DNA of 64,000 nt, taken from IMG/VR virus record IMGVR_UViG_3300047172_000052, positions 1-64,000 of that record. The stretch is one strand, 5' to 3'. The position numbers and the translations under genes are program-made. Origin of the DNA: a virus. The notes below the pieces were generated by a model. It was not told the DNA's origin and ran no database searches. It worked only from the letters and a program-made list of their open reading frames with translations. This document shows positions 1-64,000 of the stretch, one piece after another. Position 1 is the stretch's first letter. Each line of letters starts with the position of its first letter.

Positions 1-20
1 AGGAATTCGATAGGGTTCAT
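1..20 (-). CDS. 5' end of a gene leaving the window
   Basis: On the minus strand an ATG at 20-18 overlaps the stop of the upstream 40-aa gene (ATGA overlap), as elsewhere in this operon. Only six codons are inside the window, so nothing can be said about the product. Confidence 0.35.
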
Positions 21-139
21 GCCGCGTCACTCCAGGCACCGGGTTGCTTGCGCAGGGACGATCGTCGCGCATCTGTGATGCGCGATCTTCCATGCAGGAT
101 CAGTGATGCCAGGAGCAGGGCGAGGACGACGGAAACCAT
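17..139 (-). CDS. 40-aa predicted membrane peptide
   Basis: A 40-residue ORF starts with a hydrophobic run (MVSVVLALLLASLIL) followed by a basic tail, so it is a possible single-pass membrane peptide. It lies just downstream of the portal gene and ends in an ATGA overlap with the next gene. Function unknown; a small lysis or packaging accessory protein is only a guess. Confidence 0.45.
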   Translation of the reverse strand: MVSVVLALLLASLILHGRSRITDARRSSLRKQPGAWSDAA

Positions 140-141
140 GA

Positions 142-2199
142 TCAGTCCCTCACCTGAGAATCACGCGTCAGAGCATTCGAAACGACCGTCTTGCCCTTCT
201 GACCCTTGCCTGTCGGGTTGGCGCCGGGCGTGCCCTGACCGTCATCGTTGATCGATGTGCCGTCACTGCCGCCACCACCCGCTGCTGTCTTGCTGGTGCG
301 AGCTACGCGCTTTGCAGCAGGCGCGTTCGGCGTTCCATCGCCATCATCGTTGACCGAAGTTCCGTCATTGCCCCCAGGCTTGGGCATCGCGCGCCTGGGC
401 GTTGCCTTGCCGGAGCCACCGTTGCCACCGCTGCTGCTGGGGCGTGGTGCCGGTGCCACAACTGGCTTGCCATCCGGACCAACAGCGCCGGGTTTCGGCG
501 GAAGCGTCTCCTCACGGCTGATCTCTCCACCTTCGGTCTGCCCTGGCAGCGGTTGCTGCCCTGCTGGCGCCTGAGAGTCGTAGCCGAGGACAGCCACGAC
601 CTGAGGATCGACAAGAACATGCTCAGCCTCCCATTCACTCTGCGCACTCGGCGCACCACGCTGACGAGCCAGGACGTCGGCGAGGTTCGGGAAGCTCTCG
701 GGGTCGTTCAGCATCGTCTCGAACTGATCCAGCGGCATCCAGTCGGGGATGACTTCGGCGCGCTTCAGGTAGTCGTAGACCACCGCCAGCGGGATCACGC
801 CGGCCTCATACATCATCTGGATCGCGCGGAACTCACGCGCGCCGATGTTCTGCAGCAGGAAGTCCTTGTTGGTCTCGAAGTTGACCAGACTGGCCTTCGA
901 CGGCTCGACGTCTTGCCACTGCGTCCACCAGCGCAGCAGGCCGGTGAAGCCGGAATCGAGAACCATGGACAGGTTCAGCAGCATGGCCTGCTCGTTCGCT
1001 TCCTTGGTCTTGAGCATGTTGTTGCTCTGACCGGTGGAGACGCGCTCGCTGCTGACCATCCGCCCGCCGAGGGCTTCGATCTGCTCCTCCTTGGAGGACA
1101 GGGCGTTCTCCAGGAACTTCAGACCGCTGCCATTGAACTCGATGATGCCTGGTTTCTTGTCGCCTTCGACCTCCCAGACGACGCTGGGACCGATGGTGTA
1201 GGACCCCTTCTCGTCGCCCGGCGGAACCGGGGCGTAGTAGACCGGGAGAGCGGTGAAGAAACGCCCATGCTCCAGCATCGCGTAGCTGCGGTAGTGGCTG
1301 TATTGCAGGTCCACGATGTCCAGGATCGGGCTCTTCTGGATGTCGGTCGTATGGTCGAACGGGCCGAAGAAGACGAACGGGATGAAGCGGAACGGCTGCC
1401 CACGGTTCGTCGGCGTAAAGACGGCGTAGGGCGCACCCTCCGGACTGGCATCGCCTCGGTCGCTGGTATGGTAGTATTGACGGTAGATGCGCGGCCCTGC
1501 TGGGTCGTCCAGCTTCTCGGGCTCCAGGCGCAGAACGCGATAGCTGGCGATCCAGCGGCGCGCCGCACGGGTCACGGTGGTGTCCTGGCTGAAGACCTGC
1601 GCCTGGGTGCTGGTGGTCTTGGGCACCTTCTGTCCTGCCGGCGTCAGGCTGATGGGATTCAGCAGCGGGCGTGCCAGACGAAGTTCGCGCAGGATGACCT
1701 CGGTGACGAGCCAGCGCCCGTTGATCTCCTCCACCGTCCAGTCGACGATGTTCTCGGTCACGTAGCCCGCCAGATAGGGCGGCAGCGTCCCGTTCTCGTC
1801 CATGTCCAGCAGGACGCCGTAGCGCCCCATGGTGATGATCTCGCGAGCCACCTGCTTCACGAACAGCATCAGGCTCTGGTTCTCTTTCGAGATGTTGGAG
1901 GTGTCCAGCTTGTCGGGGATACCGGTCAGGACCGGGTTGCGGCGGAACAGCGTGCCCAGGAGCCCACGGATCGTCCGATCGACCATGTTGAAGAAGACGG
2001 CGCGGTCCTTGAACGCCTCATACTCATGCTGCTGCATGCCCTCCAGCTTGGGCAGGTAGCGCGTGTTCTTCCGCTTGACCTCGACCGCGCCGACAACCGC
2101 GTCACGGATCGACTGGTAGGTGTAGGTCCAGTATTGCAGTTCCGGGTGGACGAAGGTCGTGTGGACCGTCGTCGTGATCGGATAGTCCCAAAACGGCAT
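142..2199 (-). CDS. portal-like protein (DUF4055 type)
   Basis: This 685-aa protein resembles phage proteins of the DUF4055 group, usually assigned as the portal that docks terminase and DNA at the capsid vertex. The N-terminal part has the family pattern: an aromatic start, then KNTRYLPKLEGM around residues 42-53, and a VDRTIRGLLGTLFRRNP segment near residues 73-89. The last 130 residues are low complexity (Pro, Gly, Ser, Asp) and contain two copies of a GTSxNDDGxGTP unit. Terminase lies about 11 kb upstream on the same strand rather than next to it. The long plus-strand ORF across this gene is an antisense shadow. The assignment rests on recalled family resemblance, not on a search. Confidence 0.75.
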   Translation of the reverse strand: MPFWDYPITTTVHTTFVHPELQYWTYTYQSIRDAVVGAVEVKRKNTRYLPKLEGMQQHEYEAFKDRAVFFNMVDRTIRGLLGTLFRRNPVLTGIPDKLDTSNISKENQSLMLFVKQVAREIITMGRYGVLLDMDENGTLPPYLAGYVTENIVDWTVEEINGRWLVTEVILRELRLARPLLNPISLTPAGQKVPKTTSTQAQVFSQDTTVTRAARRWIASYRVLRLEPEKLDDPAGPRIYRQYYHTSDRGDASPEGAPYAVFTPTNRGQPFRFIPFVFFGPFDHTTDIQKSPILDIVDLQYSHYRSYAMLEHGRFFTALPVYYAPVPPGDEKGSYTIGPSVVWEVEGDKKPGIIEFNGSGLKFLENALSSKEEQIEALGGRMVSSERVSTGQSNNMLKTKEANEQAMLLNLSMVLDSGFTGLLRWWTQWQDVEPSKASLVNFETNKDFLLQNIGAREFRAIQMMYEAGVIPLAVVYDYLKRAEVIPDWMPLDQFETMLNDPESFPNLADVLARQRGAPSAQSEWEAEHVLVDPQVVAVLGYDSQAPAGQQPLPGQTEGGEISREETLPPKPGAVGPDGKPVVAPAPRPSSSGGNGGSGKATPRRAMPKPGGNDGTSVNDDGDGTPNAPAAKRVARTSKTAAGGGGSDGTSINDDGQGTPGANPTGKGQKGKTVVSNALTRDSQVRD

Positions 2200-2286
2200 G
2201 ACCTACCTGCCTTCAGGAGAGGGTTGCGTGGAGTGTCCCGCGTAAGCCTGGATGACGTTCGGAGTCAAGGAAAATGGCGCAGTGGC

Positions 2287-2400
2287 TCAGTTGAGAAGCC
2301 ACTCAATGTCCTTGAACGGCGGCAGCTTCGTCCGCACCTGCTCGTTTATCCAGTCCAGTTCCATGTTCCGGATGCGGTGGCTGGCGGACCAGCGGAACAT
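2287..2400 (-). CDS. 37-aa hypothetical protein
   Basis: Short ORF (starts MF, ends EWLLN) between the portal gene and the coupled chain upstream. It is charged and soluble-looking, with no recognisable motif. It is accepted because it fills the gap in a tightly packed operon, but coding is not certain. Confidence 0.4.
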   Translation of the reverse strand: MFRWSASHRIRNMELDWINEQVRTKLPPFKDIEWLLN

Positions 2401-2412
2401 CGAGATGACGCG

Positions 2413-2529
2413 CTAGAAACGGTGACCAGAAAGAGCCTGACCTGGACGGATGACTGTCCAAACAGGGAAGAACTCGGCGATCAACTTGTCGGCTTCAGCG
2501 TCCTCGCGAGCGATGATGGCGCACGTCAT
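2413..2529 (-). CDS. 38-aa hypothetical protein
   Basis: Its start codon overlaps the stop of the preceding 64-aa gene (ATGA), which indicates translational coupling. The sequence begins MTCAIIAREDAEADKLIAEF. No family recognised. Confidence 0.5.
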   Translation of the reverse strand: MTCAIIAREDAEADKLIAEFFPVWTVIRPGQALSGHRF

Positions 2530-2720
2530 CCCAACCCGCTCCTCCCCACTTCCCGAGCGAACGCGAGCACACACGCCTGGGCTTCGGTATACAGGTAGGC
2601 TTCCCGCTCCGAAGAGAACTTGGCGAGGCGTGTGGAGAACTCCGCTCCGGGGTGCTCCATGGAGACCAGCCATATCTCGTCGCCGGTCACGGCTTTCTGG
2701 CGCTCGATGGCGAGGATCAC
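2526..2720 (-). CDS. 64-aa hypothetical protein
   Basis: GTG start overlapping the stop of the upstream membrane peptide (GTGA). The middle reads like a small alpha-beta protein (WLVSMEHPGAEF, then a helix with FSSEREAYLYTEAQ). No known domain recognised. Coupling on both sides supports it as a real gene. Confidence 0.55.
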   Translation of the reverse strand: MILAIERQKAVTGDEIWLVSMEHPGAEFSTRLAKFSSEREAYLYTEAQACVLAFAREVGRSGLG

Positions 2721-2797
2721 GGAAGGTCGTCCCGGAACAGTTCCTTCAGAGCGAGGCAGAGACCGACGAAGCCGAGGGCGTAGAAAAGGAAGTTCAT
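2717..2797 (-). CDS. 26-aa membrane peptide
   Basis: A single hydrophobic helix (MNFLFYALGFVGLCLALKEL) followed by an acidic tail. The start was chosen because it overlaps the stop of the 67-aa gene. Function unknown. Confidence 0.45.
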   Translation of the reverse strand: MNFLFYALGFVGLCLALKELFRDDLP

Positions 2798-2997
2798 GCC
2801 CAGTCTCCTCGCCACCGGCACTTGGCGACGTAGAACGTCACCTCGTAGCTGTGGTAGCCACGCAGGTTTATGGCGAATTGCCAGCCGTAGCTGGGTGGCT
2901 TGCACCGCAGACTCTCGAAGGACAGGCTGATCAGCTTGACCTGCTTCGTGTTCCAACGGTTGTGGCAGAAGTCGATCAGGAGCCGCCCGAGCCTCAT
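2794..2997 (-). CDS. 67-aa hypothetical protein
   Basis: Basic, beta-rich small protein starting MRLGRLLIDFCHNRW. The start overlaps the upstream stop (ATGA); the longer upstream reading frame is rejected for that reason. No family recognised. Confidence 0.55.
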   Translation of the reverse strand: MRLGRLLIDFCHNRWNTKQVKLISLSFESLRCKPPSYGWQFAINLRGYHSYEVTFYVAKCRWRGDWA

Positions 2998-3209
2998 GCC
3001 GCGCGCTCCCCGGCGGTATCCTTCACACCTGCCCCCGTGACAGTCACCACCTTTATGCGGTGTAGGGGGTAGAAGAACATCACACCATCGGACGCCCACT
3101 CCAGGCCTGTTGCGGCGACGTCTTGCGCCATGCAGCAGGCCTCGTCCTTGTCCATGTCGTTGAACCGCAGGACGTGCTCATCGTCCAGGTAGACGGTGAG
3201 GGTGCTCAA
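2994..3209 (-). CDS. 71-aa hypothetical protein
   Basis: Begins MSTLTVYLDDEHVLRF and continues as a predicted beta sheet with one helix. Coupled by ATGA overlaps to the genes on both sides. No known function. Confidence 0.6.
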   Translation of the reverse strand: MSTLTVYLDDEHVLRFNDMDKDEACCMAQDVAATGLEWASDGVMFFYPLHRIKVVTVTGAGVKDTAGERAA

Positions 3210-3553
3210 CTGACATACCCCACGCGGTGCCGCATCGGCTCGCCGTTGCGGTCGAGCGGGATGGAGGGCGCGGCGCGCGTCACTGGCTTGAACTGGTCAT
3301 AGCCCAGTTCCATCTGCGCGGCCTCGAACGCCTTTTCGGCGTCATAGCCGGCTAGCCACGTGTTGCGGTGGCGGGCGGTCGCCCACTTCTTCGGCACGAC
3401 GCGCTGGAGCCGATCGGCGGCGGCTTCGGCGCCGGCTGTGTAGGCTGCGTTCGCCAAGGGGTCCTGCGGCTTCTTCAGATTTTCGATCGACTTGTCCAGC
3501 ATGGTGGAGTCGACCTCGATCTTCAGCAGAAGCTCGCGGATATCATTGGTCAT
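3206..3553 (-). CDS. 115-aa protein whose 5' end abuts the IS insertion
   Basis: Starts MTNDIRELLLKIEVD; the rest is helical with an Ala-rich centre and no recognised domain. Before the IS insertion the start codon overlapped the stop of the metallopeptidase gene (ATGA) and the sequence AAAGGAATTGTTGA lay upstream. The target duplication keeps the ATG, but the native ribosome-binding sequence is now 1.68 kb away and only GGA from the IS end precedes the ATG. The coding region is intact; expression may be reduced. Confidence 0.65.
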   Translation of the reverse strand: MTNDIRELLLKIEVDSTMLDKSIENLKKPQDPLANAAYTAGAEAAADRLQRVVPKKWATARHRNTWLAGYDAEKAFEAAQMELGYDQFKPVTRAAPSIPLDRNGEPMRHRVGYVS

Positions 3554-3555
3554 TC
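3548..3555. repeat. IS target-site duplication, left copy
   Basis: GGTCATTC here is repeated exactly at 5232-5239. Eight bp is the size typical of the IS1595 family. One extra T on the left is shared too, so the exact edge is ambiguous by one base. Confidence 0.85.
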
Positions 3556-3578
3556 CATGCTTATCCGGTTGACACCCA
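3556..3578 (+). repeat. IS left terminal inverted repeat
   Basis: Matches the complement of 5210-5231 at about 19 of 22 positions. Confidence 0.85.
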
Positions 3579-3640
3579 AGAAAGCCAGTGGTAGTGTTCG
3601 ATTCATTGGGGCAGATGCTCCCTATCTGGTGGAGGTTCGG

Positions 3641-3859
3641 ATGGCCAAAAGTGAAATTTGCAAATGCTGCTGCCCGTCTGGCGGGGCACTCTTCGATATT
3701 TGTATGCCAGCGGCATCGGACGAGCCGGTTGCCGCTGACAAATTCATCAAACGGTGCCGCAACTGCGGAACGGAAAAACCGTGGCGTCGTCGTTTCTCGG
3801 CTAAGCGTGAGGCACGCCGGGCGGCCAGGGAAGCCCTGATCAAGGAACTCACCGCATGA
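3641..3859 (+). CDS. IS passenger ORF 1, Cys-rich 72-aa protein
   Basis: Start chosen at ATG 3641 because GGTGGAGGTT lies just upstream; the frame is open back into the terminal repeat. It contains a CKCCC cluster near residue 8, an FDIC motif, and later CRNC, followed by a very basic C-terminus, which suggests a small zinc-binding protein. Passenger genes occur in some IS1595-family elements. Function unknown. Confidence 0.55.
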   Translation: MAKSEICKCCCPSGGALFDICMPAASDEPVAADKFIKRCRNCGTEKPWRRRFSAKREARRAAREALIKELTA

Positions 3860-3996
3860 ACTGGAACCCTTTTCGGCTACCGAATACCCTCGCAACAGCA
3901 TGGATGGCGGCGACTTTGATGGCTTCCCTGATTTTTGGAGTGCCTTGTCTTGCCATCGTTGGCCTCTGTTGGTTTTTTTGGCGTTCATTGATATGA
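3856..3996 (+). CDS. IS passenger ORF 2, 46-aa membrane protein
   Basis: ATGA overlap with the preceding ORF. A long hydrophobic stretch from about residue 13 to 46 (including GVPCLAIVGLCWFFW) predicts one or two membrane segments. Function unknown. Confidence 0.5.
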   Translation: MNWNPFRLPNTLATAWMAATLMASLIFGVPCLAIVGLCWFFWRSLI

Positions 3997-4175
3997 GAAT
4001 GCTCATTCAACATCCGTGCAAAATCGGCACCATCGCCATGCTCGTCCGTGTTCACGGGGCTGACAAAATCGAATCCGGCAAGTGGGTGAGAATACAGGAA
4101 TGTGTGCGTGGCCCATGGCTCAGAGTTTTGGTCGAACGGGTAGGGCAATCTGGCTATTTCACGGCCTCCAGATAG
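3993..4175 (+). CDS. IS passenger ORF 3, 60-aa hypothetical protein
   Basis: Begins with an ATGA overlap (MRMLIQHPCKIGTIAMLVRV). It is a small basic beta-rich protein with no recognised domain. It lies ten bases ahead of the transposase and is probably cotranscribed with it. Confidence 0.5.
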   Translation: MRMLIQHPCKIGTIAMLVRVHGADKIESGKWVRIQECVRGPWLRVLVERVGQSGYFTASR

Positions 4176-4184
4176 GGTAAAATT

Positions 4185-5216
4185 ATGGCTCCCGATGTTC
4201 TTCAACGGGCTTCGCTTCCATTCCCTCGGTCGCTGCCTGAGTTTCAGAAGCTCTTTCCGAACGATGCCGCTTGCGCTGCGTATCTTGAGCGTATTCGCTG
4301 GGACGCTGGCTTCGCCTGCCCATACTGCGGCGTGGTGGGCGAACCCTACCGTTTTGCCAACAAACCGGGCGTTCTGCGGTGCCGTGCCTGCCTGAAAGAT
4401 GTCGGCTTGACTGCCGGAACCGTGATGGAGCGGACGCATACGCCACTGTCGATTTGGTTTTGGGGTGCCTATCTCATTGCGTCGATGACGCCAGGGATGT
4501 CGGCAGTGCAGTTTCAACGCCAACTCGGGCTTACCAGATACGAAACGGCGTTCCAAATCCTGCATAAGCTGCGTTCTGGGATGGTTCGGCCAGAGGCCGG
4601 ACGCATCGGCGGGGATCAGTGCAGCCACATCGAGGTTGACGAAACGTGGGTTGGCGGGGCGTCTCGTGGCGTTGGCCGAGGCAACCACGATCAAACTCTC
4701 GTCATCGCCGCTGTCGAAGTCAGAGAACGCAAACCCGATCCCAAGAGCAAAGCGAAGCAACGGCGTGGCGGACGGATGGCGGGGCGACTCCGGTTGGAGA
4801 TCGTGCCGAACCGAACCGAGAAATCGTTGTGTGGGTTCATCGACGGATGCGTTGATCCGACAACATCGCTGGTTATCACGGATGCGTGGTCTGCTTATTC
4901 GTCTCTGACCAGTCGGGGCTATCAGCATCTTCCGGTTGTCGAGAGTGGAAACCCGCAAGTGGCGGAAGATTACCTGCCGATCATTCATCTGATTTTCAGC
5001 AACCTGAAAGGCTGGCTGCAAGGCGTTCATCACGGCGTCTCGCCGCAGCACCTTCAAGCCTACCTCAATGAGTTCACGTTCCGGTTCAATCGCCGCTTCT
5101 ACCCGTTCAACGCCTTCCGGTCGCTGCTTGGGATTGGCGGGGCAACGAAGCCGCCGACTTATGATGGGCTGTATGACCATGAGTGGCAGCATCCCACGGT
5201 TAGTAGTCATGGGTGA
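4185..5216 (+). CDS. ISXO2-like (IS1595 family) transposase
   Basis: A 343-aa transposase that excises and reinserts the surrounding element. An N-terminal zinc ribbon is visible (FACPYCGVV near residues 43-51 and LRCRACLK near 64-71), as expected for IS1595 enzymes. The DDE-type catalytic core follows: HIEVDETWVGG around residue 150, VITDAW around 230, and a conserved HLIFSNLKGWLQGVHHGV block near 268. Length and domain order fit a complete, probably active enzyme. RBS-like AGATAGGG precedes the ATG. Confidence 0.92.
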   Translation: MAPDVLQRASLPFPRSLPEFQKLFPNDAACAAYLERIRWDAGFACPYCGVVGEPYRFANKPGVLRCRACLKDVGLTAGTVMERTHTPLSIWFWGAYLIASMTPGMSAVQFQRQLGLTRYETAFQILHKLRSGMVRPEAGRIGGDQCSHIEVDETWVGGASRGVGRGNHDQTLVIAAVEVRERKPDPKSKAKQRRGGRMAGRLRLEIVPNRTEKSLCGFIDGCVDPTTSLVITDAWSAYSSLTSRGYQHLPVVESGNPQVAEDYLPIIHLIFSNLKGWLQGVHHGVSPQHLQAYLNEFTFRFNRRFYPFNAFRSLLGIGGATKPPTYDGLYDHEWQHPTVSSHG

Positions 5217-5231
5217 AAACCGGATAGGCAT
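5210..5231 (-). repeat. IS right terminal inverted repeat
   Basis: Inward from 5231 it reads ATGCCTATCCGG and pairs with the left end. Confidence 0.85.
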
Positions 5232-5239
5232 GGTCATTC
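5232..5239. repeat. IS target-site duplication, right copy
   Basis: GGTCATTC, identical to 3548-3555. It contains the original start codon of the 115-aa gene and the stop of the metallopeptidase gene. Confidence 0.85.
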
Positions 5240-5560
5240 AACAATTCCTTTCTTGCCGGAGAGTGCCGCACCGAGGATTCGGTGAAGCGTTGGGTTGGCG
5301 GAGAAAAGCCCAGACAAGCCTTTCGCTAGGCGTGCGCAGACTTCCTCCTCGGTCATCGTCTCGGGCCACGCGTGGAAGTCCCACAGGGCGTGGATCACCT
5401 CGTGGATCAGGATTTCCGCCTGGAACTCGGTCGGGATGTCGGAGTCGATGCGAACGGTCTTGGTGTCGTTGTCGTAGTCGCCGTTCTTGTCCTCCGCTGC
5501 GGCCTCGCCAGGGCCGAACGGACGGACTTCGACGCGGTAATGCCCGACCCGGATGATCAT
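5234..5560 (-). CDS. small HExxH metallopeptidase-like protein
   Basis: A 108-aa protein with EILIHEVIHALWDFH near residues 49-63, a zincin-type HExxH motif whose two histidines and glutamate would bind and activate a zinc-bound water. An acidic strand with D-x-D patterns precedes it. The small size fits phage minimal metallopeptidases of unknown substrate. The motif alone does not prove protease activity. It starts in an ATGA overlap with the upstream membrane peptide; the IS is inserted right at its stop codon, which survives in the target duplication. Confidence 0.65.
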   Translation of the reverse strand: MIIRVGHYRVEVRPFGPGEAAAEDKNGDYDNDTKTVRIDSDIPTEFQAEILIHEVIHALWDFHAWPETMTEEEVCARLAKGLSGLFSANPTLHRILGAALSGKKGIVE

Positions 5561-5634
5561 CTGTCGACCATCGACCAGCGGATGACGAAGATGACCACGA
5601 AGACGCCCATCAGGAGGATGTCACGATAGGTCAT
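5557..5634 (-). CDS. 25-aa membrane peptide
   Basis: One hydrophobic helix (DILLMGVFVVIFVIRW). Both ends overlap neighbouring genes by ATGA, which supports coding despite the size. Confidence 0.45.
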   Translation of the reverse strand: MTYRDILLMGVFVVIFVIRWSMVDR

Positions 5635-6152
5635 GTCGTCTTGCGCAACTTCGCCAGGACCGTCGTCACTATGCGATCGATGTTCGACTCCTGTGTGCCG
5701 TTGAGCAGCGGAGCAGTGGGGACCTGCGCGCGGATCACGGCGTCAAGCTGCTGCGCCTCGACCTCGGTTTGCTGCCTGCCACGCGGGTCGTAGACCTTCC
5801 GGCGCGCGATGAAGAAGTCGAGGTTGCAGAACTGGTTCACCAGGGCGTTGACGCTCCAGTGGAACTCCTCCGGCATGCGGCCTGCGGCGTAGACGTTGGA
5901 CAGCAGCAGCGGGCTGTCGGTCACCACGCAATCCAACTGGGCTGCGGCGAGCCGATGCAGCCTGAAATACTGCTTGCCGAAGATGTAGGGCTGGCACCCG
6001 ATGGCTGTCGACCGACCTTCCCACACCAGTTCCTTGGCGAACTCCGGTGCCATCTCGACGTTGACGCCGTGCTGTTTCAGCAAGGAGAATACGCCAGCCA
6101 TCGTGGTGGACTTGCCGGCGCCGGGACCTGCGAAGAGGTTGACGACGATCAT
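5631..6152 (-). CDS. P-loop ATPase/kinase (AAA_28 / NadR-like)
   Basis: A 173-aa protein with a clear Walker A, NLFAGPGAGKSTTMAG, in the first 20 residues, then a kinase-like pattern (VTDSPLLLSN near residue 80). It resembles the small phage ATP-binding proteins grouped with NadR-like kinases, which may phosphorylate a nucleotide or NAD precursor. The start MIVVN was chosen over an ATG three codons upstream because its ATG overlaps the stop of the preceding gene. The substrate cannot be told from sequence. Confidence 0.7.
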   Translation of the reverse strand: MIVVNLFAGPGAGKSTTMAGVFSLLKQHGVNVEMAPEFAKELVWEGRSTAIGCQPYIFGKQYFRLHRLAAAQLDCVVTDSPLLLSNVYAAGRMPEEFHWSVNALVNQFCNLDFFIARRKVYDPRGRQQTEVEAQQLDAVIRAQVPTAPLLNGTQESNIDRIVTTVLAKLRKTT

Positions 6153-6256
6153 GGCAACCACCTGCTCGTCAGCCAGCAGCCGAGCACCATGACGGCGACG
6201 CCGATGCTGGTGGTGGCAGCGAGCTTCGCCGCCTCATACCAGTCGAAGGGTGTCAT
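6149..6256 (-). CDS. 35-aa membrane peptide
   Basis: Starts MTPFDWYEAAKLAATTSIGV and has one predicted membrane helix (TSIGVAVMVLGCWL). Overlaps the kinase start. Confidence 0.45.
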   Translation of the reverse strand: MTPFDWYEAAKLAATTSIGVAVMVLGCWLTSRWLP

Positions 6257-6260
6257 GAAG

Positions 6261-6323
6261 CTAAACACGGCACGCCACCACGCCGAGGTTGAACAAAACC
6301 CAGCAGACCAGGACGGCGCTCAT
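6261..6323 (-). CDS. 20-aa hydrophobic peptide
   Basis: Starts in an ATGA overlap with the 84-aa gene and is almost entirely hydrophobic (MSAVLVCWVLFNLGVVAC). Its coding status is uncertain because of size. Confidence 0.3.
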   Translation of the reverse strand: MSAVLVCWVLFNLGVVACRV

Positions 6324-6574
6324 ACCGGCTTCGCGCTCTCGACGATCTCGAAGATCGCCGGCACGTTCTCCTGGGCTAAGCGGATGGCTTCCTTGCGGTT
6401 CGGCGCCATCTGGCGCCACTCGACTACGTGTCCTTCGCCGTCCGAGAGTCGGACACGAAAGTCGATGCAGTCCTCCCAGACATAGTCGGGCTCGTGCCGG
6501 CGCGCACAGATCGACACATCGAGCGCCAGCAGACCGACGACGAAGAAGGAGATAGCGCAACAGACCAGGATCAT
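6320..6574 (-). CDS. 84-aa single-pass membrane protein
   Basis: An N-terminal helix (MILVCCAISFFVVGLLALDV) is followed by a soluble domain of about 60 residues that looks alpha-beta and ends in a helix (NRKEAIRLAQENVPAIFEIV). AGGAGCC precedes the chosen ATG. Topology is inferred from hydropathy only; function unknown. Confidence 0.55.
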   Translation of the reverse strand: MILVCCAISFFVVGLLALDVSICARRHEPDYVWEDCIDFRVRLSDGEGHVVEWRQMAPNRKEAIRLAQENVPAIFEIVESAKPV

Positions 6575-6590
6575 GACGCGATGGCTCCTT

Positions 6591-6770
6591 TCAGTCGAGG
6601 AAGGTGTCGGGGTTGACCGGGGTGTCCTTCTGCTCGCGGCGCTTGGACTTATCCTCGCGCTCTTCGAACATCCGAACGACACGCTGACCGAGCCACCAGA
6701 GGTGACTGCGGTGGTGCGGTGGTTCGACCGGCGTCTCGACGCAGCCGCCAGGGGTTGACGGGCTGCTCAC
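6591..6770 (-). CDS. 59-aa hypothetical protein
   Basis: GTG start overlapping the upstream stop (GTGA). The N-terminal half is Pro-rich, followed by a charged helix (VVRMFEEREDKSKRREQK). No domain recognised. Confidence 0.5.
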   Translation of the reverse strand: MSSPSTPGGCVETPVEPPHHRSHLWWLGQRVVRMFEEREDKSKRREQKDTPVNPDTFLD

Positions 6771-6964
6771 GTGGGGTCCCCCACGCATTGCCGAACGGCT
6801 TGGTGCGCTGCGTCGATCCAGTCGGGATTGATCGCTGCGACCATCTTCACCCACAGTTCCGGCGCCAACTGGTGCGTTATCATCCGCACGAAGCCGACCA
6901 GGATGTCGGGATTGTCCGTGACGTAGGTGCAGGCCTCGGAGACGGAAACGGCGATCTCGTTCAT
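6767..6964 (-). CDS. 65-aa hypothetical protein
   Basis: Helical protein starting MNEIAVSVSEACTYVTDNPD. The start overlaps the stop of the 67-aa gene. Function unknown. Confidence 0.55.
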   Translation of the reverse strand: MNEIAVSVSEACTYVTDNPDILVGFVRMITHQLAPELWVKMVAAINPDWIDAAHQAVRQCVGDPT

Positions 6965-7164
6965 GCGCGGCACTCCTTGATGACCAGGGCGTTGCCGGAC
7001 CAGACGGTCGTGGTGACGCTCTCGCCGGGTTTCAGCGGATCGGCGGTGCTGGAGCGCCCGGTTCCGACCGGGTGACCGCCCTCGCCGATGACGAAGGTCT
7101 CGACGGTGATGTCGTGACCGGAGCCGGGGACGGAGTCGTTGACGATGCGGACGGTTGTGGTCAT
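6961..7164 (-). CDS. 67-aa beta-rich hypothetical protein
   Basis: Starts MTTTVRIVNDSVPGSGHDIT and reads as a small beta sandwich. Coupled to genes on both sides. Confidence 0.55.
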   Translation of the reverse strand: MTTTVRIVNDSVPGSGHDITVETFVIGEGGHPVGTGRSSTADPLKPGESVTTTVWSGNALVIKECRA

Positions 7165-7352
7165 GTAACGTCTCCCGGATTCGGTGTATACATCGTGACC
7201 GTTGGTAGAAACTCGGTGCCACGGGCGTCGGTGTTGTTCGTCTCCAGCTTGACCTCGATTTGCTTCAACTGGACTTCGATGTCCTTCATCTTCGCTTCTA
7301 CACGCGCCAGCGCCATCAGAAGCCTCGACACTTGGAAGGAGGTCATCGTCAT
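7161..7352 (-). CDS. 63-aa coiled-coil protein
   Basis: Residues 8-38 form a heptad-like helix (LARVEAKMKDIEVQLKQIEV), so it probably oligomerises. Overlaps the next gene by ATGA. Function unknown. Confidence 0.55.
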   Translation of the reverse strand: MTMTSFQVSRLLMALARVEAKMKDIEVQLKQIEVKLETNNTDARGTEFLPTVTMYTPNPGDVT

Positions 7353-7366
7353 TTCCGATTACCCCT

Positions 7367-7774
7367 TCAGACGTGCGCCAGACCGTCGTGCGCGCGACGA
7401 TCGCGACGCCAGGATCGGGCGGTGCTCCTCACATCGACCTCGACGTCGGAGGCCTCCGGCGAGATGACGACAGGCCGATAGGACGAGGCGTGCGCCATGG
7501 TGATGACCGACTGGACGCGGTGACGCTTGGCGGTGACGATCTCGGCGAACTGACCGGCGGAGACCTCCTGGGCGCCCAGGGCTGCTGCCGTAAGGAACAG
7601 GCTGGACGGGAGGATGTAGTGCTCCTCCGGGGTCCCCTGGTTCTTCAGCTTCCGCTTCCTGAAGTTCAGATGCCGGGCGAAGGTCTGAAGTTCGCGTTGT
7701 CCATCGTAGCCACTGAGCGTGCTGATCAGGTGGGAGGAGACGCCAGTGGATGCGGTGTTGAATACGATGGTCAT
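7367..7774 (-). CDS. 135-aa hypothetical protein, first gene of a leftward operon
   Basis: Starts MTIVFNTASTGVSSHLISTL with AAGGAACGAG just upstream, behind the promoter at 7816-7844. A basic helix (ARHLNFRKRKLKNQ) and a C-terminus rich in Arg suggest nucleic acid contact, but no family was recognised. Confidence 0.6.
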   Translation of the reverse strand: MTIVFNTASTGVSSHLISTLSGYDGQRELQTFARHLNFRKRKLKNQGTPEEHYILPSSLFLTAAALGAQEVSAGQFAEIVTAKRHRVQSVITMAHASSYRPVVISPEASDVEVDVRSTARSWRRDRRAHDGLAHV

Positions 7775-7815
7775 CTCGTTCCTTGCGCTTGGGGTGGTTT
7801 CTCTCGATGCAGGGA

Positions 7816-7844
7816 GCGTAAGTCGGGCTGACGAGTCCGGTCAA
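7816..7844 (-). promoter_or_regulatory. leftward promoter
   Basis: TTGACC (7844-7839), 17-nt spacer, TTACGC (7821-7816), then CATCGA downstream. Serves the 135-aa gene. Confidence 0.75.
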
Positions 7845-7851
7845 GTAAAAT

Positions 7852-7868
7852 TACGCCTGGAGGCGAAA
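7852..7868. promoter_or_regulatory. operator-type palindrome between divergent promoters
   Basis: TACGCCTGGAGGCGAAA. It lies directly upstream of both the leftward promoter at 7816-7844 and the rightward one at 7874-7902. Confidence 0.7.
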
Positions 7869-7873
7869 ATAGG

Positions 7874-7902
7874 TTGCGCTCCGTCAGGGAGCGTGACATA
7901 TA
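7874..7902 (+). promoter_or_regulatory. rightward promoter for the RNA locus
   Basis: TTGCGC (7874-7879), 17 nt, CATATA (7897-7902). No protein ORF follows with an RBS; the tRNA-like sequences at 8070-8213 do. Confidence 0.6.
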
Positions 7903-8069
7903 GGCGTCAGCCAGCCGGGCACCGGTTGACGCTTTAAGGGTGAAGAGCCCTTGTCCAGAGAGACGGCAGCCTTGGGGGACCTGGGCGCCGAGGGAGGTGA
8001 GAGAACCTCCAGAGGGGACCAGTCCTTCGGACGGAAGACCCTGGAGCCGGTGGAAGCCCGGCGCCTTTG
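7903..8069 (+). ncRNA. structured RNA leader, unknown
   Basis: No convincing ORF on the plus strand, but several stable hairpins: AAGGG/CCCTT around a 7-nt loop at about 7934-7950, GGAGGT/ACCTCC near 7993-8010, and a GTCC-TTC-GGAC hairpin near 8021-8031. It lies between a promoter and two tRNA-like sequences, so it is probably part of the same transcript. Confidence 0.4.
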
Positions 8070-8140
8070 GTGGAGGTCGTCTAGTCTGGATAGGACGCCG
8101 AGCGGCGCCGGTAACGCGGGTTCGAATCCCGCTCTCTACC
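8070..8140 (+). tRNA. tRNA-Glu-like sequence with a shortened anticodon arm
   Basis: Acceptor strands GTGGAGG (8070-8076) and TCTCTAC (8133-8139) pair with two G-U pairs. The D arm (GTCT...GGAC) and the T arm (GCGGG TTCGAAT CCCGC) are canonical and resemble tRNA-Glu. The anticodon arm between G8097 and TAAC at 8112 is only 14 nt instead of 17 and cannot form a normal stem with a 7-nt loop. No CCA is encoded. It is probably not a decoding tRNA. Confidence 0.5.
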
Positions 8141-8144
8141 ACTC

Positions 8145-8213
8145 AGTGGGATCGTCTAGGGCGAGGACGCCGGCTACCAACCGGAAAGGCAGGTCTCGAA
8201 TCCTGCTCCCACT
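8145..8213 (+). tRNA. tRNA-like sequence, possible ACC anticodon
   Basis: A perfect 7-bp acceptor stem pairs AGTGGGA (8145-8151) with TCCCACT (8207-8213). The D arm GTCT...GGAC has a short loop. The anticodon arm has a 4-bp CCGG/CCGG stem and loop CTACCAA, giving anticodon ACC (Gly GGU). The T loop is 8 nt (TCTCGAAT) instead of 7. It starts five nt after the previous tRNA-like unit and has no encoded CCA. Function in decoding is uncertain. Confidence 0.5.
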
Positions 8214-8346
8214 CCCTCTTGGGTCCCCGTCCACAGGGCCTTACAGTCGCGCTAGAGCGTCTGGTGGAGGACTTCAGACAAGCTGTCGCCGTGAGCACAT
8301 GGCGCAGGTCACCGCACGAACAGAAAGCGTGACCTGGGATGGGACC

Positions 8347-8604
8347 CTACCGTTTTGTCTGGGCTGACAACTGTAGACTGACGAAGGCGTCCTGGACGGC
8401 GGCGCTGTAGCAGGGGAAGGGTCCCTGACGATCTGTCTCCACGACCTTCCCCCGGTGGGTCCTATCCCAATACCACCCACAGAACGTCAATGGGTCCCCT
8501 GGCGATCTTCCATTGTCCCACATGGCGGCGACGGTGCGGTCGATCTGCTTGACGTGAACGCCTGCTCTCTTGACGGCGCGTTCGATCGCGGAGGTTAGCC
8601 TCAT
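8347..8604 (-). CDS. 85-aa hypothetical protein
   Basis: Start chosen at MRLTSAIERAVKRAG, downstream of a TATACT-like element near 8640 on the minus strand; longer in-frame starts would lie upstream of it. It has a helical N-terminus and a Trp/Tyr-rich middle (FCGWYWDRTHRGK). No family recognised. Confidence 0.5.
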   Translation of the reverse strand: MRLTSAIERAVKRAGVHVKQIDRTVAAMWDNGRSPGDPLTFCGWYWDRTHRGKVVETDRQGPFPCYSAAVQDAFVSLQLSAQTKR

Positions 8605-8785
8605 GGTGCTTTGGGTCCCCAGAGTTGTTCCTGGGGCAGTATATGCACGCACGCGATGGCAGGAAAAGAGCCGGAATTTTCCAATTTGATTCATACGTCT
8701 GGCACCCAGAACGCCCGAGACCGCCCCACCCTCCACCCCCGTCAGGGGTCCCTCTTTCGTTCCGGCGGCGGCACTATCGGTGCTG
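8605..8785. other. gene-free stretch
   Basis: About 180 bp with no convincing ORF. It carries a leftward TGCATATACT element near 8640 with only a weak -35 and a C-rich tract near 8730-8755. Confidence 0.4.
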
Positions 8786-8810
8786 CGGCGCGACAGTGTG
8801 TCGCGCCGCG
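8786..8810 (-). terminator. hairpin ending a leftward transcript
   Basis: Perfect 11-bp stem GCGGCGCGACA / TGTCGCGCCGC with loop GTG, eight bases beyond the stop of the 52-aa gene. There is no strong T-run, so intrinsic termination is not certain. Confidence 0.55.
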
Positions 8811-8817
8811 CGCCGTA

Positions 8818-8976
8818 TCAGCGGGAAGCAAAGCCTATCGCTTCGGCTAGAGCTTCGTCGCGCCGCGTTGCGTGGATCGCTGCGTTCCGCGCATCGCCCA
8901 CCGACTCGAAGTGTTCCGTTTCCGCGTGTTCCCACCGTGCGATGAAGAGGGCGCCGCGAATGATGGAGGAGAGCAT
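8818..8976 (-). CDS. 52-aa hypothetical protein
   Basis: The frame is open further upstream, but the promoter at 9013-9041 lies inside that extension. The start is therefore placed at MLSSIIRGALFIARW, with GAAAGGA eight bases upstream. Mostly helical; function unknown. Confidence 0.55.
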   Translation of the reverse strand: MLSSIIRGALFIARWEHAETEHFESVGDARNAAIHATRRDEALAEAIGFASR

Positions 8977-9012
8977 GATCCGTATCCTTTCGTTCCGTGT
9001 TTCGATGACGAC

Positions 9013-9067
9013 AATATGCGCCATCTTGGCGCACACGTCAAGCATTAAATGCGCCTAGCGCGTATTT
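9013..9067 (-). promoter_or_regulatory. leftward promoter with upstream operator
   Basis: TTGACG (9041-9036), 17 nt, CATATT (9018-9013), then CATCGA. The operator palindrome AAATACGCGCTAGGCGCATT (minus strand) is at 9067-9047 and overlaps the stop of the 101-aa gene. Confidence 0.8.
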
Positions 9068-9360
9068 TCTTTCCGCGCCGTATCCGCTTTCGTGTAGGTC
9101 GGCGCCGACCGTTCCGTGCTGCTGCGACTCCACCCACCAGACCCACGTGCGCAGGTGGGCGCGGCGCCGTAGTAGGCGAGCACTGGCAGGAACGCCACTG
9201 CCAAGGCGATGCACGCCACCCGGCGCCCGGCGCCGCTGGTAGGCTTCACAGCAGCAGCATCATCATCCTTTCGAGTCCAGTCGACGCGCGATGCGAGCTT
9301 GACGCGCCGCGCGTTGCGACGCGTGAACTTTGACGCTTTCGTAATCAGGTATTTCGTCAT
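9055..9360 (-). CDS. 101-aa single-pass membrane protein
   Basis: A basic N-terminus (KASKFTRRNARRVK) precedes a hydrophobic helix near residues 48-66 (VACIALAVAFLPVLAYYG), then a Ser/Thr-rich tail. AACGAGGAGCC precedes the ATG. Function unknown. Confidence 0.6.
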   Translation of the reverse strand: MTKYLITKASKFTRRNARRVKLASRVDWTRKDDDAAAVKPTSGAGRRVACIALAVAFLPVLAYYGAAPTCARGSGGWSRSSTERSAPTYTKADTARKENTR

Positions 9361-9376
9361 GGAATCAGGCTCCTCG

Positions 9377-9493
9377 TTAGATGGCGAATGGACGGTAAGA
9401 ACGGCTTACGCTGTAGGACACGGTCAAGCGGCCCACCTTGATGAAACGCAACCCGCCGACGCGACGGGTGCCGATATTCAGGAAGCGGAACAT
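9377..9493 (-). CDS. 38-aa basic hypothetical protein
   Basis: Starts MFRFLNIGTRRVGGLRFIKV; strongly basic and beta-like. CTAGGAGCTTCACC precedes the ATG. The longer frame upstream is out of register with the neighbouring gene order and was rejected. Confidence 0.5.
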   Translation of the reverse strand: MFRFLNIGTRRVGGLRFIKVGRLTVSYSVSRSYRPFAI

Positions 9494-9503
9494 GGTGAAG
9501 CTC

Positions 9504-9587
9504 CTAGTGAAACATGATGAATCCGAGTCCGTAACCAATGCCCGACAGTGCCAGTGCCAGCACGTTGAAAGCATGGATCGCGCGCAT
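9504..9587 (-). CDS. 27-aa membrane peptide
   Basis: Hydrophobic helix (MRAIHAFNVLALALSGIGYG). Its ATG overlaps the upstream TAA by one base and GAGGAG lies upstream. Confidence 0.45.
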   Translation of the reverse strand: MRAIHAFNVLALALSGIGYGLGFIMFH

Positions 9588-9694
9588 TAGACCGACTCCT
9601 CCTCAGTGTGGCGAAGCCGTTCGATTAGTGCGCCAGCAATTCCGCCACCAATGGCGAACACCAGGAATGCAGCGGAAAGGTAGAAGCCGGTCAT
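9587..9694 (-). CDS. 35-aa membrane peptide
   Basis: One glycine-rich helix (FYLSAAFLVFAIGGGIAGAL) followed by an acidic tail. First gene after the promoter at 9729-9757. Confidence 0.5.
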   Translation of the reverse strand: MTGFYLSAAFLVFAIGGGIAGALIERLRHTEEESV

Positions 9695-9728
9695 TGCCTT
9701 GACTCCGTGTGGCGTTGTTGACCTGCAC

Positions 9729-9783
9729 AATGTCGCACGGTCGGCGCCGAGGAGCAAGAGCTAAATACGCTTCACGCGTATTT
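9729..9783 (-). promoter_or_regulatory. leftward promoter with upstream operator
   Basis: TTGCTC (9757-9752), 17 nt, GACATT (9734-9729). The operator AAATACGCGTGAAGCGTATT (minus strand) is at 9783-9763. Confidence 0.75.
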
Positions 9784-9786
9784 CTT

Positions 9787-9802
9787 TGCTTCACGTGAAG
9801 CA
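9787..9802. repeat. 16-bp perfect palindrome
   Basis: TGCTTCACGTGAAGCA, directly upstream of the operator at 9763-9783 and unlike the common operator. It may bind a second factor. Confidence 0.5.
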
Positions 9803-9823
9803 TTGTTCGATTACGAACGATTA

Positions 9824-9850
9824 CGCCGCGCAAGCCTAGCTTGCGCGGCG
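9824..9850 (-). terminator. hairpin ending a leftward transcript
   Basis: A 12-bp perfect stem (CGCCGCGCAAGC / GCTTGCGCGGCG) with loop CTA, five bases beyond the last small ORF of the glycosylase operon. Confidence 0.6.
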
Positions 9851-9855
9851 CAATG

Positions 9856-9933
9856 CTAGACGTGACAGATAACGGTAAAGAACCAATACGCTAGGGCAAG
9901 TTGGAAAGCACGGAATAGCAGATTTATTACGAT
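9856..9933 (-). CDS. 25-aa membrane peptide, possible ATC start
   Basis: GAGGAGG is ideally placed six bases ahead of ATC GTA ATA, and the frame then encodes a hydrophobic helix (INLLFRAFQLALAYWFFTVI). No ATG, GTG or TTG is at the right distance. It is either a rare AUC start, a sequence error or not a gene. Confidence 0.35.
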   Translation of the reverse strand: MVINLLFRAFQLALAYWFFTVICHV

Positions 9934-9949
9934 GCGAGTCCTCCTCTGT

Positions 9950-10147
9950 TTAGAACCTGTAACGCGTGAATAGGTCACGAGCTTTCTTGTGCTCGCGCAG
10001 CATGGCACGATACAGTTGTTTCCGCTCAGCGGCGCGGCGCGGATCGCGCCAAGCCGACTCCATGAGTCGGCGCCGGACGGCGCGGATAACCTGCATGTTC
10101 GATTCGCCGACATGCACGTTGAGTCGGCAATACATTGCGTAGCTCAT
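9950..10147 (-). CDS. 65-aa basic hypothetical protein
   Basis: Starts MSYAMYCRLNVHVGES in an ATGA overlap with the glycosylase-like gene. The second half is a highly basic helix (DPRRAAERKQLYRAMLREHK). No family recognised. Confidence 0.55.
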   Translation of the reverse strand: MSYAMYCRLNVHVGESNMQVIRAVRRRLMESAWRDPRRAAERKQLYRAMLREHKKARDLFTRYRF

Positions 10148-10827
10148 GCCAGAATCCTTGTGGTGATTGCCAGACGATGCATGTGCGACACATGGGCGCC
10201 GTCGCGGAACCATTTGGCGGAGTTTTCCGCCATATGATCGCACCATGAGTCCCACCAATAGGCGGAGTCACCATTGGCGCGCCACGTGGCGTTGTAAGCC
10301 GTGATTAGCTTGCGAATACTCGACTCTTTCAGAATTTTCGGAGTCTTGAAATAGGCGGTGTCAAAGCTGAGTCTACCAAGATTGTGCGAGTCCATGCACG
10401 CGCCGTCGCCTATCGTCATTTGCGCTAGGAAGCTCGCCTTGACGATACCGAGTCCTGGTATGTCTAGGTATCGCAGGATGAGATTATCAAGCTCCTCGGG
10501 CTTGCCATAGGCGCGGCGCGCGGCGCCGTGTAGGTCGGCGCGATGGTCGACGACATACTGCAAGCCCGTGCGTTTCCACCCGAACAAGCACCGCGCGTTT
10601 GTGCCATTTTTGGCGATATCGGCCATTTGCACGTGCATAAGAAAGAACGGCTGCCGAATGCTGCAAAGAACCAATGCAGCGATGCTAGGAAGCGCGTCAG
10701 GCGAGTCTTGTGCTGCGGCGACTATCGGCAAGCAATCGCGGCTGAAATAGGTCTGGCGCGGCGCCGAGGAGCTTGCAAAGAACGAGTCAAACTCGGCGCC
10801 GTGATCGATCGTTTGGACGTGTGACAT
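10144..10827 (-). CDS. HhH-GPD DNA glycosylase-like protein
   Basis: A 227-aa protein with a helix-hairpin-helix near residues 130-145 (YLDIPGLGIVKASFLAQM), followed about 15 residues later by CMDSHN. This matches the HhH-GPD layout in which the hairpin contacts DNA and an aspartate in a V-D-T-H-like motif attacks the base-sugar bond. The iron-sulfur cysteines of MutY/Nth are absent. Upstream residues are not clearly related to a known glycosylase, so substrate and activity are open; it could protect or remodel modified phage DNA, or only bind it. Driven by the promoter at 10853-10881. Confidence 0.6.
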   Translation of the reverse strand: MSHVQTIDHGAEFDSFFASSSAPRQTYFSRDCLPIVAAAQDSPDALPSIAALVLCSIRQPFFLMHVQMADIAKNGTNARCLFGWKRTGLQYVVDHRADLHGAARRAYGKPEELDNLILRYLDIPGLGIVKASFLAQMTIGDGACMDSHNLGRLSFDTAYFKTPKILKESSIRKLITAYNATWRANGDSAYWWDSWCDHMAENSAKWFRDGAHVSHMHRLAITTRILA

Positions 10828-10852
10828 TGGCGAATCCTCTTGACTGGCCAGA

Positions 10853-10881
10853 CGCTACCAGCGGCGGCGTCGCGCCGTCAA
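10853..10881 (-). promoter_or_regulatory. leftward promoter
   Basis: TTGACG (10881-10876), 17 nt, GTAGCG (10858-10853). Serves the glycosylase-like gene. Confidence 0.65.
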
Positions 10882-10887
10882 TCGAAT

Positions 10888-10908
10888 AAATGTGCCCTAG
10901 GCGCATTT
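10888..10908. promoter_or_regulatory. operator between divergent promoters
   Basis: AAATGTGCCCTAGGCGCATT(T), a near-palindrome with a CCTAGG core, upstream of both the leftward and rightward promoters. Confidence 0.7.
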
Positions 10909-10915
10909 ATTTTGC

Positions 10916-10943
10916 TTGCATGACGCGTCAGAACGGCTTACGT
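10916..10943 (+). promoter_or_regulatory. rightward promoter
   Basis: TTGCAT (10916-10921), 16 nt, TTACGT (10938-10943). Weaker match than most; precedes the 113-aa gene. Confidence 0.5.
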
Positions 10944-10981
10944 CTGGTGTCACCGCAATGGTGCGGAACGGAGTTTAGACG

Positions 10982-11323
10982 ATGCGCGTTGCAACTTTTA
11001 CCTTGCCAGTCAATGCCAATGACGGCGCCGACCTGCGTGATGTCCATTTCGCGCTGCGTTCCGCCGCGATTGCTACGTTTGGCGGGTTTACTGCCATCGC
11101 AACCGAGGGTGGATGGCAGGATGATGCAACCGGCAAGCAATACGTGGAACCGGGAATCCTGTATCAATTCGCCATGCCGGACGATGCGGCATCGCGTGAG
11201 AAGCTCGAGTCCTTCGCGCGGTTCTACGGGCATATGGCAGATCAGGTTTGTGTCATGGTGGCGCATGCTGACGGCGCCGTAGCTTTCGTGGAATGCTTCA
11301 CGGCAGAACACGCTACGGCTTGA
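10982..11323 (+). CDS. 113-aa hypothetical protein
   Basis: Starts MRVATFTLPVNANDGADLRD and looks like an alpha-beta protein with a central GWQDDATGKQY turn. GGAACGGAG lies upstream. Paired with the 118-aa gene in one rightward unit. Function unknown. Confidence 0.6.
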   Translation: MRVATFTLPVNANDGADLRDVHFALRSAAIATFGGFTAIATEGGWQDDATGKQYVEPGILYQFAMPDDAASREKLESFARFYGHMADQVCVMVAHADGAVAFVECFTAEHATA

Positions 11324-11336
11324 ATGCCTGCCCTAC

Positions 11337-11400
11337 GGCGCCCTAGGGCGCCGTATCGGGCTTGCACAATGGCAGGGTTGGCCTGCCATGCTGCAAGCTC
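11337..11400 (+). terminator. two hairpins between cotranscribed genes
   Basis: A perfect 22-bp palindrome (TACGGCGCCCTAGGGCGCCG, 11337-11358) is followed by a second stem-loop at 11364-11400 (CTTGCA..ATGGCAGG / CCTGCCAT..TGCAAG). They could attenuate transcription. The first also shares the GCCTAGGGC core seen in some operators, so it may instead be a protein-binding site. Confidence 0.4.
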
Positions 11401-11417
11401 ACAGAGGAGGCTAGACG

Positions 11418-11774
11418 ATGCCTGCGAAGCGTAAGACAGGCGCCGATTGGCGCGACTTGGCGATTGTCGCAACCGAGGGATCACAGTTCGGCGCGATCCT
11501 TCATTGCGTCCTAGGACGCGACAAGCCGGCGCCGTGTTTCCATGGCAAGGCTATCGTTACGTCTGACGGATTCGTGCAATGCAATTTCACGGATAGCAAC
11601 GGAATCGCGCGGCATATGGTTTTCGTCGGTTCCGCTGAAGCCTTGGCGCGTAACGGCGCCGGTTTGGCGCGGCATCTCCTCCTCGGTTCCGAAGCAACCG
11701 AGGAGCTTCGTCAGGCCTTGCAATCGTGGATCGGAACCGACTATCGATCCGGCAATACAGGCGTCCGGTTCTAG
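11418..11774 (+). CDS. 118-aa hypothetical protein
   Basis: Starts MPAKRKTGADWRDLAIVATE with AGAGGAGG upstream. Beta-rich middle (GKAIVTSDGFVQCNFTDSNG) and helical C-terminus. No family recognised. Confidence 0.6.
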   Translation: MPAKRKTGADWRDLAIVATEGSQFGAILHCVLGRDKPAPCFHGKAIVTSDGFVQCNFTDSNGIARHMVFVGSAEALARNGAGLARHLLLGSEATEELRQALQSWIGTDYRSGNTGVRF

Positions 11775-11801
11775 GCGCCAGGACGGCGCCGAATTATTTT
11801 T
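11774..11801 (+). terminator. intrinsic terminator
   Basis: GGCGCC-AGGAC-GGCGCC hairpin followed by GAATTATTTTT, immediately after the 118-aa gene. Confidence 0.6.
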
Positions 11802-11851
11802 GCCCTAGGCGCATTTTTCCGCTTGACGGAACGGCGCCTAGGGCGCATATT
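11801..11851 (+). promoter_or_regulatory. rightward promoter with upstream operator
   Basis: Operator GCCCTAGGCGCATTTTT near 11802-11818, TTGACG 11823-11828, 17 nt, CATATT 11846-11851. The spacer itself holds GGCGCCTAGGGCG, a second operator-like core. Confidence 0.7.
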
Positions 11852-12076
11852 CTCAATCACCAGAGCAGAGGAGACACGCCGCACCAGACACCGCCTAGCA
11901 CCCACCGCCACACGCCACCGGGCAGGGCGGACAGCAGACGGCGAACGCGACGCGTGGGCCCGGCGGACGGGGCGGGTGAAGCACCGCGAGAGCGGGATCA
12001 GGCACCGCACGGGCGGAGCGGACCCTGCCCGGCCTCTGGACGACCCTGACCCCTACGCATACATACGTAGTTGACA
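11852..12076 (+). other. long leader without a convincing gene
   Basis: A GAGGAGA sequence at 11865-11875 has no start codon behind it. The open frame through this stretch (ending DDPDPYAYIRS) is Arg-rich and starts upstream of the promoter, so it was not accepted. The region is very GC-rich. Confidence 0.4.
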
Positions 12077-12213
12077 CACAAAAATGGCGACCTGTATCCG
12101 AAGGGTGGCTGCACAAAAATGGCTTCCCGTATCCGAAAGAGTCCGCACAAAAATGGCTTCCCGTATCCGAAAGAGTCCGCACAAAAATGGCGACCTGTAT
12201 CCCAAAGGCCGCT
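12077..12213 (+). repeat. four 34-bp direct repeats
   Basis: Units start at 12077, 12112, 12146 and 12180 with core CACAAAAATGGC, then (GAC or TTC)C(T or C)GTATCC. There are no spacers between units. They resemble iterons or repeated protein or RNA binding sites. They precede the small regulator gene. Confidence 0.8.
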
Positions 12214-12221
12214 GCCGCGTA

Positions 12222-12250
12222 TTGCAAAACACGCCTGGAGCGTATTATGG
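12222..12250 (+). promoter_or_regulatory. promoter with operator inside the spacer
   Basis: TTGCAA (12222-12227), 17 nt, TTATGG (12245-12250). The operator ACGCCTGGAGCGTATT at 12231-12246 fills the spacer, the layout expected for direct repression. Confidence 0.6.
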
Positions 12251-12277
12251 TGCGAGATTGTTTGAAGGAGACTTGAC

Positions 12278-12598
12278 ATGGTGAGACGACCAACCGATCA
12301 GCGGAAGAACCCCCCGAAGAAGGCGTCGGCCTTGACGGAACGGGTCGGCGTAATCACTGGCGCCGAATTCGAGGAACTGGCGTCGAATTCGTTGGGAGGT
12401 CGGGGCTGGCAACGAGCTTTCGTTCGTGGCACCGGCTTCGCTCCCAGCACGGTCACACGCTACATCCAGGGCATCTATCCAGTGCCACAGCACGTCGCCC
12501 TGCTGCTGGAGCTTCTGGCAACGCTCAGACGGCACGAAATCCCGCTTCCGGAGGCCTTCAGCGCCGAGGCGCTGCCGAGTGAAGGCGAGAACGACTGA
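12278..12598 (+). CDS. small HTH-like DNA-binding protein, candidate regulator
   Basis: A 106-aa basic protein. Residues 45-65 (GWQRAFVRGTGFAPSTVTRY) look like a helix-turn-helix of the phage/XRE type, followed by a hydrophobic helix (VALLLELLATL). GAAGGAGAC lies upstream. Its own promoter contains the recurrent palindrome inside the spacer, consistent with autoregulation, so this is the best candidate in the window for the protein that reads the operators. The HTH call is from pattern only. Alternative: a repeat-binding replication protein for the iterons upstream. Confidence 0.55.
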   Translation: MVRRPTDQRKNPPKKASALTERVGVITGAEFEELASNSLGGRGWQRAFVRGTGFAPSTVTRYIQGIYPVPQHVALLLELLATLRRHEIPLPEAFSAEALPSEGEND

Positions 12599-13029
12599 GC
12601 AGCCTGGGCGCCGTCTAAGGGCGCCTGGAAGGCCTGCAGTGGGGTGATCTCCAGCAGGCACATCCGGATCGATTTCCAGGCAATTTTGGGTCAAAATCAG
12701 GCAAAATAGCCTGAAAATGGCCTATCTTTGGCCGAAAATCACCGATTCTGACCCCCAAAACAGGCTACTCGAAGGTCCCCCCGACCTGGGAAGCATGCTT
12801 CCCGTGGGTCCTCCCGCTTGCCCGGTCACCCTCCGAATTTTTCCCTTGACAGTCCGGGAATTCTTTTCCGGGTAAAGATACAAAAGTGTCGGAATCGTTC
12901 TCTATTTTTCAGGCAAGCAAAATCAATGCTTTAGGCCCTCCCTGAGGGCTTAAAGATGCAAAAGGCACGTTTTGTATCTACTAGATTCCGGTTGACAACC
13001 GCTTCAGGCAGTGTTCTTGATCGGTGATG
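12599..13029. other. convergent intergenic region rich in hairpins and repeats
   Basis: No ORF with an RBS. It contains the convergent ends of the regulator (plus) and terminase (minus) units. Visible elements: a GGCGCC hairpin near 12610, an inverted pair TTTTGGGTCAAAATC / GATTCTGACCCCCAAAA around 12684-12765, small hairpins AGGC/GCCT and GGCC/GGCC inside it, a GCCCTC/GAGGGC hairpin near 12934, and two direct copies of AAAGATRCAAAAG (12874, 12952) with an inverted copy CGTTTTGTATCT at 12968. A TTGACA at 12846 has no good -10. Confidence 0.5.
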
Positions 13030-14745
13030 TCAGCCGATGCGACCGCTCCGCTCAGCAAGCCGCGACGCTGCGCCCTGGTAGCGCATGGGCTCACGTGTCG
13101 TGGCGCTGCCGGCGCCGAGGAGCTTCCTGGTGCCACCACGGCGCCGTGCCCGCACCCTGGCGAGGTATTGGCTCGTCATGTCGACCTGATCGTCGTGCGG
13201 CGTGCCACCGGGGAAGCCGAGAAGCTCCGCCTCGTAGTCAGGCAACCAGATGGCATGCTCCGGAAACAACACCTCGCCAGCCTCCAGCATGGGCGTGACG
13301 CCGTCGAAACGGAATTCCTTGGACTGCTGACCGACCTCGATCGGGATCAGTGGGCAAGGCGGCGTGACGCCGCCGGTCGTCCGCATCTGGATGTATTGCG
13401 TGCCGCTGCCCTTGTCCTCGACCAGCAACTGGTGAGCCCGCCACACGCGGCAGGTGTCATCGATCGCCTGCGACATCTCGGCGAATTCCATCCGGCGACG
13501 GATGACCTCGGCGAGGTAGTGGCGCCCATCGACGCCCTCGATCCACACACCTATGACGGTATAGTCGTTGCGTTCGCCCTTTTTACTTGCGCAGTCGACA
13601 GAGACCGTTATTTTCTTGACTTCTTGTCTTATTACCTGTCCATTTTCATTGATGTGATCTTTTGGCAACACATCGTATCTTTTGAACCACGAGCCCTTGA
13701 CAACGCCTCCATTTTCGTCAACAGGCTTGCCGCGATATAGCGAATTCCAGTCTCTGGAGGGCAAGGTAGCCATCAGGTTGTGCAAAATGGCAACGGTGTA
13801 GTAATTTGGCCACAGTGCTTCGCCAATCGCCCGACCAAGTGGATCGTCTTCATCCTCGCAAATTGCAGGTAAATTTACGATGTGATATGGGATTCCGACC
13901 CCTTTTTTGGTCATATCCTCAATAACGCCACACAAATCGAGGGGATGCCAGCGGGTCGCAACAATAAACATCGGTGCATTTGGCAGTAATCGTGTCGTGA
14001 AGTCTGCCATGAACCAGTCGTGAACCTCCTTGCGTTTCGCGGCGCTTTCAGCGTCAGCCCGCGTTGCATAGGGGTCGTCAACCGCAGCGATGTGAGCACG
14101 GAATCCGGCAATGCCCTGGCCCACACCACGCGTCAGGTAGGTGCCGTTCTTGCCTGCCAGCGCCCACGATCCAGACGCCTTGCTTTCCTTGCTGATCGTG
14201 ATCTCGGGGAACACCTGATGGTAAGGTTCGCTGATGATCATGTTCTTGACCTTCAGCCCGAATTCCTTCTCCACGAAGTCGTTCGTGTGTCCGCCCTGGA
14301 TGTATCGGTGGTTGGGATGGTTGCCCATATACCAAGCAGGGAACAACTTCGAGCAGTAGGTGCTCTTGGCGTGCCCTGGCGGCATCGAGATCATCGACCT
14401 GGGTATCTTCCTCGCCGCTATCGCCTCCAGGTGACTGCACATCCACTCGTGATGATGTGCCGGCGGCTCCTCCGGGTTCATGAATTCAGCGAAGCACGAC
14501 AAGCTATGCGGTGCAGCATCCAGCAACCTTGCCCGGTAGTTCGCCTTTGCGTCTTCGAGCATGTGCTCGATCGCTGCGTATTGGTTCTCAGTCTCACTGG
14601 TCTGACATAGCTGGCGCAGGAGCTTCGACAGCGACGGGTGCAACGCCGCCTTGTTCACCAAGGCGCCCTCGATCGACGTCAGCAGGTCGTTCAGTCTGGC
14701 AATGGCGCGGCGGCTTTCCTGCCGCTCTTGAAGGGTGATGTGCAT
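13030..14745 (-). CDS. terL: terminase large subunit
   Basis: A 571-aa packaging motor protein that pumps DNA through the portal and cuts it. The ATPase domain shows Walker A MPPGHAKST near residues 121-129 and a Walker B AAVDDPY near 220-226. The nuclease domain carries the acidic residues expected for an RNase H fold: VDCASKKG near 395 and DDQVDM near 540. GFRAHIAAVDDP is typical of phage TerL. Coupled to terS one base away. The AT-richer segment around 13560-13700 does not break the frame. Confidence 0.93.
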   Translation of the reverse strand: MHITLQERQESRRAIARLNDLLTSIEGALVNKAALHPSLSKLLRQLCQTSETENQYAAIEHMLEDAKANYRARLLDAAPHSLSCFAEFMNPEEPPAHHHEWMCSHLEAIAARKIPRSMISMPPGHAKSTYCSKLFPAWYMGNHPNHRYIQGGHTNDFVEKEFGLKVKNMIISEPYHQVFPEITISKESKASGSWALAGKNGTYLTRGVGQGIAGFRAHIAAVDDPYATRADAESAAKRKEVHDWFMADFTTRLLPNAPMFIVATRWHPLDLCGVIEDMTKKGVGIPYHIVNLPAICEDEDDPLGRAIGEALWPNYYTVAILHNLMATLPSRDWNSLYRGKPVDENGGVVKGSWFKRYDVLPKDHINENGQVIRQEVKKITVSVDCASKKGERNDYTVIGVWIEGVDGRHYLAEVIRRRMEFAEMSQAIDDTCRVWRAHQLLVEDKGSGTQYIQMRTTGGVTPPCPLIPIEVGQQSKEFRFDGVTPMLEAGEVLFPEHAIWLPDYEAELLGFPGGTPHDDQVDMTSQYLARVRARRRGGTRKLLGAGSATTREPMRYQGAASRLAERSGRIG

Positions 14746-14746
14746 G

Positions 14747-15313
14747 TCAGCCTATGGTGATCGGTGGCTTCTTGGGCTTCGCCGGCACCGCTTCCATCGT
14801 CTGCAGATCGACCTGACCGGTGAAGCCGATGTTGTCGAGGAGCTTGTTCACCTTGTCGAGCGGGATAGCAGTCTGGGCGCGCTTCTGCTGCTCCTGCTTT
14901 GCCTCGTCCTCCAGTGCCTTCTTGTCCTTGTTGCCTTCCTGGAATAGCCCGACTTCCTTGCCCAAAAGTTCGAGCGCCTTGTTCGAGGCAGCGTATTGAC
15001 CAGCATCACGTGCGAGCTTGGCGTTCTCCATCAACTCCGCGATCACCCAGCCTGGATCGATCACAGCTTCCCCGCGTGCCCTTTCGACCGCTGCTTCATA
15101 GTCAAGGTCGCCATTCGGCCCGCCGTTGAAGCGTTGCTCTTTCTCCTCCAGCAGTTCGGCGACGCGCTCCTTGATATCGGGGCGCCGTGCCATGACAGAA
15201 CTGTTGGTGGTGCTCTTCTCGTAACCAGCATCCGCGTAGGCCTGCGACTGAGACTTGCCGGCGGCGAGCCCACGACAGAAGAGTTCGTGCTTGACGTTGG
15301 TCAACTGTCCCAT
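14747..15313 (-). CDS. terS: terminase small subunit
   Basis: A 188-aa DNA-recognition partner of TerL. The N-terminus (LTNVKHELFCRGLAAGKSQS, then AYADAGY) matches the Terminase_2-type HTH domain; the middle (VIAELMENAKLARDAG) is the usual helical oligomerisation region and the C-terminus is a charged linker. It lies directly upstream of terL on the same strand. Confidence 0.88.
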   Translation of the reverse strand: MGQLTNVKHELFCRGLAAGKSQSQAYADAGYEKSTTNSSVMARRPDIKERVAELLEEKEQRFNGGPNGDLDYEAAVERARGEAVIDPGWVIAELMENAKLARDAGQYAASNKALELLGKEVGLFQEGNKDKKALEDEAKQEQQKRAQTAIPLDKVNKLLDNIGFTGQVDLQTMEAVPAKPKKPPITIG

Positions 15314-15315
15314 GG

Positions 15316-15669
15316 TCAGTCGTCCTCACCGTCAGCATCGTCATCTTCTTCCTGCGATTGCAACCGACTGATGGTCACAGGACCGAATGATGGATGAACG
15401 CCATAGTAGTATTGATCCGGATCGTAGTCGGCAAGATCAGCACAGTGGAATCCGATGCCGGGCTTGCGGTCGTAGAACTTGAACATCGGTCGACCGTCCT
15501 CGTCGAGCAGCCCGCTGAACTGTGGGTCCTGATGCTTCTCCTCGTAGACAGCGCGTGCGATCACCACATCGTCACCGAAGATCGGATCGACCAGGGACTT
15601 CGGTGGCGTGTTGAAAGCTGCACGGAGGAGGCGCATGGAACCACTTGCGACGGTGCGGAACTTCTTCAT
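15316..15669 (-). CDS. 117-aa hypothetical protein
   Basis: Starts MKKFRTVASGSMRLLRAAFN and ends in a very acidic tail (SQEEDDDADGEDD). Overlaps the resolvase gene by ATGA, so it is part of the packaging operon. No domain recognised. Confidence 0.65.
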   Translation of the reverse strand: MKKFRTVASGSMRLLRAAFNTPPKSLVDPIFGDDVVIARAVYEEKHQDPQFSGLLDEDGRPMFKFYDRKPGIGFHCADLADYDPDQYYYGVHPSFGPVTISRLQSQEEDDDADGEDD

Positions 15670-16175
15670 GATTTCACCCTCGGCAGCAGTTTCTTCTTCA
15701 GCACGTGGCCCTGGTGCATGACGCCATAGAGGGCGATCATCGCTGCCTCGGCCTTGTCGGGTCTGGTGAATAGGTGGGCGCAGGCGGGAAACAATTCCTT
15801 GGCGCGATTCCGCGCCTCGTCCTTCACCTTAGGCACCCGCAGGTTCTTCTTCCAGACATCAGGCGGGATGCGTGTCAGCGGGACGTCCAAAGCCGCCAGG
15901 ACTCCCTTGATCGTTCCGTTGTTGTCGCCAAACGTGAACGCACCAACGGTGCCATCGGTCGGCATCGAGTGGACTTTCTCCAGATAGGCTGAGATGGGGT
16001 CGTTGGCGCGGATCAGCGCCGCCAGAACGACACCATCGGCTTCGGTGATGGTGCGGCTGGTGCCGAGTGTCTTCATGACCGGCATGTCGAATACGTCGAG
16101 GAATCCGTCTTCAGGCCAGATGAACGCCACCGCGCCTTTGCTGCCTGGATCGATCCCTGAAATGCAAAACGTCAT
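15666..16175 (-). CDS. RuvC-like Holliday junction resolvase
   Basis: Start set at MTFCISGIDPGSKGAV. The 169-aa protein shows the RuvC fold: GIDPGSKGAVAF (first Asp), then EKVHSMP with the catalytic Glu near residue 60, and KAEAAMIALYG near the C-terminus in place of the last acidic pair. Such phage enzymes cut branched replication intermediates before packaging, which fits the position next to terminase. The extra N-terminal residues in the longer frame are Arg-rich and unlikely. Confidence 0.8.
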   Translation of the reverse strand: MTFCISGIDPGSKGAVAFIWPEDGFLDVFDMPVMKTLGTSRTITEADGVVLAALIRANDPISAYLEKVHSMPTDGTVGAFTFGDNNGTIKGVLAALDVPLTRIPPDVWKKNLRVPKVKDEARNRAKELFPACAHLFTRPDKAEAAMIALYGVMHQGHVLKKKLLPRVKS

Positions 16176-16482
16176 GCGCCCCCGGCTCACTCTCCTGCAG
16201 GCGCGAGGCCGTCCCCGACAACCAGTCACCTGAGGCCACTGCACCACGTCAGAATGACTGACGCCTGTCAAGCAAACCGACGCACCGTCTCATGAATCCC
16301 GCTGACGCGGGCCTCTCACCAACGACCGACTCAGCGCCACCCCTACGCTCGATCGCGCCACCCCTACCCCTCGCACCGGCCCCCCGATCGCGCGCCGCCC
16401 CCAAGCCCCACAAATCAGCCGGCGTGTGCAGTGGCGCCGACTTGGAAACAATGAGGCATTGGACCAAGAAACCCATAACCTA

Positions 16483-16535
16483 TTGAATAAATTATATATT
16501 CTTTAGTAACATAAAGAAAGAGTAATAATATGGTC
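16483..16535. other. AT-rich tract
   Basis: Mostly A and T (ATTGAATAAATTATATATTC, then AACATAAAGAAAGAG) in an otherwise GC-rich genome. A possible DNA-unwinding element next to the repeats. Confidence 0.6.
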
Positions 16536-16577
16536 CCGTGGTCACACCTAACTCATTGATTTCGCTCACTGGTCCGA

Positions 16578-16611
16578 GTGGTCCAACCGGAAAACGTAAT
16601 GGTCCAGACCC
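16578..16611 (+). repeat. left arm of a 33-bp inverted repeat
   Basis: GTGGTCCAACCGGAAAACGT followed by AATGGTCCAGACCC. Complementary to 16884-16916 except for one extra A. Confidence 0.8.
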
Positions 16612-16883
16612 CCTTGGGCCAGGTTGGACCACTGTAACCCATTGATTTCTCGCCGCTTTGGTGCCACGATATAGCAACGGTCCAAGCGGTCCAACCCCAA
16701 AACGCCTGCCAGAAAAACCCCGCGTGCGCAAAATAACCATGGTTCGTTGCAACTTCATGAGTAAGATACCCACGTTTGTGTAACGAACACCCTGTATATT
16801 CCCCCCGCTCCTCCGGATTGAAAAGGGTCTGGACCACTGGACCACTTGGACCATCGAGCGTTTTCAATGACTTACGAATTGGA

Positions 16884-16916
16884 GGGTCTGGACCATTACG
16901 TTTCCGGTTGGACCAC
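16884..16916 (-). repeat. right arm of the 33-bp inverted repeat
   Basis: GGGTCTGGACCATTACGTTT then CCGGTTGGACCAC. Flanked by further TGGACC units at 16829-16855 and 16909-16938. Confidence 0.8.
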
Positions 16917-17010
16917 CTCGGACCACCTTGGACCACTCGCACAGCACCTCGCGGCAGTCTCACCGTTTGCATTCGCTTCGGTAGTGCAACGGGCTCTCCT
17001 GCCATCTTTC

Positions 17011-17062
17011 ACGCGTGAGGCGCATCTTTCTTGTTGACCGACGTCACGCTTCGTGACATACT
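17011..17062 (+). promoter_or_regulatory. rightward early promoter with operator
   Basis: Operator ACGCGTGAGGCGCAT (17011-17025), TTGACC 17034-17039, 17 nt, CATACT 17057-17062, then CATCGA. Confidence 0.85.
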
Positions 17063-17102
17063 CCCCTCCATCGAAGGACACCAGCGAAGGAGCCAGAGCA
17101 CA

Positions 17103-17303
17103 GTGCGGATCAAGACCAACGGGCGCGAAGGCATCGTCGAGTTCCTGAACGGTCAGCCCTGGTATGTGACCGTCTCCTCGCCCAACACCGGCTTCAGCCG
17201 CACCATCTGGCACAAGGACACCAAGCGCCCGATCAGCCTGCTGGCGTCGCGGTTCATCAACGCCGCCGTGAACCGGCGCAAGGGAATTGTGCCTGAGGCG
17301 TAA
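17103..17303 (+). CDS. 66-aa hypothetical protein, first early gene
   Basis: GTG start with GCGAAGGAG upstream; the upstream in-frame extension covers the promoter and is excluded. Starts MRIKTNGREGIVEFLNGQPW; small beta protein with a basic C-terminus. The operator of the next unit overlaps its last codons. Function unknown. Confidence 0.6.
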   Translation: MRIKTNGREGIVEFLNGQPWYVTVSSPNTGFSRTIWHKDTKRPISLLASRFINAAVNRRKGIVPEA

Positions 17304-17338
17304 TTCTTCTTGACGTCGGCAACCCTCCGTGACATACT
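17292..17338 (+). promoter_or_regulatory. rightward promoter with operator
   Basis: Operator GCCTGAGGCGTAATT (17292-17306, includes a stop codon), TTGACG 17310-17315, 17 nt, CATACT 17333-17338, then CATCGA. Confidence 0.85.
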
Positions 17339-17377
17339 CCTCTTCATCGAGCGCCCCTAAGGAAAGGACACATCGCG

Positions 17378-17620
17378 ATGCGCGGCTGCTACGTGATCAA
17401 GAACCCCGCCGGCACCTTCCACTTCGCCGGTCGCGTCCCCACCGCCCTGGCGTTCGACTGCACCGACGCCGAGGTGCTGGAGGCGGCGCTGCACAGCGGC
17501 CCTGGTCTCGCCCGCAAGATCGCAGCGCGCAAGGGCGTCAAGTTCGAGACCCTTACCTGGGTGACGCGCGAGGAAGCCCTCGAAGCAGCGAAGTCGGCTT
17601 TCGTCGAGGTGGTGGAGTGA
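17378..17620 (+). CDS. 80-aa hypothetical protein
   Basis: Starts MRGCYVIKNPAGTFHFAGRV with AAGGAAAGGA upstream. Predicted alpha-beta with a long C-terminal helix (REEALEAAKSAFVEVVE). Function unknown. Confidence 0.6.
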   Translation: MRGCYVIKNPAGTFHFAGRVPTALAFDCTDAEVLEAALHSGPGLARKIAARKGVKFETLTWVTREEALEAAKSAFVEVVE

Positions 17621-17721
17621 TTATATTCCCACAAACCCCGAGGGAATTCTTGGCGCTGGCGATCATCATCGCCATCCTTCTCGGCGTCATCGCCGTTGCT
17701 CGTCATTTCGGAGTGCAATGA
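17617..17721 (+). CDS. 34-aa membrane peptide
   Basis: GTG start overlapping the previous stop (GTGA). One hydrophobic helix (LALAIIIAILLGVIAVA). Confidence 0.5.
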   Translation: MIIFPQTPREFLALAIIIAILLGVIAVARHFGVQ

Positions 17722-17897
17722 TGCGCCGACTCGCTAACCTTCGCGCAGCCCTCGCCGACCCGGTCGCACGGCGCGCGATCCTCGTGCCGGTCTGCCTCGC
17801 CCTCCAACACCGTGAAGGCATCGAGACGACGCGGGAGCAGATGGAGCAGGCCTACGACAAGGTGCAGGAGGAGAAGTCGACATGCTCAAACGCGTGA
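17718..17897 (+). CDS. 59-aa helical hypothetical protein
   Basis: Starts at an ATGATG that overlaps the previous stop. Helical, with a charged C-terminal half (TTREQMEQAYDKVQEEK). It overlaps the next gene by 16 bases. Function unknown. Confidence 0.5.
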   Translation: MMRRLANLRAALADPVARRAILVPVCLALQHREGIETTREQMEQAYDKVQEEKSTCSNA

Positions 17898-18169
17898 TCG
17901 AAGGATGGAACGCAGCGCCCGGCGCACCGCGTGGCTGGGACCCCAAACGCGACGGCGACTGCGGCGCCCTGCCGATCCGCGTTCATCCAACCCGTGCGTT
18001 CGTCGACCCCTCGGTGCGCCTGGAGTATTGCGAAAGCGCCTGGGAGCCGACGCCCGACGAGCTTCGGCTTCTGAATGCCGGGCACAGCCTTATCCTGCGC
18101 GTCGCCGGCTGGCAGGTTCCGGTGGCTTTGTATGTCGACCCTGTCAAGCCCAACACCGAGGGGAGGTAA
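17882..18169 (+). CDS. 95-aa hypothetical protein
   Basis: Starts MLKRVIEGWNAAPGAPRGWD with GGAGGAGAAG upstream. Ends in a beta-like segment (LILRVAGWQVPVALYVDP). No family recognised. Confidence 0.6.
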   Translation: MLKRVIEGWNAAPGAPRGWDPKRDGDCGALPIRVHPTRAFVDPSVRLEYCESAWEPTPDELRLLNAGHSLILRVAGWQVPVALYVDPVKPNTEGR

Positions 18170-18171
18170 GC

Positions 18172-18369
18172 ATGATCACCTACGCACCGCAGGCTTTCGC
18201 CGGGAAGGCACACCAGGGAACCCACTACGTTCGCTACCGCGACGGCACGCGATCCATGCTCATGTCCAAGCGTGTCGCCCGATCCTACGCCAAGCTCTTC
18301 GGCGGCAGCGTCCACAACGCACGTCAGCCAAACGCCCTCGTGCGTGCCTTCCGGTGGGGGTTCCGCTGA
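18172..18369 (+). CDS. 65-aa basic hypothetical protein
   Basis: GGGGAGGTAAGC precedes the ATG (MITYAPQAFAGKAHQGTHYV). Very basic C-terminus. Function unknown. Confidence 0.55.
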   Translation: MITYAPQAFAGKAHQGTHYVRYRDGTRSMLMSKRVARSYAKLFGGSVHNARQPNALVRAFRWGFR

Positions 18370-18446
18370 TGCCGATCTACGCCGACTGGATCATCGACTC
18401 CGTCCTGCTCGTCTCGCTCGTGTGGTGGCTGGTGCGCAGCGTATGA
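18369..18446 (+). CDS. 25-aa membrane peptide
   Basis: Starts on the TGATG of the previous gene; nearly all hydrophobic (IIDSVLLVSLVWWLVRSV). Confidence 0.4.
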   Translation: MPIYADWIIDSVLLVSLVWWLVRSV

Positions 18447-18640
18447 ATCAATCAACCATCTCCCTTCCCCTCATCGTCTCCCACGCCCAGGCAGTCCGTC
18501 TGTTCGACAGCGTGAGGACTGGGCACAAGTCCGTTCGCTTTGCCGCCGCCATCCTGGACTGGACGCCGGAGCAGGTGCAGGTGTGCGCGTTCGGCGAGGT
18601 GGTGCAGTGCCACTCACCATCGACAAACTCCCTGGCCTGA
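18443..18640 (+). CDS. 65-aa hypothetical protein
   Basis: ATGA overlap with the membrane peptide. Starts MNQSTISLPLIVSHAQAVRL. Overlaps the next gene's chosen start by 34 bases. Function unknown. Confidence 0.5.
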   Translation: MNQSTISLPLIVSHAQAVRLFDSVRTGHKSVRFAAAILDWTPEQVQVCAFGEVVQCHSPSTNSLA

Positions 18641-18942
18641 CGAAGGCAGCACTGGAAATCGCCTACGACAACGGCGGCATCAATCGAGGGCGCACGGAGG
18701 CAGACGCCGGGAAGGAACTGATCGACTTCCTTGCGAAGAGATACAACGCAATCTCACACACAGGTGTGCGGATTTCCGTTGCGCTGCAGTGGGCAGAGAT
18801 CGATCGGTGGCTCAACGCGCAGACGCCGGAAGACCTGCTCTGCATCTGTGCGGGCGACGACGAGGAGCAGGAACGCCTCCTAAAGGACGCACCCGCCGGC
18901 ACGGATGAACTGCTGAACGACATCTTCGAAGAGGTGTGCTGA
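18607..18942 (+). CDS. 111-aa acidic hypothetical protein
   Basis: GTG start with GCGAGGTGG upstream, giving MPLTIDKLPGLTKAALEIAY; an earlier in-frame ATG at 18583 cannot be excluded. Helical and acidic (DDEEQERLLKDAPAG). Last gene before the next promoter. Confidence 0.55.
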   Translation: MPLTIDKLPGLTKAALEIAYDNGGINRGRTEADAGKELIDFLAKRYNAISHTGVRISVALQWAEIDRWLNAQTPEDLLCICAGDDEEQERLLKDAPAGTDELLNDIFEEVC

Positions 18943-18948
18943 GATAAA

Positions 18949-19000
18949 TACGCCTGACGCGTAGTTTGCTCTTGACGCACCGACCTTATGATGGCATACT
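18949..19000 (+). promoter_or_regulatory. rightward promoter with operator
   Basis: Operator TACGCCTGACGCGTAGTTT (18949-18967), TTGACG 18972-18977, 17 nt, CATACT 18995-19000, then CCATCA. Confidence 0.85.
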
Positions 19001-19026
19001 CCCCTCCATCAGCAAGGGAGCCCACG

Positions 19027-19248
19027 ATGACCATCAACTCCGCCACCGACCACGGCTACAACATCAACTGGTCGATCAAAGTGCAGCCCGGTCTGCATGT
19101 GCGTGACGCCGACAGGAACTACATGAAGGTCGTTCGCCGGCACGCCGATGGCGTCTGGTGGGACTGCGAGTGGCTGGAAGGCCCGCACACCGGCAAGACC
19201 ATCGCGCGGCACCACGACGACATACTGGAGGACGCATACGCGCCATGA
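19027..19248 (+). CDS. 73-aa hypothetical protein
   Basis: Start MTINSATDHGYNINWSIKVQ follows AAGGGAGCC; the longer frame begins inside the promoter. A GVWWDCEWLEG segment suggests an SH3-like barrel. Function unknown. Confidence 0.6.
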   Translation: MTINSATDHGYNINWSIKVQPGLHVRDADRNYMKVVRRHADGVWWDCEWLEGPHTGKTIARHHDDILEDAYAP

Positions 19249-19478
19249 CCCACTACCTGGACTCCCACGCCCGGCGCCAGGACCGCCGCATTGTCGACGC
19301 CATCCACACGATGAACAAGCTGGAGAAGCAGCGCGACAGCGTCGTCGAGGTCCTCTGCAAGTTTGTCGACCAATACGCCTATGAGCGCCACACGTGGCCT
19401 GACGACATGGTGGCGCTGCTGGACGAGGCGCACGGCGTGCTGAGCGAGGTTATGGGACAGGAAAGGAAGGACACCTAG
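19245..19478 (+). CDS. 77-aa helical hypothetical protein
   Basis: ATGA overlap with the previous gene. Helical throughout (RIVDAIHTMNKLEKQRDSVV). No family recognised. Confidence 0.55.
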   Translation: MTHYLDSHARRQDRRIVDAIHTMNKLEKQRDSVVEVLCKFVDQYAYERHTWPDDMVALLDEAHGVLSEVMGQERKDT

Positions 19479-19480
19479 AC

Positions 19481-19771
19481 ATGCCAGTCGTCTACGAATG
19501 GTGGGCCGGCGAGATCGACGCGCACGGCGACTGCTTGGAACTGCACTTCTTCAACAATCGCGCGGACGCAGAGCAGCACACCGCCATCAGTGACGACGCC
19601 GTCAAGGTCGACGTGGAACTGGTCCGCAGCGTGATCGAGGACGGCGACCTGATGGATCGGCAGTATGCCCGCATCGTCAACGGTGTGCTGCCCACTGAGT
19701 TCAATGGGGGTGCTACCGTGCCCAAGCGGTTCAACCCTGGCTGCAAACGAAAGGAGGAGGCCTGCCCATGA
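19481..19771 (+). CDS. 96-aa hypothetical protein
   Basis: Starts MPVVYEWWAGEIDAHGDCLE with GGAAAGGA upstream. Has the look of an alpha-beta protein with a Cys near the C-terminus. Function unknown. Confidence 0.6.
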   Translation: MPVVYEWWAGEIDAHGDCLELHFFNNRADAEQHTAISDDAVKVDVELVRSVIEDGDLMDRQYARIVNGVLPTEFNGGATVPKRFNPGCKRKEEACP

Positions 19772-19977
19772 CAACCTCGACAACCCACCTCCACCTCTAC
19801 AAGGTCGACTACGATGTCCTGGCACCCGTCGACCGTCATCCGATCGGCCCGCGCCACTGCGTCGTGCAGGCCACCGATCCGCAGAACGCCAAGGTGATGG
19901 TCGCCATCGCCTACGATCGGCGACCGACCGAGGAGGCTTTCCGGTTCCGACGCATCGTGTTGGCGGGCAGCGTATGA
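19768..19977 (+). CDS. 69-aa hypothetical protein
   Basis: ATGA overlap; AAAGGAGGAGG upstream. Starts MTTSTTHLHLYKVDYDVLAP. Predicted alpha-beta; function unknown. Confidence 0.6.
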   Translation: MTTSTTHLHLYKVDYDVLAPVDRHPIGPRHCVVQATDPQNAKVMVAIAYDRRPTEEAFRFRRIVLAGSV

Positions 19978-20144
19978 CCGCCTTCAACGTAGCCCGCGAG
20001 ACCATGCTGCGGGAGGTCGAACGCACCATGCGCGAGGAGGAGACGTTGCTGGCCCACATGATCCGACAGGACGATCCGGCGGTGACGTGGGGAGAGGCTA
20101 TGGAAAGGGCGTGCCGCGCGCTGGGGAGGCCAGTGAACCAATGA
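19974..20144 (+). CDS. 56-aa helical hypothetical protein
   Basis: ATGA overlap with the previous gene. Highly charged helix (MLREVERTMREEETLLAHMI). Function unknown. Confidence 0.5.
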   Translation: MTAFNVARETMLREVERTMREEETLLAHMIRQDDPAVTWGEAMERACRALGRPVNQ

Positions 20145-20332
20145 ATACCTGCGCCACCTGCCGCTACAACGACGGTGTCTGGTTTCACGACGATTACGAC
20201 GACGTCGACATCCTGCTGTGCTCCATCCCCGAGGCGAAACTCCCGCTTTGCATGCGAGGCGTGGCGATGCGGGAGAAGCAGCCTGTGCGTGCCGATGCGA
20301 CCGGTTGTCCTATGTGGGAGATTGCCACGTAG
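20141..20332 (+). CDS. 63-aa Cys-rich protein
   Basis: Begins MNTCATCRYNDGVWF; CATC and later single cysteines suggest a small metal-binding protein. The start overlaps the previous stop (ATGA). Function unknown. Confidence 0.55.
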   Translation: MNTCATCRYNDGVWFHDDYDDVDILLCSIPEAKLPLCMRGVAMREKQPVRADATGCPMWEIAT

Positions 20333-20335
20333 TAA

Positions 20336-20388
20336 TTACGCCTGGGGCGTATTTGTCTCTTGACTTCCCACTTCCAAAATGGCATGAT
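20336..20388 (+). promoter_or_regulatory. rightward promoter with operator
   Basis: Operator TTACGCCTGGGGCGTATTT (20336-20354), TTGACT 20360-20365, 17 nt, CATGAT 20383-20388, then CATCGA. Confidence 0.85.
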
Positions 20389-20428
20389 GCCTTCATCGAG
20401 CGACACACATCGAAGGAGACGAAGTCAC

Positions 20429-20665
20429 ATGGCGATCACCAAGTCCCAAGTCTCACGCACCGCCGTCGACTGGTCGCGCTACGCCCAGGAGAATGTGTCG
20501 GTCGAGGTGAGCGGTGACACCCTCTATGGCTTCTGCCCCAGCGAGCTTGGCGCGCTCCGCCTCTACCACCAATATCGCGGCGCCAAGAACGTCCGCGCCT
20601 TCCTGTCGGCGGCTCATGGATGGGTCTTCGCGCTGGTGGTGAACTTCTCGGCGGAGGCACGCTGA
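20429..20665 (+). CDS. 78-aa hypothetical protein
   Basis: GAAGGAGAC upstream of MAITKSQVSRTAVDWSRYAQ; upstream in-frame sequence lies within the promoter. Alpha-beta character. Function unknown. Confidence 0.6.
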   Translation: MAITKSQVSRTAVDWSRYAQENVSVEVSGDTLYGFCPSELGALRLYHQYRGAKNVRAFLSAAHGWVFALVVNFSAEAR

Positions 20666-20982
20666 TGAACAACCTCACCACCGTCGCAGCCACCATCCTC
20701 GATCAACTGGGCGACAACCGCTTCCTCGCCATGACCGGCGCCAGGAACCTCGTCGGCGGCGCTGACGACCTGCGGTTCCACCTGCCTCGCGTCAAGACCA
20801 AGTGGGGTGTCGCCGACCGCTTCTGGATCAAACTGGAAGCGGACGACACCTACACGCTGGAGGCTGGGCGCTACGATCACAAGGCCATGGAGGTGAAGCG
20901 CGTGTGCCGTGCGGAGACCATCTACGTGGAGAACCTGCAGGCGACGTTCACGACCATGACCGGGTTGAGGACGCGGCTGTGA
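20665..20982 (+). CDS. 105-aa conserved phage protein of unknown function
   Basis: Starts MNNLTTVAATILDQLGDNRF and contains LAMTGARNLVGGADDLRFHL. I recognise this pattern from a widespread family of small phage and mobile-element proteins with no assigned function. TGATG overlap with the previous gene. Probably a compact alpha-beta fold. Confidence 0.65.
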   Translation: MNNLTTVAATILDQLGDNRFLAMTGARNLVGGADDLRFHLPRVKTKWGVADRFWIKLEADDTYTLEAGRYDHKAMEVKRVCRAETIYVENLQATFTTMTGLRTRL

Positions 20983-21188
20983 CCGAAGCTGAACGCAAGA
21001 AGGGCAAGCGCCTTCTCACGCGGCTGATCACCGCCACCGATCGATACATGCGTGTCCGCGAGCGCCTGAGCGCCAAGGCAGAGCGCAACGGCATGATCGG
21101 GCAATCGGACGTGAAGAAGGAGGATCAGGCGCAGGACGCCTACCTGAAGGCCCAGGCGGCGCTGGTGGAGTGGTTCGATAGGTGCTGA
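20979..21188 (+). CDS. 69-aa helical hypothetical protein
   Basis: GTG start overlapping the previous stop. A basic helical protein (KKGKRLLTRLITATDRYMRV). Function unknown. Confidence 0.5.
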   Translation: MTEAERKKGKRLLTRLITATDRYMRVRERLSAKAERNGMIGQSDVKKEDQAQDAYLKAQAALVEWFDRC

Positions 21189-21189
21189 G

Positions 21190-21351
21190 ATTCGCATCGT
21201 CCAGGAACCAACCAGCGACTCGTCACGCTACGCGTGGCGATGGTCGGTGCTGAGCAACGGTGTGGAACTGGCAACCGGAACCAACCTGCACCTGGAGCAT
21301 GCCTGCGACGCGGCGCGGCTGAGTCTTGCACTTGCATGCGCCGTAAAATAA
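21190..21351 (+). CDS. 53-aa protein with apparent ATT start
   Basis: The frame reads like a real protein (RIVQEPTSDSSRYAWRWSVL, then a helix DAARLSLALACAVK) and ends at the next operator, but its first credible codon is ATT at 21190 with AGGTG five bases upstream. No ATG, GTG or TTG exists in frame nearby. It is an AUU start, a sequence error, or a remnant. Confidence 0.4.
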   Translation: MRIVQEPTSDSSRYAWRWSVLSNGVELATGTNLHLEHACDAARLSLALACAVK

Positions 21352-21403
21352 TACGCCTGGGGCGCATTTCTCCGTTGACTCTCAATGCTGCTTGAGGCAT
21401 ACT
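21351..21403 (+). promoter_or_regulatory. rightward promoter with operator
   Basis: Operator ATACGCCTGGGGCGCATTT (21351-21369), TTGACT 21375-21380, 17 nt, CATACT 21398-21403, then CATCGA. Confidence 0.85.
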
Positions 21404-21448
21404 CTGTCCATCGAAGCAGTGATGAACACAGTCAAGGAGATCGCCCCA

Positions 21449-21661
21449 GTGTCCCTCGCTACCCTGACCCGCGCCAAAGCCGAACACCTCTGCAACTGCT
21501 ACGGCGTCCGGCTCGTAGACTTCGAGGACGAGTTCCAGTTCGCACTGTCCTACGCGGCGAAGGGGCACAACCCGGTGGAACTGTTCGACGGCTATGTCGC
21601 CGAGACGGTGCGGGTGAACCGGGCCGATGAGCAGCAGGCGATCCTGGAGGAGGTGTGGTGA
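21449..21661 (+). CDS. 70-aa hypothetical protein
   Basis: GTG start chosen because AAGGAGA lies eight bases upstream; an ATG at 21422 in the same frame has no RBS. Reads MSLATLTRAKAEHLCNCYGV. Helical. Function unknown. Confidence 0.55.
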   Translation: MSLATLTRAKAEHLCNCYGVRLVDFEDEFQFALSYAAKGHNPVELFDGYVAETVRVNRADEQQAILEEVW

Positions 21662-21822
21662 TGCAATTCATCGTAACCCAGGCTATTATTCCTGGCAAGT
21701 TCACTTGGCAGGTCTGGTTCGGCTCTGACCTGGAGGGTGAATCCGACGAGCCTCTGGCATCCATGGAAGACGCGGCGGCACAAGCCATCAGGTGCATCAA
21801 AACACATTGGAGGTTCGCATGA
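21661..21822 (+). CDS. 53-aa hypothetical protein
   Basis: ATG overlaps the last base of the previous TGA. Starts MQFIVTQAIIPGKFTWQVWF, then an acidic turn and a C-terminal helix. Function unknown. Confidence 0.5.
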   Translation: MQFIVTQAIIPGKFTWQVWFGSDLEGESDEPLASMEDAAAQAIRCIKTHWRFA

Positions 21823-22136
21823 ACGTGCCGCAAGCTGCCAACACCAACGTCCCAGCCGCCACGCAGGGCCAGGGCTACTACCCCGAGCTTGGCGAGCGCC
21901 ACGACGGCACGGCCCTGTTCGAGCGCCACGTGGGCTACGGCGGCTATTGCCTGAAGTGGTCCGCCGATCGCCACCAGGAGGCGCTAGACACGTTCAAGGC
22001 TCTTCGCATCCGCCCGCGCTACATGGAGCCGTTCCGCTCCGACAAGACCGGCATCACGAAATGGTCGGCGGGTGTAACCTGGGAAGCCGGTCGGAAGCTC
22101 GACAAGCTGTCCGTGACTGAACTGCTGCTGGACTGA
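21819..22136 (+). CDS. 105-aa hypothetical protein
   Basis: TTGGAGG upstream of MNVPQAANTNVPAATQGQGY. Central alpha-beta region (FERHVGYGGYCLKWSADRHQ). No family recognised. Confidence 0.6.
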   Translation: MNVPQAANTNVPAATQGQGYYPELGERHDGTALFERHVGYGGYCLKWSADRHQEALDTFKALRIRPRYMEPFRSDKTGITKWSAGVTWEAGRKLDKLSVTELLLD

Positions 22137-22149
22137 AAGGGAAACTCAA

Positions 22150-22335
22150 ATGCGCCGCACCGCGATCCCATACCGCGACGCCGTCAAGTGGATTCTCGAC
22201 AACGACGACGTCACCTTCCTGGACGACGAATACGGGAGCCCTTCCGTTAGCGCATGCCTCGTCGCTGATATCTACCAGCGCCCTGTCGAGGAGGTGGTTG
22301 CGGAAATGCGGCAGCGGCGAGGGAGCACGCGATGA
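22150..22335 (+). CDS. 61-aa hypothetical protein
   Basis: AAAGGGAAACT upstream of MRRTAIPYRDAVKWILDNDD. The C-terminal half (VADIYQRPVEEVVAEMRQRR) looks like a small helical DNA-binding or dimerisation unit. Function unknown. Confidence 0.55.
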   Translation: MRRTAIPYRDAVKWILDNDDVTFLDDEYGSPSVSACLVADIYQRPVEEVVAEMRQRRGSTR

Positions 22336-22655
22336 CCCAGGCCCTGACACCCCTCGAAGCCAAGGCCATCCGCCGGGCGGTAGGCGATGCCGCTGCCGGC
22401 GAGATGTATGGATTCTCGCACGACCTGTGTGGCGCCCTGAAGTCCGGGGAGGCAAAGCTCGTGGCTGCACCGGCACAGGCCGTCTGGGTGCCGTTCTCGC
22501 GCCAGGAATTGGACATCCTTCTGGATGCCGTCTCGAACGGCGCCGAGGGCGTCTTGCAGCCCTCCAGTGGCGTCAGCGCCGACCGTAAGAGGGCATTCCG
22601 TTCTGCCGCCAACCGGCTGATCGATGCTGGCGGCTTCACCATGCCACGGTTCTAG
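22332..22655 (+). CDS. 107-aa hypothetical protein
   Basis: ATGA overlap with the previous gene. Helical N-terminus (LEAKAIRRAVGDAAAGEM) and a second helical segment (SRQELDILLDAVSNG). Function unknown. Confidence 0.6.
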   Translation: MTQALTPLEAKAIRRAVGDAAAGEMYGFSHDLCGALKSGEAKLVAAPAQAVWVPFSRQELDILLDAVSNGAEGVLQPSSGVSADRKRAFRSAANRLIDAGGFTMPRF

Positions 22656-22663
22656 GAGGCGAC

Positions 22664-22924
22664 ATGACCAACGAGCTAACCGCCAAACAGCAGGAACGAA
22701 TCGACCACGCCTGGGATCAGGTCCAAATACGTGCCGCCCAGGCCCTCTCGGACGCGTCCTGTCACACGCTGGAGGACGCCCTGGTGATCATCAAGGAACT
22801 GGAGAAGAATGGCTGGACGATCCTCCAGAGCCCACTGCTGACCATCCTGCGAACAAACACGCCGCGCACGGAGATACGCGCCGATCGAGAGCCGGCGCCG
22901 ACTGTCACCGTGAGGGTCAAATGA
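22664..22924 (+). CDS. 86-aa hypothetical protein
   Basis: TAGGAGGCGAC upstream of MTNELTAKQQERIDHAWDQV. Helical followed by a basic tail. Function unknown. Confidence 0.6.
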   Translation: MTNELTAKQQERIDHAWDQVQIRAAQALSDASCHTLEDALVIIKELEKNGWTILQSPLLTILRTNTPRTEIRADREPAPTVTVRVK

Positions 22925-23124
22925 CCACCCGCACCGCCTACGTCATCATGTGCAACGACTACCCCGAGGCCGTCTGCATGGGCACCGAGGAGGAAGCGGA
23001 TACCCTCGCAAAGCGCCTGAAGGACGAGGATGTCGCCAAGTTCCGCAAGCACCTCGGTCCCAAGGCCACGCCGCCCTTCAAGCACTGGGCAGCACGCGTC
23101 GTGCCGGTGTGGCCTCCGGCGTAA
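22921..23124 (+). CDS. 67-aa hypothetical protein
   Basis: ATGA overlap. Starts MTTRTAYVIMCNDYPEAVCM and continues as a beta-alpha unit (GTEEEADTLAKRLKDEDVAK). Function unknown. Confidence 0.6.
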   Translation: MTTRTAYVIMCNDYPEAVCMGTEEEADTLAKRLKDEDVAKFRKHLGPKATPPFKHWAARVVPVWPPA

Positions 23125-23127
23125 ATT

Positions 23128-23179
23128 ATACGCCTGAAGAGTAACTCTCCTTGAATCCGGTCACTCGCCATGACATACT
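23128..23179 (+). promoter_or_regulatory. rightward promoter with diverged operator
   Basis: ATACGCCTGAAGAGTAACT (23128-23146, right half poor), TTGAAT 23151-23156, 17 nt, CATACT 23174-23179, then CATCGA. Confidence 0.75.
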
Positions 23180-23218
23180 CCCCTTCATCGAGACCGAGTT
23201 CATGAAGGAGATCGTGCC

Positions 23219-23360
23219 GTGCGCAAGCCTCGTCGTCCTGCCCACAACCCCGTCGCGAAGGCCCTGGCGCACCCGGTGTGCCGCCCCCCGCGTCGTCGAG
23301 GTGAAGACGCGCTACCGGCGCCGGCCCAAGCATGTCAACACCACCAGCGAGAAGGAGTGA
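23219..23360 (+). pseudogene. small basic protein interrupted by a frameshift
   Basis: GTG start with AAGGAGATC upstream gives MRKPRRPAHNPVAKALAHPV. After the CCCCCC run at about 23285 the original frame turns to poor sequence, whereas the next frame continues RVVEVKTRYRRRPKHVNTTS to a stop just before the following gene. The joined product would resemble the small basic proteins (x-NPxAxAL...) common in phages. Reading five C instead of six restores it. Sequencing error, mutation or +1 slippage are possible. Confidence 0.5.
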
Positions 23361-23364
23361 TCGC

Positions 23365-23625
23365 ATGTCCCGCCGCCGCGCGCCGTTCCGCCCCGACGTC
23401 GAGCCCGTCCTCGTCAACGACCCCTCCAGGAAAGGTGAGATCGCCTGCTCGAAGGAGGTGTTCGGTGACCACAGCCGCTACGCGGTCTACGCCGTCCACA
23501 CCCGCTTCGATGCGGTGCATTGGGTCGTAGCGGACGCCGAGACGATCGATCCGGTGACCGGGGAATACTGCGCCTGGATACGACAGGGCGACAGCAAGAA
23601 GGAAGTTCTGGAGGGTCTGGTATGA
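23365..23625 (+). CDS. 86-aa hypothetical protein, probably truncated by a frameshift
   Basis: GAAGGAGTG upstream of MSRRRAPFRPDVEPVLVNDP. Beta-rich body (YAVYAVHTRFDAVHWVVADA). Its frame stops at 23625, but another frame continues YDAQVAKHLADMMCSDLNAG to a stop at 23689. Removing one G near 23617 would fuse them into about 108 residues. Function unknown. Confidence 0.55.
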   Translation: MSRRRAPFRPDVEPVLVNDPSRKGEIACSKEVFGDHSRYAVYAVHTRFDAVHWVVADAETIDPVTGEYCAWIRQGDSKKEVLEGLV

Positions 23626-23695
23626 TGCCCAGGTCGCCAAACACCTCGCTGACATGATGTGCAGCGACCTGAACGCAGGGGTTGAATAATCCCTC

Positions 23696-23724
23696 TTGAC
23701 ATCGATTCGAGCCGGATACGCTAT
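23696..23724 (+). promoter_or_regulatory. rightward promoter without operator
   Basis: TTGACA (23696-23701), 17 nt, CGCTAT (23719-23724). No palindrome upstream, unlike its neighbours. Confidence 0.55.
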
Positions 23725-23756
23725 GTCCTAAACCAAACACGGCTAGGATAGCGCCT

Positions 23757-24182
23757 GTGGCCTACGTAAATGCCACTATTACCACTCCCCAGGCTGGCGG
23801 CTACTATGTGCGAGGCGTATTCTCGAAGGTCGATGTTTTAACAGGTTACGCAGTCTACACGCGTGAGGGTGAAGTGTATGCAGTCTTCGACATCGGGATT
23901 GACCACTGGTCCGTCGCTTTGCGCTTGGCGCACGAGGCCAAGAACAGGCTCAACAATGGAGGTGAGATTGTCGCACCGCTACGTTCCTCTCTATCGACCG
24001 GCACACTGGTCGACGCTCCCCCGCGATGTCAACTTCGTCCTAGTCGAGGCGGAGCATGCCAACGCGCATTTGAAGCCGAATCTTCCCAGGTCGAAATACA
24101 CCTTTGGTGTAATCAAGACAAACAGGGAGCTTCTTCCTGTCGAGTGCGAAATCTATCAACTGAAACCGGTGGAAGGCATTGA
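23757..24182 (+). CDS. hypothetical protein with doubtful 3' end
   Basis: GTG start at 23757 (MAYVNATITTPQAGGYYVRG). The first 68 codons look real, but from about 23960 the frame runs beneath a second, better-looking ORF and becomes Arg/Ser/Cys-rich. The true gene may end near 23965, which would need a one-base shift. Function unknown. Confidence 0.45.
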   Translation: MAYVNATITTPQAGGYYVRGVFSKVDVLTGYAVYTREGEVYAVFDIGIDHWSVALRLAHEAKNRLNNGGEIVAPLRSSLSTGTLVDAPPRCQLRPSRGGACQRAFEAESSQVEIHLWCNQDKQGASSCRVRNLSTETGGRH

Positions 24183-24237
24183 CCAAAATGGCAACGTCCC
24201 AGAAACGGAAGGCGCTCTTCACTCCACGACAGCGTGA
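23968..24237 (+). CDS. 89-aa conserved-looking hypothetical protein
   Basis: TTG start with an excellent GGAGGTGAGA directly upstream, giving MSHRYVPLYRPAHWSTLPRD. The core (VNFVLVEAEHANAHLKPNLP then YTFGVIKTNREL) looks like a compact beta protein of a type seen in other phages; function unknown. Overlaps the next gene by 50 bases. Confidence 0.55.
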   Translation: MSHRYVPLYRPAHWSTLPRDVNFVLVEAEHANAHLKPNLPRSKYTFGVIKTNRELLPVECEIYQLKPVEGIDQNGNVPETEGALHSTTA

Positions 24238-24373
24238 CCTGATACTTCTGGCCTTCAAGACGACGTCGGAAGACGGTTCGATCTACGGCGAGATTAACAC
24301 GGATGCTGGAATCCGCCGGATCAACCGAGAAGTCAACGAGATCGAGCAGATCGTCAAGGAGAACACCGGCTGA
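24188..24373 (+). CDS. 61-aa helical protein
   Basis: MATSQKRKALFTPRQRDLIL; basic N-terminus and helical body that could bind nucleic acid. Overlaps genes on both sides. Function unknown. Confidence 0.55.
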   Translation: MATSQKRKALFTPRQRDLILLAFKTTSEDGSIYGEINTDAGIRRINREVNEIEQIVKENTG

Positions 24374-24513
24374 TGTCGACGAAGAAGAAGGGAGTGCTCA
24401 CCACCAGCGGAGAATGGGCGCGGCACCTCCGCGCCTGGGGCAAGCGTGCGTTCTGGCGCAAGGAGCGCCGCGCCTCGAAGAAGGGGGTGCATCAAGAGCT
24501 ACGCGCCCGCTAA
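24373..24513 (+). CDS. 46-aa very basic protein
   Basis: TGATG overlap; starts MSTKKKGVLTTSGEWARHLR and carries about one third Lys/Arg. Probably nucleic-acid associated. Function unknown. Confidence 0.5.
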   Translation: MSTKKKGVLTTSGEWARHLRAWGKRAFWRKERRASKKGVHQELRAR

Positions 24514-24627
24514 CCACGGGCTAGTCCGGACGTCAGGATGAAGAAGGGGATTGGTCTCCCCATGGCAGGCTTGCGTTGGTGGGGAGGTGTGGAGAGGGGA
24601 AGCCCTCGTGGAAGCACCTACCCTTAT

Positions 24628-24679
24628 TTTGCCTGAGGCGTATTTCATATTTGCGCCGACGCGTGACTTCCGCTATCAT
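24628..24679 (+). promoter_or_regulatory. rightward promoter with operator
   Basis: Operator TTTGCCTGAGGCGTATTT (24628-24645), TTGCGC 24651-24656, 17 nt, TATCAT 24674-24679, then CATCGA. Confidence 0.8.
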
Positions 24680-24714
24680 TCCGTCATCGAGAACGACAGA
24701 AGGAGTTGCGAAGG

Positions 24715-25050
24715 GTGAGCATTCGGCGGATCGGTAAATGTAGCGCGTGCAAGCAAGTGTCGGCACGCGACTATACCGAGACCAAACCATTCCGCGTGGG
24801 CTTCGGCATGCGTGACACCATCGTCTACGGGCGCATCATCAACGGTCTGTTTCGCCGAGCTAGCGAGGATACCCAGTGTCCTCGTTGCCTCGCTTGGCAT
24901 AGCTGGAACGCCAAGCGCATCCAGGGCTTCCAGACCGAGCACGAGTGCAACGTGAAGTGCATGTCGAGCAAGGGTCCGTCATGCGAGTGCTCCTGCGGCG
25001 GTGCGAACCATGGCAAGTCCTGGATCGTGTGCGAAGCGGTGGCAGCATGA
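24715..25050 (+). CDS. 111-aa zinc-binding protein with CECSCGGANHG motif
   Basis: GTG start behind AGAAGGAG. A first zinc pair (CSACKQ near residues 8-11) and a second (CPRC near 49-52) are followed by NVKCMSSKGPSCECSCGGAN, a Cys-rich signature that recurs in many phage and plasmid proteins of unknown function. It probably binds zinc; nothing more can be said. First gene of its promoter unit and directly upstream of the RNA ligase. Confidence 0.65.
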   Translation: MSIRRIGKCSACKQVSARDYTETKPFRVGFGMRDTIVYGRIINGLFRRASEDTQCPRCLAWHSWNAKRIQGFQTEHECNVKCMSSKGPSCECSCGGANHGKSWIVCEAVAA

Positions 25051-25129
25051 TCGCTCCGAGATACGCCCTCTCTCATGGAGACACCGAGTTACAGAATACC
25101 ACAAGATCGACACCGTCTATAAGCGCGAT

Positions 25130-25588
25130 ATGACAGCGCCGAAGAACCCGCTGATCATCGGCGACTGGACCCACCCCGAGTTCGAGTTCCTGGCGAACAA
25201 TGTATGGGTCTTCACCGAGAAGGTCGACGGCACCAACATCCGCGTCATCTTCGACGAGACCGGCATCAGCTTCGGCGGCAGGACCGACGCAGCGCAGATT
25301 CAGACGTCGCTGCTGACGCGTCTACAGGACCGCTTCCAGAACGAGGAGGAGACGTTCGCCGCGAAGTTTCCCCATGGTGCCGTGCTCTATGGTGAGGGTT
25401 ACGGCGCCAAGATTCAGAAGGGCGGTGGAAACTACCGCCAGGATCAGGACTTCGTTCTGTTCGATGTCAAGATCGGCGACTGGTGGCTCCAGCGTTCCGA
25501 TGTCGAAGACATCGGCAGGAGCCTCGGGCTGGATGTCGTTCCCATAACAGGCACCGGCACGCTGCACCAAGCCATTCTCTACACCTGA
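25130..25588 (+). CDS. Rnl2-type RNA ligase, N-terminal part up to an in-frame stop
   Basis: Nucleotidyltransferase that would seal RNA nicks through a lysine-AMP intermediate. Motif I is EKVDGTN near residues 31-37, with the catalytic lysine; GEGYGAKIQKGGG and FVLFDVKIGDWW follow as further core motifs. The reading stops at TGA 25586-25588, but the same frame continues with the missing C-terminal motifs (see 25589-25714). The similarity extends upstream of this ATG to 25088 (TEYHKIDTVYKRD), where the codon at the right distance from GGAG is GTT. Confidence 0.8.
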   Translation: MTAPKNPLIIGDWTHPEFEFLANNVWVFTEKVDGTNIRVIFDETGISFGGRTDAAQIQTSLLTRLQDRFQNEEETFAAKFPHGAVLYGEGYGAKIQKGGGNYRQDQDFVLFDVKIGDWWLQRSDVEDIGRSLGLDVVPITGTGTLHQAILYT

Positions 25589-25714
25589 GGAGGGTTCACG
25601 TCCCGGTGGGGAAACTTTACCGCCGAGGGGATCGTAGCGCGCCCCATGGTGGAACTGAAGACGCGCGCCGGTCACCGGATCATCACGAAGATCAAACACC
25701 GGGACTTCAACTGA
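25589..25714 (+). pseudogene. C-terminal remnant of the RNA ligase beyond the stop codon
   Basis: In frame with 25130-25588 and uninterrupted to 25714. It encodes RWGNFTAEGIVARPMVEL and ITKIKHRDFN, matching the motif IV (EGIV) and motif V (K-x-K) region of the family. Without it the ligase cannot complete catalysis. UGA is an ordinary stop throughout the window, so recoding to Trp is unlikely unless there is specific readthrough. Confidence 0.75.
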
Positions 25715-25753
25715 ACCAATCCTAGCCTTCAACCCAACACAAGGAGACTTCGA

Positions 25754-26092
25754 ATGACCCTCTTCAAGAAGAACGTCGCCGACCTCGGCGTCGCGACATC
25801 GCTTCCCGGCATCCGCCTGGGAAACAAGGTCAAGGACTCGATCAGTGGCATCGAGGGGCTCGTCACGGCCCGCTTCGAATACCTCTACGGATGCGTCCGC
25901 TGCGAGGTGCAGCCGGAAGGCGTCGACAAGGACGGCAAGCCGTTCGAGAGCATCGTCGTGGACGAGCAGCGTCTGTCCCTCGTCAAGCCGACGAAGCCGA
26001 AGGTCAGCAGCGACAGCACGCCCGGCATCCCCGGCGGCCCCCGTGACGCCCCACGCGGTCGCACGGCGCCCAAGGCGAACAGCCGGCGCTGA
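25754..26092 (+). CDS. 112-aa conserved phage protein of unknown function
   Basis: Starts MTLFKKNVADLGVATSLPGI. The LGNKVKDSISGIEGLVTARF block and a following YLYGCVRCEVQPEGVDKDGK stretch are familiar from many phages as a small beta-barrel protein without known function. The C-terminal third is a basic Pro/Gly/Arg-rich tail. AAGGAGACTTCG precedes the ATG. Confidence 0.65.
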   Translation: MTLFKKNVADLGVATSLPGIRLGNKVKDSISGIEGLVTARFEYLYGCVRCEVQPEGVDKDGKPFESIVVDEQRLSLVKPTKPKVSSDSTPGIPGGPRDAPRGRTAPKANSRR

Positions 26093-26102
26093 CCGACTAC
26101 GC

Positions 26103-26137
26103 CTGCCGCGTGCGTCATTATGTGGTGGCGCACGCGG
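26103..26137 (+). terminator. strong hairpin after the 112-aa gene
   Basis: Perfect 10-bp stem GCCGCGTGCG / CGCACGCGGC, followed shortly by GGTTTAACTTTTC. A TACGCCTG half-operator starts at 26098. Confidence 0.5.
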
Positions 26138-26185
26138 CGCGGGTGGTTTAACTTTTCTTCACGCCTAGTTTGGTAGGGAGGAACC

Positions 26186-26383
26186 ATGACGCTGAAAACG
26201 CGCGAGGAGCGCAGCATGAACGGTCACCTGTTCTTCGCCTTCTGGCGTGAGGTGAACGACATCCTATTCCAGAGAGGGCACGACGGTGTGATGTTCGCCA
26301 GGGCCTCGACCCTGTGGGACGCAACCAAGTGCGCCGACAAGGCGGCTGACCTCGTTCTGGCGACAGCGATGGTCGACATTTAA
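26186..26383 (+). CDS. 65-aa hypothetical protein
   Basis: TAGGGAGGAACC precedes the ATG; an internal ATG at 26216 also has a good RBS (GAGGAGCG). Helical (LFFAFWREVNDILFQRGHDG). Function unknown. Confidence 0.55.
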   Translation: MTLKTREERSMNGHLFFAFWREVNDILFQRGHDGVMFARASTLWDATKCADKAADLVLATAMVDI

Positions 26384-26435
26384 TACGCCTGAGGCGTTTT
26401 TTCTTCTTGCGTCGTCACCCATCCTGACGTATAGT
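26382..26435 (+). promoter_or_regulatory. rightward promoter with operator
   Basis: Operator AATACGCCTGAGGCGTTTT (26382-26400), TTGCGT 26407-26412, 17 nt, TATAGT 26430-26435, then CATCGA. Confidence 0.85.
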
Positions 26436-26470
26436 CCTCCTCATCGAGACAGTGAGGAGGGCCATCCGAT

Positions 26471-27295
26471 ATGACCACCTACTTCTTCCGCCACGGCGCT
26501 GAGTTTACCGGCACCCCGCGCGTCAGCACGAGCGGCAAGGTCTACACGGTGGTTCAGGACAAGTGCCACCGTTGCGGTGGTCAGGGTGGCTCCGACGCCT
26601 GGAAGCACACCGGTTGGACGTGCTATCGCTGCGGCGGTGGATGTTTCGAGGCGCCGCGCCAGGAGCCTCTCTATACCGCTGAGAAGCTCGCCAAGCTGAA
26701 CGCCATCAAGGCGAAGGCCGATGCGCGCCGCGCCGCGAAGCATGAGGCGAAAGAGGCTGCGCTGCGCATTGAAGCCGAGGCGAAGCGCGCCGCCTTCGAG
26801 GCCGAGTTCGCCGACGTGTTGCCCTGGCTCTCCGCTCAGGATCACGAGAGCAATGAGTTCTTCGCCTCGCTGTGGCGCTGTGCCACACGCCTCGCTGCCT
26901 TCACGCCGGCACAGGCCGACGCCCTGCGTGCCGCCAAGGCCCGCTCCGACGCGGAGAATGCCAAGCGCGCGTCCTCCGATCACGCGGGCGCCGTGGGCGA
27001 GCGCATCACGATCACCGCGACGATCGAGCGCGTGAACAGCTTCGAGCGTCCTGCGTTCAACGCCTCCTGGGCGAAGGAGACTGTGTGGATCAGCGCGTTG
27101 CGCGACACCGCCGGCAACGTCCTGGTCCTGAAGAGCGGCACCTACCTGGGCCAGAAGGGCTCCAGCATCGTCCTGAAGGCGACGGTGAAGGAGCACGGCG
27201 ACTACAAGGGGGAGAAGCAGACGATCATCCAGCGCCCTCACGTGATCAGCTTGGTCGAGCACCAGGACGATGCGGGGGAGGCTCTGGCGGCATGA
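26471..27295 (+). CDS. zinc-ribbon protein with C-terminal OB-like domain
   Basis: A 274-aa protein with two DnaJ-like CxxCGG motifs (DKCHRCGGQGG near residue 31 and CYRCGGG near 51), a long charged helical middle rich in Ala/Lys/Glu (residues 70-115), and a beta-rich end (VGERITITATIERVNSFE... IVLKATVKEHGDYKG) that could be an OB fold. The layout suggests single-stranded nucleic acid binding. No exact family recognised; GAGGAGGGCC lies upstream. Confidence 0.6.
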   Translation: MTTYFFRHGAEFTGTPRVSTSGKVYTVVQDKCHRCGGQGGSDAWKHTGWTCYRCGGGCFEAPRQEPLYTAEKLAKLNAIKAKADARRAAKHEAKEAALRIEAEAKRAAFEAEFADVLPWLSAQDHESNEFFASLWRCATRLAAFTPAQADALRAAKARSDAENAKRASSDHAGAVGERITITATIERVNSFERPAFNASWAKETVWISALRDTAGNVLVLKSGTYLGQKGSSIVLKATVKEHGDYKGEKQTIIQRPHVISLVEHQDDAGEALAA

Positions 27296-27486
27296 GACAA
27301 CCTAGCATCTACACGCTATCGGTTCGCTTCCTGTCGAATGAGCGCCCGTTTTCAACTGTGTATGATCCGTGGCCTCAGATGATCGAATCAGATGAGCGAG
27401 CTAAGGAATGGGCTGCAGGCATGCAGGAAAGTCTGCACGGCTATGAATGCACCTTGCTCAAGAACGGGCAGCCGATGGCGGCTTAG
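27292..27486 (+). CDS. 64-aa hypothetical protein
   Basis: ATGA overlap with the zinc-ribbon gene. Starts MRQPSIYTLSVRFLSNERPF. Its 3' end overlaps the convergent minus-strand gene at 27458-27562. Function unknown. Confidence 0.55.
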   Translation: MRQPSIYTLSVRFLSNERPFSTVYDPWPQMIESDERAKEWAAGMQESLHGYECTLLKNGQPMAA

Positions 27487-27562
27487 GCTTTACCTCGCCA
27501 CACTTCGCACAGTGCAACCAGTGCCGGTAGTTCGACCAGCCACACCCACACTTCCACGTCAT
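27458..27562 (-). CDS. 34-aa zinc-ribbon peptide
   Basis: MTWKCGCGWSNYRHWLHCAK followed by CGE: a CxC...CxxC set that can bind one zinc. ATGA overlap with the 66-aa gene upstream supports it, although it overlaps the convergent plus-strand gene by 29 bases. Confidence 0.5.
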   Translation of the reverse strand: MTWKCGCGWSNYRHWLHCAKCGEVKPKPPSAARS

Positions 27563-27759
27563 GGGTGTGGCTTGTTCAGCGGATTCTTGCAGATGCGACA
27601 CACCTCATAGTATTCGCCGTAGCCAAACCCCAGGCACTCCCATCCGTCGCCCAGGCAGGCACCGCAGACCTTTGGCTGTTCGACCTGGGCAGGCGACGGC
27701 TTCGGCTCGAAGTCCTTCATGCGTTTGGCGATGTCTGCGAAGTCGAACACGATGCTCAT
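27559..27759 (-). CDS. 66-aa zinc-ribbon protein
   Basis: A helical start (MSIVFDFADIAKRMKDFEPK) and then VCGACLGDGWECLGFG and VCRICKN, three Cys pairs typical of a small zinc-binding domain. Overlaps the 58-aa gene by ATGA. Function unknown. Confidence 0.6.
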   Translation of the reverse strand: MSIVFDFADIAKRMKDFEPKPSPAQVEQPKVCGACLGDGWECLGFGYGEYYEVCRICKNPLNKPHP

Positions 27760-27932
27760 GCGTCCCCCGTCTCGATACGCCGTCGCACCCTCGGAATCGC
27801 GGATAGCAATTCACGGTGACGGACGGGAAATTCCTCTGGGTTCGTGCGTCCTAGTTCCGCGAGCAATGCCTTCAGCTTCTCCTCGTCGCTTACTTCGGCT
27901 GGGAGCGGAGGCAATTTCAAGCGTCTCAGCAT
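27756..27932 (-). CDS. 58-aa helical protein
   Basis: Starts MLRRLKLPPLPAEVSDEEKL; helical and charged. Its ATG lies inside the last codons of the DUF4031 gene. Function unknown. Confidence 0.5.
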   Translation of the reverse strand: MLRRLKLPPLPAEVSDEEKLKALLAELGRTNPEEFPVRHRELLSAIPRVRRRIETGDA

Positions 27933-28231
27933 TCGAACCTCTCTTTGAGGATCGCCAGACCTTCTGCCGGCGTCACCAATGGCGCTGAATGATCGCGGTG
28001 GCGCAGCGTCATCATCAGGCCGCAATCGCGCCACGTGATCTCCAAGGCGCCCAAGGAAAGCGCCTTCGCCTTCATCGACAGGCAGATGTCGTAGTGGTCT
28101 CCTTGATACCAGCGTCGCGCCACGCCGATCGCTTTCGCCATCGCATGAAGCTCCTGATCGGTGGTGGCGATCATGTGGCACATCTTCATGCGCCTGAACG
28201 GTGCGTTCATGTCGTCTACATACACTGGCAT
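27926..28231 (-). CDS. DUF4031 family protein
   Basis: A 101-aa protein whose start MPVYVDDMNAPFRRMKMCHM, then HAMAKAIGVARRWYQGDHYD and LEITWRD, matches the DUF4031 family widespread in phages and bacteria. The conserved Asp and His residues suggest a small enzyme, but no activity is established. First gene after the leftward promoter at 28261-28289. Confidence 0.8.
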   Translation of the reverse strand: MPVYVDDMNAPFRRMKMCHMIATTDQELHAMAKAIGVARRWYQGDHYDICLSMKAKALSLGALEITWRDCGLMMTLRHRDHSAPLVTPAEGLAILKERFEC

Positions 28232-28255
28232 TACATGATGGCCTACTGTTTCTCG

Positions 28256-28284
28256 TTGACGATCTACGCCTGAGGCGGTATGGT
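28256..28284 (+). promoter_or_regulatory. rightward promoter with operator in the spacer
   Basis: TTGACG 28256-28261, 17 nt containing TACGCCTGAGGCGG, TATGGT 28279-28284. Confidence 0.7.
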
Positions 28285-28289
28285 GTCAA
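28261..28289 (-). promoter_or_regulatory. leftward promoter interlocked with the rightward one
   Basis: TTGACA (28289-28284), 17 nt, TAGATC (28266-28261). Shares the operator at 28265-28278 with the opposite promoter. Confidence 0.65.
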
Positions 28290-28312
28290 CCGAAAACGTA
28301 AGTGGAGGTGAC

Positions 28313-28648
28313 ATGGCGACGTCGAGGGACGATGAGATTCGGCGCCTGATCAAAGCAGCCAACGAAGTCGCCACGATGCAGAACCACGCCATCGTGCCGG
28401 ACGCGCACAAGCTGCGCCTCCTTGGCGCCAGCGAGGCGCTGATCAATGAGGTGTGTCTGCCGGAGCCCATCAGGCTGCGCGAAGCCCTGCGGCTCACACA
28501 CGATCAGGTCAAACGGCTGCAGCACCGACTGGCCTACTCCGGCGGCATCGATCCCAGAACCTTGGTGGACGAGGTCGCTGCGGAACTGGGGTCCATCCGT
28601 GGCGGCTTGTCGGCCTTCGTGCATGGTGAACCCGTCGATGGCACATAA
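28313..28648 (+). CDS. 111-aa helical protein
   Basis: GTGGAGGTGAC upstream of MATSRDDEIRRLIKAANEVA; the earlier in-frame ATG at 28280 lies inside the promoter. Helical, with LREALRLTHDQVKRLQHRLA suggesting a coiled coil. Function unknown. Confidence 0.6.
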   Translation: MATSRDDEIRRLIKAANEVATMQNHAIVPDAHKLRLLGASEALINEVCLPEPIRLREALRLTHDQVKRLQHRLAYSGGIDPRTLVDEVAAELGSIRGGLSAFVHGEPVDGT

Positions 28649-28832
28649 GCCCTGGCGTGAAAACCAATCCGACGCCGACTTCATCGCCTCCCTCGACGAC
28701 ATCAAGACCCCGAGGGAGGCATTGGAGTGCCTTGACGCTCACACTCAATACTACGGAGACCCTTACTACACACCTCTCGTGGCGGCGGTCGACCGGATGG
28801 TAGACCGCGTTCTGAAGGAGAATCCAGCATGA
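28638..28832 (+). CDS. 64-aa hypothetical protein
   Basis: Starts MAHKPWRENQSDADFIASLD, overlapping the previous gene by 11 bases. Acidic and helical. Function unknown. Confidence 0.5.
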   Translation: MAHKPWRENQSDADFIASLDDIKTPREALECLDAHTQYYGDPYYTPLVAAVDRMVDRVLKENPA

Positions 28833-29008
28833 GCATCATCGACGGGCTACAAGTGGAAGAAGCACAGTTCACCACCGAAGATGCTTTTGAATACTGGATC
28901 GATGCCTTTGGCATGGGATGGTGGCCTGACGAAACGCCTGTCGACCTGGGCGAAGCTCAGGCGAATGCGATCGGCTTCGCGAGCTTCGACGGTGCGCTGG
29001 CTGGCTGA
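28829..29008 (+). CDS. 59-aa acidic protein
   Basis: AAGGAGAATCCAGC upstream of MSIIDGLQVEEAQFTTEDAF. Acidic, aromatic middle (YWIDAFGMGWWPDE). Function unknown. Confidence 0.5.
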   Translation: MSIIDGLQVEEAQFTTEDAFEYWIDAFGMGWWPDETPVDLGEAQANAIGFASFDGALAG

Positions 29009-29186
29009 ATACGCCTGCCTGTCCTGTGATGCTTCCTGGACAGCGCAAGCAGGCCCTACACAATGCGCGAGGTGTGGCACCCTCTACGTGCGCTGGCTGA
29101 ACTACGAAACACTGGCGAAGGAGAACGCTGTTGGACGTCGAATACCCATACTGGCTGGTCACCAAGGGCAAGGCACCAAACGATAA
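28992..29186 (+). CDS. 64-aa zinc-ribbon protein
   Basis: GTG start overlapping the previous gene. CLSC and CARC pairs about 18 residues apart form a likely zinc ribbon. The last 18 codons overlap the next gene. Function unknown. Confidence 0.5.
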   Translation: MRWLAEYACLSCDASWTAQAGPTQCARCGTLYVRWLNYETLAKENAVGRRIPILAGHQGQGTKR

Positions 29187-29574
29187 GGTGCCCAGGGGCT
29201 ACACGCCGCTGCTTCTCCTGCCGCGCGCCGAGGTGACGCTGCGGGAGCTTGCGCAGCGTGCCCTAGCGGACGCGAAGCACCGTGCCACGATCCTGCTGGT
29301 GGACAAGGACAACACGGTCGACGTTCTGAAGGAGATGGGGAGCGCCTACATGGCGGATCACCTGTCGAACCTGTGGGTGTCCCAGGTGCGGCTCACGTCC
29401 TCCTCTCTCGAATGCGATGTGTGGAAGGAGGAGGCCACGCTATGGCGTCTGGTAGGTCACAGGCAGGCGCCCAGGTGGCAAGGGCCGGCAGACGGGGTGA
29501 TCCCCCGCGAGACGCCTGTGACAGTCCGCAGCCGCGCCCTGGCGCCGTTCAAACTGGAGGGGATCGATGGATAG
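29131..29574 (+). CDS. 147-aa hypothetical protein
   Basis: TTG start with GCGAAGGAG nine bases upstream, giving MDVEYPYWLVTKGKAPNDKV. Middle helical segment (LRELAQRALADAKHRATILL). No family recognised. Confidence 0.6.
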   Translation: MDVEYPYWLVTKGKAPNDKVPRGYTPLLLLPRAEVTLRELAQRALADAKHRATILLVDKDNTVDVLKEMGSAYMADHLSNLWVSQVRLTSSSLECDVWKEEATLWRLVGHRQAPRWQGPADGVIPRETPVTVRSRALAPFKLEGIDG

Positions 29575-29974
29575 TCCGTGTCCCTGTGGCCTTCAGGAGG
29601 GGCTGATTTGCCGCCGCCCTCGGTGTCTGATGAAGCCCGCTCCGAAGCCGGAGGAACTGGCGAAACGAGGCACGCCGGACCTCGTGAGCGGATGGCACCC
29701 GATGTCCGACCCGGTCGACCTGAAGCACATGGGGAAGCTCCTGGAGGAGCTAGGCGAGGCCGTCGCAGCCGGCGCCCGCTGTCTGATCCAATGTATCGAC
29801 CAGTGCGAGCCGGTGACCGGCAAGCCGAACAAGGAATGGCTGGAGGAGGAACTGTCGGACGTCATCACCAATATCAATCTGGTGTGCCATCGGTTCGGCC
29901 TGGACAAGGAACGCATGATGGCGCGTGGCGGGATCAAGACCAGGAAACTCCAACTCTGGCATAGCATGGCATGA
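29567..29974 (+). CDS. MazG-like nucleotide pyrophosphohydrolase
   Basis: A 135-aa protein. HMGKLLEELGEAVAAGARCL near residues 54-73 and WLEEELSDVITNI near 95-107 give the ExxE...ExxD metal-binding set of the all-alpha NTP-PPase superfamily, which hydrolyses NTPs or alarmones to monophosphate. An N-terminal Cys-rich stretch (CPCGLQEGLICRRPRC) may bind zinc. Phage members can counter (p)ppGpp signalling or purge modified nucleotides; the substrate is not predictable. Confidence 0.78.
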   Translation: MDSPCPCGLQEGLICRRPRCLMKPAPKPEELAKRGTPDLVSGWHPMSDPVDLKHMGKLLEELGEAVAAGARCLIQCIDQCEPVTGKPNKEWLEEELSDVITNINLVCHRFGLDKERMMARGGIKTRKLQLWHSMA

Positions 29975-30162
29975 GCGACGGCATCGACCTGGAGGACGTC
30001 GTCCCCCACCACCTGTTCGAGGATGACACGGACGAGGACCACCACCGTCAGTTTCGCTTGCATTATGCCGTCAGTTCTGCTTACGCTGGACGACGACACA
30101 AGATCAAGGGAAACCATGGGTGTCCTTCGGCTGAAACCAGACGACGAAGCCCTGGTGGCTGA
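29971..30162 (+). CDS. 63-aa hypothetical protein
   Basis: ATGA overlap with the pyrophosphohydrolase. Starts MSDGIDLEDVVPHHLFEDDT; acidic then basic. The second half overlaps another small frame at 30065-30175. Function unknown. Confidence 0.4.
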   Translation: MSDGIDLEDVVPHHLFEDDTDEDHHRQFRLHYAVSSAYAGRRHKIKGNHGCPSAETRRRSPGG

Positions 30163-30175
30163 CCTGCTGACATAG
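30065..30175 (+). CDS. 36-aa hypothetical peptide
   Basis: MPSVLLTLDDDTRSRETMGV, then RLKPDDEALVADLLT. It reads more like protein than the overlapping frame but lacks a clear RBS. Uncertain. Confidence 0.3.
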   Translation: MPSVLLTLDDDTRSRETMGVLRLKPDDEALVADLLT

Positions 30176-30186
30176 CCAGACGAGAG

Positions 30187-30291
30187 GTGCCTGACGCCCT
30201 TGAACTGACTACGGCGGCACCTTTCCATGTCGCCTGGAAAGCGGCGGTGAGGATCATCGAGCTATTGCCACTGGAGGAACTTCAGGAATGA
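30187..30291 (+). CDS. 34-aa hypothetical peptide
   Basis: GTG start behind CGAGAG gives MPDALELTTAAPFHVAWKAA, ending in a helix that overlaps the next start. Coding is plausible but unproven. Confidence 0.35.
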   Translation: MPDALELTTAAPFHVAWKAAVRIIELLPLEELQE

Positions 30292-30542
30292 CCGATACGA
30301 CAGTGAGAATAGCGACCTTGACCCAGTGGGCCTATGACGAGGCAGTGCGCTGCATGGGGAACCCGCTCGAAGGCTATGGGCGCTACCAGCCTGTCGTTCG
30401 ATCGACCCTGGCGGGACTCTCCCAGGCAGATTGGCTTCAGGCCATTTGCCACAAGATGATCGCCAGGGAATTCGCCTGGAAGATCGACGTCTATTCCGGT
30501 GTCGCCATACTGACGCTGAACCCCAAGAAAGCCAACGCCTAG
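30288..30542 (+). CDS. 84-aa hypothetical protein
   Basis: ATGA overlap, GGAGGAAC upstream. Starts MTDTTVRIATLTQWAYDEAV; helical with a C-terminal beta hairpin. Function unknown. Confidence 0.6.
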   Translation: MTDTTVRIATLTQWAYDEAVRCMGNPLEGYGRYQPVVRSTLAGLSQADWLQAICHKMIAREFAWKIDVYSGVAILTLNPKKANA

Positions 30543-31001
30543 ATGGATCGCAGGACAATCCCATGCGCGCACGTCCTACGCCGTGCCGCCGCCTTCGCCC
30601 TGGCGTCGAGGACAGACCCCGCCGGCAGTGTGACGAACATGGACAGGCTTAAGGTGTCCAGGAGCAGGCAGGACAAAGCGCGCTACGAGAAGATGGTCAA
30701 GCTGGAATGTGAGGTTTCGCTGTCACACGTCGCCGGTGCTCTATCGATCGAGACAGTCGAAACCTATGCCGGCGTGCAGAACACGACCGGTGCAGCCGAC
30801 CCCTACCTAGCCGCCACCGCTCCACTAGCTGAAGAGTCAATCCGCTTCATCCGGATCACCGAACAGCCAAACCAGCGTTCCAAGGGTCTCGGTGGCGAGC
30901 GCATCTATGTGCAGACGGAGGAAGGCGATATGCTCCTCCCACCCCAGACCTGGGTTATATGGCGGCTACGGCAGCAGCCTCGCACTTCCGAACCTGCCTG
31001 A
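30543..31001 (+). CDS. 152-aa hypothetical protein
   Basis: Starts directly after the previous TAG. A later ATG at 30639 (MDRLKVSRSRQDKARY) is an alternative start. C-terminal half looks alpha-beta. The 3' end overlaps the convergent gene by 47 bases. Function unknown. Confidence 0.5.
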   Translation: MDRRTIPCAHVLRRAAAFALASRTDPAGSVTNMDRLKVSRSRQDKARYEKMVKLECEVSLSHVAGALSIETVETYAGVQNTTGAADPYLAATAPLAEESIRFIRITEQPNQRSKGLGGERIYVQTEEGDMLLPPQTWVIWRLRQQPRTSEPA

Positions 31002-31398
31002 CACACTCTGGCCCGAAGCCGGATTCCAGACTGTCCGGATGGGTCAGACGCCTGCCACAGTTTCCGCAGGTCCCTTCGTGCATCACCTCCAGGTCGGCAG
31101 GGATCGCGCAGCGCACGAACACCTGATGCAGGCACCACCGCAGAGCGCGAACGACTGAGTCCGTCTCACGGAAGCGGGACTTCCTGGTCATGATCAGCTT
31201 GTGGTCGTCCTCGGTCATCAGCCCGACGTAGAGGTATTGGTCGGGGCCGTGCAGGACGAACATGCACCAGCCCTTGCTATCCTCGATCTTCTTGGACTTG
31301 AAGGTGTAGTGCTTGCCGGTCGCCAGGGAGCGCACCGTGAACGTCGCATTCTTTCCGCTGATGAATGTCGCGGCGTTCTCGACGGTCATGGACGTCAC
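30955..31398 (-). CDS. 147-aa protein with C-terminal DUF6011-like zinc motif
   Basis: GTG start with AGCGAGGAGAC upstream. The last third contains CGNCGRRLTHPDSLESGFGP, then EC, the pattern of DUF6011-type zinc ribbons. The N-terminal part is beta-rich (ATFTVRSLATGKHYTFKSKK). Function unknown; similar proteins recur in actinobacterial and proteobacterial phages. Confidence 0.7.
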   Translation of the reverse strand: MTSMTVENAATFISGKNATFTVRSLATGKHYTFKSKKIEDSKGWCMFVLHGPDQYLYVGLMTEDDHKLIMTRKSRFRETDSVVRALRWCLHQVFVRCAIPADLEVMHEGTCGNCGRRLTHPDSLESGFGPECVRQVRKCEAAAVAAI

Positions 31399-31426
31399 GG
31401 TGCTGTCTCCTCGCTTGATGACAAGC

Positions 31427-31480
31427 AGGATAGCAGACCTGACGGTGGCGTCAAGAGGTAGTTACGCCTGGAGCGTATTT
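31427..31480 (-). promoter_or_regulatory. leftward promoter with operator
   Basis: Operator (minus) AAATACGCTCCAGGCGTA at 31480-31463, TTGACG 31454-31449, 16 nt, TATCCT 31432-31427, then CATCAA. Confidence 0.75.
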
Positions 31481-31686
31481 GTGTAAGCTGTCCAGGCTGC
31501 GGTCCTGACCTCCTCCGGTATCAGCGGCGGCAACAGATACTCATTGCCTGGGCGATGGCGAAAGCCATAGAGGACCTTGTCTCGCCTGTCGTAGTGGACG
31601 GTGAACTCGTGTGTGCCGCCGCGTGGACCTGCTGCGTGGACCTCGACGCAGCGGGTGTCGATGACGGTGGACGAGATGATGTTCAA
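31462..31686 (-). CDS. 74-aa hypothetical protein
   Basis: TTG start overlapping the upstream stop (TTGA), giving MNIISSTVIDTRCVEVHAAG. Beta-rich with a GGTHEFTVHYDRRDKVLYGF segment. Its stop codon lies inside the operator. Function unknown. Confidence 0.55.
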   Translation of the reverse strand: MNIISSTVIDTRCVEVHAAGPRGGTHEFTVHYDRRDKVLYGFRHRPGNEYLLPPLIPEEVRTAAWTAYTNTLQA

Positions 31687-31943
31687 GACATCGCACCGTT
31701 CAGATACGCCGCCCACAGTTCGTTGATCCGGTTGTTCGTCTCCCAGGCCTCCGGCGTGCGATCGGGCGCCCAGCGCGTCCCGAAGTCGTAGCCGGCGAGG
31801 AACTCCCTGGAGCGGAGACCCCGCTGGAACACGTCCATGACTTGGTTCATCCGTCTGTTGCGGACGCCCCGATTGAAGCCCGCTATGAACTTCGCCTTGA
31901 CGGGAACCTTCCCGTTGTTGTCGAGCATTATGACCCCAGACAT
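31683..31943 (-). CDS. 86-aa hypothetical protein
   Basis: AAAGGAGCTACC upstream of MSGVIMLDNNGKVPVKAKFI. Basic helical middle (RGVRNRRMNQVMDVFQRGLR). Follows the primase-helicase gene. Function unknown. Confidence 0.6.
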   Translation of the reverse strand: MSGVIMLDNNGKVPVKAKFIAGFNRGVRNRRMNQVMDVFQRGLRSREFLAGYDFGTRWAPDRTPEAWETNNRINELWAAYLNGAMS

Positions 31944-31956
31944 GGTAGCTCCTTTC

Positions 31957-34900
31957 CTAGAACTTGAATGAACTCTCGTCGTCGGTTACTTTGTCCAGTT
32001 GAATGTTCTTCGCCACGAGTGCTGCTCGCATCTGCGATATTGGAGGACATACCCAGAAGTAAGGACGACCTATCTCTTGTCGCGGACGCAGCTTTACATC
32101 GGCGGCAAGCAGATATTCTTTCACCTTCGATGCAAGAAGGTTGTTGTCACCGACTTTATTCTTTCCTTTAGGAGTGCTTCTGATGAAGGCATTGAAGTGA
32201 TCGCGTAGTGTTGTGACCCTGATGACATTCGGCTTGTCGTCATACAGTGTGATCTCTTCGAGACCGTTCATGTCATCTACGCAACCTTCCTCCTGTATCA
32301 TCTGAACGAAGAACTTGTCCCAGGGGTCCATGCTCTCCAGCGCCTGCTCGATCAGCGCCTCGGTCTTCGGTGGATTGCGGAGGATGTTCCAATCGTCGTT
32401 TGGGGGCGACCAGTGCATCAGGTCGTAGGCCATTGCCTCGATGCCACCGGACTCCATCTGCACCTTCATGGCGCCGAAGAACTCGGTGTCCTTCATCCGC
32501 GCCTCGCCGCATTCCAGCACGAAGAAACGCCGCTCGTCGTCTAACCCCGCCGGCACAACCCACTGCTCATTGCTGACCATGGCAAGCCGTGCGTAGTTCG
32601 AGACCTCGATCGCATCGACGCCCTTCTTCTCCATCATCATCTTGTCGTTGGTGATCAGGTTCTTCAGCACGCCGCCGGCTTGCACGTCGCCGGCCCAGAA
32701 CGCCTCCTCACACACCATCAGCAGGACTCCGGACTGGTGCCCATTGAAGTTGCCGACGATGTGGTTGCGCTGTGAAACGGTGAGCGAGTAGGGATAGATC
32801 GCTCTCGCCAGCCACTTGAACAACTGGCTCTTGCCGGTGCCCTTCTTCCCCCTGATGACGACCGCCGATCCCATCTTCTCGCCTGGGCGCTGGATGATTT
32901 GCGCCATCCATGTCATCATCCAGTCGAAATACTCCTGGTTGCTTTTGCACACGTTGTCGAGGAGATGTCCTCGCAGCATGCTCCAGTCGCCACGGCGAGG
33001 AACGATGTCGAAGCCGCTCCATAGGTTGAAGGCGTTCAGGTCGCAGTGATCCGATGGTTCGAACACGATGCCATCTGCGTATGTCTCCCGCTCTTCCCAG
33101 TCGATCCACAGGCGCGACAGCGCGACGGCCTTCATGCCGTTGTCCTTGTCCGGCACCATGACCTTGCGGTTCTCGATCCGCTGGAACGTCTCAGGCTCCC
33201 AGATGACAGGCATCGTTCCGGTCTTCTGCGACTTGCGGATGATCTTGAACTTCGCACCGATGACGACGCCGGCATACTTTGTGTTCAGGTCCGCCAGCAT
33301 CTCGACCACATCATCATCCGCGACTCGGTCTTCCTTGCCGCTGGTCGACCTTCCCTTCTTGATCTCCGCATCCAATGCCCGCAGACTCAACCCCGACTGC
33401 TTCGCCAGCGTCTTCTTGAGCCCATCCACCTGCCCAGGTGACAGGTCACTGGCGCCGATGCGCCGCGCCAGGGTGACCGCCTCGTCGTCCTCGTTCTTCT
33501 TGACGTGTGAGATGGCACGCTTGGCGTCGCCGGAATTCTTGAACGGCGGCAGGGAAGTCTCCGGCGCGGCGTCTTCCTTCGCCGGCTCCTCCTCATCCTC
33601 CTCCGTCAGCGCCACCCACCGCTTCAACTCACTGGCGTCGGCGATCCCCAGCCGCTCACAGATCAGGTCGACGAAGTTGATACGGTCAAGGTCAGCACAG
33701 GAGTCATGCGAGCACCGCGCGACCGCCTGCTCCTGTTCGCTCTCGCTGGCGTTGACGCAGAAGAACCCCTTGTCATCAGGATTCCCTGCATCACTGTGAG
33801 CATCATCATTCGGGCAGCAGTGCGTGCGCCCTGGTCCCGACGACCGCGCCCCTCGATCTCCATCCGGGTCCATCTGCAGCAGGAAGTCATCGACCTCGAA
33901 CCGGTTGCCATACTTGCCGAAGAACCAAGCCATGGAGGTGGTCTTGTAGTCGCCGGCCCTGCCACCGAGTGCCTTCGCAGCGGCGTCGAACGGCGACGTG
34001 GTGACCGCCCGTAGCTCCTCCGCCGTCACCCGCTCGCACTGCTCGATGTCCAGTGGCTTGCCAGCGATGATGTCGATGCGGAACTGCCCACCAGGAGGGT
34101 GCCTGGGCGTATACATGAGCCTGGACGGGTCGACGCACGAACGGTCGAAATACGCCTCCAGGAGTTTGCTGGCGCCCGCGTAACGCTCCCGCCACTCGGC
34201 GATCGCCTTCTTCTGCGACGCTGCCCTGTCGGCGATCACGAACCGCTTTTCGAGCACCATGACGACCCGGAACTTCGGCATCGGCTGGTGCTCTAGCTGG
34301 AGGACCACACCGTTCACCGTGTGGTCAGTGCCGATCAGCTTGGCGCCCTCCAAAATGCCAGGACGATACCTCTTGCGCTCCAGGAAGTAGGTGCAGACCT
34401 GGGCGACGGTGATGTCGCCGGCCTGCTCACCAACCCATCTCAGCACCTCGTCCTTCTTGACCTCGGACACCGCTTTGAGGTGCGAGTGCGTCGTGTAGAC
34501 CACGGCGAACAACCCCAGCGCCTTGATCCGGGCAATCACCTCGTCGATGGACTCACCCGTGTCCAGGTCCAGCGTCAACAGGTCGAGGTGCGGGATGGCG
34601 TTCGCCTTGCGCTCCCCATCGATCACCGCACCCTGCAGGAAGCACTCTCCGTCCTTCTCGCCCTGCTTGTGGGTGGACAGCAGGTTGACGAATGCCCCCA
34701 GCTTCATGGGCGCATTCTTCCAGCGCCCAGGTAGGGTCTTCGATCCCTTCTTGGAGATGGCGATCTCGATGTCCCGTTCGAGCAGGATAGGGTCCAGGGT
34801 GCCATGCAGGAAGGCGTCATTGAACCGGGGCTGCGTCTCCGGCGGCGTCAGGAATGCCGCATCAAGCTCCGCCACGGTGAACCACTTATTGGTCACCTCG

Positions 34901-35337
34901 GCGAGGGTCCACCCCCCAGTCCCCGGCATCGGGACCGGATCACAGGCGGCGGACCCTTCGTCACCCAGCAGCTTCGCAATGTCATCCAGGCGGTCGCATG
35001 TCGTTCCTCCCCTCAAATCCAGGACCTCGGTCTCTGCAAGCAGGTAGATGGCGCACAGGCGCCCATCCTGGTGGGCCAGGGTGACCGTGGGAGGCACACG
35101 CTGGTGGAAGGTGTCACCGGGCTGCACCATGGCTCCCAGGCCTGTCAGGAGGCAGGGGGCGTTGTTCTCCCAGGTGACCAGATCGATGGCGCAGGCACCT
35201 TCCTGCTCGTCGACGAAGGCCTTGATCTCTTCGAGCTTGCCGGACATTAGCGCCGTATGGTCGCCCTCGATCGCAAGGTCGCCGTCCGGTGCATGTTCGA
35301 AGCAGGCAGACAAGAATGAGTCTAAGGCAGCCTGCAT
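31957..35337 (-). CDS. primase-helicase fusion (prim-pol plus SF3 helicase)
   Basis: An 1126-aa replication protein. Around residue 235-250 an LTLDLDTGE motif and later CVDPSRLMYTPRHPPGGQ fit an archaeo-eukaryotic type prim-pol core. A Cys/His cluster follows near residue 510 (CPNDDAH ... CSHDSC). The C-terminal part is a D5/DUF5906-like helicase: Walker A RGKKGTGKSQLFKW near residue 830 and Walker B MVCEEAFWAGD about 45 residues later. It would unwind DNA and lay primers for the phage DNA polymerase. Domain boundaries are estimates. Confidence 0.85.
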   Translation of the reverse strand: MQAALDSFLSACFEHAPDGDLAIEGDHTALMSGKLEEIKAFVDEQEGACAIDLVTWENNAPCLLTGLGAMVQPGDTFHQRVPPTVTLAHQDGRLCAIYLLAETEVLDLRGGTTCDRLDDIAKLLGDEGSAACDPVPMPGTGGWTLAEVTNKWFTVAELDAAFLTPPETQPRFNDAFLHGTLDPILLERDIEIAISKKGSKTLPGRWKNAPMKLGAFVNLLSTHKQGEKDGECFLQGAVIDGERKANAIPHLDLLTLDLDTGESIDEVIARIKALGLFAVVYTTHSHLKAVSEVKKDEVLRWVGEQAGDITVAQVCTYFLERKRYRPGILEGAKLIGTDHTVNGVVLQLEHQPMPKFRVVMVLEKRFVIADRAASQKKAIAEWRERYAGASKLLEAYFDRSCVDPSRLMYTPRHPPGGQFRIDIIAGKPLDIEQCERVTAEELRAVTTSPFDAAAKALGGRAGDYKTTSMAWFFGKYGNRFEVDDFLLQMDPDGDRGARSSGPGRTHCCPNDDAHSDAGNPDDKGFFCVNASESEQEQAVARCSHDSCADLDRINFVDLICERLGIADASELKRWVALTEEDEEEPAKEDAAPETSLPPFKNSGDAKRAISHVKKNEDDEAVTLARRIGASDLSPGQVDGLKKTLAKQSGLSLRALDAEIKKGRSTSGKEDRVADDDVVEMLADLNTKYAGVVIGAKFKIIRKSQKTGTMPVIWEPETFQRIENRKVMVPDKDNGMKAVALSRLWIDWEERETYADGIVFEPSDHCDLNAFNLWSGFDIVPRRGDWSMLRGHLLDNVCKSNQEYFDWMMTWMAQIIQRPGEKMGSAVVIRGKKGTGKSQLFKWLARAIYPYSLTVSQRNHIVGNFNGHQSGVLLMVCEEAFWAGDVQAGGVLKNLITNDKMMMEKKGVDAIEVSNYARLAMVSNEQWVVPAGLDDERRFFVLECGEARMKDTEFFGAMKVQMESGGIEAMAYDLMHWSPPNDDWNILRNPPKTEALIEQALESMDPWDKFFVQMIQEEGCVDDMNGLEEITLYDDKPNVIRVTTLRDHFNAFIRSTPKGKNKVGDNNLLASKVKEYLLAADVKLRPRQEIGRPYFWVCPPISQMRAALVAKNIQLDKVTDDESSFKF

Positions 35338-35371
35338 TCGCCACGCCTCGCTGGAAAAGGATTGTCAGTTT

Positions 35372-35400
35372 CGCTTACGCTGCGTCGCGCTAACTGTCAA
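35372..35400 (-). promoter_or_regulatory. leftward promoter for the primase-helicase
   Basis: TTGACA (35400-35395), 17 nt, TAAGCG (35377-35372). No operator palindrome. A CCCC-AGGAC-GGGG hairpin lies just upstream at about 35409-35421. Confidence 0.55.
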
Positions 35401-35527
35401 CCCTGAAAAGGTGCCACCCCCAGGACGGGGTCATTAAGCCGGCCTGGGGCTGTCCCTACTGGGGACTGGCGAGGTTCGAGGGGCTAATCCGCGATCGTGT
35501 CCTTGGCAAGCAAAACGACGTGGTGGC

Positions 35528-35731
35528 TCAGTCGTCGTCGTCGTCGTCATCCTGGTGGCGATGATCCCTGTGCGGGAAACGATAAGGCGGAGGATGGTTC
35601 CGTTTCCACTGCTCCGCGTGGTATTCCTCGCACTCCGGATCGTAGCCTTCGCAACAGCAATAACCATCGCACGCAAAAGCCACAGTGTGGCAGATGAGCA
35701 ACAGTGCGATGGCGAGCGCGATGGTCTTCAC
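35528..35731 (-). CDS. 67-aa secreted or membrane-anchored Cys-rich protein
   Basis: GTG start overlapping the upstream stop. Signal-peptide-like N-terminus (MKTIALAIALLLICHTVAFA), then CDGYCCCEGYDPECEE, a Pro/His-rich stretch and a terminal run of seven Asp. The cysteine directly after AFA could be lipidated, but the box is not a good one. Could act in the periplasm; function unknown. Confidence 0.6.
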   Translation of the reverse strand: MKTIALAIALLLICHTVAFACDGYCCCEGYDPECEEYHAEQWKRNHPPPYRFPHRDHRHQDDDDDDD

Positions 35732-36240
35732 GCCCGTCTCCTTCCATGTGCCTTCACGAACGCTTCCAGCTTGGCGCCGACCACCTTCCGCACCGCCTCG
35801 ATCGGCATCTCGTGCCACGTCCGGTCGGCGATGGTGAAGTAGCGCAGGCGGTTCGCCTTGACGTGTTTGGCGACCGCAAGGATGCACCAGACGAGGGAGT
35901 CTTCCTCGCCCTCGGGACGGTGCCGGCGCTGGATCGCGGTGTTCAAGGACCGCATGACCGGAATGGCAGCAACAAGTTCGGCGACGCCGGGCTCGTAGCC
36001 GTCGTAGTTCACCTCGTCGAAGCCGATGAGCCGGGGCGTTTCGCCGTCGTAGACGAAAGCGCGCAGCTTGATGTGCTGCAGCGCCCGCTGCTTTGCGGTC
36101 AGGTCCCAGTCGTAGGCGAAGTGACTGCTGTTCTCGGGATCGATGATCGAAATGCCAAGATACAGACGTGTCGTCCCACTGTCGTCCTTCTCGTAGACGG
36201 AGACTTCGAACTGCCACTTCGTCTTCGCTTTGTCCAACAT
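35728..36240 (-). CDS. 170-aa hypothetical protein
   Basis: AGGGAGATC upstream of MLDKAKTKWQFEVSVYEKDD. N-terminal beta sandwich-like half (TTRLYLGISIIDPENSSHFA) and a helical C-terminal half. No family recognised. Confidence 0.6.
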   Translation of the reverse strand: MLDKAKTKWQFEVSVYEKDDSGTTRLYLGISIIDPENSSHFAYDWDLTAKQRALQHIKLRAFVYDGETPRLIGFDEVNYDGYEPGVAELVAAIPVMRSLNTAIQRRHRPEGEEDSLVWCILAVAKHVKANRLRYFTIADRTWHEMPIEAVRKVVGAKLEAFVKAHGRRRA

Positions 36241-36286
36241 CGATCTTGATCTCCCTCTTTCCTCGTGCAGGAGGGAAAGTAGCAGG

Positions 36287-36829
36287 TCAGGCTGCTGTGG
36301 TCAATCCGAAATGTGCGTCAGGCATATATGTTCTGATCGCCTTGCGCCATAGGTAGACAGGCACGACGGCGTCGAAGCCCTCGGCGAGCGTTGGCGCCTC
36401 GTAGCTCTGCTGCATCTCCTGGTCGACGTAGTAGGGGATAACCTTGCCGGGCCGATTCCCGAGGCGAAAGATTCGAACACCCTCGTCCACCTTCACCGTG
36501 ACGGCGATCTTGCGGTAACACGATGGCAATCCTGCCAGCTTACGGGCGCGAGACTTCACGGTTAGGTTCGTCTGGTCGTGGATCATGTCGACCCGCGTCA
36601 TGATAGCTTGCTGCCGCCACAGCGCCATGATCTTAGTCGCTTGATCAATGCCACTCTTGAACATCTCGTTGTATGTCGAACCGTGCTCCGCAGCCAGGGA
36701 GTCGATGACATAGTCCGTCGTCAACTGGACGATCGGGCGCGGCCACAGGTCGACAATCGAGCGGCGCACGGTGGTCTTGCCGGAGGCTGGCAGGCCAACC
36801 AGCATGATGAATATAGGGTCAGGCTGCAT
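36287..36829 (-). CDS. polynucleotide 5'-kinase
   Basis: A 180-aa kinase starting MQPDPIFIMLVGLPASGKTT, with Walker A GLPASGKTT at residues 12-20, as in the kinase half of T4 Pnkp. DQTNLTVKSRARKLAGLP supplies the lid-type arginines and conserved DxTN. It would phosphorylate 5'-OH RNA ends for ligation. The start was chosen inside the end of the ligase gene because the longer frame is Arg/Ser-rich nonsense. In T4 the 3'-phosphatase is fused; here it is the separate gene at 38033. Confidence 0.8.
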   Translation of the reverse strand: MQPDPIFIMLVGLPASGKTTVRRSIVDLWPRPIVQLTTDYVIDSLAAEHGSTYNEMFKSGIDQATKIMALWRQQAIMTRVDMIHDQTNLTVKSRARKLAGLPSCYRKIAVTVKVDEGVRIFRLGNRPGKVIPYYVDQEMQQSYEAPTLAEGFDAVVPVYLWRKAIRTYMPDAHFGLTTAA

Positions 36830-38033
36830 CTTGCATCTCCCAGGCGTTCCAGCGTGCGGTGCGGATGATCTGCCGTGCCATCGTCTCGAACGACTTGTTG
36901 CTCGCCGATCGTAGGATGACGTATTGCTTTGCCCACTCGACGGCTTTCTCGAATACGCGCGTCTGATCCGGCATATCCCAGACGGCGAAGCAGGCGGAGC
37001 GTAGGACGCCCTTCTTGCATCTTTCGGCAAATCGCGCCTTGGTTGTCCGATTCTGCCACTCGTCCAGCAGGATCGTCGACACCTCGTGTGCGAAGTCTTG
37101 GATGTCTCGGTTCACCTGCACCGTGAACAGTGCCAGTCGCTCCTTCGTCTCTCTGTCGATGATCGGCAGCAGGTCGTCCGTCTTTTCCTCCAGGATCATT
37201 CGGACGACGTCGCGCTCACTTCGCAGAGTCTCGAACTTGGCGTGGCTCAGCGCCCGATACCAGTCGGTCTTGACCTTCGCCATGTGACCATCCTCGAAGC
37301 GGATGACGAAGCCCTCGGTGTCTTCCATCGCCCGAACTGAGTCGACTAGATCGGCGGTGGTCCAACCGATACCAAACCAAGATCGGGTCCCGACTATTGG
37401 GATGTCAGTGTCACCGACCTGAGCCCGCATCTCCGCCCGAGAAAAGTATCGACCGGACACGTTGTGTCTGATGGCAAGCAGAACCAGACGGTCCTCGGGA
37501 TGGTCGATCACAATGCGCTGCTTCCTGGAGCACCATTCGAAGATCGGCGTGACACCTGCGCGGATGCACTTCCGTGCCAGCCATTGGTATTCCGGATGCT
37601 GCGATACGAAGCATTCCGCCTGCATTGCTACGTCCGTGATGCCCATCTTCGTCATCCAGCGAATCCCGAATCCACGGTCGATCGGAACCGGACGCACCAT
37701 GCTGCCATCGAGCTTGTGCAAGAGCGCATGCGGGCGTGTCAGGTCCAGGGTCTGCGTGTCCTGCCTCTCCCCCACGTTGAAGAACTTGTGGAACGGACGA
37801 CTGATGACGTAGCCGGAGAAGGAATCGAAGATGATCCCCCTGCACTCCCGCAGGATCGCGAGCGTCTCGTCATCGTCGATGACCGGAGGAAACGTATCCT
37901 GACCGACCAGGACGTAGTTGAAGATCGTGATGTCGCCTGGGCGATCGACACGGATGAACTCGGGGCGCCCTTTGATCGCCTGGATTACCTGCCAGATGTG
38001 GTCGATGGTGGGGAATTCGTAGTGCAGGGTCAT
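36819..38033 (-). CDS. T4 Rnl1-like RNA ligase
   Basis: A 404-aa ligase that joins 5'-phosphate and 3'-OH RNA ends, in T4 used to repair cleaved tRNA. Motif I is HKLDGSMV with the AMP-accepting Lys near residue 107; EGFVIRFEDGHMAKVKTDWY near 245-265 gives motifs IV and V. The C-terminal region is helical as in Rnl1. Start overlaps the phosphatase stop (TGATG). Together with its neighbours it forms a complete end-healing and sealing set. Confidence 0.87.
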   Translation of the reverse strand: MTLHYEFPTIDHIWQVIQAIKGRPEFIRVDRPGDITIFNYVLVGQDTFPPVIDDDETLAILRECRGIIFDSFSGYVISRPFHKFFNVGERQDTQTLDLTRPHALLHKLDGSMVRPVPIDRGFGIRWMTKMGITDVAMQAECFVSQHPEYQWLARKCIRAGVTPIFEWCSRKQRIVIDHPEDRLVLLAIRHNVSGRYFSRAEMRAQVGDTDIPIVGTRSWFGIGWTTADLVDSVRAMEDTEGFVIRFEDGHMAKVKTDWYRALSHAKFETLRSERDVVRMILEEKTDDLLPIIDRETKERLALFTVQVNRDIQDFAHEVSTILLDEWQNRTTKARFAERCKKGVLRSACFAVWDMPDQTRVFEKAVEWAKQYVILRSASNKSFETMARQIIRTARWNAWEMQDAA

Positions 38034-38467
38034 CAGAAGTTCCCCGGCGCGACCTGCGCGCAGACGATGCCGTTCTCGCGCCACATATCGACCACGCGTT
38101 GCCGGTCGTCGAACACCAGCGTAGGATCGAAACCGTCCTCGCGAATCTTCACCAGCAACTCCGCCTTGATGATGGCGTCGTCACGGAAGTCGTTGTCGGG
38201 GCGCATGTAGACGCGACGCGGCCATACGTTGTGCTTGCGCAGCCAGTCGTTCGTCATGTCCCTGGTCCACTCCGGACGACCGGTGCAGCACACGATGCGG
38301 CAACCGGCGGTGAAGAGGCGCTGGAACGTCTCGCAGATGGGTGCGATCGGCGGATCGTGCGGGATGCCGAGGTAGAACGCCTTGTGGTTCTTCGGACGCG
38401 TGGTGATCCAGTGACGTCGATGCTCGCAGTCAGCCAGGGTGCCATCGATGTCGAAACAGACGTCCAT
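38033..38467 (-). CDS. HAD-family 3'-phosphatase (Pnkp phosphatase-like)
   Basis: A 144-aa protein starting MDVCFDIDGTLADCEHRRHW. DIDGT is the HAD nucleophile motif, CCTGRPEW the second motif, and LVFDDRQRVVDMWRENG the acidic third motif. It matches the phosphatase domain of T4 Pnkp, which removes 3'-phosphate or cyclic phosphate left by anticodon nucleases. Operon with ligase and kinase supports that role. Confidence 0.82.
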   Translation of the reverse strand: MDVCFDIDGTLADCEHRRHWITTRPKNHKAFYLGIPHDPPIAPICETFQRLFTAGCRIVCCTGRPEWTRDMTNDWLRKHNVWPRRVYMRPDNDFRDDAIIKAELLVKIREDGFDPTLVFDDRQRVVDMWRENGIVCAQVAPGNF

Positions 38468-38471
38468 GAGG

Positions 38472-38699
38472 TTACTCCTCGTTCTCGCCCATCCTGGCGA
38501 GGTTCAGCCGCCGTTCGACGACGTCGAGAGGCTGGTCGACTGACCAGTAATCACCCTCTCGCGCGGAGAACAAAATACGGACCTTTCGATCAATGATTGG
38601 GTGGGCCGGATATCGCTCCATAACCATAGCGACTCTGCTTGGAAATACGCGGACTGGAGCACCATCATTGGTGAACCGCGCCATCACTTCCTTCGTCAT
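38472..38699 (-). CDS. 75-aa hypothetical protein
   Basis: AGGAGGCGAGC upstream of MTKEVMARFTNDGAPVRVFP. Lies between recombinase and phosphatase. Function unknown. Confidence 0.6.
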   Translation of the reverse strand: MTKEVMARFTNDGAPVRVFPSRVAMVMERYPAHPIIDRKVRILFSAREGDYWSVDQPLDVVERRLNLARMGENEE

Positions 38700-38708
38700 G
38701 CTCGCCTC

Positions 38709-39323
38709 CTACAGTGACCCAACCAGCCGCCCGATGTTGGGCGAAGGCTCGATGTAGCGTTCCGTCGTCGACAAGCTCGCGTGGCCTGCCAGCATCTGCA
38801 CGTCCTTGATCGAGCAGTCGTGCTGCCCGGCGCGCCGCGCCGCCCGCGTGATGAACGTCCGGCGCCCCGAATGCGAGGAGCAGCCTTCGAAACCTATGCT
38901 GGCGTAGAGTTTCGTGAACCAGAGACGAACGGCACTCGACGTCATCCGCGTCCCAGCGCGCGGGCCGACATGACCACGCCCGAAGCCACGTCCGATGCCA
39001 TAGACCACCACTTCGTCCGCAGGGCGCACTGCACGAAGCTGCAGAAGCGCCGTGTAGAGGTGAGGGTTCATCGGCACGTGGCGCTCCTTGCCGTTCTTGG
39101 CGATGTTGCCAGGAACGAACATGGTGTCGGCACGGACCTTCCCCTCGGCGTCGGTGACGTCCTTCCACTCCAGGCCGGCGATCTCGACCGCACGCAGGCC
39201 TGCCTTGTAGGAGAGAAGCACCATGACCTGATCCCGCTCCGGATGATCGCTTTCCTTGCCGATCTTGTAGAGCAACGCCGCGAACTGGGTATCGTCCAGA
39301 ACCTTAGCGTGTTTGTTGGCCAC
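38709..39323 (-). CDS. tyrosine recombinase, catalytic domain only
   Basis: A 204-aa protein with the full catalytic set of the phage integrase family: Arg in KAGLRAVEIAGLEW near residue 43, Lys in NGKERHVP, HSGRRTF (His-x-x-Arg) near 149, GHASLSTTERYIE with His and the nucleophilic Tyr near 190. The N-terminal core-binding domain of ordinary integrases is missing, so it may act as a resolvase or XerC-like dimer enzyme rather than integrate the phage. No attachment site is evident. Confidence 0.8.
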   Translation of the reverse strand: MANKHAKVLDDTQFAALLYKIGKESDHPERDQVMVLLSYKAGLRAVEIAGLEWKDVTDAEGKVRADTMFVPGNIAKNGKERHVPMNPHLYTALLQLRAVRPADEVVVYGIGRGFGRGHVGPRAGTRMTSSAVRLWFTKLYASIGFEGCSSHSGRRTFITRAARRAGQHDCSIKDVQMLAGHASLSTTERYIEPSPNIGRLVGSL

Positions 39324-39692
39324 GAAACTTCTCTCCTCTTCGCAAGAACTAGGTCAGAGACGCAAACTTTTCAGGACGGCTGGTGACTCTCTATCCCAGC
39401 ATTTTCACCGCCCATCGAGGCTTTCACTCCTCGATGCGTCCCTGATTCCTTAGGAGGGCTGATGGGACCTTCACCAGCATTTCCATCCCCGCCGGGGCTT
39501 CTGCTCCCCGACGCCTCCATGATCTCGATCTCACCTCACAGGGGAGGGTGTCGCGTCCATCCGCTGTCTCAATGCATGCTCAAGACAGAGCGTCCGCTGG
39601 AGTGTTTTACCTACATGCTGCTTTTCACCCGGCAGCCATCGATTACTATACCTCCAGTTAGACACCCTCACCTTTGAGGTGAGAGATAGTCG
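39324..39692. other. intergenic region with tandem conserved hairpins
   Basis: Gene-free on the minus strand. Two copies of a roughly 50-bp motif (starting near 39396 and 39475) each contain CCAGCATTT, a hairpin with loop CTTYNNCT, and a GATGCGTCC / GACGCCTCC tail. A CTCACCT-TTG-AGGTGAG hairpin lies at 39668-39684. A plus-strand ORF at 39462-39677 has AGGAGGGCTG before its ATG but is Pro/Leu-rich and isolated. Confidence 0.5.
39668..39684 (-). terminator. hairpin after the 110-aa gene
   Basis: 7-bp stem CTCACCT / AGGTGAG with loop TTG, nine bases beyond the stop. Confidence 0.45.
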
Positions 39693-40025
39693 TTAGGCGC
39701 CCGCCGGGCGCCCAACGTCGAAGCGTGTGCCGCGCACCGTGACGGCGAACAGCGAGTCCAGGTTGATCGAGCGGATCGCCTTGTTGGCGATGTCGAACAC
39801 CGGAAGCAGGTGCGGGTGGTTCTCGCGGCGCTTCTGCGCTCCGGCCTTCGCGCCCTCGGAAGCGGCGTCGCCGACGAGGTGCTTGTTGATCGCCGGAAGC
39901 TGAATCTGCATCGTGCGTTCGGTTCCGTCCTTCTTGACGAACTCGACCGCGAAGATCGTGCTGCCGGCGCTCTTGATGATACCCAGGATGTTGTCGCGGC
40001 GGGCCTCGATGTTGCAGGTCGTCAT
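39693..40025 (-). CDS. 110-aa conserved phage protein of unknown function
   Basis: GAGGAGG lies upstream of MTTCNIEARRDNILGIIKSA; the longer frame starts inside the promoter. The segments FVKKDGTERTMQIQLPAINK and NHPHLLPVFDIANKAIRSIN are familiar from many phages as a small beta-barrel family without known role. Confidence 0.65.
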   Translation of the reverse strand: MTTCNIEARRDNILGIIKSAGSTIFAVEFVKKDGTERTMQIQLPAINKHLVGDAASEGAKAGAQKRRENHPHLLPVFDIANKAIRSINLDSLFAVTVRGTRFDVGRPAGA

Positions 40026-40068
40026 GTAGCTCTGCCTCCTCTTTGCTGTGTCACTCTCGATGTCCAGA

Positions 40069-40117
40069 AGGTAACCCATAATCACGTCTCACGTCAAGCG
40101 CAAAATGCGCCTACTGC
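40069..40117 (-). promoter_or_regulatory. leftward promoter with operator
   Basis: Operator (minus) GCAGTAGGCGCATTTTGCGC at 40117-40098, TTGACG 40097-40092, 17 nt, TTACCT 40074-40069, then CATCGA. Confidence 0.75.
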
Positions 40118-40368
40118 ATCGTTTTCTCCATAAGCGATTTGGTCAGGATGCGGTTGACCAGCGCCCAGACCGACTGCCGCCGCTCGTAGCGGCTGATGAC
40201 CCCACGATGACGGAGAGGGCGAACAAGGGGGCGCTCCCCCTCGTCGATGGTGAACAGGTAGTCCCCTGTCTCACCCTCGGCACCCGTCGCCTTCATGACC
40301 AGACGCCCGATCTCTCGGACGGACGCACCGTCCGGATCGTCCCAGGCCTCGACCTTGACGACGATCAC
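40111..40368 (-). CDS. 85-aa hypothetical protein
   Basis: GTG start overlapping the upstream stop. Starts MIVVKVEAWDDPDGASVREI; alpha-beta. Ends in the operator region. Function unknown. Confidence 0.6.
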   Translation of the reverse strand: MIVVKVEAWDDPDGASVREIGRLVMKATGAEGETGDYLFTIDEGERPLVRPLRHRGVISRYERRQSVWALVNRILTKSLMEKTMQ

Positions 40369-40526
40369 AAGATGCCCAGCGACGTCCGCAGCGCCACCTC
40401 GAAGGCGGTGACACCTTCTTTGAACCCCTCGTCGAATTCCTTCGACGTATTCGTGTCGGCTCCGGCCTGCTCCAGGAGGGTCTTGGTTGTCTCCTCGATC
40501 AACGCCAAGATCGCTGCCTTATCCAT
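40365..40526 (-). CDS. 53-aa helical protein
   Basis: ATG inside the end of the 97-aa gene; starts MDKAAILALIEETTKTLLEQ. Acidic helices; GTGA overlap downstream. Function unknown. Confidence 0.55.
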   Translation of the reverse strand: MDKAAILALIEETTKTLLEQAGADTNTSKEFDEGFKEGVTAFEVALRTSLGIL

Positions 40527-40812
40527 TGGTCATGGTCTCCTCTTGCTGCAGTTCATATTCGGTCCACTCCAGAAGCGCCGCCTTACCGTCAGCGCGCTTC
40601 TCGATGATCTTGACATCATCCTTGGACCGCATGGCAAGGACTTGCGGCACAGTAACCCATGCCCTGCGCCTGACTGGTCTCAGGGGTCTGGTGCCAAGCT
40701 CCAAGATGCCGTGGTCAGGGCAGTCCATGTGGAAGGTGTGCTTTAGCGCGCCATCGACCCCCATGACGCCTCCGGCACGCCGCCCAGGGACGCTGCTGCA
40801 GAGGCAGGTCAC
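40519..40812 (-). CDS. 97-aa protein with possible zinc site
   Basis: GTG start overlapping the upstream stop. MTCLCSSV near the start and HTFHMDCPDH around residue 25 place Cys and His residues that could bind zinc. The rest is basic. Function unknown. Confidence 0.55.
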   Translation of the reverse strand: MTCLCSSVPGRRAGGVMGVDGALKHTFHMDCPDHGILELGTRPLRPVRRRAWVTVPQVLAMRSKDDVKIIEKRADGKAALLEWTEYELQQEETMTNG

Positions 40813-41537
40813 GTCAGCAGCCCTGCGACTGGACCGGAGCCGACACCCGTGGTGATGCTGACGCGGTCGGCGGCTGCTGCTCCCGCTGCGACGACGCCCA
40901 GGTGTTTGGTCGTCTTCCGACCGGAGTGAGAACGCAGGCTGAGCGACAAGGCCTTGAAAGCCTCCTCCACCTCGGCGTTCTTGACCAGCACGATGTCACG
41001 TCCGGTGCGACCGCTGCCGGCATCGACTGTGGCGTTGCGCGCTGCCTTCATCGCCCTCAGGCGTTCGTTCAGGCGATTGATCATACCGATCTCGAATGCC
41101 TTGCGCAGCGTCCTGCCGTGGGGGCGAATGCTCGGCGGAAGCGGCGCCACCTCCGAGTCGTAATAGCCCTTCCAGGCCGAATTCATGGCGCCATGAAAGA
41201 GGTGGATGAGGTAGGTCGCGACGGCGACGTCACTCTCTCGCCCGAGGAACTTGATGCCAGACTGCACTCCTGAGCGTGTTCCCCAGCACTTGACGTCGCA
41301 GAAAGCGGCGATCGTCATCGCCGAATAGGCGACGGCACCTATCTGCTTGCCCTTTGCGAAGTAGGTGTCCTGGGTGATGGCCTCCTTCTCCTCCAGGTCG
41401 GCCTCCGCGAAACCATGGGCGTCCATCAACTCGGCGAGCTTCGCTGCCGCTGCAAACGCCTCGGCCTCGGTGCAGCCGTTCTCCACGGTGCGCGCCGCCA
41501 GCGCCTTGATCTTCGCGAGGATCGCCTGGTTACCCAT
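40809..41537 (-). CDS. DUF2786 domain protein
   Basis: GAAGGAGAACTG upstream of MGNQAILAKIKALAARTVEN. The N-terminal 45 residues (then GCTEAEAFAAAAKLAELMDA) match DUF2786; the following domain with IKFLGRESDVAVATYLIHLF resembles the partner region found in many phages. 242 aa. Function unknown. Confidence 0.8.
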   Translation of the reverse strand: MGNQAILAKIKALAARTVENGCTEAEAFAAAAKLAELMDAHGFAEADLEEKEAITQDTYFAKGKQIGAVAYSAMTIAAFCDVKCWGTRSGVQSGIKFLGRESDVAVATYLIHLFHGAMNSAWKGYYDSEVAPLPPSIRPHGRTLRKAFEIGMINRLNERLRAMKAARNATVDAGSGRTGRDIVLVKNAEVEEAFKALSLSLRSHSGRKTTKHLGVVAAGAAAADRVSITTGVGSGPVAGLLT

Positions 41538-41554
41538 GTGTGCAGTTCTCCTTC

Positions 41555-41920
41555 TTACCAGTTCACAATCTTTTTCTGGGACATGACTTCGAAATATCGC
41601 CGTCCCGCATCGGCCTTTGCCTTCAGTGGTTCCAGTTCGGCGGCAGGAGCACCAAGGCGCTTCGCCCTCAAGTAGGCTTCTACGTCCTTGGACAACTGCT
41701 TGCTTGTCGCGCCATTTCGATAGATGCCTCCTCGGATAACCCGGAGAGCCTGCCCGTGCTGCCACGCGTCATAGACGCCGGCACCATACTGAGCTTCGAG
41801 TGCTGCCTGCGCTGTCTCCTGGGTGAGTGGGCTGCAGGGGTAGATATAGAGGACGGCTTCATCCGCCAGTTCACCCGCCTTGATCAGCCAGTTCGAGGTG
41901 TTGGCAGACTCTGTGGCCAT
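41555..41920 (-). CDS. 121-aa hypothetical protein
   Basis: Starts MATESANTSNWLIKAGELAD behind AAGGAGAACTGAGGA. Helical, with a Lys/Ala-rich C-terminal helix (LEPLKAKADAGRRYFEVM). First gene of the leftward unit. Function unknown. Confidence 0.6.
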   Translation of the reverse strand: MATESANTSNWLIKAGELADEAVLYIYPCSPLTQETAQAALEAQYGAGVYDAWQHGQALRVIRGGIYRNGATSKQLSKDVEAYLRAKRLGAPAAELEPLKAKADAGRRYFEVMSQKKIVNW

Positions 41921-41961
41921 TCCTCAGTTCTCCTTCTCCGTGGCATTCATTCGATGCCCCC

Positions 41962-41990
41962 CTTATACCAGCACCGTGTCAGCCAGTCCA
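41962..41990 (-). promoter_or_regulatory. leftward promoter
   Basis: TGGACT (41990-41985), 17 nt, TATAAG (41967-41962), then CATCGA. Uses the operator at 41997-42018 from the other side. Confidence 0.6.
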
Positions 41991-41996
41991 GAAATA

Positions 41997-42051
41997 AATG
42001 CGCCTGTGGCGTCGTTTTCCTGTTGACGGTCCCGTCAGTATATCTTACAAG
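41997..42051 (+). promoter_or_regulatory. rightward promoter with shared operator
   Basis: Operator AAATGCGCCTGTGGCGTCGT (41997-42018), TTGACG 42023-42028, 17 nt, TACAAG 42046-42051, then CATCGA. Drives rIIA. Confidence 0.75.
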
Positions 42052-42085
42052 GGGTCATCGAAACGGAGCGAGGAGGCAAGACGGT

Positions 42086-44299
42086 ATGCGTGACGTGGTC
42101 GGCTTGATGGATCGGGACGTCGAGGTCAGCGGGCTGGAGGAAGTCGGGACATTCACCATCCAGGCCAATGCCAAGGCCTTCAAAATCCTGATCGATGGGC
42201 TCTACTCCGACAAGATTCGCGCCATCATCCGTGAACTGTGGGCGAACGCCTTCGACAGTCATTGCATGGCTGGCATCGCCCATCGCCCGTTCTTCTCCCG
42301 TCTGCCGACCCGGTTCGACACCACATTCTCGGTGCGGGACTTCGGTGTGAGCCTGACGCACGAGCAGGTGATGAAGCTCTACACCACCGTCTTCGCCTCC
42401 ACGAAGGAGGACACCAATGCGCAGGTCGGCAAGTTCGGCCTGGGATCGAAGACCCCGTTCGCCTACACCGACAGCTTCAGCGTCGTCGCGATCCTCGATG
42501 GTGAGAAGCGCACCTACAACGCCTACATCGACAGCAAGGGCATCCCCCGCATCGCGCTGTTCTCCCGCGAGGAGACCGACGAGGAGCAGGGCCTGGAGAT
42601 TTCCTTCTCGGTGAAGGATAGCGACATCAAAGCGTTCTCGCGTGCCGCGCAGCGCGTCGCCCTCGGCTTCGACGTGATCCCCGAGACGAACGGCGTGATC
42701 ACGAAGACCGAGTTGACGACCGTGTTCGAGGGCAATGGATGGCGCGTCGTGACGCCCGACTGGAACACCGGTCTGAATGGCGCCCTGGTGCGCCAGGGCT
42801 GCGTGCTCTATCCGGTCGATCGTCAGGCGCTGACCGCCGTGAAGCATTCGGCGGCTGTCGACAGCCTCGCCGGAGAGACTGTCATCCTCGATATGCCGAT
42901 CGGCAGCGTCGATATCACGCCGTCGCGTGAGAGCCTGTCCTACGATCCGATCACCGCAGGCAATCTGATCGCCAAGTTCGAGGAGATCGCGCAGGAGTTT
43001 CTCCGGCAGGCGGAAGACAAGATCAGCAATTCCAAGACGTGGCTGGAGGCCATCCGCAACCGCGTCGACGTGCTGGGTGCGATCAGCAGCGAGAAGATGA
43101 AGGAATTCATCTCCCAGCGGTTGGCGTGGCGCGGTCGGACGATTCCCGTCCATATCAACATCACTTCGAAGCAGCTTCAGCTTCTGCGCCTCAAGGGTGT
43201 CAACCTCCACGACATCAAGAGCGAGCGTAAGCGCGGCGGCGGCTATAAATACTATGCGATGGCATGCAGCAACTTCAGCAGCGTCCCGCACAAGCTGCCG
43301 ACTTTCGTCTATGCGGAGGGGGATTCGCCGCGTCATCTCGGTCCTCGTCTGGCTGCGGCGAGGCATGCGCATGGGGACGTCTACTACATCCCGAACTTCA
43401 AGCTCGGTTCGTGGGGGCACAAGGCAATCCTGGCCATGCTGGGGCGCCCCGACGACGAAGACGTCAAGTTCGTCGACATCGAGACGTTCCCCTACGTCAA
43501 GCCCGACTACAAGAAGACATTGGCGTCCTTGACGCAGTGGGATTCGAGCCGAGACGCTTTCGCCCCCCCGCGTGTCGAGATCGAGCCAGACCAGGAGAAC
43601 GTCTTCTACGTTCACACCTTCAAGGGCGATCCGCGCCACGGCGAGCGCTATGTGAGCCTGCGCATCTTGGCGCAGGTTTGGGACGGTCTGGCGGGCGCCA
43701 AGCTGCTGCCGTCTGATGCCGTTCTGGTCGGCATCCCTGCGTCCCGTAAGGACATCGCGAACAACATCCCCGAGTCCTGGGCGAGCTTCTTCGACTGGGT
43801 GTCGGAAGTGATCGCCGAGAAGTTCGATGCCGAAGTTGCCTCGAAGGCGATGGCAGCGAACACGATCAAGGGCGAGAGAGACCAGGGCAACCGGAAGATC
43901 ATCACCGTGCTGGACAGCCTGCGCCCACACGCATCACTGCTGACGCATGGGGATTCGTTTGCCCGAACTGTGCTCGAAGAAACGGCGCTGTATGGGGAGA
44001 CTGTTCCGGACGGTCCATTCCAGCTTTCCCTCGTGGAACTGATCCGCGCGCTGTTCATGGCGACCGAATCCGACGCGATCCTTTCCAAGATCGACGAGAA
44101 GCCGCACACCGCTGGTTTCTATAAGCTCCTGAAGGCCTTCAACAAGGCCTACCCGATCGTCAGGGTCATCGCTATGGCCAGCGGTTACTACAACACGCCG
44201 AACCTCGCCCATGACGAAGTCCTTGAAGTCTTTGACTACCTAAACTTCAAGGACGCCCAGGCGGCGCAAGCCCGGCAGGACGACGTCGCCTGGGGCTGA
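42086..44299 (+). CDS. rIIA: rIIA-like GHKL ATPase
   Basis: A 737-aa protein. The N-terminal GHKL fold is clear: IIRELWANAFDSH near residues 50-62 (N box), VRDFGVSLTHEQV near 85 (G1 box) and GKFGLGSKTPFAYTD near 112 (G2 box). T4 rIIA is a membrane-associated protein that with rIIB blocks lambda-encoded exclusion and affects phage DNA metabolism; homologues occur in many unrelated phages. The start was set at MRDVVGLMDRD with GAGGAGGCAAG upstream, because the longer frame begins before the promoter. Confidence 0.85.
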   Translation: MRDVVGLMDRDVEVSGLEEVGTFTIQANAKAFKILIDGLYSDKIRAIIRELWANAFDSHCMAGIAHRPFFSRLPTRFDTTFSVRDFGVSLTHEQVMKLYTTVFASTKEDTNAQVGKFGLGSKTPFAYTDSFSVVAILDGEKRTYNAYIDSKGIPRIALFSREETDEEQGLEISFSVKDSDIKAFSRAAQRVALGFDVIPETNGVITKTELTTVFEGNGWRVVTPDWNTGLNGALVRQGCVLYPVDRQALTAVKHSAAVDSLAGETVILDMPIGSVDITPSRESLSYDPITAGNLIAKFEEIAQEFLRQAEDKISNSKTWLEAIRNRVDVLGAISSEKMKEFISQRLAWRGRTIPVHINITSKQLQLLRLKGVNLHDIKSERKRGGGYKYYAMACSNFSSVPHKLPTFVYAEGDSPRHLGPRLAAARHAHGDVYYIPNFKLGSWGHKAILAMLGRPDDEDVKFVDIETFPYVKPDYKKTLASLTQWDSSRDAFAPPRVEIEPDQENVFYVHTFKGDPRHGERYVSLRILAQVWDGLAGAKLLPSDAVLVGIPASRKDIANNIPESWASFFDWVSEVIAEKFDAEVASKAMAANTIKGERDQGNRKIITVLDSLRPHASLLTHGDSFARTVLEETALYGETVPDGPFQLSLVELIRALFMATESDAILSKIDEKPHTAGFYKLLKAFNKAYPIVRVIAMASGYYNTPNLAHDEVLEVFDYLNFKDAQAAQARQDDVAWG

Positions 44300-44306
44300 A
44301 ACTTTC

Positions 44307-44358
44307 TGTGCCTGGGGCTGTTTTTGCTGTTGACGTGCGTGACGCGCGGTGACATAGT
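44307..44358 (+). promoter_or_regulatory. rightward promoter with diverged operator
   Basis: TGTGCCTGGGGCTGTTTT (44307-44324), TTGACG 44330-44335, 17 nt, CATAGT 44353-44358. Gives rIIB a promoter separate from rIIA. Confidence 0.75.
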
Positions 44359-44404
44359 GCTCCCAACGAAATGTGCTTCCAGATGTGAAAAGGAGATGGT
44401 GCGA

Positions 44405-45175
44405 ATGGTGAAGGTTCCCTACACGATCACACCGACCGCGATTTCGGTCCTGGTCAACAACCGGATGCGGGTGCTGAACAGCACCAACGTGAACTTCGGC
44501 GCGCTGCGGGATCACCTGCGGCTGGCGGACCATGACGTCGATCTGATCGCCGACCTCGTCGACATCTCCACCTTCATCGCCCGTGCGACGTTCGGTCGCG
44601 TCCAGATCGGCGATGCCGGCGTCAAGTGGGACGGCACCAATGTCGGCAACGTCATCGCCGATCGCCTGCTGGAACTGCTGCGCGGCGGCCATGACCTGGA
44701 GCCGCTGGCGCGGTTCCTTGAACGCCTGATGGAGAACCCGCTGCAGACGGCGAAGGACGAACTCTACCTGTGGCTGGAGAGCGGCAACGCCCCGATCACG
44801 CCGGACGGCTACTTCCTGGCGTTCAAGGCGGTTCGTCACGACTACAAGGACAAGTATTCCGGCACGTTCGACAATTCGGTCGGGCAGATCGTCTCCATGC
44901 CTCGCGAACAGGTCGACCCCGATCGGCAAAATGAGTGCTCGCGTGGGCTGCACTTCTGCTCGCACGACTATCTGCAGAACTTCGCCAGCCAGGGCAATCC
45001 GATCATGATCGTCAAGATCGATCCGGCGGACGTCGTTGCGATCCTGAAGGACTACAACAACCAGAAGGGACGCACGTGGCGCTACGAGGTGGTCGGCGAG
45101 GTCCCGCAGGACGAGACGGCGAGCTTTTTTCCAAGGGCGACCTGTGGTGCAGGTGTATTCGGCGCCGGTCGATGA
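44405..45175 (+). CDS. rIIB: rIIB-like protein, N-terminal part
   Basis: AAAAGGAG precedes MVKVPYTITPTAISVLVNNR. The stretch DELYLWLESGNAPITPDGYF, then AFKAVRHDYKDKYSG and SRGLHFCSHDYLQ, is typical of rIIB-like phage proteins. The frame goes astray after FF at a TTTTTT run (45124-45129) and stops at 45175, while the expected acidic linker and C-terminal HTH are in another frame (45144-45683). Probably one gene of about 425 codons. Confidence 0.78.
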   Translation: MVKVPYTITPTAISVLVNNRMRVLNSTNVNFGALRDHLRLADHDVDLIADLVDISTFIARATFGRVQIGDAGVKWDGTNVGNVIADRLLELLRGGHDLEPLARFLERLMENPLQTAKDELYLWLESGNAPITPDGYFLAFKAVRHDYKDKYSGTFDNSVGQIVSMPREQVDPDRQNECSRGLHFCSHDYLQNFASQGNPIMIVKIDPADVVAILKDYNNQKGRTWRYEVVGEVPQDETASFFPRATCGAGVFGAGR

Positions 45176-45683
45176 AGAAGGTGTCGAGGCCGATGACGAC
45201 GGCGACGACATCGTGGGGAGCGACGAGACGGAGGACGTCGATGGGAGTGGTCTGAAGATCGAGGACGTCAACGTCGGCGACAGCTTACTCTGCCTCCGCG
45301 ATGAGGAAGACATGACTGAGGGCAACACCTACGTCGTGATCGACCTGAGCGAAGAATTCTCTGAGGTTATGGTTACCGATGATGCCGAGAACGAGTCCTG
45401 GTGCGACGTCTCCCTCTTCAAGAAGGTCGATCCTGTCGTCGGACATTTCGCCCCCGCCGAGAGCGTCGTCGAGCCGGCGCCGGAACCCGAGGATGATGTA
45501 GTCACCGAGGCGGCGCCCGGCACGCCGGAACTGATGTTCACCGCGAAGGGCGGCAGGTCCTACCTCGCCAGCGAGGTGCGAAACCTGCTCAGCGAGCATG
45601 GGCAGCGCGGCATGTCCCGCCTGACCGGCGTGCCCCGAACGACGATCCAGGATTGGGTGAAGGCGATCAACGCCAACGCCTGA
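45144..45683 (+). CDS. rIIB: rIIB-like protein, C-terminal part in another frame
   Basis: Begins VVQVYSAPVDEEGVEADDDG with no RBS of its own and continues through an acidic linker to a C-terminal helix-turn-helix (MSRLTGVPRTTIQDWVKAIN). rIIB-like proteins often end in such a motif. Removing one T from the TTTTTT run at 45124-45129 joins it in frame to 44405. A +1 slip from UUU to UUC is an alternative to an indel. Confidence 0.7.
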   Translation: MVQVYSAPVDEEGVEADDDGDDIVGSDETEDVDGSGLKIEDVNVGDSLLCLRDEEDMTEGNTYVVIDLSEEFSEVMVTDDAENESWCDVSLFKKVDPVVGHFAPAESVVEPAPEPEDDVVTEAAPGTPELMFTAKGGRSYLASEVRNLLSEHGQRGMSRLTGVPRTTIQDWVKAINANA

Positions 45684-45693
45684 TCCAGCCAGG

Positions 45694-45804
45694 GAGAGGG
45701 AGCATCGACTGGTAGATGCGAACGATGTCGAGAGCGACGTGGGATCGATCGTCACCCATTAGCACCGCTTCGTTGGGGAGGTTCGAATCCTCTTCCTCTC
45801 ACCA
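45694..45804 (+). tRNA. tRNA-like RNA with oversized core
   Basis: Acceptor stem GAGAGGG (45694-45700) pairs with TCCTCTC (45794-45800) and is followed by ACCA, so a discriminator base and CCA are encoded. The D arm is CATC-GACTGGTA-GATG; the T arm is GGAGG-TTCGAAT-CCTCT. Between them lie about 57 nt where about 22 are usual, with hairpins GTCG-AGAG-CGAC and TGGG/CCCA, and no normal anticodon arm can be assigned. It may be a tRNA with an insertion or a non-decoding tRNA-like RNA. Confidence 0.55.
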
Positions 45805-45818
45805 TCTTGCTAGTTTCT

Positions 45819-45916
45819 TCCGGTGCCACTTGCAATGGCCTTGATGACCGAAAGTCCGGCGCTGGACAAGTAGGACTGAGCCTGAACAGGGGGTGGAACT
45901 CCCCCGACCGGAGCCA
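45819..45916 (+). ncRNA. second tRNA-like RNA or structured leader
   Basis: TCCGGT (45819-45824) pairs with ACCGGA (45907-45912), followed by GCCA. GGGGG-TGGAACT-CCCCC occupies the T-arm place with an odd loop, and GCCA/TGGC the D-arm place. The middle holds GTCC/GGAC and no clear anticodon arm. TTTTT follows at 45917, so the 3' part could instead be an intrinsic terminator. Confidence 0.4.
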
Positions 45917-45937
45917 TTTTTGAGAGGAGAACTGTCC

Positions 45938-46321
45938 TTGCCCATCATCTTCCAGCACCGCGTCTACCGCTCCGACCTGCAGAACAATCCGGACGTCCTC
46001 TACCTGTTCGGCGACAACGATGAGCGCACGGGCTACGGAGGACAGGCTGGCGAGATGCGGGACGAGGAGAACGCGGTCGGCGTGCGGACGAAGTTCCGAC
46101 CTGGAATGGAACGCCGAGACTTCTTCAACGATAGCTTCTACAGGGACGCGTGTGAGATGATCTACACCGACCTGGAACGGGCGCGTGAGCACCTGGAGAA
46201 GGGTGGCGTCCTGGTCATTCCTTCGGATGGACTCGGCACAGGTCTGTCCCGGCTTCCGGAACTGGCGCCGCGCATCAATGCGTATCTGGTCGAGGAACTG
46301 GAGAAGCTGAAGGAGTTGTAG
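45938..46321 (+). CDS. 127-aa conserved protein (DUF7831-like)
   Basis: TTG start with GAGAGGAGAAC upstream, giving MPIIFQHRVYRSDLQNNPDV. LYLFGDNDERTGYGGQAGEM, NAVGVRTKFRPGM and VLVIPSDGLGTGLSRLPELA form a pattern I know from a family in phages and bacteria of unknown function, with glycine loops that could bind a nucleotide-like ligand. The in-frame extension into the RNA locus is rejected. Confidence 0.68.
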   Translation: MPIIFQHRVYRSDLQNNPDVLYLFGDNDERTGYGGQAGEMRDEENAVGVRTKFRPGMERRDFFNDSFYRDACEMIYTDLERAREHLEKGGVLVIPSDGLGTGLSRLPELAPRINAYLVEELEKLKEL

Positions 46322-46324
46322 GAC

Positions 46325-46597
46325 GTGTGCATGCGCACCTGCCCCTGCTGCGGCTCGAATGACCACGTCGGCCCATTATACGGTCTCGGCGGTTCGGTGA
46401 TCTATTGCAACCGCTGCCCCGCAGTCCTGGCGAACCGGCGTGACATCGAAGCCGCTCCGATCGACCTGACGGAGGCGCAGGCCGAAGACTGGATGTGGCG
46501 TGGCTCCGGCGTGCTGTCAGGCGCTGAAGCACTTGACCCTGCTGACGACGAAATGTTCGGGCCAAACCGCTGGCCTGTTCCTGCTTCTTCCCCCTGA
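46325..46597 (+). CDS. 90-aa zinc-ribbon protein
   Basis: GTG start after AAGGAG. RTCPCCGSNDH and YCNRCPAVL form a CxxC...CxxC zinc ribbon; the C-terminal half is acidic and Pro-rich. Function unknown. Confidence 0.6.
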   Translation: MCMRTCPCCGSNDHVGPLYGLGGSVIYCNRCPAVLANRRDIEAAPIDLTEAQAEDWMWRGSGVLSGAEALDPADDEMFGPNRWPVPASSP

Positions 46598-46613
46598 ACC
46601 AAGGAGACTGTCC

Positions 46614-47033
46614 ATGTCCGACGAAACCCACTGCTGTGACGCTGCCACACCCGACGAAGCCCCCCGCCACAAGGCGACCCTCGCCGATCAGTGCCGCAAG
46701 CTGTTCGGGGAGGCCTTCCTCCTCAAGGAGGCGGCAATCAAGGCCGAGTCCGATGCGCTAGGCGCCGATTGGACGTTCGGCGTCAACCAAGCGAACCTGG
46801 AGATCGAAAGCGTCCGTGGAGACCTGCTCAACGCAGCACGCAACATGGAATCCAGGCTCTACATCTGTGCCGGCTACTACGAGCCGGGTGAGCAGCAACC
46901 GTCCATCAGCCAGATCGCCTACGCCGTGACGATCGCCGAACTGCTGACGCTGGACGGCTTCACGGCGGACATGGAGGTCAAGTCGACCGGAGGCACGTGC
47001 CGTCTGATCGGGGTCATGGTCGACTGGAACTGA
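46614..47033 (+). CDS. 139-aa hypothetical protein
   Basis: AAGGAGACTGTCC upstream of MSDETHCCDAATPDEAPRHK. Mostly helical. No family recognised. Confidence 0.6.
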   Translation: MSDETHCCDAATPDEAPRHKATLADQCRKLFGEAFLLKEAAIKAESDALGADWTFGVNQANLEIESVRGDLLNAARNMESRLYICAGYYEPGEQQPSISQIAYAVTIAELLTLDGFTADMEVKSTGGTCRLIGVMVDWN

Positions 47034-47046
47034 TCTAGCGACAGTC

Positions 47047-47376
47047 ATGAAGATAACCGGGGCTGAGTGGAAGGAATTCGAAAAGACCGGATGGCCTGAG
47101 GGCTACGTCTGGTATGAGGATTCCGTCTTCGAGGATGGAACAGACCTGTATCTAGCGAACGGCAACATCCGCTTCGCAGATGCTGAGACGTTCGTCCTTC
47201 CCGAGTCCTGGTGCATCGTCCCGGAGTCCTTAGTCTCGTCAGAGACTTTGTCGCTGCGATCGGTGGTCAAGAGGTGGCGCAAGGTTCGCGAATTCGTAAT
47301 GCTCGTCGTGACGGTTACGCGTGGCCAGGAAGAAGCTGCGAAAAAGCTCATTGCTTCGGCTGGCTGGAAGTGCTGA
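47047..47376 (+). CDS. 109-aa hypothetical protein
   Basis: Starts MKITGAEWKEFEKTGWPEGY. N-terminal beta-rich part, C-terminal basic helix and VMLVVTVTRGQEEAAKKLIA. Overlaps the SNF2 start. Function unknown. Confidence 0.55.
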   Translation: MKITGAEWKEFEKTGWPEGYVWYEDSVFEDGTDLYLANGNIRFADAETFVLPESWCIVPESLVSSETLSLRSVVKRWRKVREFVMLVVTVTRGQEEAAKKLIASAGWKC

Positions 47377-49190
47377 TCGACTACCAAGACGGCGTCTACA
47401 TAGCGAACATCGCCTTCCAAGAAAGGGCGATGTTCGCCGATGCCCATTGGGTGTTCAGCGAGACGCGCAAGCGGTGGGTGACGTCCGACCCGGATAAGGC
47501 ATTTGCCTTCAAGGCGTTCACCTCCCAGGCGGCGCATGACGCCCTGCTGGCGTGGCTTGCTTCGGAGGATGGCGCCGTCCAACTGTCTCGGGCCACTGAC
47601 GCCGACATCGACGTCCCAGTCCCTCCAGGACTGGCTTACGACCCATTCCAGGTTGCCGGCATCGCCTACGCCCACACCAGGAAGGACACCCTGATCGCTG
47701 ATCCTCCAGGCCTCGGCAAGACGATCCAGGCGATCGGCGTGAGCAACTACAACCCCTGGATCAAACGCGTCCTGGTGGTTTGCCCTGGCGGTCTGAAGAA
47801 GAACTGGAGCCGCGAGTGGGAGAAGTGGGACGTCAAGGGGCTCACTGTCGGTATGGCGCGGTCGGTGACGAAGAGTTCCGTCGCCAAGGACGAACAGGGG
47901 AACACCATCAAAGGCTTCAACGGCAAGTCCGTGCGGCGCTCCTGGACCGAACATTTCTGGCCTGACACCCAGGTGGTGGTGGTCAGCTACGAAATGCTGC
48001 CTGACTTCGAGGCGGAAATCCGCAACATGACTTGGGACATGCTCGTCTGTGACGAGGCGCAAAAATTGGTGAGTGAAGGCACCATCCGCACGCGACACGT
48101 CCTCGGCGCCGGGGCGCACACCAAGAAGATCAAGGTCGACGGGAAGATCACCAAGAAGCGCATCCCCACCGTGACGCCGATCCCAGCCAAGAAGCGCCTG
48201 TTCCTGACCGGCACGCCGATCATGTCGCGCCCGCTGGACGTCTGGACGCTGTGCAAGGCATGCGACCCCCACGGCCTGGGCAACAACTGGATGACGTTCG
48301 TCTACACCTACTGCGCGGCACACACGAACTTTGGGCGCCTGGACACCTCCGGCGCCTCTAACCTGGACAAGCTCCAGCGGGGACTGCGCAAGGCGTTCAT
48401 GGTGCGACGGAACAAGGCGGACGTGCTGAAGGACCTGCCGCCGAAGCGCCGGCAACTGATCGAGCTTCCGGCGGACGGCCTCGCCAAGCTGGTCGACCGG
48501 GAAGTCTCCGCAATGGCGCGTGTGCGCGAAGCCCTGAGAGCCTACGAGGCGGCTGCACTCGGGATCGAGCTACCACCGCCCGAGGACTGGACCGGCCTGT
48601 GGGATGTCCTGGAGCGCCGTTTCGGGGGGCTTGCCCACCTGGACTACGCGGAGCGGGCGAAGCACCTCACGCCGGCTGAGCAGGTGGCGTTCGAGGAGAT
48701 GTCGCAGGCCAGGAAGGACTTGGCGGCGGCGAAGATACCGATGGTGGTGGAGCACCTGGAGAACCTGCTGTCGAGCGGGGAGAAGGTGATTTGCTTCTGC
48801 GTTCACACCGAGGTGGCGCAAGCACTCCGTGAGAAGTTCCCCGGCTGCGCATTCATCACCGGCAAGGTGGCGATGGACAAGCGCCAGGATGAAGTCGATC
48901 GCTTCCAGGACGATCCAACCTGCAACCTGCTGGTCGGCAATCTGACTGCTGCCGGTGTTGGCTTCACCATGACGGCTTCGTCTACGGTTGTATGCGCTGA
49001 ACTTGACTGGGTTCCGTCTGTCATGGAACAGGCGGAAGACCGCGCATGGCGACGCGGACAAAAGAACGCCGTCCTGGTTCAGCACCTAGTCGTTGAGGGG
49101 AGCCTAGATGCCCACCTCGTGGAGGTGCTTCTGGCGAAGCAAGAAATTGTTTCTGCGGCGCTTGACGTAAGCCATACTGACGTGCGATAG
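47370..49190 (+). CDS. SNF2-family DNA helicase/translocase
   Basis: A 606-aa superfamily 2 ATPase. Motif I LIADPPGLGKTIQ near residues 105-117, motif II CDEAQ near 234, motif III FLTGTPIMSRP near 287, and motif VI QAEDRAWRRGQ near 570 are all present, spaced as in SMARCAL1/HepA-like enzymes, which move on double-stranded DNA and can reanneal or remodel forks. GTG start chosen where it overlaps the previous stop; upstream in-frame sequence is poor. Common in large phages; exact role unknown. Confidence 0.88.
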   Translation: MLIDYQDGVYIANIAFQERAMFADAHWVFSETRKRWVTSDPDKAFAFKAFTSQAAHDALLAWLASEDGAVQLSRATDADIDVPVPPGLAYDPFQVAGIAYAHTRKDTLIADPPGLGKTIQAIGVSNYNPWIKRVLVVCPGGLKKNWSREWEKWDVKGLTVGMARSVTKSSVAKDEQGNTIKGFNGKSVRRSWTEHFWPDTQVVVVSYEMLPDFEAEIRNMTWDMLVCDEAQKLVSEGTIRTRHVLGAGAHTKKIKVDGKITKKRIPTVTPIPAKKRLFLTGTPIMSRPLDVWTLCKACDPHGLGNNWMTFVYTYCAAHTNFGRLDTSGASNLDKLQRGLRKAFMVRRNKADVLKDLPPKRRQLIELPADGLAKLVDREVSAMARVREALRAYEAAALGIELPPPEDWTGLWDVLERRFGGLAHLDYAERAKHLTPAEQVAFEEMSQARKDLAAAKIPMVVEHLENLLSSGEKVICFCVHTEVAQALREKFPGCAFITGKVAMDKRQDEVDRFQDDPTCNLLVGNLTAAGVGFTMTASSTVVCAELDWVPSVMEQAEDRAWRRGQKNAVLVQHLVVEGSLDAHLVEVLLAKQEIVSAALDVSHTDVR

Positions 49191-49200
49191 GACCGCTTAC

Positions 49201-49767
49201 ATGAGCACAACCAAACGCCCCGGCCTGATCCTCACCTCCAATGGCAACCAGTTCGACGTTGCCAACCCGTCCGCAGACGATGTGGACGTGGAGGTGATCG
49301 CGCATGCGCTGTCGAATGCCTGCCGGTTCGGGAACCAGACGCGATCCTTCTACTCCGTCGCACAGCACTCGGTGATCGTCTCGGTGTTGGTGCCGGACTT
49401 CCTGGAACTGCCGGCGCTGCTGCATGATGCGACCGAGGCCTATCTGCACGACCTCCCCCGTCCAGTGAAGGCCCTGCTTCCGGAATACAAGGTTCTGGAG
49501 GCTCGTCTAGCGAGGGTGATCGCGAAGGCGTTTCAGCTTCCGAAGAACATCTTCGAGCACCCCATCATCAAGCAGATGGACAGCAAGCTCCAGGCGATGG
49601 AAGCCCAGGTTCTCATGGAGAACCCCGCTGCCGTCTACGAGTGGTGCGGCGGTCGACCGGATCAGACGATCTTCGACATCGACAACACCTTCAAGCCGAT
49701 GACACCGCTGGAATCGAAGCGGTTCTTCCTGACGCGATATGAGTGGTTGAGATGGGGGCCGCGATGA
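49201..49767 (+). CDS. HD-domain phosphohydrolase (YfbR-like)
   Basis: A 188-aa protein with RFGNQTRSFYSVAQHSVIVS near residue 45 and LPALLHDATEAYLHDLPRPV near 75. This gives the H...HD...D metal set of HD hydrolases; the E-A-x-x-x-D-L-P variant is typical of YfbR-like 5'-deoxynucleotidases, which dephosphorylate dNMPs. Fits the nucleotide-metabolism genes further right. Confidence 0.8.
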   Translation: MSTTKRPGLILTSNGNQFDVANPSADDVDVEVIAHALSNACRFGNQTRSFYSVAQHSVIVSVLVPDFLELPALLHDATEAYLHDLPRPVKALLPEYKVLEARLARVIAKAFQLPKNIFEHPIIKQMDSKLQAMEAQVLMENPAAVYEWCGGRPDQTIFDIDNTFKPMTPLESKRFFLTRYEWLRWGPR

Positions 49768-50375
49768 CAGCAATCACGACACTAGCGCCGGTAACCGATC
49801 CCGCGATGATCGGCTCGAACTTCAAGCGGCGCGAACTGGACTTCTATCCGACACCGGAATGGGTGAGCGCGGCGGTGCTGCCCACGCTGAAGGCACTCCG
49901 TCCTGACATCACCACAGCGTGGGAATGCGCCTGTGGCGATGGTGCCATGTCTGAGGTTCTGAAGGAGCAATACTTGGTATGGTCCTCGGACATCTTCAAC
50001 TACGGATACGAGGACGCAGTCCACACCGACTTCCTGGCCGTGCCGGACAATTACCACAGCAAGCGGGCGATCATCACCAACCCGCCATACGGCGATCTCG
50101 CCGAGGCGTTCATCCGCCAAGCATTGCGGCTGACCAAGCACCATCGCGGAATGGTCGCCATGCTGCTCCGGAACGAATACGACACCGCGAAGGGGCGCGT
50201 CGACCTGTTCAATCAGTATCCGTTCGCCTGCAAGCTGGTGCTCACGACGCGCCCCAGGTGGATACCAGGGACGACCGGCGCGCCGCGACATTCCTACGCT
50301 TGGTTCATCTGGGACTGGGAACACTTCAAGCCTCCGATGCTCCGTTACCATGTGCGAGGGGGTAATTCCGAATGA
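49764..50375 (+). CDS. DNA adenine methyltransferase-like protein
   Basis: A 203-aa class I methyltransferase fold. DFYPTPEWVSAAVL precedes the SAM-binding loop WECACGDGAMSEVL near residue 55, and IITNPPYGDLAEAF near 100 is the N6-adenine/N4-cytosine type NPPY catalytic motif. No target recognition domain is obvious. Such stand-alone phage methylases may mask restriction sites. Start chosen at the ATGA overlap with the HD gene. Confidence 0.8.
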   Translation: MTAITTLAPVTDPAMIGSNFKRRELDFYPTPEWVSAAVLPTLKALRPDITTAWECACGDGAMSEVLKEQYLVWSSDIFNYGYEDAVHTDFLAVPDNYHSKRAIITNPPYGDLAEAFIRQALRLTKHHRGMVAMLLRNEYDTAKGRVDLFNQYPFACKLVLTTRPRWIPGTTGAPRHSYAWFIWDWEHFKPPMLRYHVRGGNSE

Positions 50376-51958
50376 CACGACTCACGCAAGCCAACATCAC
50401 GAAGGTCTATCCTGCGCTACTGAAGAAGTATGGCAGCCAGCGGGAAGTGGCCTGCGTTACAGGCGTGCCTCGCTCGACGATCCAGGAGTGGTTGAAGAAC
50501 GCAGCGGCGACGCAATTCACCTCACGCAAGCAGGCGAAGCCCGTCATCATCGCTGCACCGCGCCGGGAGACGAAGCGGTTCATATTCACGTCCGCGCAGG
50601 ACAACACCTCCGTCCACGAAGGATTCATGGACAACCTGGAGTCCTACGCCGCCTACATCGGCGCCAAACTCCATGTCGGTCGGTTCACCTACAACAAGCG
50701 CCTGTTCGAGGACAATCGGAAGGATGCAGCCAACTACTGGCATGAGCGCATACTTCCTTATGTCACCGACGACCAGTTCCACCTGGGTGACGACTTGGTC
50801 TTCTGCGGCGAGATGAATACGCTGCCGACCGCGACCGCGCCGCTGACCGGCTTCCACACCTACACGCGCCACAAGTCCGGCATCTTTCCGCACGCCAAGA
50901 TTCAGCTTGTCAGCGTTCCGACGATGATGGGCACGCGACCGAAGATCATCATGACGACGGGCGCCTGCACGCTGCCCAACTACGTGCAGCGCCGCGCCGG
51001 CATCCTAGCGGAGTTCCATCACCAGATCGGCGCCGTCATCGTCGAGATCGATCGCGACGGCGACCACTTCTGCCGGCACCTGATCGCAGAGAAGGATGGC
51101 AGCTTCCAAGACCTGACGCGCTATGTGAGCGGCGGCACCGTAGTCGACGGATGCTCGGTGCAGGCGATCACCTGGGGTGACATCCACCTGGAGAAGATGG
51201 ACCCGCAGGTGGCCTACGCGTGTTGGGGGATCGGCGCGACCGACATTGTAGGACGTGCCGACTCCATGCTTGAGGTGTTGCGCCCCCAGTTCCAGTTCTT
51301 CCACGACACAACCGACTTCACCTACCGCAACCACCACAACATCAAGGACCCGCACTTCCGCTATCAGATGTGGCAGAACAACACCGAGAGCGTGGAATAC
51401 ACGTTCATGAAGGTTCAGCGGTTCCTGATCGACACCAAGCGGGACTGGTGTCGCACGATCGTCGTCGAGAGCAACCACGACGTGGCAGTGAAGCGGTGGC
51501 TGAAGGAAGCCGACTGGCGTTTCGATCCGCCCAACGCGAAGTTCTACCTGCGCGCCCAGGCCGCGATCCTGGATGCGATCGATCGGGGTGACAGTCTCAA
51601 CGTCCTGGAATGGGCGGTGAAGAACAACGACCCTGCCGGCCTCTACGGCGTCATCTTCCTGCGCGAAGACCGGAGCTTCATGGTCGGCGACATCGAGTGC
51701 GGTCTTCACGGTCACCTCGGTGGTAACGGGGCGAAGGGATCGCCGCGTCAGTTCACCAAGATGGGGCCTAAGGCCAACACAGCGCATACGCACTCGGCTG
51801 GGATCATCGACGGCATCTTCACTGCCGGCGTCAGCGGCAAGCTGGACATGGGATACAACAAGGGCCTCTCGTCGTGGTCGCACTCGCACATCGTCGTCTA
51901 TCCGAACGGTCGAAGGACCATCGTGACGATGGCGAACGGGAAGTTCTGCGCGCTGTAG
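50372..51958 (+). CDS. HTH plus calcineurin-like metallophosphoesterase (T5 A1-like)
   Basis: A 528-aa protein. Residues 18-42 (KKYGSQREVACVTGVPRSTI, then QEWLKN) form an HTH very like the C-terminal one of the rIIB-like protein. The rest carries a phosphoesterase metal set: TWGDIHLEKMD near residue 270, VESNHD near 368, GLHGHLGGNG near 447 and AHTHSAG near 470. The overall pattern reminds me of T5 A1-type proteins, which act early on host DNA; that link is from memory. Substrate unknown. Confidence 0.7.
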   Translation: MTRLTQANITKVYPALLKKYGSQREVACVTGVPRSTIQEWLKNAAATQFTSRKQAKPVIIAAPRRETKRFIFTSAQDNTSVHEGFMDNLESYAAYIGAKLHVGRFTYNKRLFEDNRKDAANYWHERILPYVTDDQFHLGDDLVFCGEMNTLPTATAPLTGFHTYTRHKSGIFPHAKIQLVSVPTMMGTRPKIIMTTGACTLPNYVQRRAGILAEFHHQIGAVIVEIDRDGDHFCRHLIAEKDGSFQDLTRYVSGGTVVDGCSVQAITWGDIHLEKMDPQVAYACWGIGATDIVGRADSMLEVLRPQFQFFHDTTDFTYRNHHNIKDPHFRYQMWQNNTESVEYTFMKVQRFLIDTKRDWCRTIVVESNHDVAVKRWLKEADWRFDPPNAKFYLRAQAAILDAIDRGDSLNVLEWAVKNNDPAGLYGVIFLREDRSFMVGDIECGLHGHLGGNGAKGSPRQFTKMGPKANTAHTHSAGIIDGIFTAGVSGKLDMGYNKGLSSWSHSHIVVYPNGRRTIVTMANGKFCAL

Positions 51959-51974
51959 GGTAAGGGAGACTGAC

Positions 51975-52277
51975 GTGCGTGAGAAGAAGAGACCAAATCG
52001 ATCGGTCGAAGGCGTAGCCCATCGAAGTCTGTCCGATCAAATGCGCCGGCAGCAAGTCCAGGTGGCGATGCCCATCTGGGCCGACCGAGACCTCATGGTG
52101 GAGAAGTTCATCGAGGCCGTCGCCAAGACACGCATCACCGGCATCCCTCATGAGGTGGATCACATCGTGCCATTGAAGGGTAAGAACGTGAGCGGTCTTC
52201 ATGTGCATCACAATCTGCAGGTGCTCACGAAGCGGGAGAATCAGAGGAAGACGAACCGGTTCGAGGCGATGGCTTGA
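51975..52277 (+). CDS. HNH endonuclease
   Basis: GTG start; 100 aa. HEVDHIVPLKGKNVSGLHVH then HNLQVLTKRENQRK is a classic HNH/beta-beta-alpha metal nuclease core. Small stand-alone HNH proteins in phages either home, or nick DNA in packaging and replication. The polymerase gene overlaps its stop, so it is cotranscribed. No intron is apparent around it. Confidence 0.82.
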   Translation: MREKKRPNRSVEGVAHRSLSDQMRRQQVQVAMPIWADRDLMVEKFIEAVAKTRITGIPHEVDHIVPLKGKNVSGLHVHHNLQVLTKRENQRKTNRFEAMA

Positions 52278-54367
52278 CCATTCCTCGCATCCGCACCGCC
52301 ATATTTGATGTGGAAACCAATGGGCTGCTGCCCACGCTGAATCGCATCCATTGTCTCGGCATCCGAGACTACGATCGCCGTGTCACCCACCGCTTCCGGC
52401 GCAACGACGTGATGGACAACATCATCGAAGGCGTCGAGCTTCTCGAAGACGCCGAGATGGTGGTGGGGCACAACATCCTGCACTTCGACATCCAGGCGAT
52501 CGACAAGTGCTACGAGGACTTCACGCTGCGCGGCAAGATCATGGACACGCTGCCCATGTGCCGCATGGTCTTCGCGAACCAGAAGGACAAGGACTTCCGC
52601 CTGTTCGAGAAGGGGAAACTGCCCGGCAAGCTGATCGGCTCGCACACCCTCGGCGCCTGGGGTCACCGGCTCGGGCTGAACAAGGGCGACTACAAGGACG
52701 TGATGGAGGCCAAGGCCAAGGAACTAGGCATCACGGACGAGGAGGAGATCGCCAAGTTCGTCTGGGGCCAATGGAGCATGGACATGGAGGACTACATGGT
52801 CCTCGACGTCGACGTGAACGTGCTCCTCTATGAGCGCATCCTGCGTGAGAACTGGGCGCCATCCTCCACCCAGCTAGAGCATGCCATCCATGACCTGATG
52901 GGGCAGCAGGAGCGCAACGGCATCGACTTCGACGTTCCCGCTGCCACAGCCCTTGCAGACCACCTGCAAGCAGAAGCCTCACGCCTGTCGGACGAAGCCG
53001 TCAAGCATTTCGGCAAGTGGTGGAAGCCGGCAAAGAAGCATCAGGTCAAAGCCTTGTGGGACGACCCCGAGGGCAAGAACAAGGCGAAGACCTACGCCGC
53101 GCCGCGCGCCGAGTTCGGCGAGGACATGAGCCGCGCCGTGTGGGGAGAGGTCACGGTCCCGAAGAAGCGGATGGTCTTCAAGGACGTCCTGAAGGGCACA
53201 CGCGACCCGGAGGCGCCATACTGCGCGATCACCCTGGCGGAGTTCAACCCCAACTCCAGGCCGCAGATCATCGATCGCTTCACGACGGTCTACGGGTGGA
53301 ACCCGGTCGACTTCACAGAGACCGGCAACCCTGAGGTCAGCGACTCCGTCCTGCGCACGCTGATCGGTCACATCCCGATGGCGGAGGAACTGGCGGAGGT
53401 CTTCTACTACAAGAAGCGCCTGGGGATGATCCGCGACGGCGCCAACGCGTGGCTGAAGCTGGCGCAGGACGGCAAGATTCACGCCTACGTCAACGTCGGA
53501 GGCACGATATCGGGACGCGCCAGCCATGTCAGCCCGAACCTTGCGCAGGTCCCCAAGGTCAAGAGCAGAAAGGTCAAGCAGACCGACGACACTTTCAAGA
53601 CAGTCATCCTGAAAGGGCGCGAAGGCTTCCACGGCTGGGAGTGCCGCAGCCTCTTCTACGTCCCTCAGATCATCAAGGACTTGCGCTGGATGATGACAGG
53701 CATCGACCTGTCAGGCATCGAGCTACGCTGCCTTGGCGAGGCCCTGAGGCCCTTCGACAACGGCGCCTATGCTGAGATCGTCCTGAACGGCGACATCCAT
53801 ACCCACAACATGGTCATGGCTGGCCTGGACAACCGCGACAAGGCCAAGACGTTCATCTATGCGCTGGTCTACGGTGGTGGCGACACGAAGCTCGGCTCGA
53901 TCATCAACCCGCTGGCTTCCGAGGAGGAGCAGGCGAGGATCGGGGCCATGCTTCGCGACCGGTTCATGGCTGGTATTCCAGCTTTCGCCGCCCTGATGAA
54001 GCAGATCAAGCGGTGGGCGAAGCGGGGCTACATGCCGGGGCTGGATGGGCGCAAGCTCTACATCCGTTCGCCGCATAGTGCCCTGAACACCAAACTCCAG
54101 TCCGAGGCGGCGCTGATCGCCAAGAAGTGGTGCCTCCTCACCGAGGACTATCTGCTGGACTCCGGCTACAAACACGGCTGGGACGGCGACTTCGCCGCCC
54201 TGCTGTGGGTCCATGACGAGCAGCAGTATGCAAGTCGCGAAGAACTGGCGCCGATCGTCGCCCAGTGCGCCATCACGGCGGCGGCGGATGCAGGCAAGTT
54301 CTTCGGTTACCTGACGCCCGTAGCCGCCGAGGCGAAGCACGGCAACAACTGGGCCGAAACGCATTAG
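52274..54367 (+). CDS. family A DNA polymerase, T7-like
   Basis: A 697-aa replicative polymerase. TTG start overlapping the HNH stop (TTGA). 3'-5' exonuclease: AIFDVETNG at residues 8-16, VGHNILHFD near 75 and a D-x-x-V motif near 170. Polymerase: motif A TGIDLSGIELRCLGEA near 475, motif B DKAKTFIYALVYGG near 518, motif C VHDEQQY near 650. Length and order match T7 gp5-type enzymes. There is no obvious thioredoxin-like processivity factor, but a degenerate glutaredoxin-like gene lies 1 kb downstream. Confidence 0.93.
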   Translation: MTIPRIRTAIFDVETNGLLPTLNRIHCLGIRDYDRRVTHRFRRNDVMDNIIEGVELLEDAEMVVGHNILHFDIQAIDKCYEDFTLRGKIMDTLPMCRMVFANQKDKDFRLFEKGKLPGKLIGSHTLGAWGHRLGLNKGDYKDVMEAKAKELGITDEEEIAKFVWGQWSMDMEDYMVLDVDVNVLLYERILRENWAPSSTQLEHAIHDLMGQQERNGIDFDVPAATALADHLQAEASRLSDEAVKHFGKWWKPAKKHQVKALWDDPEGKNKAKTYAAPRAEFGEDMSRAVWGEVTVPKKRMVFKDVLKGTRDPEAPYCAITLAEFNPNSRPQIIDRFTTVYGWNPVDFTETGNPEVSDSVLRTLIGHIPMAEELAEVFYYKKRLGMIRDGANAWLKLAQDGKIHAYVNVGGTISGRASHVSPNLAQVPKVKSRKVKQTDDTFKTVILKGREGFHGWECRSLFYVPQIIKDLRWMMTGIDLSGIELRCLGEALRPFDNGAYAEIVLNGDIHTHNMVMAGLDNRDKAKTFIYALVYGGGDTKLGSIINPLASEEEQARIGAMLRDRFMAGIPAFAALMKQIKRWAKRGYMPGLDGRKLYIRSPHSALNTKLQSEAALIAKKWCLLTEDYLLDSGYKHGWDGDFAALLWVHDEQQYASREELAPIVAQCAITAAADAGKFFGYLTPVAAEAKHGNNWAETH

Positions 54368-54384
54368 TATGCGCGTAATTCTGG

Positions 54385-54413
54385 TTGACACGCGACGTTC
54401 TGACGTGCTTGAA
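54385..54413 (+). promoter_or_regulatory. possible rightward promoter
   Basis: TTGACA (54385-54390), 17 nt, CTTGAA (54408-54413). The -10 is poor and only a TATGCGCGTAATT half-operator precedes it. Confidence 0.4.
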
Positions 54414-54438
54414 CGTCATTCATACTGACGAGGTGCCT

Positions 54439-54708
54439 ATGGCAAAGACCCCAACGCTGAGCATTCCTTTCGGGTGTTTCGTCCTATCGACGACCTTTGC
54501 CTTATGCAAGTCACGAGGCATTGTGGATTGGTCATGGTGGCTGATTGCTTCTCCGCTGCTCTTCCTGGTCGCCACCTACTACCTGATCACCGTCGTCGAC
54601 GTAGGCGTTCGCTCGGCCTTGGAGAAGGCTGTCATCACGCAAGAGGTGTTGCTGCTACCCGATCCTGAAGTCGTGCCGCCGGAAGCCGACAAGACGGGCG
54701 AGCCGTGA
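54439..54708 (+). CDS. 89-aa two-helix membrane protein
   Basis: GACGAGGTGCCT upstream of MAKTPTLSIPFGCFVLSTTF. Two hydrophobic segments (residues 7-21 and 32-50, the latter WWLIASPLLFLVATYYLITV), then a soluble acidic tail. Function unknown. Confidence 0.6.
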   Translation: MAKTPTLSIPFGCFVLSTTFALCKSRGIVDWSWWLIASPLLFLVATYYLITVVDVGVRSALEKAVITQEVLLLPDPEVVPPEADKTGEP

Positions 54709-55295
54709 CCAACGTCATCCTCTTCGACACCGAGACGACCGGCAAGCTCGCCCACCAGGAGCGGTCGACATCGGAGGCTCAGCCTTCCCTGGTGCAGCTT
54801 GCAGCGCGCCTGGAGGACTTCGACACCTCCGAGCCCCTGGCGGAGATCAACCTGATCATCCAGCCGGCGGGATGGACGATCCCCGCCGAAGCGAGCGCGA
54901 TCCACGGCATCTCTCACGCCAAAGCCATGGACTGTGGCGTCACTCTGGCGAACGCGTGCTTCCTATTCCGCGACCTGATGTCAGCCGCAACTATCGCCGT
55001 CGCCCACAACATCGACTTCGATCGCACAATCATGCAGCGGGCGTTCTTCATGGCGGAGGTTCCGGAGATCGACTGGAACCGACTGTCCAACGTCTGCACG
55101 ATGAAGGCAGCGACTCCCATCGTGAAGATCAAGCACCAGCGTCCGAAACATCCAAACGATTTCAAGTGGCCCAAGCTGGAGGAGTGCATACGTCACTTCT
55201 TCAATGAGCCCCTGAACGGTGCCCACGACGCTCTGATCGACGTGCGAGCCTGTGGTCGCGTCTACCGCGAACTGCTGAAGCTGGGAGTGGTGTGA
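54705..55295 (+). CDS. DnaQ-like 3'-5' exonuclease
   Basis: A 196-aa DEDDh exonuclease starting MTNVILFDTETTGKLAHQER. DTET gives the first acidic pair, AVAHNIDFDRTIM the middle Asp, and NGAHDALIDVRA the final His and Asp. GTGA overlap with the membrane protein. It may proofread or trim DNA or RNA; the phage polymerase already has its own exonuclease. Confidence 0.85.
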   Translation: MTNVILFDTETTGKLAHQERSTSEAQPSLVQLAARLEDFDTSEPLAEINLIIQPAGWTIPAEASAIHGISHAKAMDCGVTLANACFLFRDLMSAATIAVAHNIDFDRTIMQRAFFMAEVPEIDWNRLSNVCTMKAATPIVKIKHQRPKHPNDFKWPKLEECIRHFFNEPLNGAHDALIDVRACGRVYRELLKLGVV

Positions 55296-55573
55296 TGGCA
55301 AGTCCCCGCGTCGAATTCTGGGATGTCTACGTTTCAGGTGACAAGGGCTCGCAGGAACTTCTGGAGATGCTTATGCGCAAGGGCGTCTCCCATCGTGTCC
55401 ATGACATCCGGCGTCTCGACGAAGATGGGCAGCGCAGTGCCCTACGGACTCTCCTGGAACTGCGTCTCAACACCGTTCCGCAAGTCTTCGCCGATGACGG
55501 CACGTATGTCGGTGATTTCGACATCGTCTACGGCGCCCTTTCCCGTCTCGCAACCCTTCATGTTTTGAGGTGA
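55292..55573 (+). CDS. glutaredoxin-like protein lacking the CxxC
   Basis: A 93-aa thioredoxin-fold candidate: strand VEFWDVYVSG, a helix LLEMLMRKGV, then LNTVPQVFADDGTYVGDFDI with the cis-proline and GDFD features of glutaredoxins. The place of the redox CPxC holds SGDKGSQ, so it cannot act as a thiol reductase. GTG or the following ATG may be the start. It could bind a partner such as the polymerase. Confidence 0.6.
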   Translation: MMASPRVEFWDVYVSGDKGSQELLEMLMRKGVSHRVHDIRRLDEDGQRSALRTLLELRLNTVPQVFADDGTYVGDFDIVYGALSRLATLHVLR

Positions 55574-55577
55574 CCGC

Positions 55578-55934
55578 ATGCCCAGTCTGAAAGACCACGC
55601 TCTGTCCTCCGCCATGGGCTGGAGGGGTTCCCCTGCTCTGTTCGCCGCGACTGCTGCGATGCTGGCGGGTGAGCAGACCGAGAACGCTGAGACGCTGGAG
55701 GCGCTGAAGGAATCAGCCGTCACGCAAACCGTCGTCCAGGCGGGGTCATTCGGCGAGGCGTTCGCCAAACTCCAGGCGCGTCCGCGCAAGTTCATCGCCG
55801 GCAGGAGCGTCGAGAAGGCGATCCGCAAGCACCAGCCGTTCGGCTCCTGGATCGCCATCGTCGTGAAAGACGGCCTGCGCTACGCGCTGCATGCCACGAA
55901 GGGGTGGCGTGTGATCGGGAAGGAGCACGCCTGA
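55578..55934 (+). CDS. 118-aa hypothetical protein
   Basis: Starts MPSLKDHALSSAMGWRGSPA. Helical N-terminal half, C-terminal basic beta part (GSWIAIVVKDGLRYALHATK). Function unknown. Confidence 0.6.
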   Translation: MPSLKDHALSSAMGWRGSPALFAATAAMLAGEQTENAETLEALKESAVTQTVVQAGSFGEAFAKLQARPRKFIAGRSVEKAIRKHQPFGSWIAIVVKDGLRYALHATKGWRVIGKEHA

Positions 55935-55935
55935 C

Positions 55936-57027
55936 ATGCAACTAGACTTCGACACCATCTTCCAGGAATACATCGACTCCAACAAGAAGGATTGGAAGCA
56001 CGACCGGCGCGATACGGTCGGCGCCAGCGAGGTGTTCGACTGCCTGCGCAAGGTTTTCTTCCGCAAGCGATCGAAGGACCTTGTGAAGGAGGGCGCCCCG
56101 CTCTACCCGACCGATCCCGACTACGATCCTTCCTGGGGCGCCACGGAGCGCGGCAACATCATCGAAGAGCATTTCGTCGTGCCAGCGGTGCGCGACAACA
56201 TGCCAGGAACCGCGAAGCTCCTGATGGCAGGCAAGGCGCAGAAAACGCTCTTCCACGGAAGGAACAGCGGCACGCCGGACGGCCTGATCGTCGGGCTGGA
56301 GCGCGACGCCCTGGCGAAATACGGCATCGACGACATCGGCTCCGACTGCATCGTGCTGGAGATCAAGTCAATCGATCCTCGCGTCAACCTGCGAGAGGAG
56401 AAGGACATCCACCACGGTCAGACGCAGGCGCAGATGGGCATGATCCGGCAGTTGACGGAATACAAGCCGAACTATTCGATCGTGCTCTACATCGACGCCA
56501 GCTTCCTCGACAACCGCAAGGTGTTCGTCGTCCCCTTCGACGCGCATGCCTGGGGTGTTGCACAGAAGCGAGCAAACCGTGTGTGGGAGACCAAAGACCC
56601 CGCAGACATCATGGCGGAAGGCAAACTCGACGGCGGCTGCGAGCACTGTGAATACCAGAACGCCTGCGCCTTGGTGACGATCGGCTCCATCCCACCGGAT
56701 CGTCTGAAGGAGATGGAGGAGCAAGACGTCGAAGCTGTCGAGCCGTTCATCGACGACTGGGATCGGCTGAAGAACGCATCCGATGAAGCTGCGGCGGCGT
56801 TCGAGGAGCACAAGCTGAAGCTGAAGGAAGCCCTGAAGGGGCTCAACTCCAGGAAGATCGCCAAGAAGGACGGCAAGAAGAGCCTCTGGTCAGTCTCCTG
56901 GTATTCCCAGAACGGGAAGAAGTCGATCGATGTGAAGCGTCTCGTGGAGGAGAACGGTATCGATGCCACTCCCTACGAGAAGACCGGCGATCCGTTCGAC
57001 GTTCTGCGCGTAACTATTTCTGACTAG
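55936..57027 (+). CDS. Cas4/RecB-like exonuclease with Fe-S cluster cysteines
   Basis: A 363-aa PD-(D/E)xK nuclease. SEVFDCLRK has a Cys near residue 36; GTPDGLIVG near 110 and VLEIKSID near 140 supply the Asp and E-x-K; QAQMGM is the following helix; CEHCEYQNAC near 234-243 adds three more cysteines. This one-plus-three arrangement is that of Cas4/AddB-type iron-sulfur nucleases, which resect DNA ends. The C-terminal 110 residues are helical and basic. No Cas genes or CRISPR are near, so a role in phage recombination is likely. Confidence 0.85.
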   Translation: MQLDFDTIFQEYIDSNKKDWKHDRRDTVGASEVFDCLRKVFFRKRSKDLVKEGAPLYPTDPDYDPSWGATERGNIIEEHFVVPAVRDNMPGTAKLLMAGKAQKTLFHGRNSGTPDGLIVGLERDALAKYGIDDIGSDCIVLEIKSIDPRVNLREEKDIHHGQTQAQMGMIRQLTEYKPNYSIVLYIDASFLDNRKVFVVPFDAHAWGVAQKRANRVWETKDPADIMAEGKLDGGCEHCEYQNACALVTIGSIPPDRLKEMEEQDVEAVEPFIDDWDRLKNASDEAAAAFEEHKLKLKEALKGLNSRKIAKKDGKKSLWSVSWYSQNGKKSIDVKRLVEENGIDATPYEKTGDPFDVLRVTISD

Positions 57028-57041
57028 GCGCGCGTTTTCCG

Positions 57042-57070
57042 TTGACAGCGTGGCTTACCCTCGTTAGTTA
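57042..57070 (+). promoter_or_regulatory. rightward promoter
   Basis: TTGACA (57042-57047), 17 nt, TAGTTA (57065-57070); a weak operator-like ACTAGGCGCGCGTTTT lies upstream. Confidence 0.55.
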
Positions 57071-57108
57071 GAATGTCACATGACCGATGGAGACTGGGAG
57101 ATGAAGAA

Positions 57109-57912
57109 ATGAGCGAAGTAGCAACGACGACGACCGGAGGTGCCCTCGGCGCCTACGGTGGTGCCGATCCCTTTGCCGCTGCGGCGGCGGCGCTCGGTGC
57201 CGGTGAAGGCAACTTCCTGAAGTTCAATGGCAACACCGGGGACTTCACCTACGGGCAGAAGGACGAGGAACTGCCGCACGGCACACAGCTTGCCGCCGAC
57301 ATGCTGAACTTCGCACGGGGCTGGATTTGCTGGAAGGACGGCGAGGTCGAGGACGAGATCATGGTCCCGATCCTCAAGGGGGAACCGCCCCTGGAGCACA
57401 CGCTGCCGGACCACGGTCCCTACGAGAAGCATGACGACGGCAGCGAGGACGGCTGGGCCGAACAGGCCAAGATCGGCCTGCGCGACGTAGAGACCGGCGA
57501 GACCTACCTCTACAAGACGACCAGCAAGTCGGGTCGCCGTGCCCTCGGCCAACTCCTGAAGGACTTTTCCAAGCTGCACCGGATGCACCCCGGCGAGACG
57601 CCGGTCGTGGAGATCAGCGGGCAATCCTACACCCCGAAGGACAAGAAGCTCGGCAAGAAGTTCGCGCCGATCTTCAAGATCGTAGGCTGGATGAACGATG
57701 CCGATCTGGCCCAACTCGACGAAGGTTCGGACGCGCCGGAGACCGCGAAGGGCGGCGCCGATGATCCGGCGAACTACGAGCAGCAGCAGCAGCAGCCGGC
57801 GGCGACGGAGACCACAGCAACGGCGGCGGCGTCGCGTGAACGCACCGAGACCCCCACGACCCAGCCAACGGACGCACCGGCAGCAGCCGGGCGACGCGCC
57901 AAGCGTTTCTGA
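57109..57912 (+). CDS. 267-aa putative DNA-binding protein
   Basis: GGGAGATGAAGAA precedes MSEVATTTTGGALGAYGGAD. A central domain of about 150 residues starts FLKFNGNTGDFTYGQKDEEL and is beta-rich; the tail is Gln/Thr/Ala-rich and ends in GRRAKRF. Similar proteins sit beside Cas4-like nucleases and helicases in other phages, so a single-strand DNA-binding or recombination role is plausible but not shown. Confidence 0.55.
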   Translation: MSEVATTTTGGALGAYGGADPFAAAAAALGAGEGNFLKFNGNTGDFTYGQKDEELPHGTQLAADMLNFARGWICWKDGEVEDEIMVPILKGEPPLEHTLPDHGPYEKHDDGSEDGWAEQAKIGLRDVETGETYLYKTTSKSGRRALGQLLKDFSKLHRMHPGETPVVEISGQSYTPKDKKLGKKFAPIFKIVGWMNDADLAQLDEGSDAPETAKGGADDPANYEQQQQQPAATETTATAAASRERTETPTTQPTDAPAAAGRRAKRF

Positions 57913-58019
57913 TCCGACGAACGGCTGGGCTTACCCTCCTCTCAGGCGCTTTGGCTGTCTCAGTGCCTGGGGGGAGGGTCTCCTTCTCTACTTCAAAATG
58001 CCTTGAAAGGTAACGCCAC

Positions 58020-59393
58020 ATGGCGCTTCCCGTCTTGTCACCGATGCAGCACCAAGCCGTCAAAGCAACGCACGACTGGTTCGTGAACGGCGGCGCACGT
58101 CAGGTCGGGACTGACAATGCCAGGGAATTCCTTCTCGGTGGCTACGCTGGAAGTGGCAAGTCGACGATCCTGCCGGTGATCGTGGACGACCTCGGCGTCG
58201 ACCCCAGCTACATCGAGTTCTGTGCGCCGACCGGGAAGGCCGCGAAGGTCATGACCGAGAAGCTGAAGGCCTACGGCATCGGCAAGCGCGCAAGGACGAT
58301 CCATTCCCTAATCTATCGCCCCAAGCCACTGCGCGCCGAGGTGCTGGAGAAGAACCTGTCCGACCTGAAAGGTCAGCGTGACGCGGTTCTGCAGCGCCTC
58401 CACGAGGACGGCGTGGGCAGCGACTGGCAGAAGGACGAACGTCTGATCGAGATCGATCGCGCCATCAAGATCACCGAGAAGGACCTGGACAAGGCCTACG
58501 ACCACAGCGAAGGGCCGAAGTTCCAGTTGAACCCAGATGGCGATGCCAGCAAGGCGCGTCTGATCGTCATCGATGAGATTTCCATGGTCGGCGAGGCCGT
58601 CGCGGACGACCTGCGCAGCTTCGGCGTTCCTCTGTTCGGCATGGGCGATCCTGGTCAGCTTCCGCCTGTCGGCGATCAGCCCGGCTTTCTGAACCGTGAC
58701 CCGGACTTCTTCCTGTCCGAGATTCACCGGCAGGCGGCGGACAACCCCATCATTCGCATCGCCAACATGCTGCGCAACGGTGAGAGCTTGAAGGTCGGGA
58801 ACTATGCTGGCCCGACGCAAGACGACTGGGTGCATGTTGTCGATCGCATGCGCGACACAGCGACCTACGACCTGGACCGGGATGCACAACTGATCGTCGG
58901 CACGCATCGCAAGCGGTGGTTCATCACCGACAAGCTGCGCCAGCGTCTCGGCTACAAGTCGACAGGGCCGGTTGCCGGCGAGCCGCTGCTGATATGCAAG
59001 AACAGCCGCACGGTCCCCGACTTGGTCAACGGCACCTTCGTGGAATGCCTGGAAGACGTCGGCTACCTGAAGGATGGCAAGGCGACAGTCCCGATCTCGA
59101 TCCGCGACGAACTTGGAGCGGCACGGACGGTGATCGCCTGTCAGGGGCTGCTGGAGGAGCACGTCCTTCGCCGGAAGAATGCCGCCACGGCGCCGAAGAG
59201 CCTCGCCTTCAAGGCGCGCATCGAGGCGGAGCACGTCGACTGGGGCTGGGCGATCACCTGCCACAAGTCGCAGGGATCGCAGTGGGACGAGGTGATCGTC
59301 CACGACGAGTCCGGCGTGTTCGGCGAGGACGCTGCGAAGTGGGCCTACACCGCTGCGACCCGCGCCGCGCGCCGTCTGACGATCGTGGTTTGA
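58020..59393 (+). CDS. RecD/Dda-like SF1B helicase
   Basis: A 457-aa 5'-3' DNA helicase. Walker A GGYAGSGKST near residues 40-49, motif Ia CAPTGKAAKV, motif II VIDEISMV near 185, motif III GDPGQLPPVG near 215, motif V ITCHKSQGSQWDEVIVHDE near 412 and motif VI YTAATRAARRL are all visible. It could remove proteins from DNA or load recombination factors. A CAGGCGCT/AGTGCCTG hairpin lies in the leader at about 57950. Confidence 0.9.
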   Translation: MALPVLSPMQHQAVKATHDWFVNGGARQVGTDNAREFLLGGYAGSGKSTILPVIVDDLGVDPSYIEFCAPTGKAAKVMTEKLKAYGIGKRARTIHSLIYRPKPLRAEVLEKNLSDLKGQRDAVLQRLHEDGVGSDWQKDERLIEIDRAIKITEKDLDKAYDHSEGPKFQLNPDGDASKARLIVIDEISMVGEAVADDLRSFGVPLFGMGDPGQLPPVGDQPGFLNRDPDFFLSEIHRQAADNPIIRIANMLRNGESLKVGNYAGPTQDDWVHVVDRMRDTATYDLDRDAQLIVGTHRKRWFITDKLRQRLGYKSTGPVAGEPLLICKNSRTVPDLVNGTFVECLEDVGYLKDGKATVPISIRDELGAARTVIACQGLLEEHVLRRKNAATAPKSLAFKARIEAEHVDWGWAITCHKSQGSQWDEVIVHDESGVFGEDAAKWAYTAATRAARRLTIVV

Positions 59394-59418
59394 CCTTAGG
59401 CGTAAGGAAAACTGACGC

Positions 59419-60078
59419 ATGACATTCAAAGTCTACTTGGCGGGCGCGATTTCCGGACTGACCTACGATCAGGGTCAGGATTGGCGAGTGCAGGTCAAGG
59501 AAGCCCTGGCGCCGGAGATCGCGTGTTACTCGCCGCTGCGTGCGAAGGACTATCTGCGCAGTGCTGGCGTGCTGGAGCAGTTCTACGAGAGCACGCCGCT
59601 CAGCACCGATCGCGGGATCATGACGCGTGACTACAACGACTGCATCACGTCCGACCTGATCTTCGTCAACCTTCTGGGTGCGACGCCACGCGTCAGCATC
59701 GGAACCATGATGGAACTTGGCTTTGCCTACGCACACCGCAAGCCGGTTGTCATGGTGATCGAGGATGACAGGAAGAACATCCACGATTATCCGATGGTTC
59801 GTGAGGCGGTCGGCTTCCGCTTCAACAACATCGAAGGCGCCATCTGGGCGACACGGGCGATCCTGCTGGCTGACCCCGGTGCAATCCGCCCGCATCCGCA
59901 CATCAACCCTCCGCCTGCTGCAGAGGTGCGCGCTCCCTCCAACGCCCCTGCCTTTGACCAGATGCTCGCGCGAGAGATCGAGCGAGAGAAAGCAGCAGCG
60001 CGAGGCGCAGTCGGAACAACTCTTCTGGAGGATTTCGAGGAACGAGAAGAGCGCGAGCGCCGGAGCTACACGCGATGA
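59419..60078 (+). CDS. nucleoside 2-deoxyribosyltransferase-like protein
   Basis: A 219-aa protein: KVYLAGAISGL at the start, SDLIFVNLLGATPRVSIGTM near residues 76-95, then ELGFAYAHRKPVVMVIED. This is the pattern of the NDT/DUF4406 superfamily that cleaves or transfers the deoxyribose-base bond. The C-terminal 50 residues form a charged coiled-coil-like tail. May salvage or hydrolyse modified nucleotides. AAGGAAAACTGAC precedes the ATG. Confidence 0.78.
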   Translation: MTFKVYLAGAISGLTYDQGQDWRVQVKEALAPEIACYSPLRAKDYLRSAGVLEQFYESTPLSTDRGIMTRDYNDCITSDLIFVNLLGATPRVSIGTMMELGFAYAHRKPVVMVIEDDRKNIHDYPMVREAVGFRFNNIEGAIWATRAILLADPGAIRPHPHINPPPAAEVRAPSNAPAFDQMLAREIEREKAAARGAVGTTLLEDFEEREERERRSYTR

Positions 60079-60632
60079 CCAAGATCATCGGCATCGCCGG
60101 TCGCAAAGGCCACGGCAAGGATACGGCGGCGCAGGCTCTCCTCGACGAAGGCTACGTGAACGTCAAGTTCGCTGGCGCCCTGAAGGTCATGGTGAGGGCG
60201 TTCCTCGCCTACGTCGGCGTCAGCCCTGACACCATCGAGCGCATGATCGAGGGTGACCTGAAGGAGGTGCCCAACGAGCACTTCGGCGGTAGGACGACGC
60301 GATACGTCCTGCAGACCCTCGGCACCGAGTGGGGCCGCGAGATGGTGTTTGACCGCATCTGGGTGAACGCCTTCTCCTCCCGCGCCAAGCGGTTCGATAA
60401 GGTCGCCTGCACCGACATGAGGTTCCCCAACGAGGTCGACGAGGTGAAGGCGCAGGGTGGGACGACGGTTCGCGTCGTGCGTCCGAATGCACCACGCACC
60501 GCCGGTAGCGACCATCCGTCCGAGGCACTGATCGACACGCTGCACGTCGATCACGTCATCGCCAACGACGAGGGGATCGAAGAACTGCACCGGAGGATCG
60601 CCGCCATCGCGTATTGGAGGGACCATGCGTAG
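60075..60632 (+). CDS. deoxynucleoside monophosphate kinase
   Basis: A 185-aa kinase starting MTKIIGIAGRKGHGKDTAAQ, with P-loop GRKGHGKDT. TRYVLQTLGTEWGREM and CTDMRFPNEVDEVKAQGG match the T4 gp1-type dNMP kinase family, which makes dNDPs for DNA synthesis. ATGA overlap with the previous gene. Confidence 0.87.
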   Translation: MTKIIGIAGRKGHGKDTAAQALLDEGYVNVKFAGALKVMVRAFLAYVGVSPDTIERMIEGDLKEVPNEHFGGRTTRYVLQTLGTEWGREMVFDRIWVNAFSSRAKRFDKVACTDMRFPNEVDEVKAQGGTTVRVVRPNAPRTAGSDHPSEALIDTLHVDHVIANDEGIEELHRRIAAIAYWRDHA

Positions 60633-61272
60633 TCTCCTCACGCGAATCTTCGGCAAGCCGCAGATCATCGGTGGCATGGATGGCGACAGTCCGACCTATC
60701 TCTGCCGGTGGTTCGTCATCCCGAAGTTCAACAAGAACGGCGTTCGTCGTCCTTTCTCCGTATATCTTCACAACTTCAACCGTAGTGACGATGACCGCGC
60801 TCTGCACGATCATCCGTTCTGGAACTGTAGCATATTGCTGAAGGGTTGCTATCTGGAGCACATGCCCGGCGGTGTAGTGAAGAAACGGTATCCATTCTTG
60901 CCTGTGTTCCGTCCTGCCAGTGCAGCCCATCGAATCGAACTGATCGACGGCAAGTCAGTTTGGACGCTCTTCCTGACAGGAAGAAAGACCCGTGAATGGG
61001 GGTTCTACTGCCCAGTCCGTTGGAAGCACTGGACGATGTTCGAACACGACAACGGCTGCGGGGAGGACTTAAACATGCCCGAGATCGACCTGAGGCGAAT
61101 CGAGGTTCGCTACACGAATGGCGACGCCGACACCTTCCTGGCGACGCAGACGGAGGCCGAGAAGGTCTTCGATAACATCGCGGAGGAAGCCTTCGAGTTC
61201 GTCCACACACGCGGACGGACGGTGATCTTCTCCAGGGACGTCTCCCGCGTCACCATCGGCCTGAACCAATGA
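60625..61272 (+). CDS. cupin-like protein with C-terminal small domain
   Basis: A 215-aa protein. RALHDHPFWNCSILLKGCYL near residue 53 and FRPASAAHRIELIDGKSVWT near 90 carry the His residues and beta pattern of a phage cupin family of unknown substrate; EWGFYCPVRWKHW closes it. From residue 150 (MPEIDLRRIEVRYTNGDADT) comes a second small domain similar to the two next genes; GGGGAGGAC before that ATG (61075) would allow separate translation. Confidence 0.65.
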   Translation: MRSLLTRIFGKPQIIGGMDGDSPTYLCRWFVIPKFNKNGVRRPFSVYLHNFNRSDDDRALHDHPFWNCSILLKGCYLEHMPGGVVKKRYPFLPVFRPASAAHRIELIDGKSVWTLFLTGRKTREWGFYCPVRWKHWTMFEHDNGCGEDLNMPEIDLRRIEVRYTNGDADTFLATQTEAEKVFDNIAEEAFEFVHTRGRTVIFSRDVSRVTIGLNQ

Positions 61273-61454
61273 AGGTCGTCGTCTACTTCAAGGAAGGTGG
61301 CGTCGAGACTTTTCGCTGCTCGATAGTCCAGGCCTGCGACTTCCGCGACCTGTCTGTGATGCGCCTGCACAAGGTAGCGGTGCTGCGTCACCGGAAGGGT
61401 CAGACACATTTCGACTGGAGCGACATCCAGTCCATCACGATCGAAGGGCTTTGA
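61269..61454 (+). CDS. 61-aa small beta protein
   Basis: ATGA overlap. Starts MKVVVYFKEGGVETFRCSIV, with the same strand-turn-TF pattern as its neighbours. Function unknown. Confidence 0.55.
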   Translation: MKVVVYFKEGGVETFRCSIVQACDFRDLSVMRLHKVAVLRHRKGQTHFDWSDIQSITIEGL

Positions 61455-61455
61455 T

Positions 61456-61656
61456 ATGAGCACTTTCCGCCTGCAGGTTCTTTTCAAAAATGGGAGCGAG
61501 AAGACCTACGACTTGAGCGAGGAGAGCGCCGACATTGCCCTCAATGGGCAGTTCAAGGACGGCATTCACCCCTACCACTTTCCTCATGCTGAAGGGCAGG
61601 CAGTCATCATGAAGAACATGGTTATGGCCATCAACGTCCAGGAGATCGCGGAATGA
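61456..61656 (+). CDS. 66-aa small beta protein
   Basis: Starts MSTFRLQVLFKNGSEKTYDL; probable paralogue of the 61-aa protein and of the cupin's C-terminal domain. Function unknown. Confidence 0.55.
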   Translation: MSTFRLQVLFKNGSEKTYDLSEESADIALNGQFKDGIHPYHFPHAEGQAVIMKNMVMAINVQEIAE

Positions 61657-62609
61657 CAATCTCAGCACGCGTCCTCGCCGACAGCATCTCCCATGGCTCG
61701 CGCAAGCGCCTGACCACATTCGAGCTTCGCTATCCCCGCTTCATTCACGCGGAGGAACTGACGCACCGCATCCTGTCGACGTCGCCGGAGATGGTCGAGA
61801 CAACCCACATTCCGGATGGCGTGATGTATGACAGCGACCTGTCGCGTAACGCCTCCTCCTCTCGCGCCACGCCGATCAACTCGCTGATCGATGCCGTGCG
61901 CAAGGACCCTGCGATGCCGATCCGCTGGGGCCTCAACGGGGCCGGCATGCAGGACCATGGCGAGATGTCCCCCGAAGGTGCGGAGGCCTGCAAGAAGCTC
62001 TGGCTGGCGGCGCGTGACGCACAGATCGGCTACGTCGGCAAGCTGCTTAGGCTGACGGAGGTCCCCCACAAGCAGACGGTGAACCGGCTGCTGGAGCCAT
62101 GGTCGCACATCACCGTCGTGGTGACGGCGACCGAGTGGGCGAACTTCTTCGCCCTGCGGCGCCACAAGGATGCGCAACCGGAGATCAAGGAACTGGCGGA
62201 CCAGATGTGGGAGGCGCGTGAGGCGTCCACGCCACGCGTTCTGCTGCCGGGGCAGTGGCATCTGCCCTATTTGGAACTGCACGAACTGGAGAACACCGAG
62301 ACGACGCTCGATCTTGCCATCAAGGTCTCCGTCGCTCGCTGTGCCCGCACCTCCTACAAGAACCACCGGAACAAGGTCGCCACGATCGAGGAAGACGTCG
62401 CGCTCTATGACCGTCTGGTCGGCGGCGTCCCGCTGCACGCATCGCCGGCTGAGCATCAGGCGACACCGGACGGCTACAAGCTGTTGCTCGACACCGAGAC
62501 GATGAAAGCGACGGCGCAATACGACCATCCCGAACTACATGGCAACCTAGTCGGATGGGTGCAATACCGCAAGACGTTGCTGAATGAGAATATCACGAAG
62601 GAGGCCTGA
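61653..62609 (+). CDS. thyX: flavin-dependent thymidylate synthase
   Basis: A 318-aa enzyme making dTMP from dUMP with folate, FAD and NADPH. SRNASSSRATP near residue 67 and WSHITVVVTATEWANFFALR near 150 are the ThyX phosphate- and FAD-binding blocks. The family's RHR..S signature appears as R-N-A-S-S-S-R, a recognised phage variation. ARCARTSY and SPAEHQATP complete the active site. ATGA overlap with the previous gene; just upstream of ribonucleotide reductase. Confidence 0.87.
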   Translation: MTISARVLADSISHGSRKRLTTFELRYPRFIHAEELTHRILSTSPEMVETTHIPDGVMYDSDLSRNASSSRATPINSLIDAVRKDPAMPIRWGLNGAGMQDHGEMSPEGAEACKKLWLAARDAQIGYVGKLLRLTEVPHKQTVNRLLEPWSHITVVVTATEWANFFALRRHKDAQPEIKELADQMWEAREASTPRVLLPGQWHLPYLELHELENTETTLDLAIKVSVARCARTSYKNHRNKVATIEEDVALYDRLVGGVPLHASPAEHQATPDGYKLLLDTETMKATAQYDHPELHGNLVGWVQYRKTLLNENITKEA

Positions 62610-62612
62610 AAC

Positions 62613-62903
62613 ATGGCGAAGTGCATTATAACGCTACAGGACCAGGAGACGGAGAACAAGCAAGTCGGCGTCTCCTTCAACATCCGGATCGAATTGTCCG
62701 AGGAGGAGCAGACTTCGACGAACCTTTCGGCAGCCATGCTTCTGGCTGCACACTACGGGCACATCTTCAACGACCAGGGAGTCGACCTACGCGAAGTCGA
62801 AAAGCGCGTGATCCGCGAAGCTCAGGAGCGCGATGCCAAGAAGAAGGCCGACCTGCGTGCGACACTGATCGACGTCGCCGCCATCCCGGTCGGTAACGCG
62901 TGA
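62613..62903 (+). CDS. 96-aa hypothetical protein
   Basis: GAAGGAGGCCTGAAAC upstream of MAKCIITLQDQETENKQVGV. Beta strands and then a long charged helix. GTGA overlap with the next gene. Function unknown. Confidence 0.6.
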   Translation: MAKCIITLQDQETENKQVGVSFNIRIELSEEEQTSTNLSAAMLLAAHYGHIFNDQGVDLREVEKRVIREAQERDAKKKADLRATLIDVAAIPVGNA

Positions 62904-63268
62904 CCGAGGAGGAGAAAGATCGTCTACGGACTCGTCTGAACGAATATCGGCAGCAGGGTCTATCCCGGCAGCAAATCGCTGACGCGCTTGGGAAGACGAT
63001 CTATGAGGTGAAGCGCCTGATCAAGACACTGGGCGTCCAGGGGCGCGTTGTCGTCAAGGCGCCGCGTAAAGCGAAGAAGGAACGGGAGAAGCCACGCTAC
63101 TCCCCGCTCGATGAAGGCGAGACGGTGATCGAGAAAGCCAGGGCTGTCCTGGGAGCCCGCATGAGTGAAGACCATCGCGGCTACATGCTGGACGGGCGTC
63201 CCTGCTCCTCGTGGGCTATCCTGAAGGCCGCAGGCGTCACTCCTGCTCCGGTGCGTAAGCAATCTTGA
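62900..63268 (+). CDS. 122-aa HTH protein
   Basis: GTG start. GLSRQQIADALGKTIYEVKR near residues 18-37 is a helix-turn-helix, followed by a basic linker (VKAPRKAKKEREKPR) and a C-terminal unit. Possible transcription regulator of the nucleotide genes; targets unknown. Confidence 0.65.
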   Translation: MTEEEKDRLRTRLNEYRQQGLSRQQIADALGKTIYEVKRLIKTLGVQGRVVVKAPRKAKKEREKPRYSPLDEGETVIEKARAVLGARMSEDHRGYMLDGRPCSSWAILKAAGVTPAPVRKQS

Positions 63269-63292
63269 CACTGGCGTCAGGCTAAGATAGCC
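63264..63292 (+). promoter_or_regulatory. rightward promoter for ribonucleotide reductase
   Basis: TTGACA (63264-63269), 17 nt, TAGCCT (63287-63292). No operator palindrome. Confidence 0.6.
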
Positions 63293-63337
63293 TCGTCGCT
63301 TCACTGTTCGTTTCCATCACATCTGGCGCGTTTCCAG

Positions 63338-63363
63338 AGCGGCGAAACCGCTGTGGGATTTTT
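63338..63363 (+). terminator. attenuator-like hairpin in the nrd leader
   Basis: AGCGG-CGAAA-CCGCT stem-loop followed by GTGGGATTTTT, 20 bases before the start codon. Confidence 0.45.
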
Positions 63364-63383
63364 GCGCCTTGAGGAGTTCTGCC

Positions 63384-64000
63384 ATGTCGAATTTTCGTCC
63401 GATCGCCGCCGGTATGGGTCAAGCAGTGGCGGAGAGGACGATCTTGCGGCGGAAAGCGAATGGTGAGTTGGAAGACTGGGGAGACGTGGCAGATCGGGTT
63501 TCACTGGGCAACGCGATGTTGATGCCAGCCACCGATTGTTCCAAGTTCCTGGTCGAGTGGGATTTGCTTCGTCATCATATCGCCAACGGCAACACCCTCA
63601 TGTCCGGTCGGCACCTCCAACACGGCGACGTTTTCCAGCCGGGTCGCAACCTCGAAGTCTTCTCGAACTGCTCTACCAGCGCCACCAGTTTCCTGCTGTT
63701 CTACCTACTCCTGAACGGCTCCGGCGTCGGTCGCTGCTACGATGACGACATGATGCTGGTCGACTGGAATAACGCCCCTTCGCTTCGCTGCGTGCTGGAC
63801 ACGGCGCACCCCGACTTCGACTACGCCGCGCATGAGAGCAAGCGCGATGCGCTGCACAAGTATGGCAGCGGCAAGGACGTCATGTGGCACGAGGTTGACG
63901 ACAGCCGTGAAGGCTGGACCAAGGCGGTCGAGATTTGGGAGAACGCCGCCTTCGAGCGCATCCACGCCCACAAGATGCTGATCCTGGACTTCAGCAAGGT
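63384..64000 (+). CDS. nrdJ: class II (cobalamin-dependent) ribonucleotide reductase, 5' part
   Basis: TTGAGGAGTTCTGCC precedes MSNFRPIAAGMGQAVAERTI; the frame is open to the window end. NTLMSGRHLQHGD near residue 72 and VFSNCSTSATSFLLFYLLLN, then GSGVGRCYDDDMM, near 90-120 match the substrate-site and first redox-cysteine region of B12-type reductases. It would reduce nucleotides to deoxynucleotides independently of oxygen. Class II rather than class I is inferred from the GSGVGR pattern and the missing second subunit nearby. Confidence 0.82.
   Translation, partial: MSNFRPIAAGMGQAVAERTILRRKANGELEDWGDVADRVSLGNAMLMPATDCSKFLVEWDLLRHHIANGNTLMSGRHLQHGDVFQPGRNLEVFSNCSTSATSFLLFYLLLNGSGVGRCYDDDMMLVDWNNAPSLRCVLDTAHPDFDYAAHESKRDALHKYGSGKDVMWHEVDDSREGWTKAVEIWENAAFERIHAHKMLILDFSK

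Follow-up and report, generated by a model that had tools for sequence, protein, structure and literature searches.

The virus record comprises 77,853 bp and belongs to a tailed phage; the 64-kb stretch of it analysed here is called the window. The phage genes recognised are those for portal, TerL, TerS, a Holliday-junction resolvase, rIIA, rIIB, a T4-type RNA ligase and a 1126-aa primase-helicase. A gap of about 480 bp (16459-16936) separates an operon on the minus strand, running from the resolvase gene through a 117-aa ORF to TerS and TerL, from small early genes on the plus strand, in agreement with the divergent operons described in an earlier reading made from the letters of the DNA (the sequence-only reading). 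That reading had considered no gene credible here and had named homology of the repeats to a decayed coding gene as evidence that would speak against an origin. The ORFs of 120, 150 and 80 aa that overlap the gap gave no PHROG match and were not selected by a codon-usage gene caller, so that neither an intact nor a decayed gene is detectable; at the DNA level, the region matched no known phage. To the right, the promoter listed in Table 1 is followed by a second sigma-70-like promoter of the plus-strand early ORFs at 17310. A 61-nt repeat occurs upstream of early genes at 17015-17075, 17291-17351 and 23132-23192, with TTGACN-17-CATACT in the first two copies and CATACTCC followed by CATCGA in all three; these repeats are likely repeated early promoters. 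Elsewhere in the window, GGCGCC and ACGGCGCC palindromes are dense among small ORFs at 10900-11750 (up to six ACGGCGCC per 500 bp), and a tRNA at 8070-8140 was matched by Rfam with 37 bits and missed by ARAGORN.

Iterons, inverted repeat and IHF sites in the gap

Twelve of the window's 38 exact copies of TGGACC/GGTCCA fall within 475 bp (16460-16934). In 5000 simulations with a local first-order Markov model, the average was 0.47 and no run exceeded 4, so that the numerous units claimed before are borne out. The iteron word is TTGGACCAC, with a tandem spacing of 8-10 bp (tandem periods 8, 9, 9, 9 and 10), and 14 sites are arranged across 480 bp in two mirrored halves, those left of about 16700 being mostly reversed and those right of 16829 all forward. 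Several short iterons, in part in tandem near the helical period, are likewise the mark of SaPI Rep/Cch2-type origins. In k-mer clustering, 16459-16936 emerged as the densest cluster of the window; no comparable cluster was found in the last 14 kb of the record, and no iteron-array-like sequence elsewhere in the record. The origin-like region delimited by the sequence-only reading is thus real, but its start at 16483 was set too far to the right, as the functional unit begins at 16459. The AT-rich tract of about 50 bp that had been noted is also present and has the highest A+T content of any 50-bp segment in the window.

The previously described 33-bp inverted repeat was recovered, the sole difference between the left arm and the reverse complement of the right arm being one extra A. 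Apart from its two halves, the window has no 16-nt inverted repeats with arms at most 500 bp apart, and a repeat search extended the repeat as a whole to 42 nt at 81% identity. Because the arms are separated by a 272-bp spacer and consist mostly of inverted iterons, the proposed cruciform is not supported: extrusion with such a spacer is unlikely and also not needed. The long inverted repeat may be a duplicated half-array. The tidy long-range single-strand fold of the region (z -9.2) is explained by the symmetry of the inverted iterons. A skew profile had been suggested as a check; cumulative GC skew, which is confounded by gene and transcription direction, peaks at 12.4 kb and reaches its minimum at 44.3 kb, both away from 16459-16936.

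Table 1. Features of the origin-like element, its neighbours and the proposed initiator gene (window coordinates)
Feature	Position	Strand	Remarks
Holliday-junction resolvase gene (phrog_1770)	15666..16175	-	left neighbour; first in operon running to TerS, TerL
Whole origin-like element	16459..16936	.	iterons, IHF sites, AT tract; non-coding gap
Outlying iteron	16459..16467	+	TTGGACCAA
IHF-like site	16476..16488	-	ATTCAATAGGTTA; 1 mismatch; edge of AT tract
AT-rich tract	16481..16530	.	86% A+T; candidate DNA-unwinding element
Exact IHF consensus site	16549..16561	-	AATCAATGAGTTA; 10 nt before GTCC of the 16569 iteron pair
Iteron pair	16569..16586	-	CTGGTCCGA, GTGGTCCAA; 9-bp period
Inverted repeat, left arm	16578..16611	+	
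Iteron	16599..16607	-	ATGGTCCAG
Iteron	16624..16632	+	TTGGACCAC
Exact IHF consensus site	16635..16647	-	AATCAATGGGTTA
Iteron pair	16677..16694	-	ACGGTCCAA, GCGGTCCAA; 9-bp period
Three iterons	16829..16854	+	CTGGACCAC, CTGGACCAC, TTGGACCAT; 8- and 9-bp periods
IHF-like site	16862..16874	+	TTTCAATGACTTA; 1 mismatch; same 10-nt spacing to the 16829-16854 iterons, mirror orientation
Inverted repeat, right arm	16884..16916	-	33/34 identical, one 1-nt gap
Iteron	16888..16896	+	CTGGACCAT
Three iterons	16908..16936	+	TTGGACCAC, TCGGACCAC, TTGGACCAC; 10-bp period
Sigma-70-like promoter	17034..17062	+	TTGACC-17-CATACT; right-hand early genes
Proposed initiator	31957..35337	-	1126-aa primase-helicase; DUF5906 (SF3-type) helicase domain

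A second motif, TAACYCATTGATT, recurs alongside the iterons, and its reverse complement AATCAATGRSTTA matches the IHF consensus WATCAANNNNTTR. Three exact matches to this consensus occur in the window versus 0.51 expected, and two of the three lie inside the element, an enrichment beyond chance of the kind looked for in an IHF-assisted origin; these two and two further sites with one mismatch had been overlooked in the earlier reading. Two of the four sites (16549 and 16862) have an iteron partner at a fixed distance, and the site at 16635 is without a properly spaced one. Counted by hand on the sequences, the offset from the IHF site to the first GTCC is 10 and 10 nt in the window. In five of the arrays from other genomes described below, it is 10 and 10 in L122, 10 in L064 (degenerate site), 11 in L132, 9 and 9 in L070 and 20, i.e. 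one helical turn more, in L121, so that the offset of the window recurs at seven sites to within 1 nt or one helical turn. Across 23 arrays, eight IHF sites were counted in 10.1 kb as compared with nine in 260 kb of flanking DNA, corresponding to a 23-fold higher density in the arrays. The third exact site of the window (12921-12933) is located in the gap just 3' of TerL and could be relevant to packaging or to a second cis element.

Arrays behind primase-helicase genes in phages and plasmids

The 1126-aa protein carries an AAA+ helicase domain of the SF3/D5 type (PF19263 at 2e-21, with fold matches to NrS-1 and SaPI5 PriRep1), which sequence searches placed next to NrS-1 (6k9c, 6lrb). Its C-terminal region is conserved among relatives. 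An AlphaFold model of residues 780-1126, built on an eight-sequence alignment, was poor overall (mean pLDDT 65), with a C-terminal helix-helix-strand-helix part at a local pLDDT of about 80; with the C-terminal model, Foldseek returned the NrS-1 helicase (6k9c) and SaPI5 PriRep1 in complex with dsDNA (7pds). No repeats were found adjoining the primase-helicase gene of the window, and the array at 16459-16936 is located about 15 kb from it rather than directly downstream.

The comparison set was assembled through pattern and homology searches and does not represent an unbiased survey. When viral contigs were scanned for TGGACCACTTGGACCAC, 40 stretches emerged, many of them collagen-like coding repeats and others noncoding two-way TTGGACCAC arrays similar to that of the window. 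A scan of 84,980 genomes yielded 63 stretches, about nine of them arrays, most matches being single chance pairs within ORFs. Collagen-like coding repeats of the Gly-Pro-X type (L035, L036, L038, L046-L048, L051, L061-L063, L067 and others) were discarded. A looser scan for the companion motif plus iteron added 24 matches, none of them a noncoding window-like array and three of them repetitive and coding-like, and the TGGACC array was absent from the resolvase and terminase relatives L005-L027. One companion match, L176 in the record of L069, adjoins an apparent tRNA/integrase site and was left unused.

The sequence-only reading had called for a comparison with related phages. Like arrays were found in unrelated phages, most of them directly 3' of a primase-helicase gene. 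The gene is of the DUF5906 type in L050, L064, L066/L132 (Kaistia), L121 (Rhizobium), L122 (Methylobacterium) and L150, encodes a VapE helicase in the L031 group and L056, a DUF927 helicase in L126 (Ruegeria) and L139, and a Prim-Pol/AAA_25 (RepA-like) protein in L034; in L057 the array lies 340 bp 3' of an AAA_25 gene. The neighbours of the noncoding arrays L053, L105, L155 and L158 were not recognised as primases. In the named isolate Rhizobium phage RHph_X2_30, 12 TGGACC words form four alternating triplets around AT-rich stretches, about 2.9 kb 3' of a DUF5906 gene; this array is at the end of the record (MW980061.1), and about ten ATCACAGCGTTACG-like repeats at the start of the record (L211:50-500) are next to it.

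The closest homologue of the window primase in the phage database belongs to Microcystis phage Mwe-JY26 (42%). There, a 712-bp gap 3' of the primase gene holds TTGGACTC iterons together with a mirrored pair of exact IHF sites, and is followed by five short ORFs and, 1.8 kb later, by TerS and TerL. As the order array-TerS-TerL is common to Mwe-JY26 and the window, it is the primase gene that has a different position in the window; the array is directly downstream of the initiator gene in JY26, L122, L121, L064 and the plasmids described below. No iterons were found 3' of the primase relatives in YuA, Pam3, TM26, Lacusarx, RXM, L02 and L069, indicating that the pairing of array and primase is not universal. 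The record of L070 (PP438418.1) is labelled as a Microcystis phage; this stretch has perfect IHF sites and a GC content of 60.8% (window, 60.7%); since Microcystis has a GC content of about 42%, the host label may be wrong. GGTTAAC clusters (7-10 words) were seen 3' of TerL in relatives of the window terminase (L014:10650-11300 and L015:2150-2800), and further ones at 130951, 132301 and 146151 in Erythrobacter phage L02 (OL955261.1).

Eight plasmids encoding a DUF5906-type primase-helicase (98 kb in one case, 27 kb in two, below 10 kb in all others) all carry iteron words of their own in the gap of about 0.5 kb 3' of this gene, which in one case includes two tiny ORFs. The words are CCCTGGACA, GCACAGGCT, GTATGACAA, TTTTCCACG, CCCTGACCA, AACCTGTAA, TACCTGC and GATGTGTAACC, and their differences suggest a separate specificity for each initiator. 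In five of the eight, an independent score ranks the gap first for iteron content within the locus; in pMNOD07, pTH2c and pIsolateG_E, iterons can be made out by eye but the gap does not rank first. Plasmid pEC224_4 also encodes a RepB-family initiator, so the DUF5906 protein need not be the sole initiator there. In the 8.9-kb E. coli plasmid pRHB04-C06_4 (L214:4700-4830, CP058022.1), GATGTGTAACC iterons occur together with the exact IHF site TATCAATAAGTTA 3' of the primase-helicase gene.

A candidate replication origin and its relation to known systems

The sequence-only reading had proposed a replication origin, and the support for this proposal comes through comparison, as like arrays lie 3' of primase-helicases in phages and plasmids. 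We consider it probable that 16459-16936 is the iteron replication origin of the phage, or a main one, and that it is served by the phage's own DUF5906 primase-helicase. The data show the sequence elements with their statistics, the recurrence of such elements next to genes of this kind in other phages and plasmids, and the protein's domain homology; from these we infer the steps of binding, melting and initiation and the pairing of protein with DNA across 15 kb. The winged-helix-like C-terminal domain of the primase-helicase would bind the TTGGACCAC iterons, whose mostly reversed orientation on the left and forward orientation on the right would allow two opposed helicase rings to assemble. 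Host IHF would then bend the DNA at the sites phased to iteron pairs and join the two halves, the AT tract would melt, and the self-loading SF3-type helicase would unwind outward while the primase part begins synthesis. Against this model stand the position of the AT tract at the left edge instead of between the halves, the primase-helicase gene 15 kb away, the skew extremes elsewhere, the primase relatives with no iterons 3' of the gene, the four arrays with no recognised primase as neighbour and the poor overall quality of the AlphaFold model.

The repeats might instead bind TerS and form a packaging site upstream of the terminase operon, bent by IHF. A precedent is cosB of phage lambda, where repeated R sites occur together with an IHF site. 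In the window, TerS and TerL lie two genes leftward of the region, and terminase genes also follow the array in L064, L122 and L070. We nevertheless regard packaging as quite improbable: plasmids without an annotated terminase have a like array 3' of their primase-helicase gene, L031, L034, L050, L056, L126 and L139 share a primase or helicase as neighbour, and the constant partner of the array is the replicative helicase, not the terminase. A control region without a role in replication, where the repeats are binding sites of a regulator and IHF acts on the architecture of divergent early and late promoters, is hardly more probable. It would suit the position between divergent operons, with sigma-70-like promoters beginning just to the right, and the frequent action of IHF in transcription; but neither of these promoters (17034 and 17310) lies within the repeats, elsewhere the array is 3' of a primase gene and usually not at a divergent promoter, and 14 sites in 480 bp arranged in mirrored halves exceed the usual needs of an operator. 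Packaging and control are possible readings that fit the plasmid and primase-neighbour data poorly.

The element may also be an origin with another initiator, a small phage DNA-binding protein or a host factor, to which the DUF5906 protein is recruited as helicase or primase; we consider this unlikely, if the least so of the three alternatives. A common third binder would fit the occurrence of TTGGACCAC with DUF5906, VapE, DUF927 and AAA_25 helicases, as would the distance between array and primase gene in the window. However, the word varies by element, which would be expected of initiators that differ in specificity; the small plasmids share few other genes; and in SaPI/SCCmec the C-terminal domain of the helicase itself binds iterons, directly 3' of the helicase gene (PMC7581432).

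Returning to the origin served by the primase-helicase, we propose tentatively, and with slightly more doubt than confidence, that it represents an unrecognised broad class for DUF5906 and related primase-helicases of phages, prophages and small plasmids: a fast-changing iteron word of about 9 bp in mirrored half-arrays, phased with IHF sites and normally situated behind the initiator gene, which in large phages would be separated from the origin, the latter acting over many kb. Our literature searches found no mention of DUF5906 together with a replication origin, and those for the array words returned unrelated subjects only. Most tailed-phage origins are unmapped, and a link of DUF5906 and its kin to an iteron-plus-IHF element would, if true, permit origin prediction for phages and plasmids in large number; it would likewise pair initiator domains with iteron words, and the recognition code of these helicases could be read from such pairs. 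Small Escherichia coli plasmids with the same layout make the proposal directly testable in laboratory strains, CP058022.1 being a convenient test system.

Among known systems, the P4 alpha protein is a fusion of primase and helicase whose C-terminal winged helix recognises short iterons in cis, and P4 with its ori and crr thus shares the fusion and the short iterons with the window, but differs in iteron word, IHF sites and host range. The NrS-1 primase-polymerase-helicase is the closest solved relative of the window helicase domain; its template recognition word, given as TTTGGTTA in the parts of the source consulted, has no match in the window, and those parts describe no iteron origin for it (PMC8718748). 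In pRN1, the origin is located just 3' of the orf904 primase/SF3-helicase/winged-helix gene, as in the layout of the window's relatives, and is functional when relocated on the plasmid, which implies that such an origin need not adjoin its gene (PMC4234260). The pRN1 origin is a stem-loop of about 100 nt without iterons; the gap region of the window has a strong long-range fold (z -9.2), with the 272-bp spacer between arms that are mostly iterons. With SaPI Rep and SCCmec Cch2, the window shares short iterons, an AAA+ (SF3/D5-type) helicase and, in the predicted structure, the fold match to SaPI5 PriRep1 with dsDNA (7pds); the helicases of these systems have a C-terminal dsDNA-binding domain, for which the winged-helix-like C-terminal region of the window protein is a candidate counterpart; the origin directly 3' of the helicase gene is common to these systems and most of the relatives found, but not to the window. 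Unlike SaPI/SCCmec, the window is part of a tailed-phage genome, its helicase is of the DUF5906 type, 15 kb separate its array from the proposed initiator gene, and its array carries IHF sites at fixed spacing. The element is best read as an iteron origin of the SaPI Rep/SCCmec Cch2 kind for an SF3-type initiator helicase, with IHF bends.
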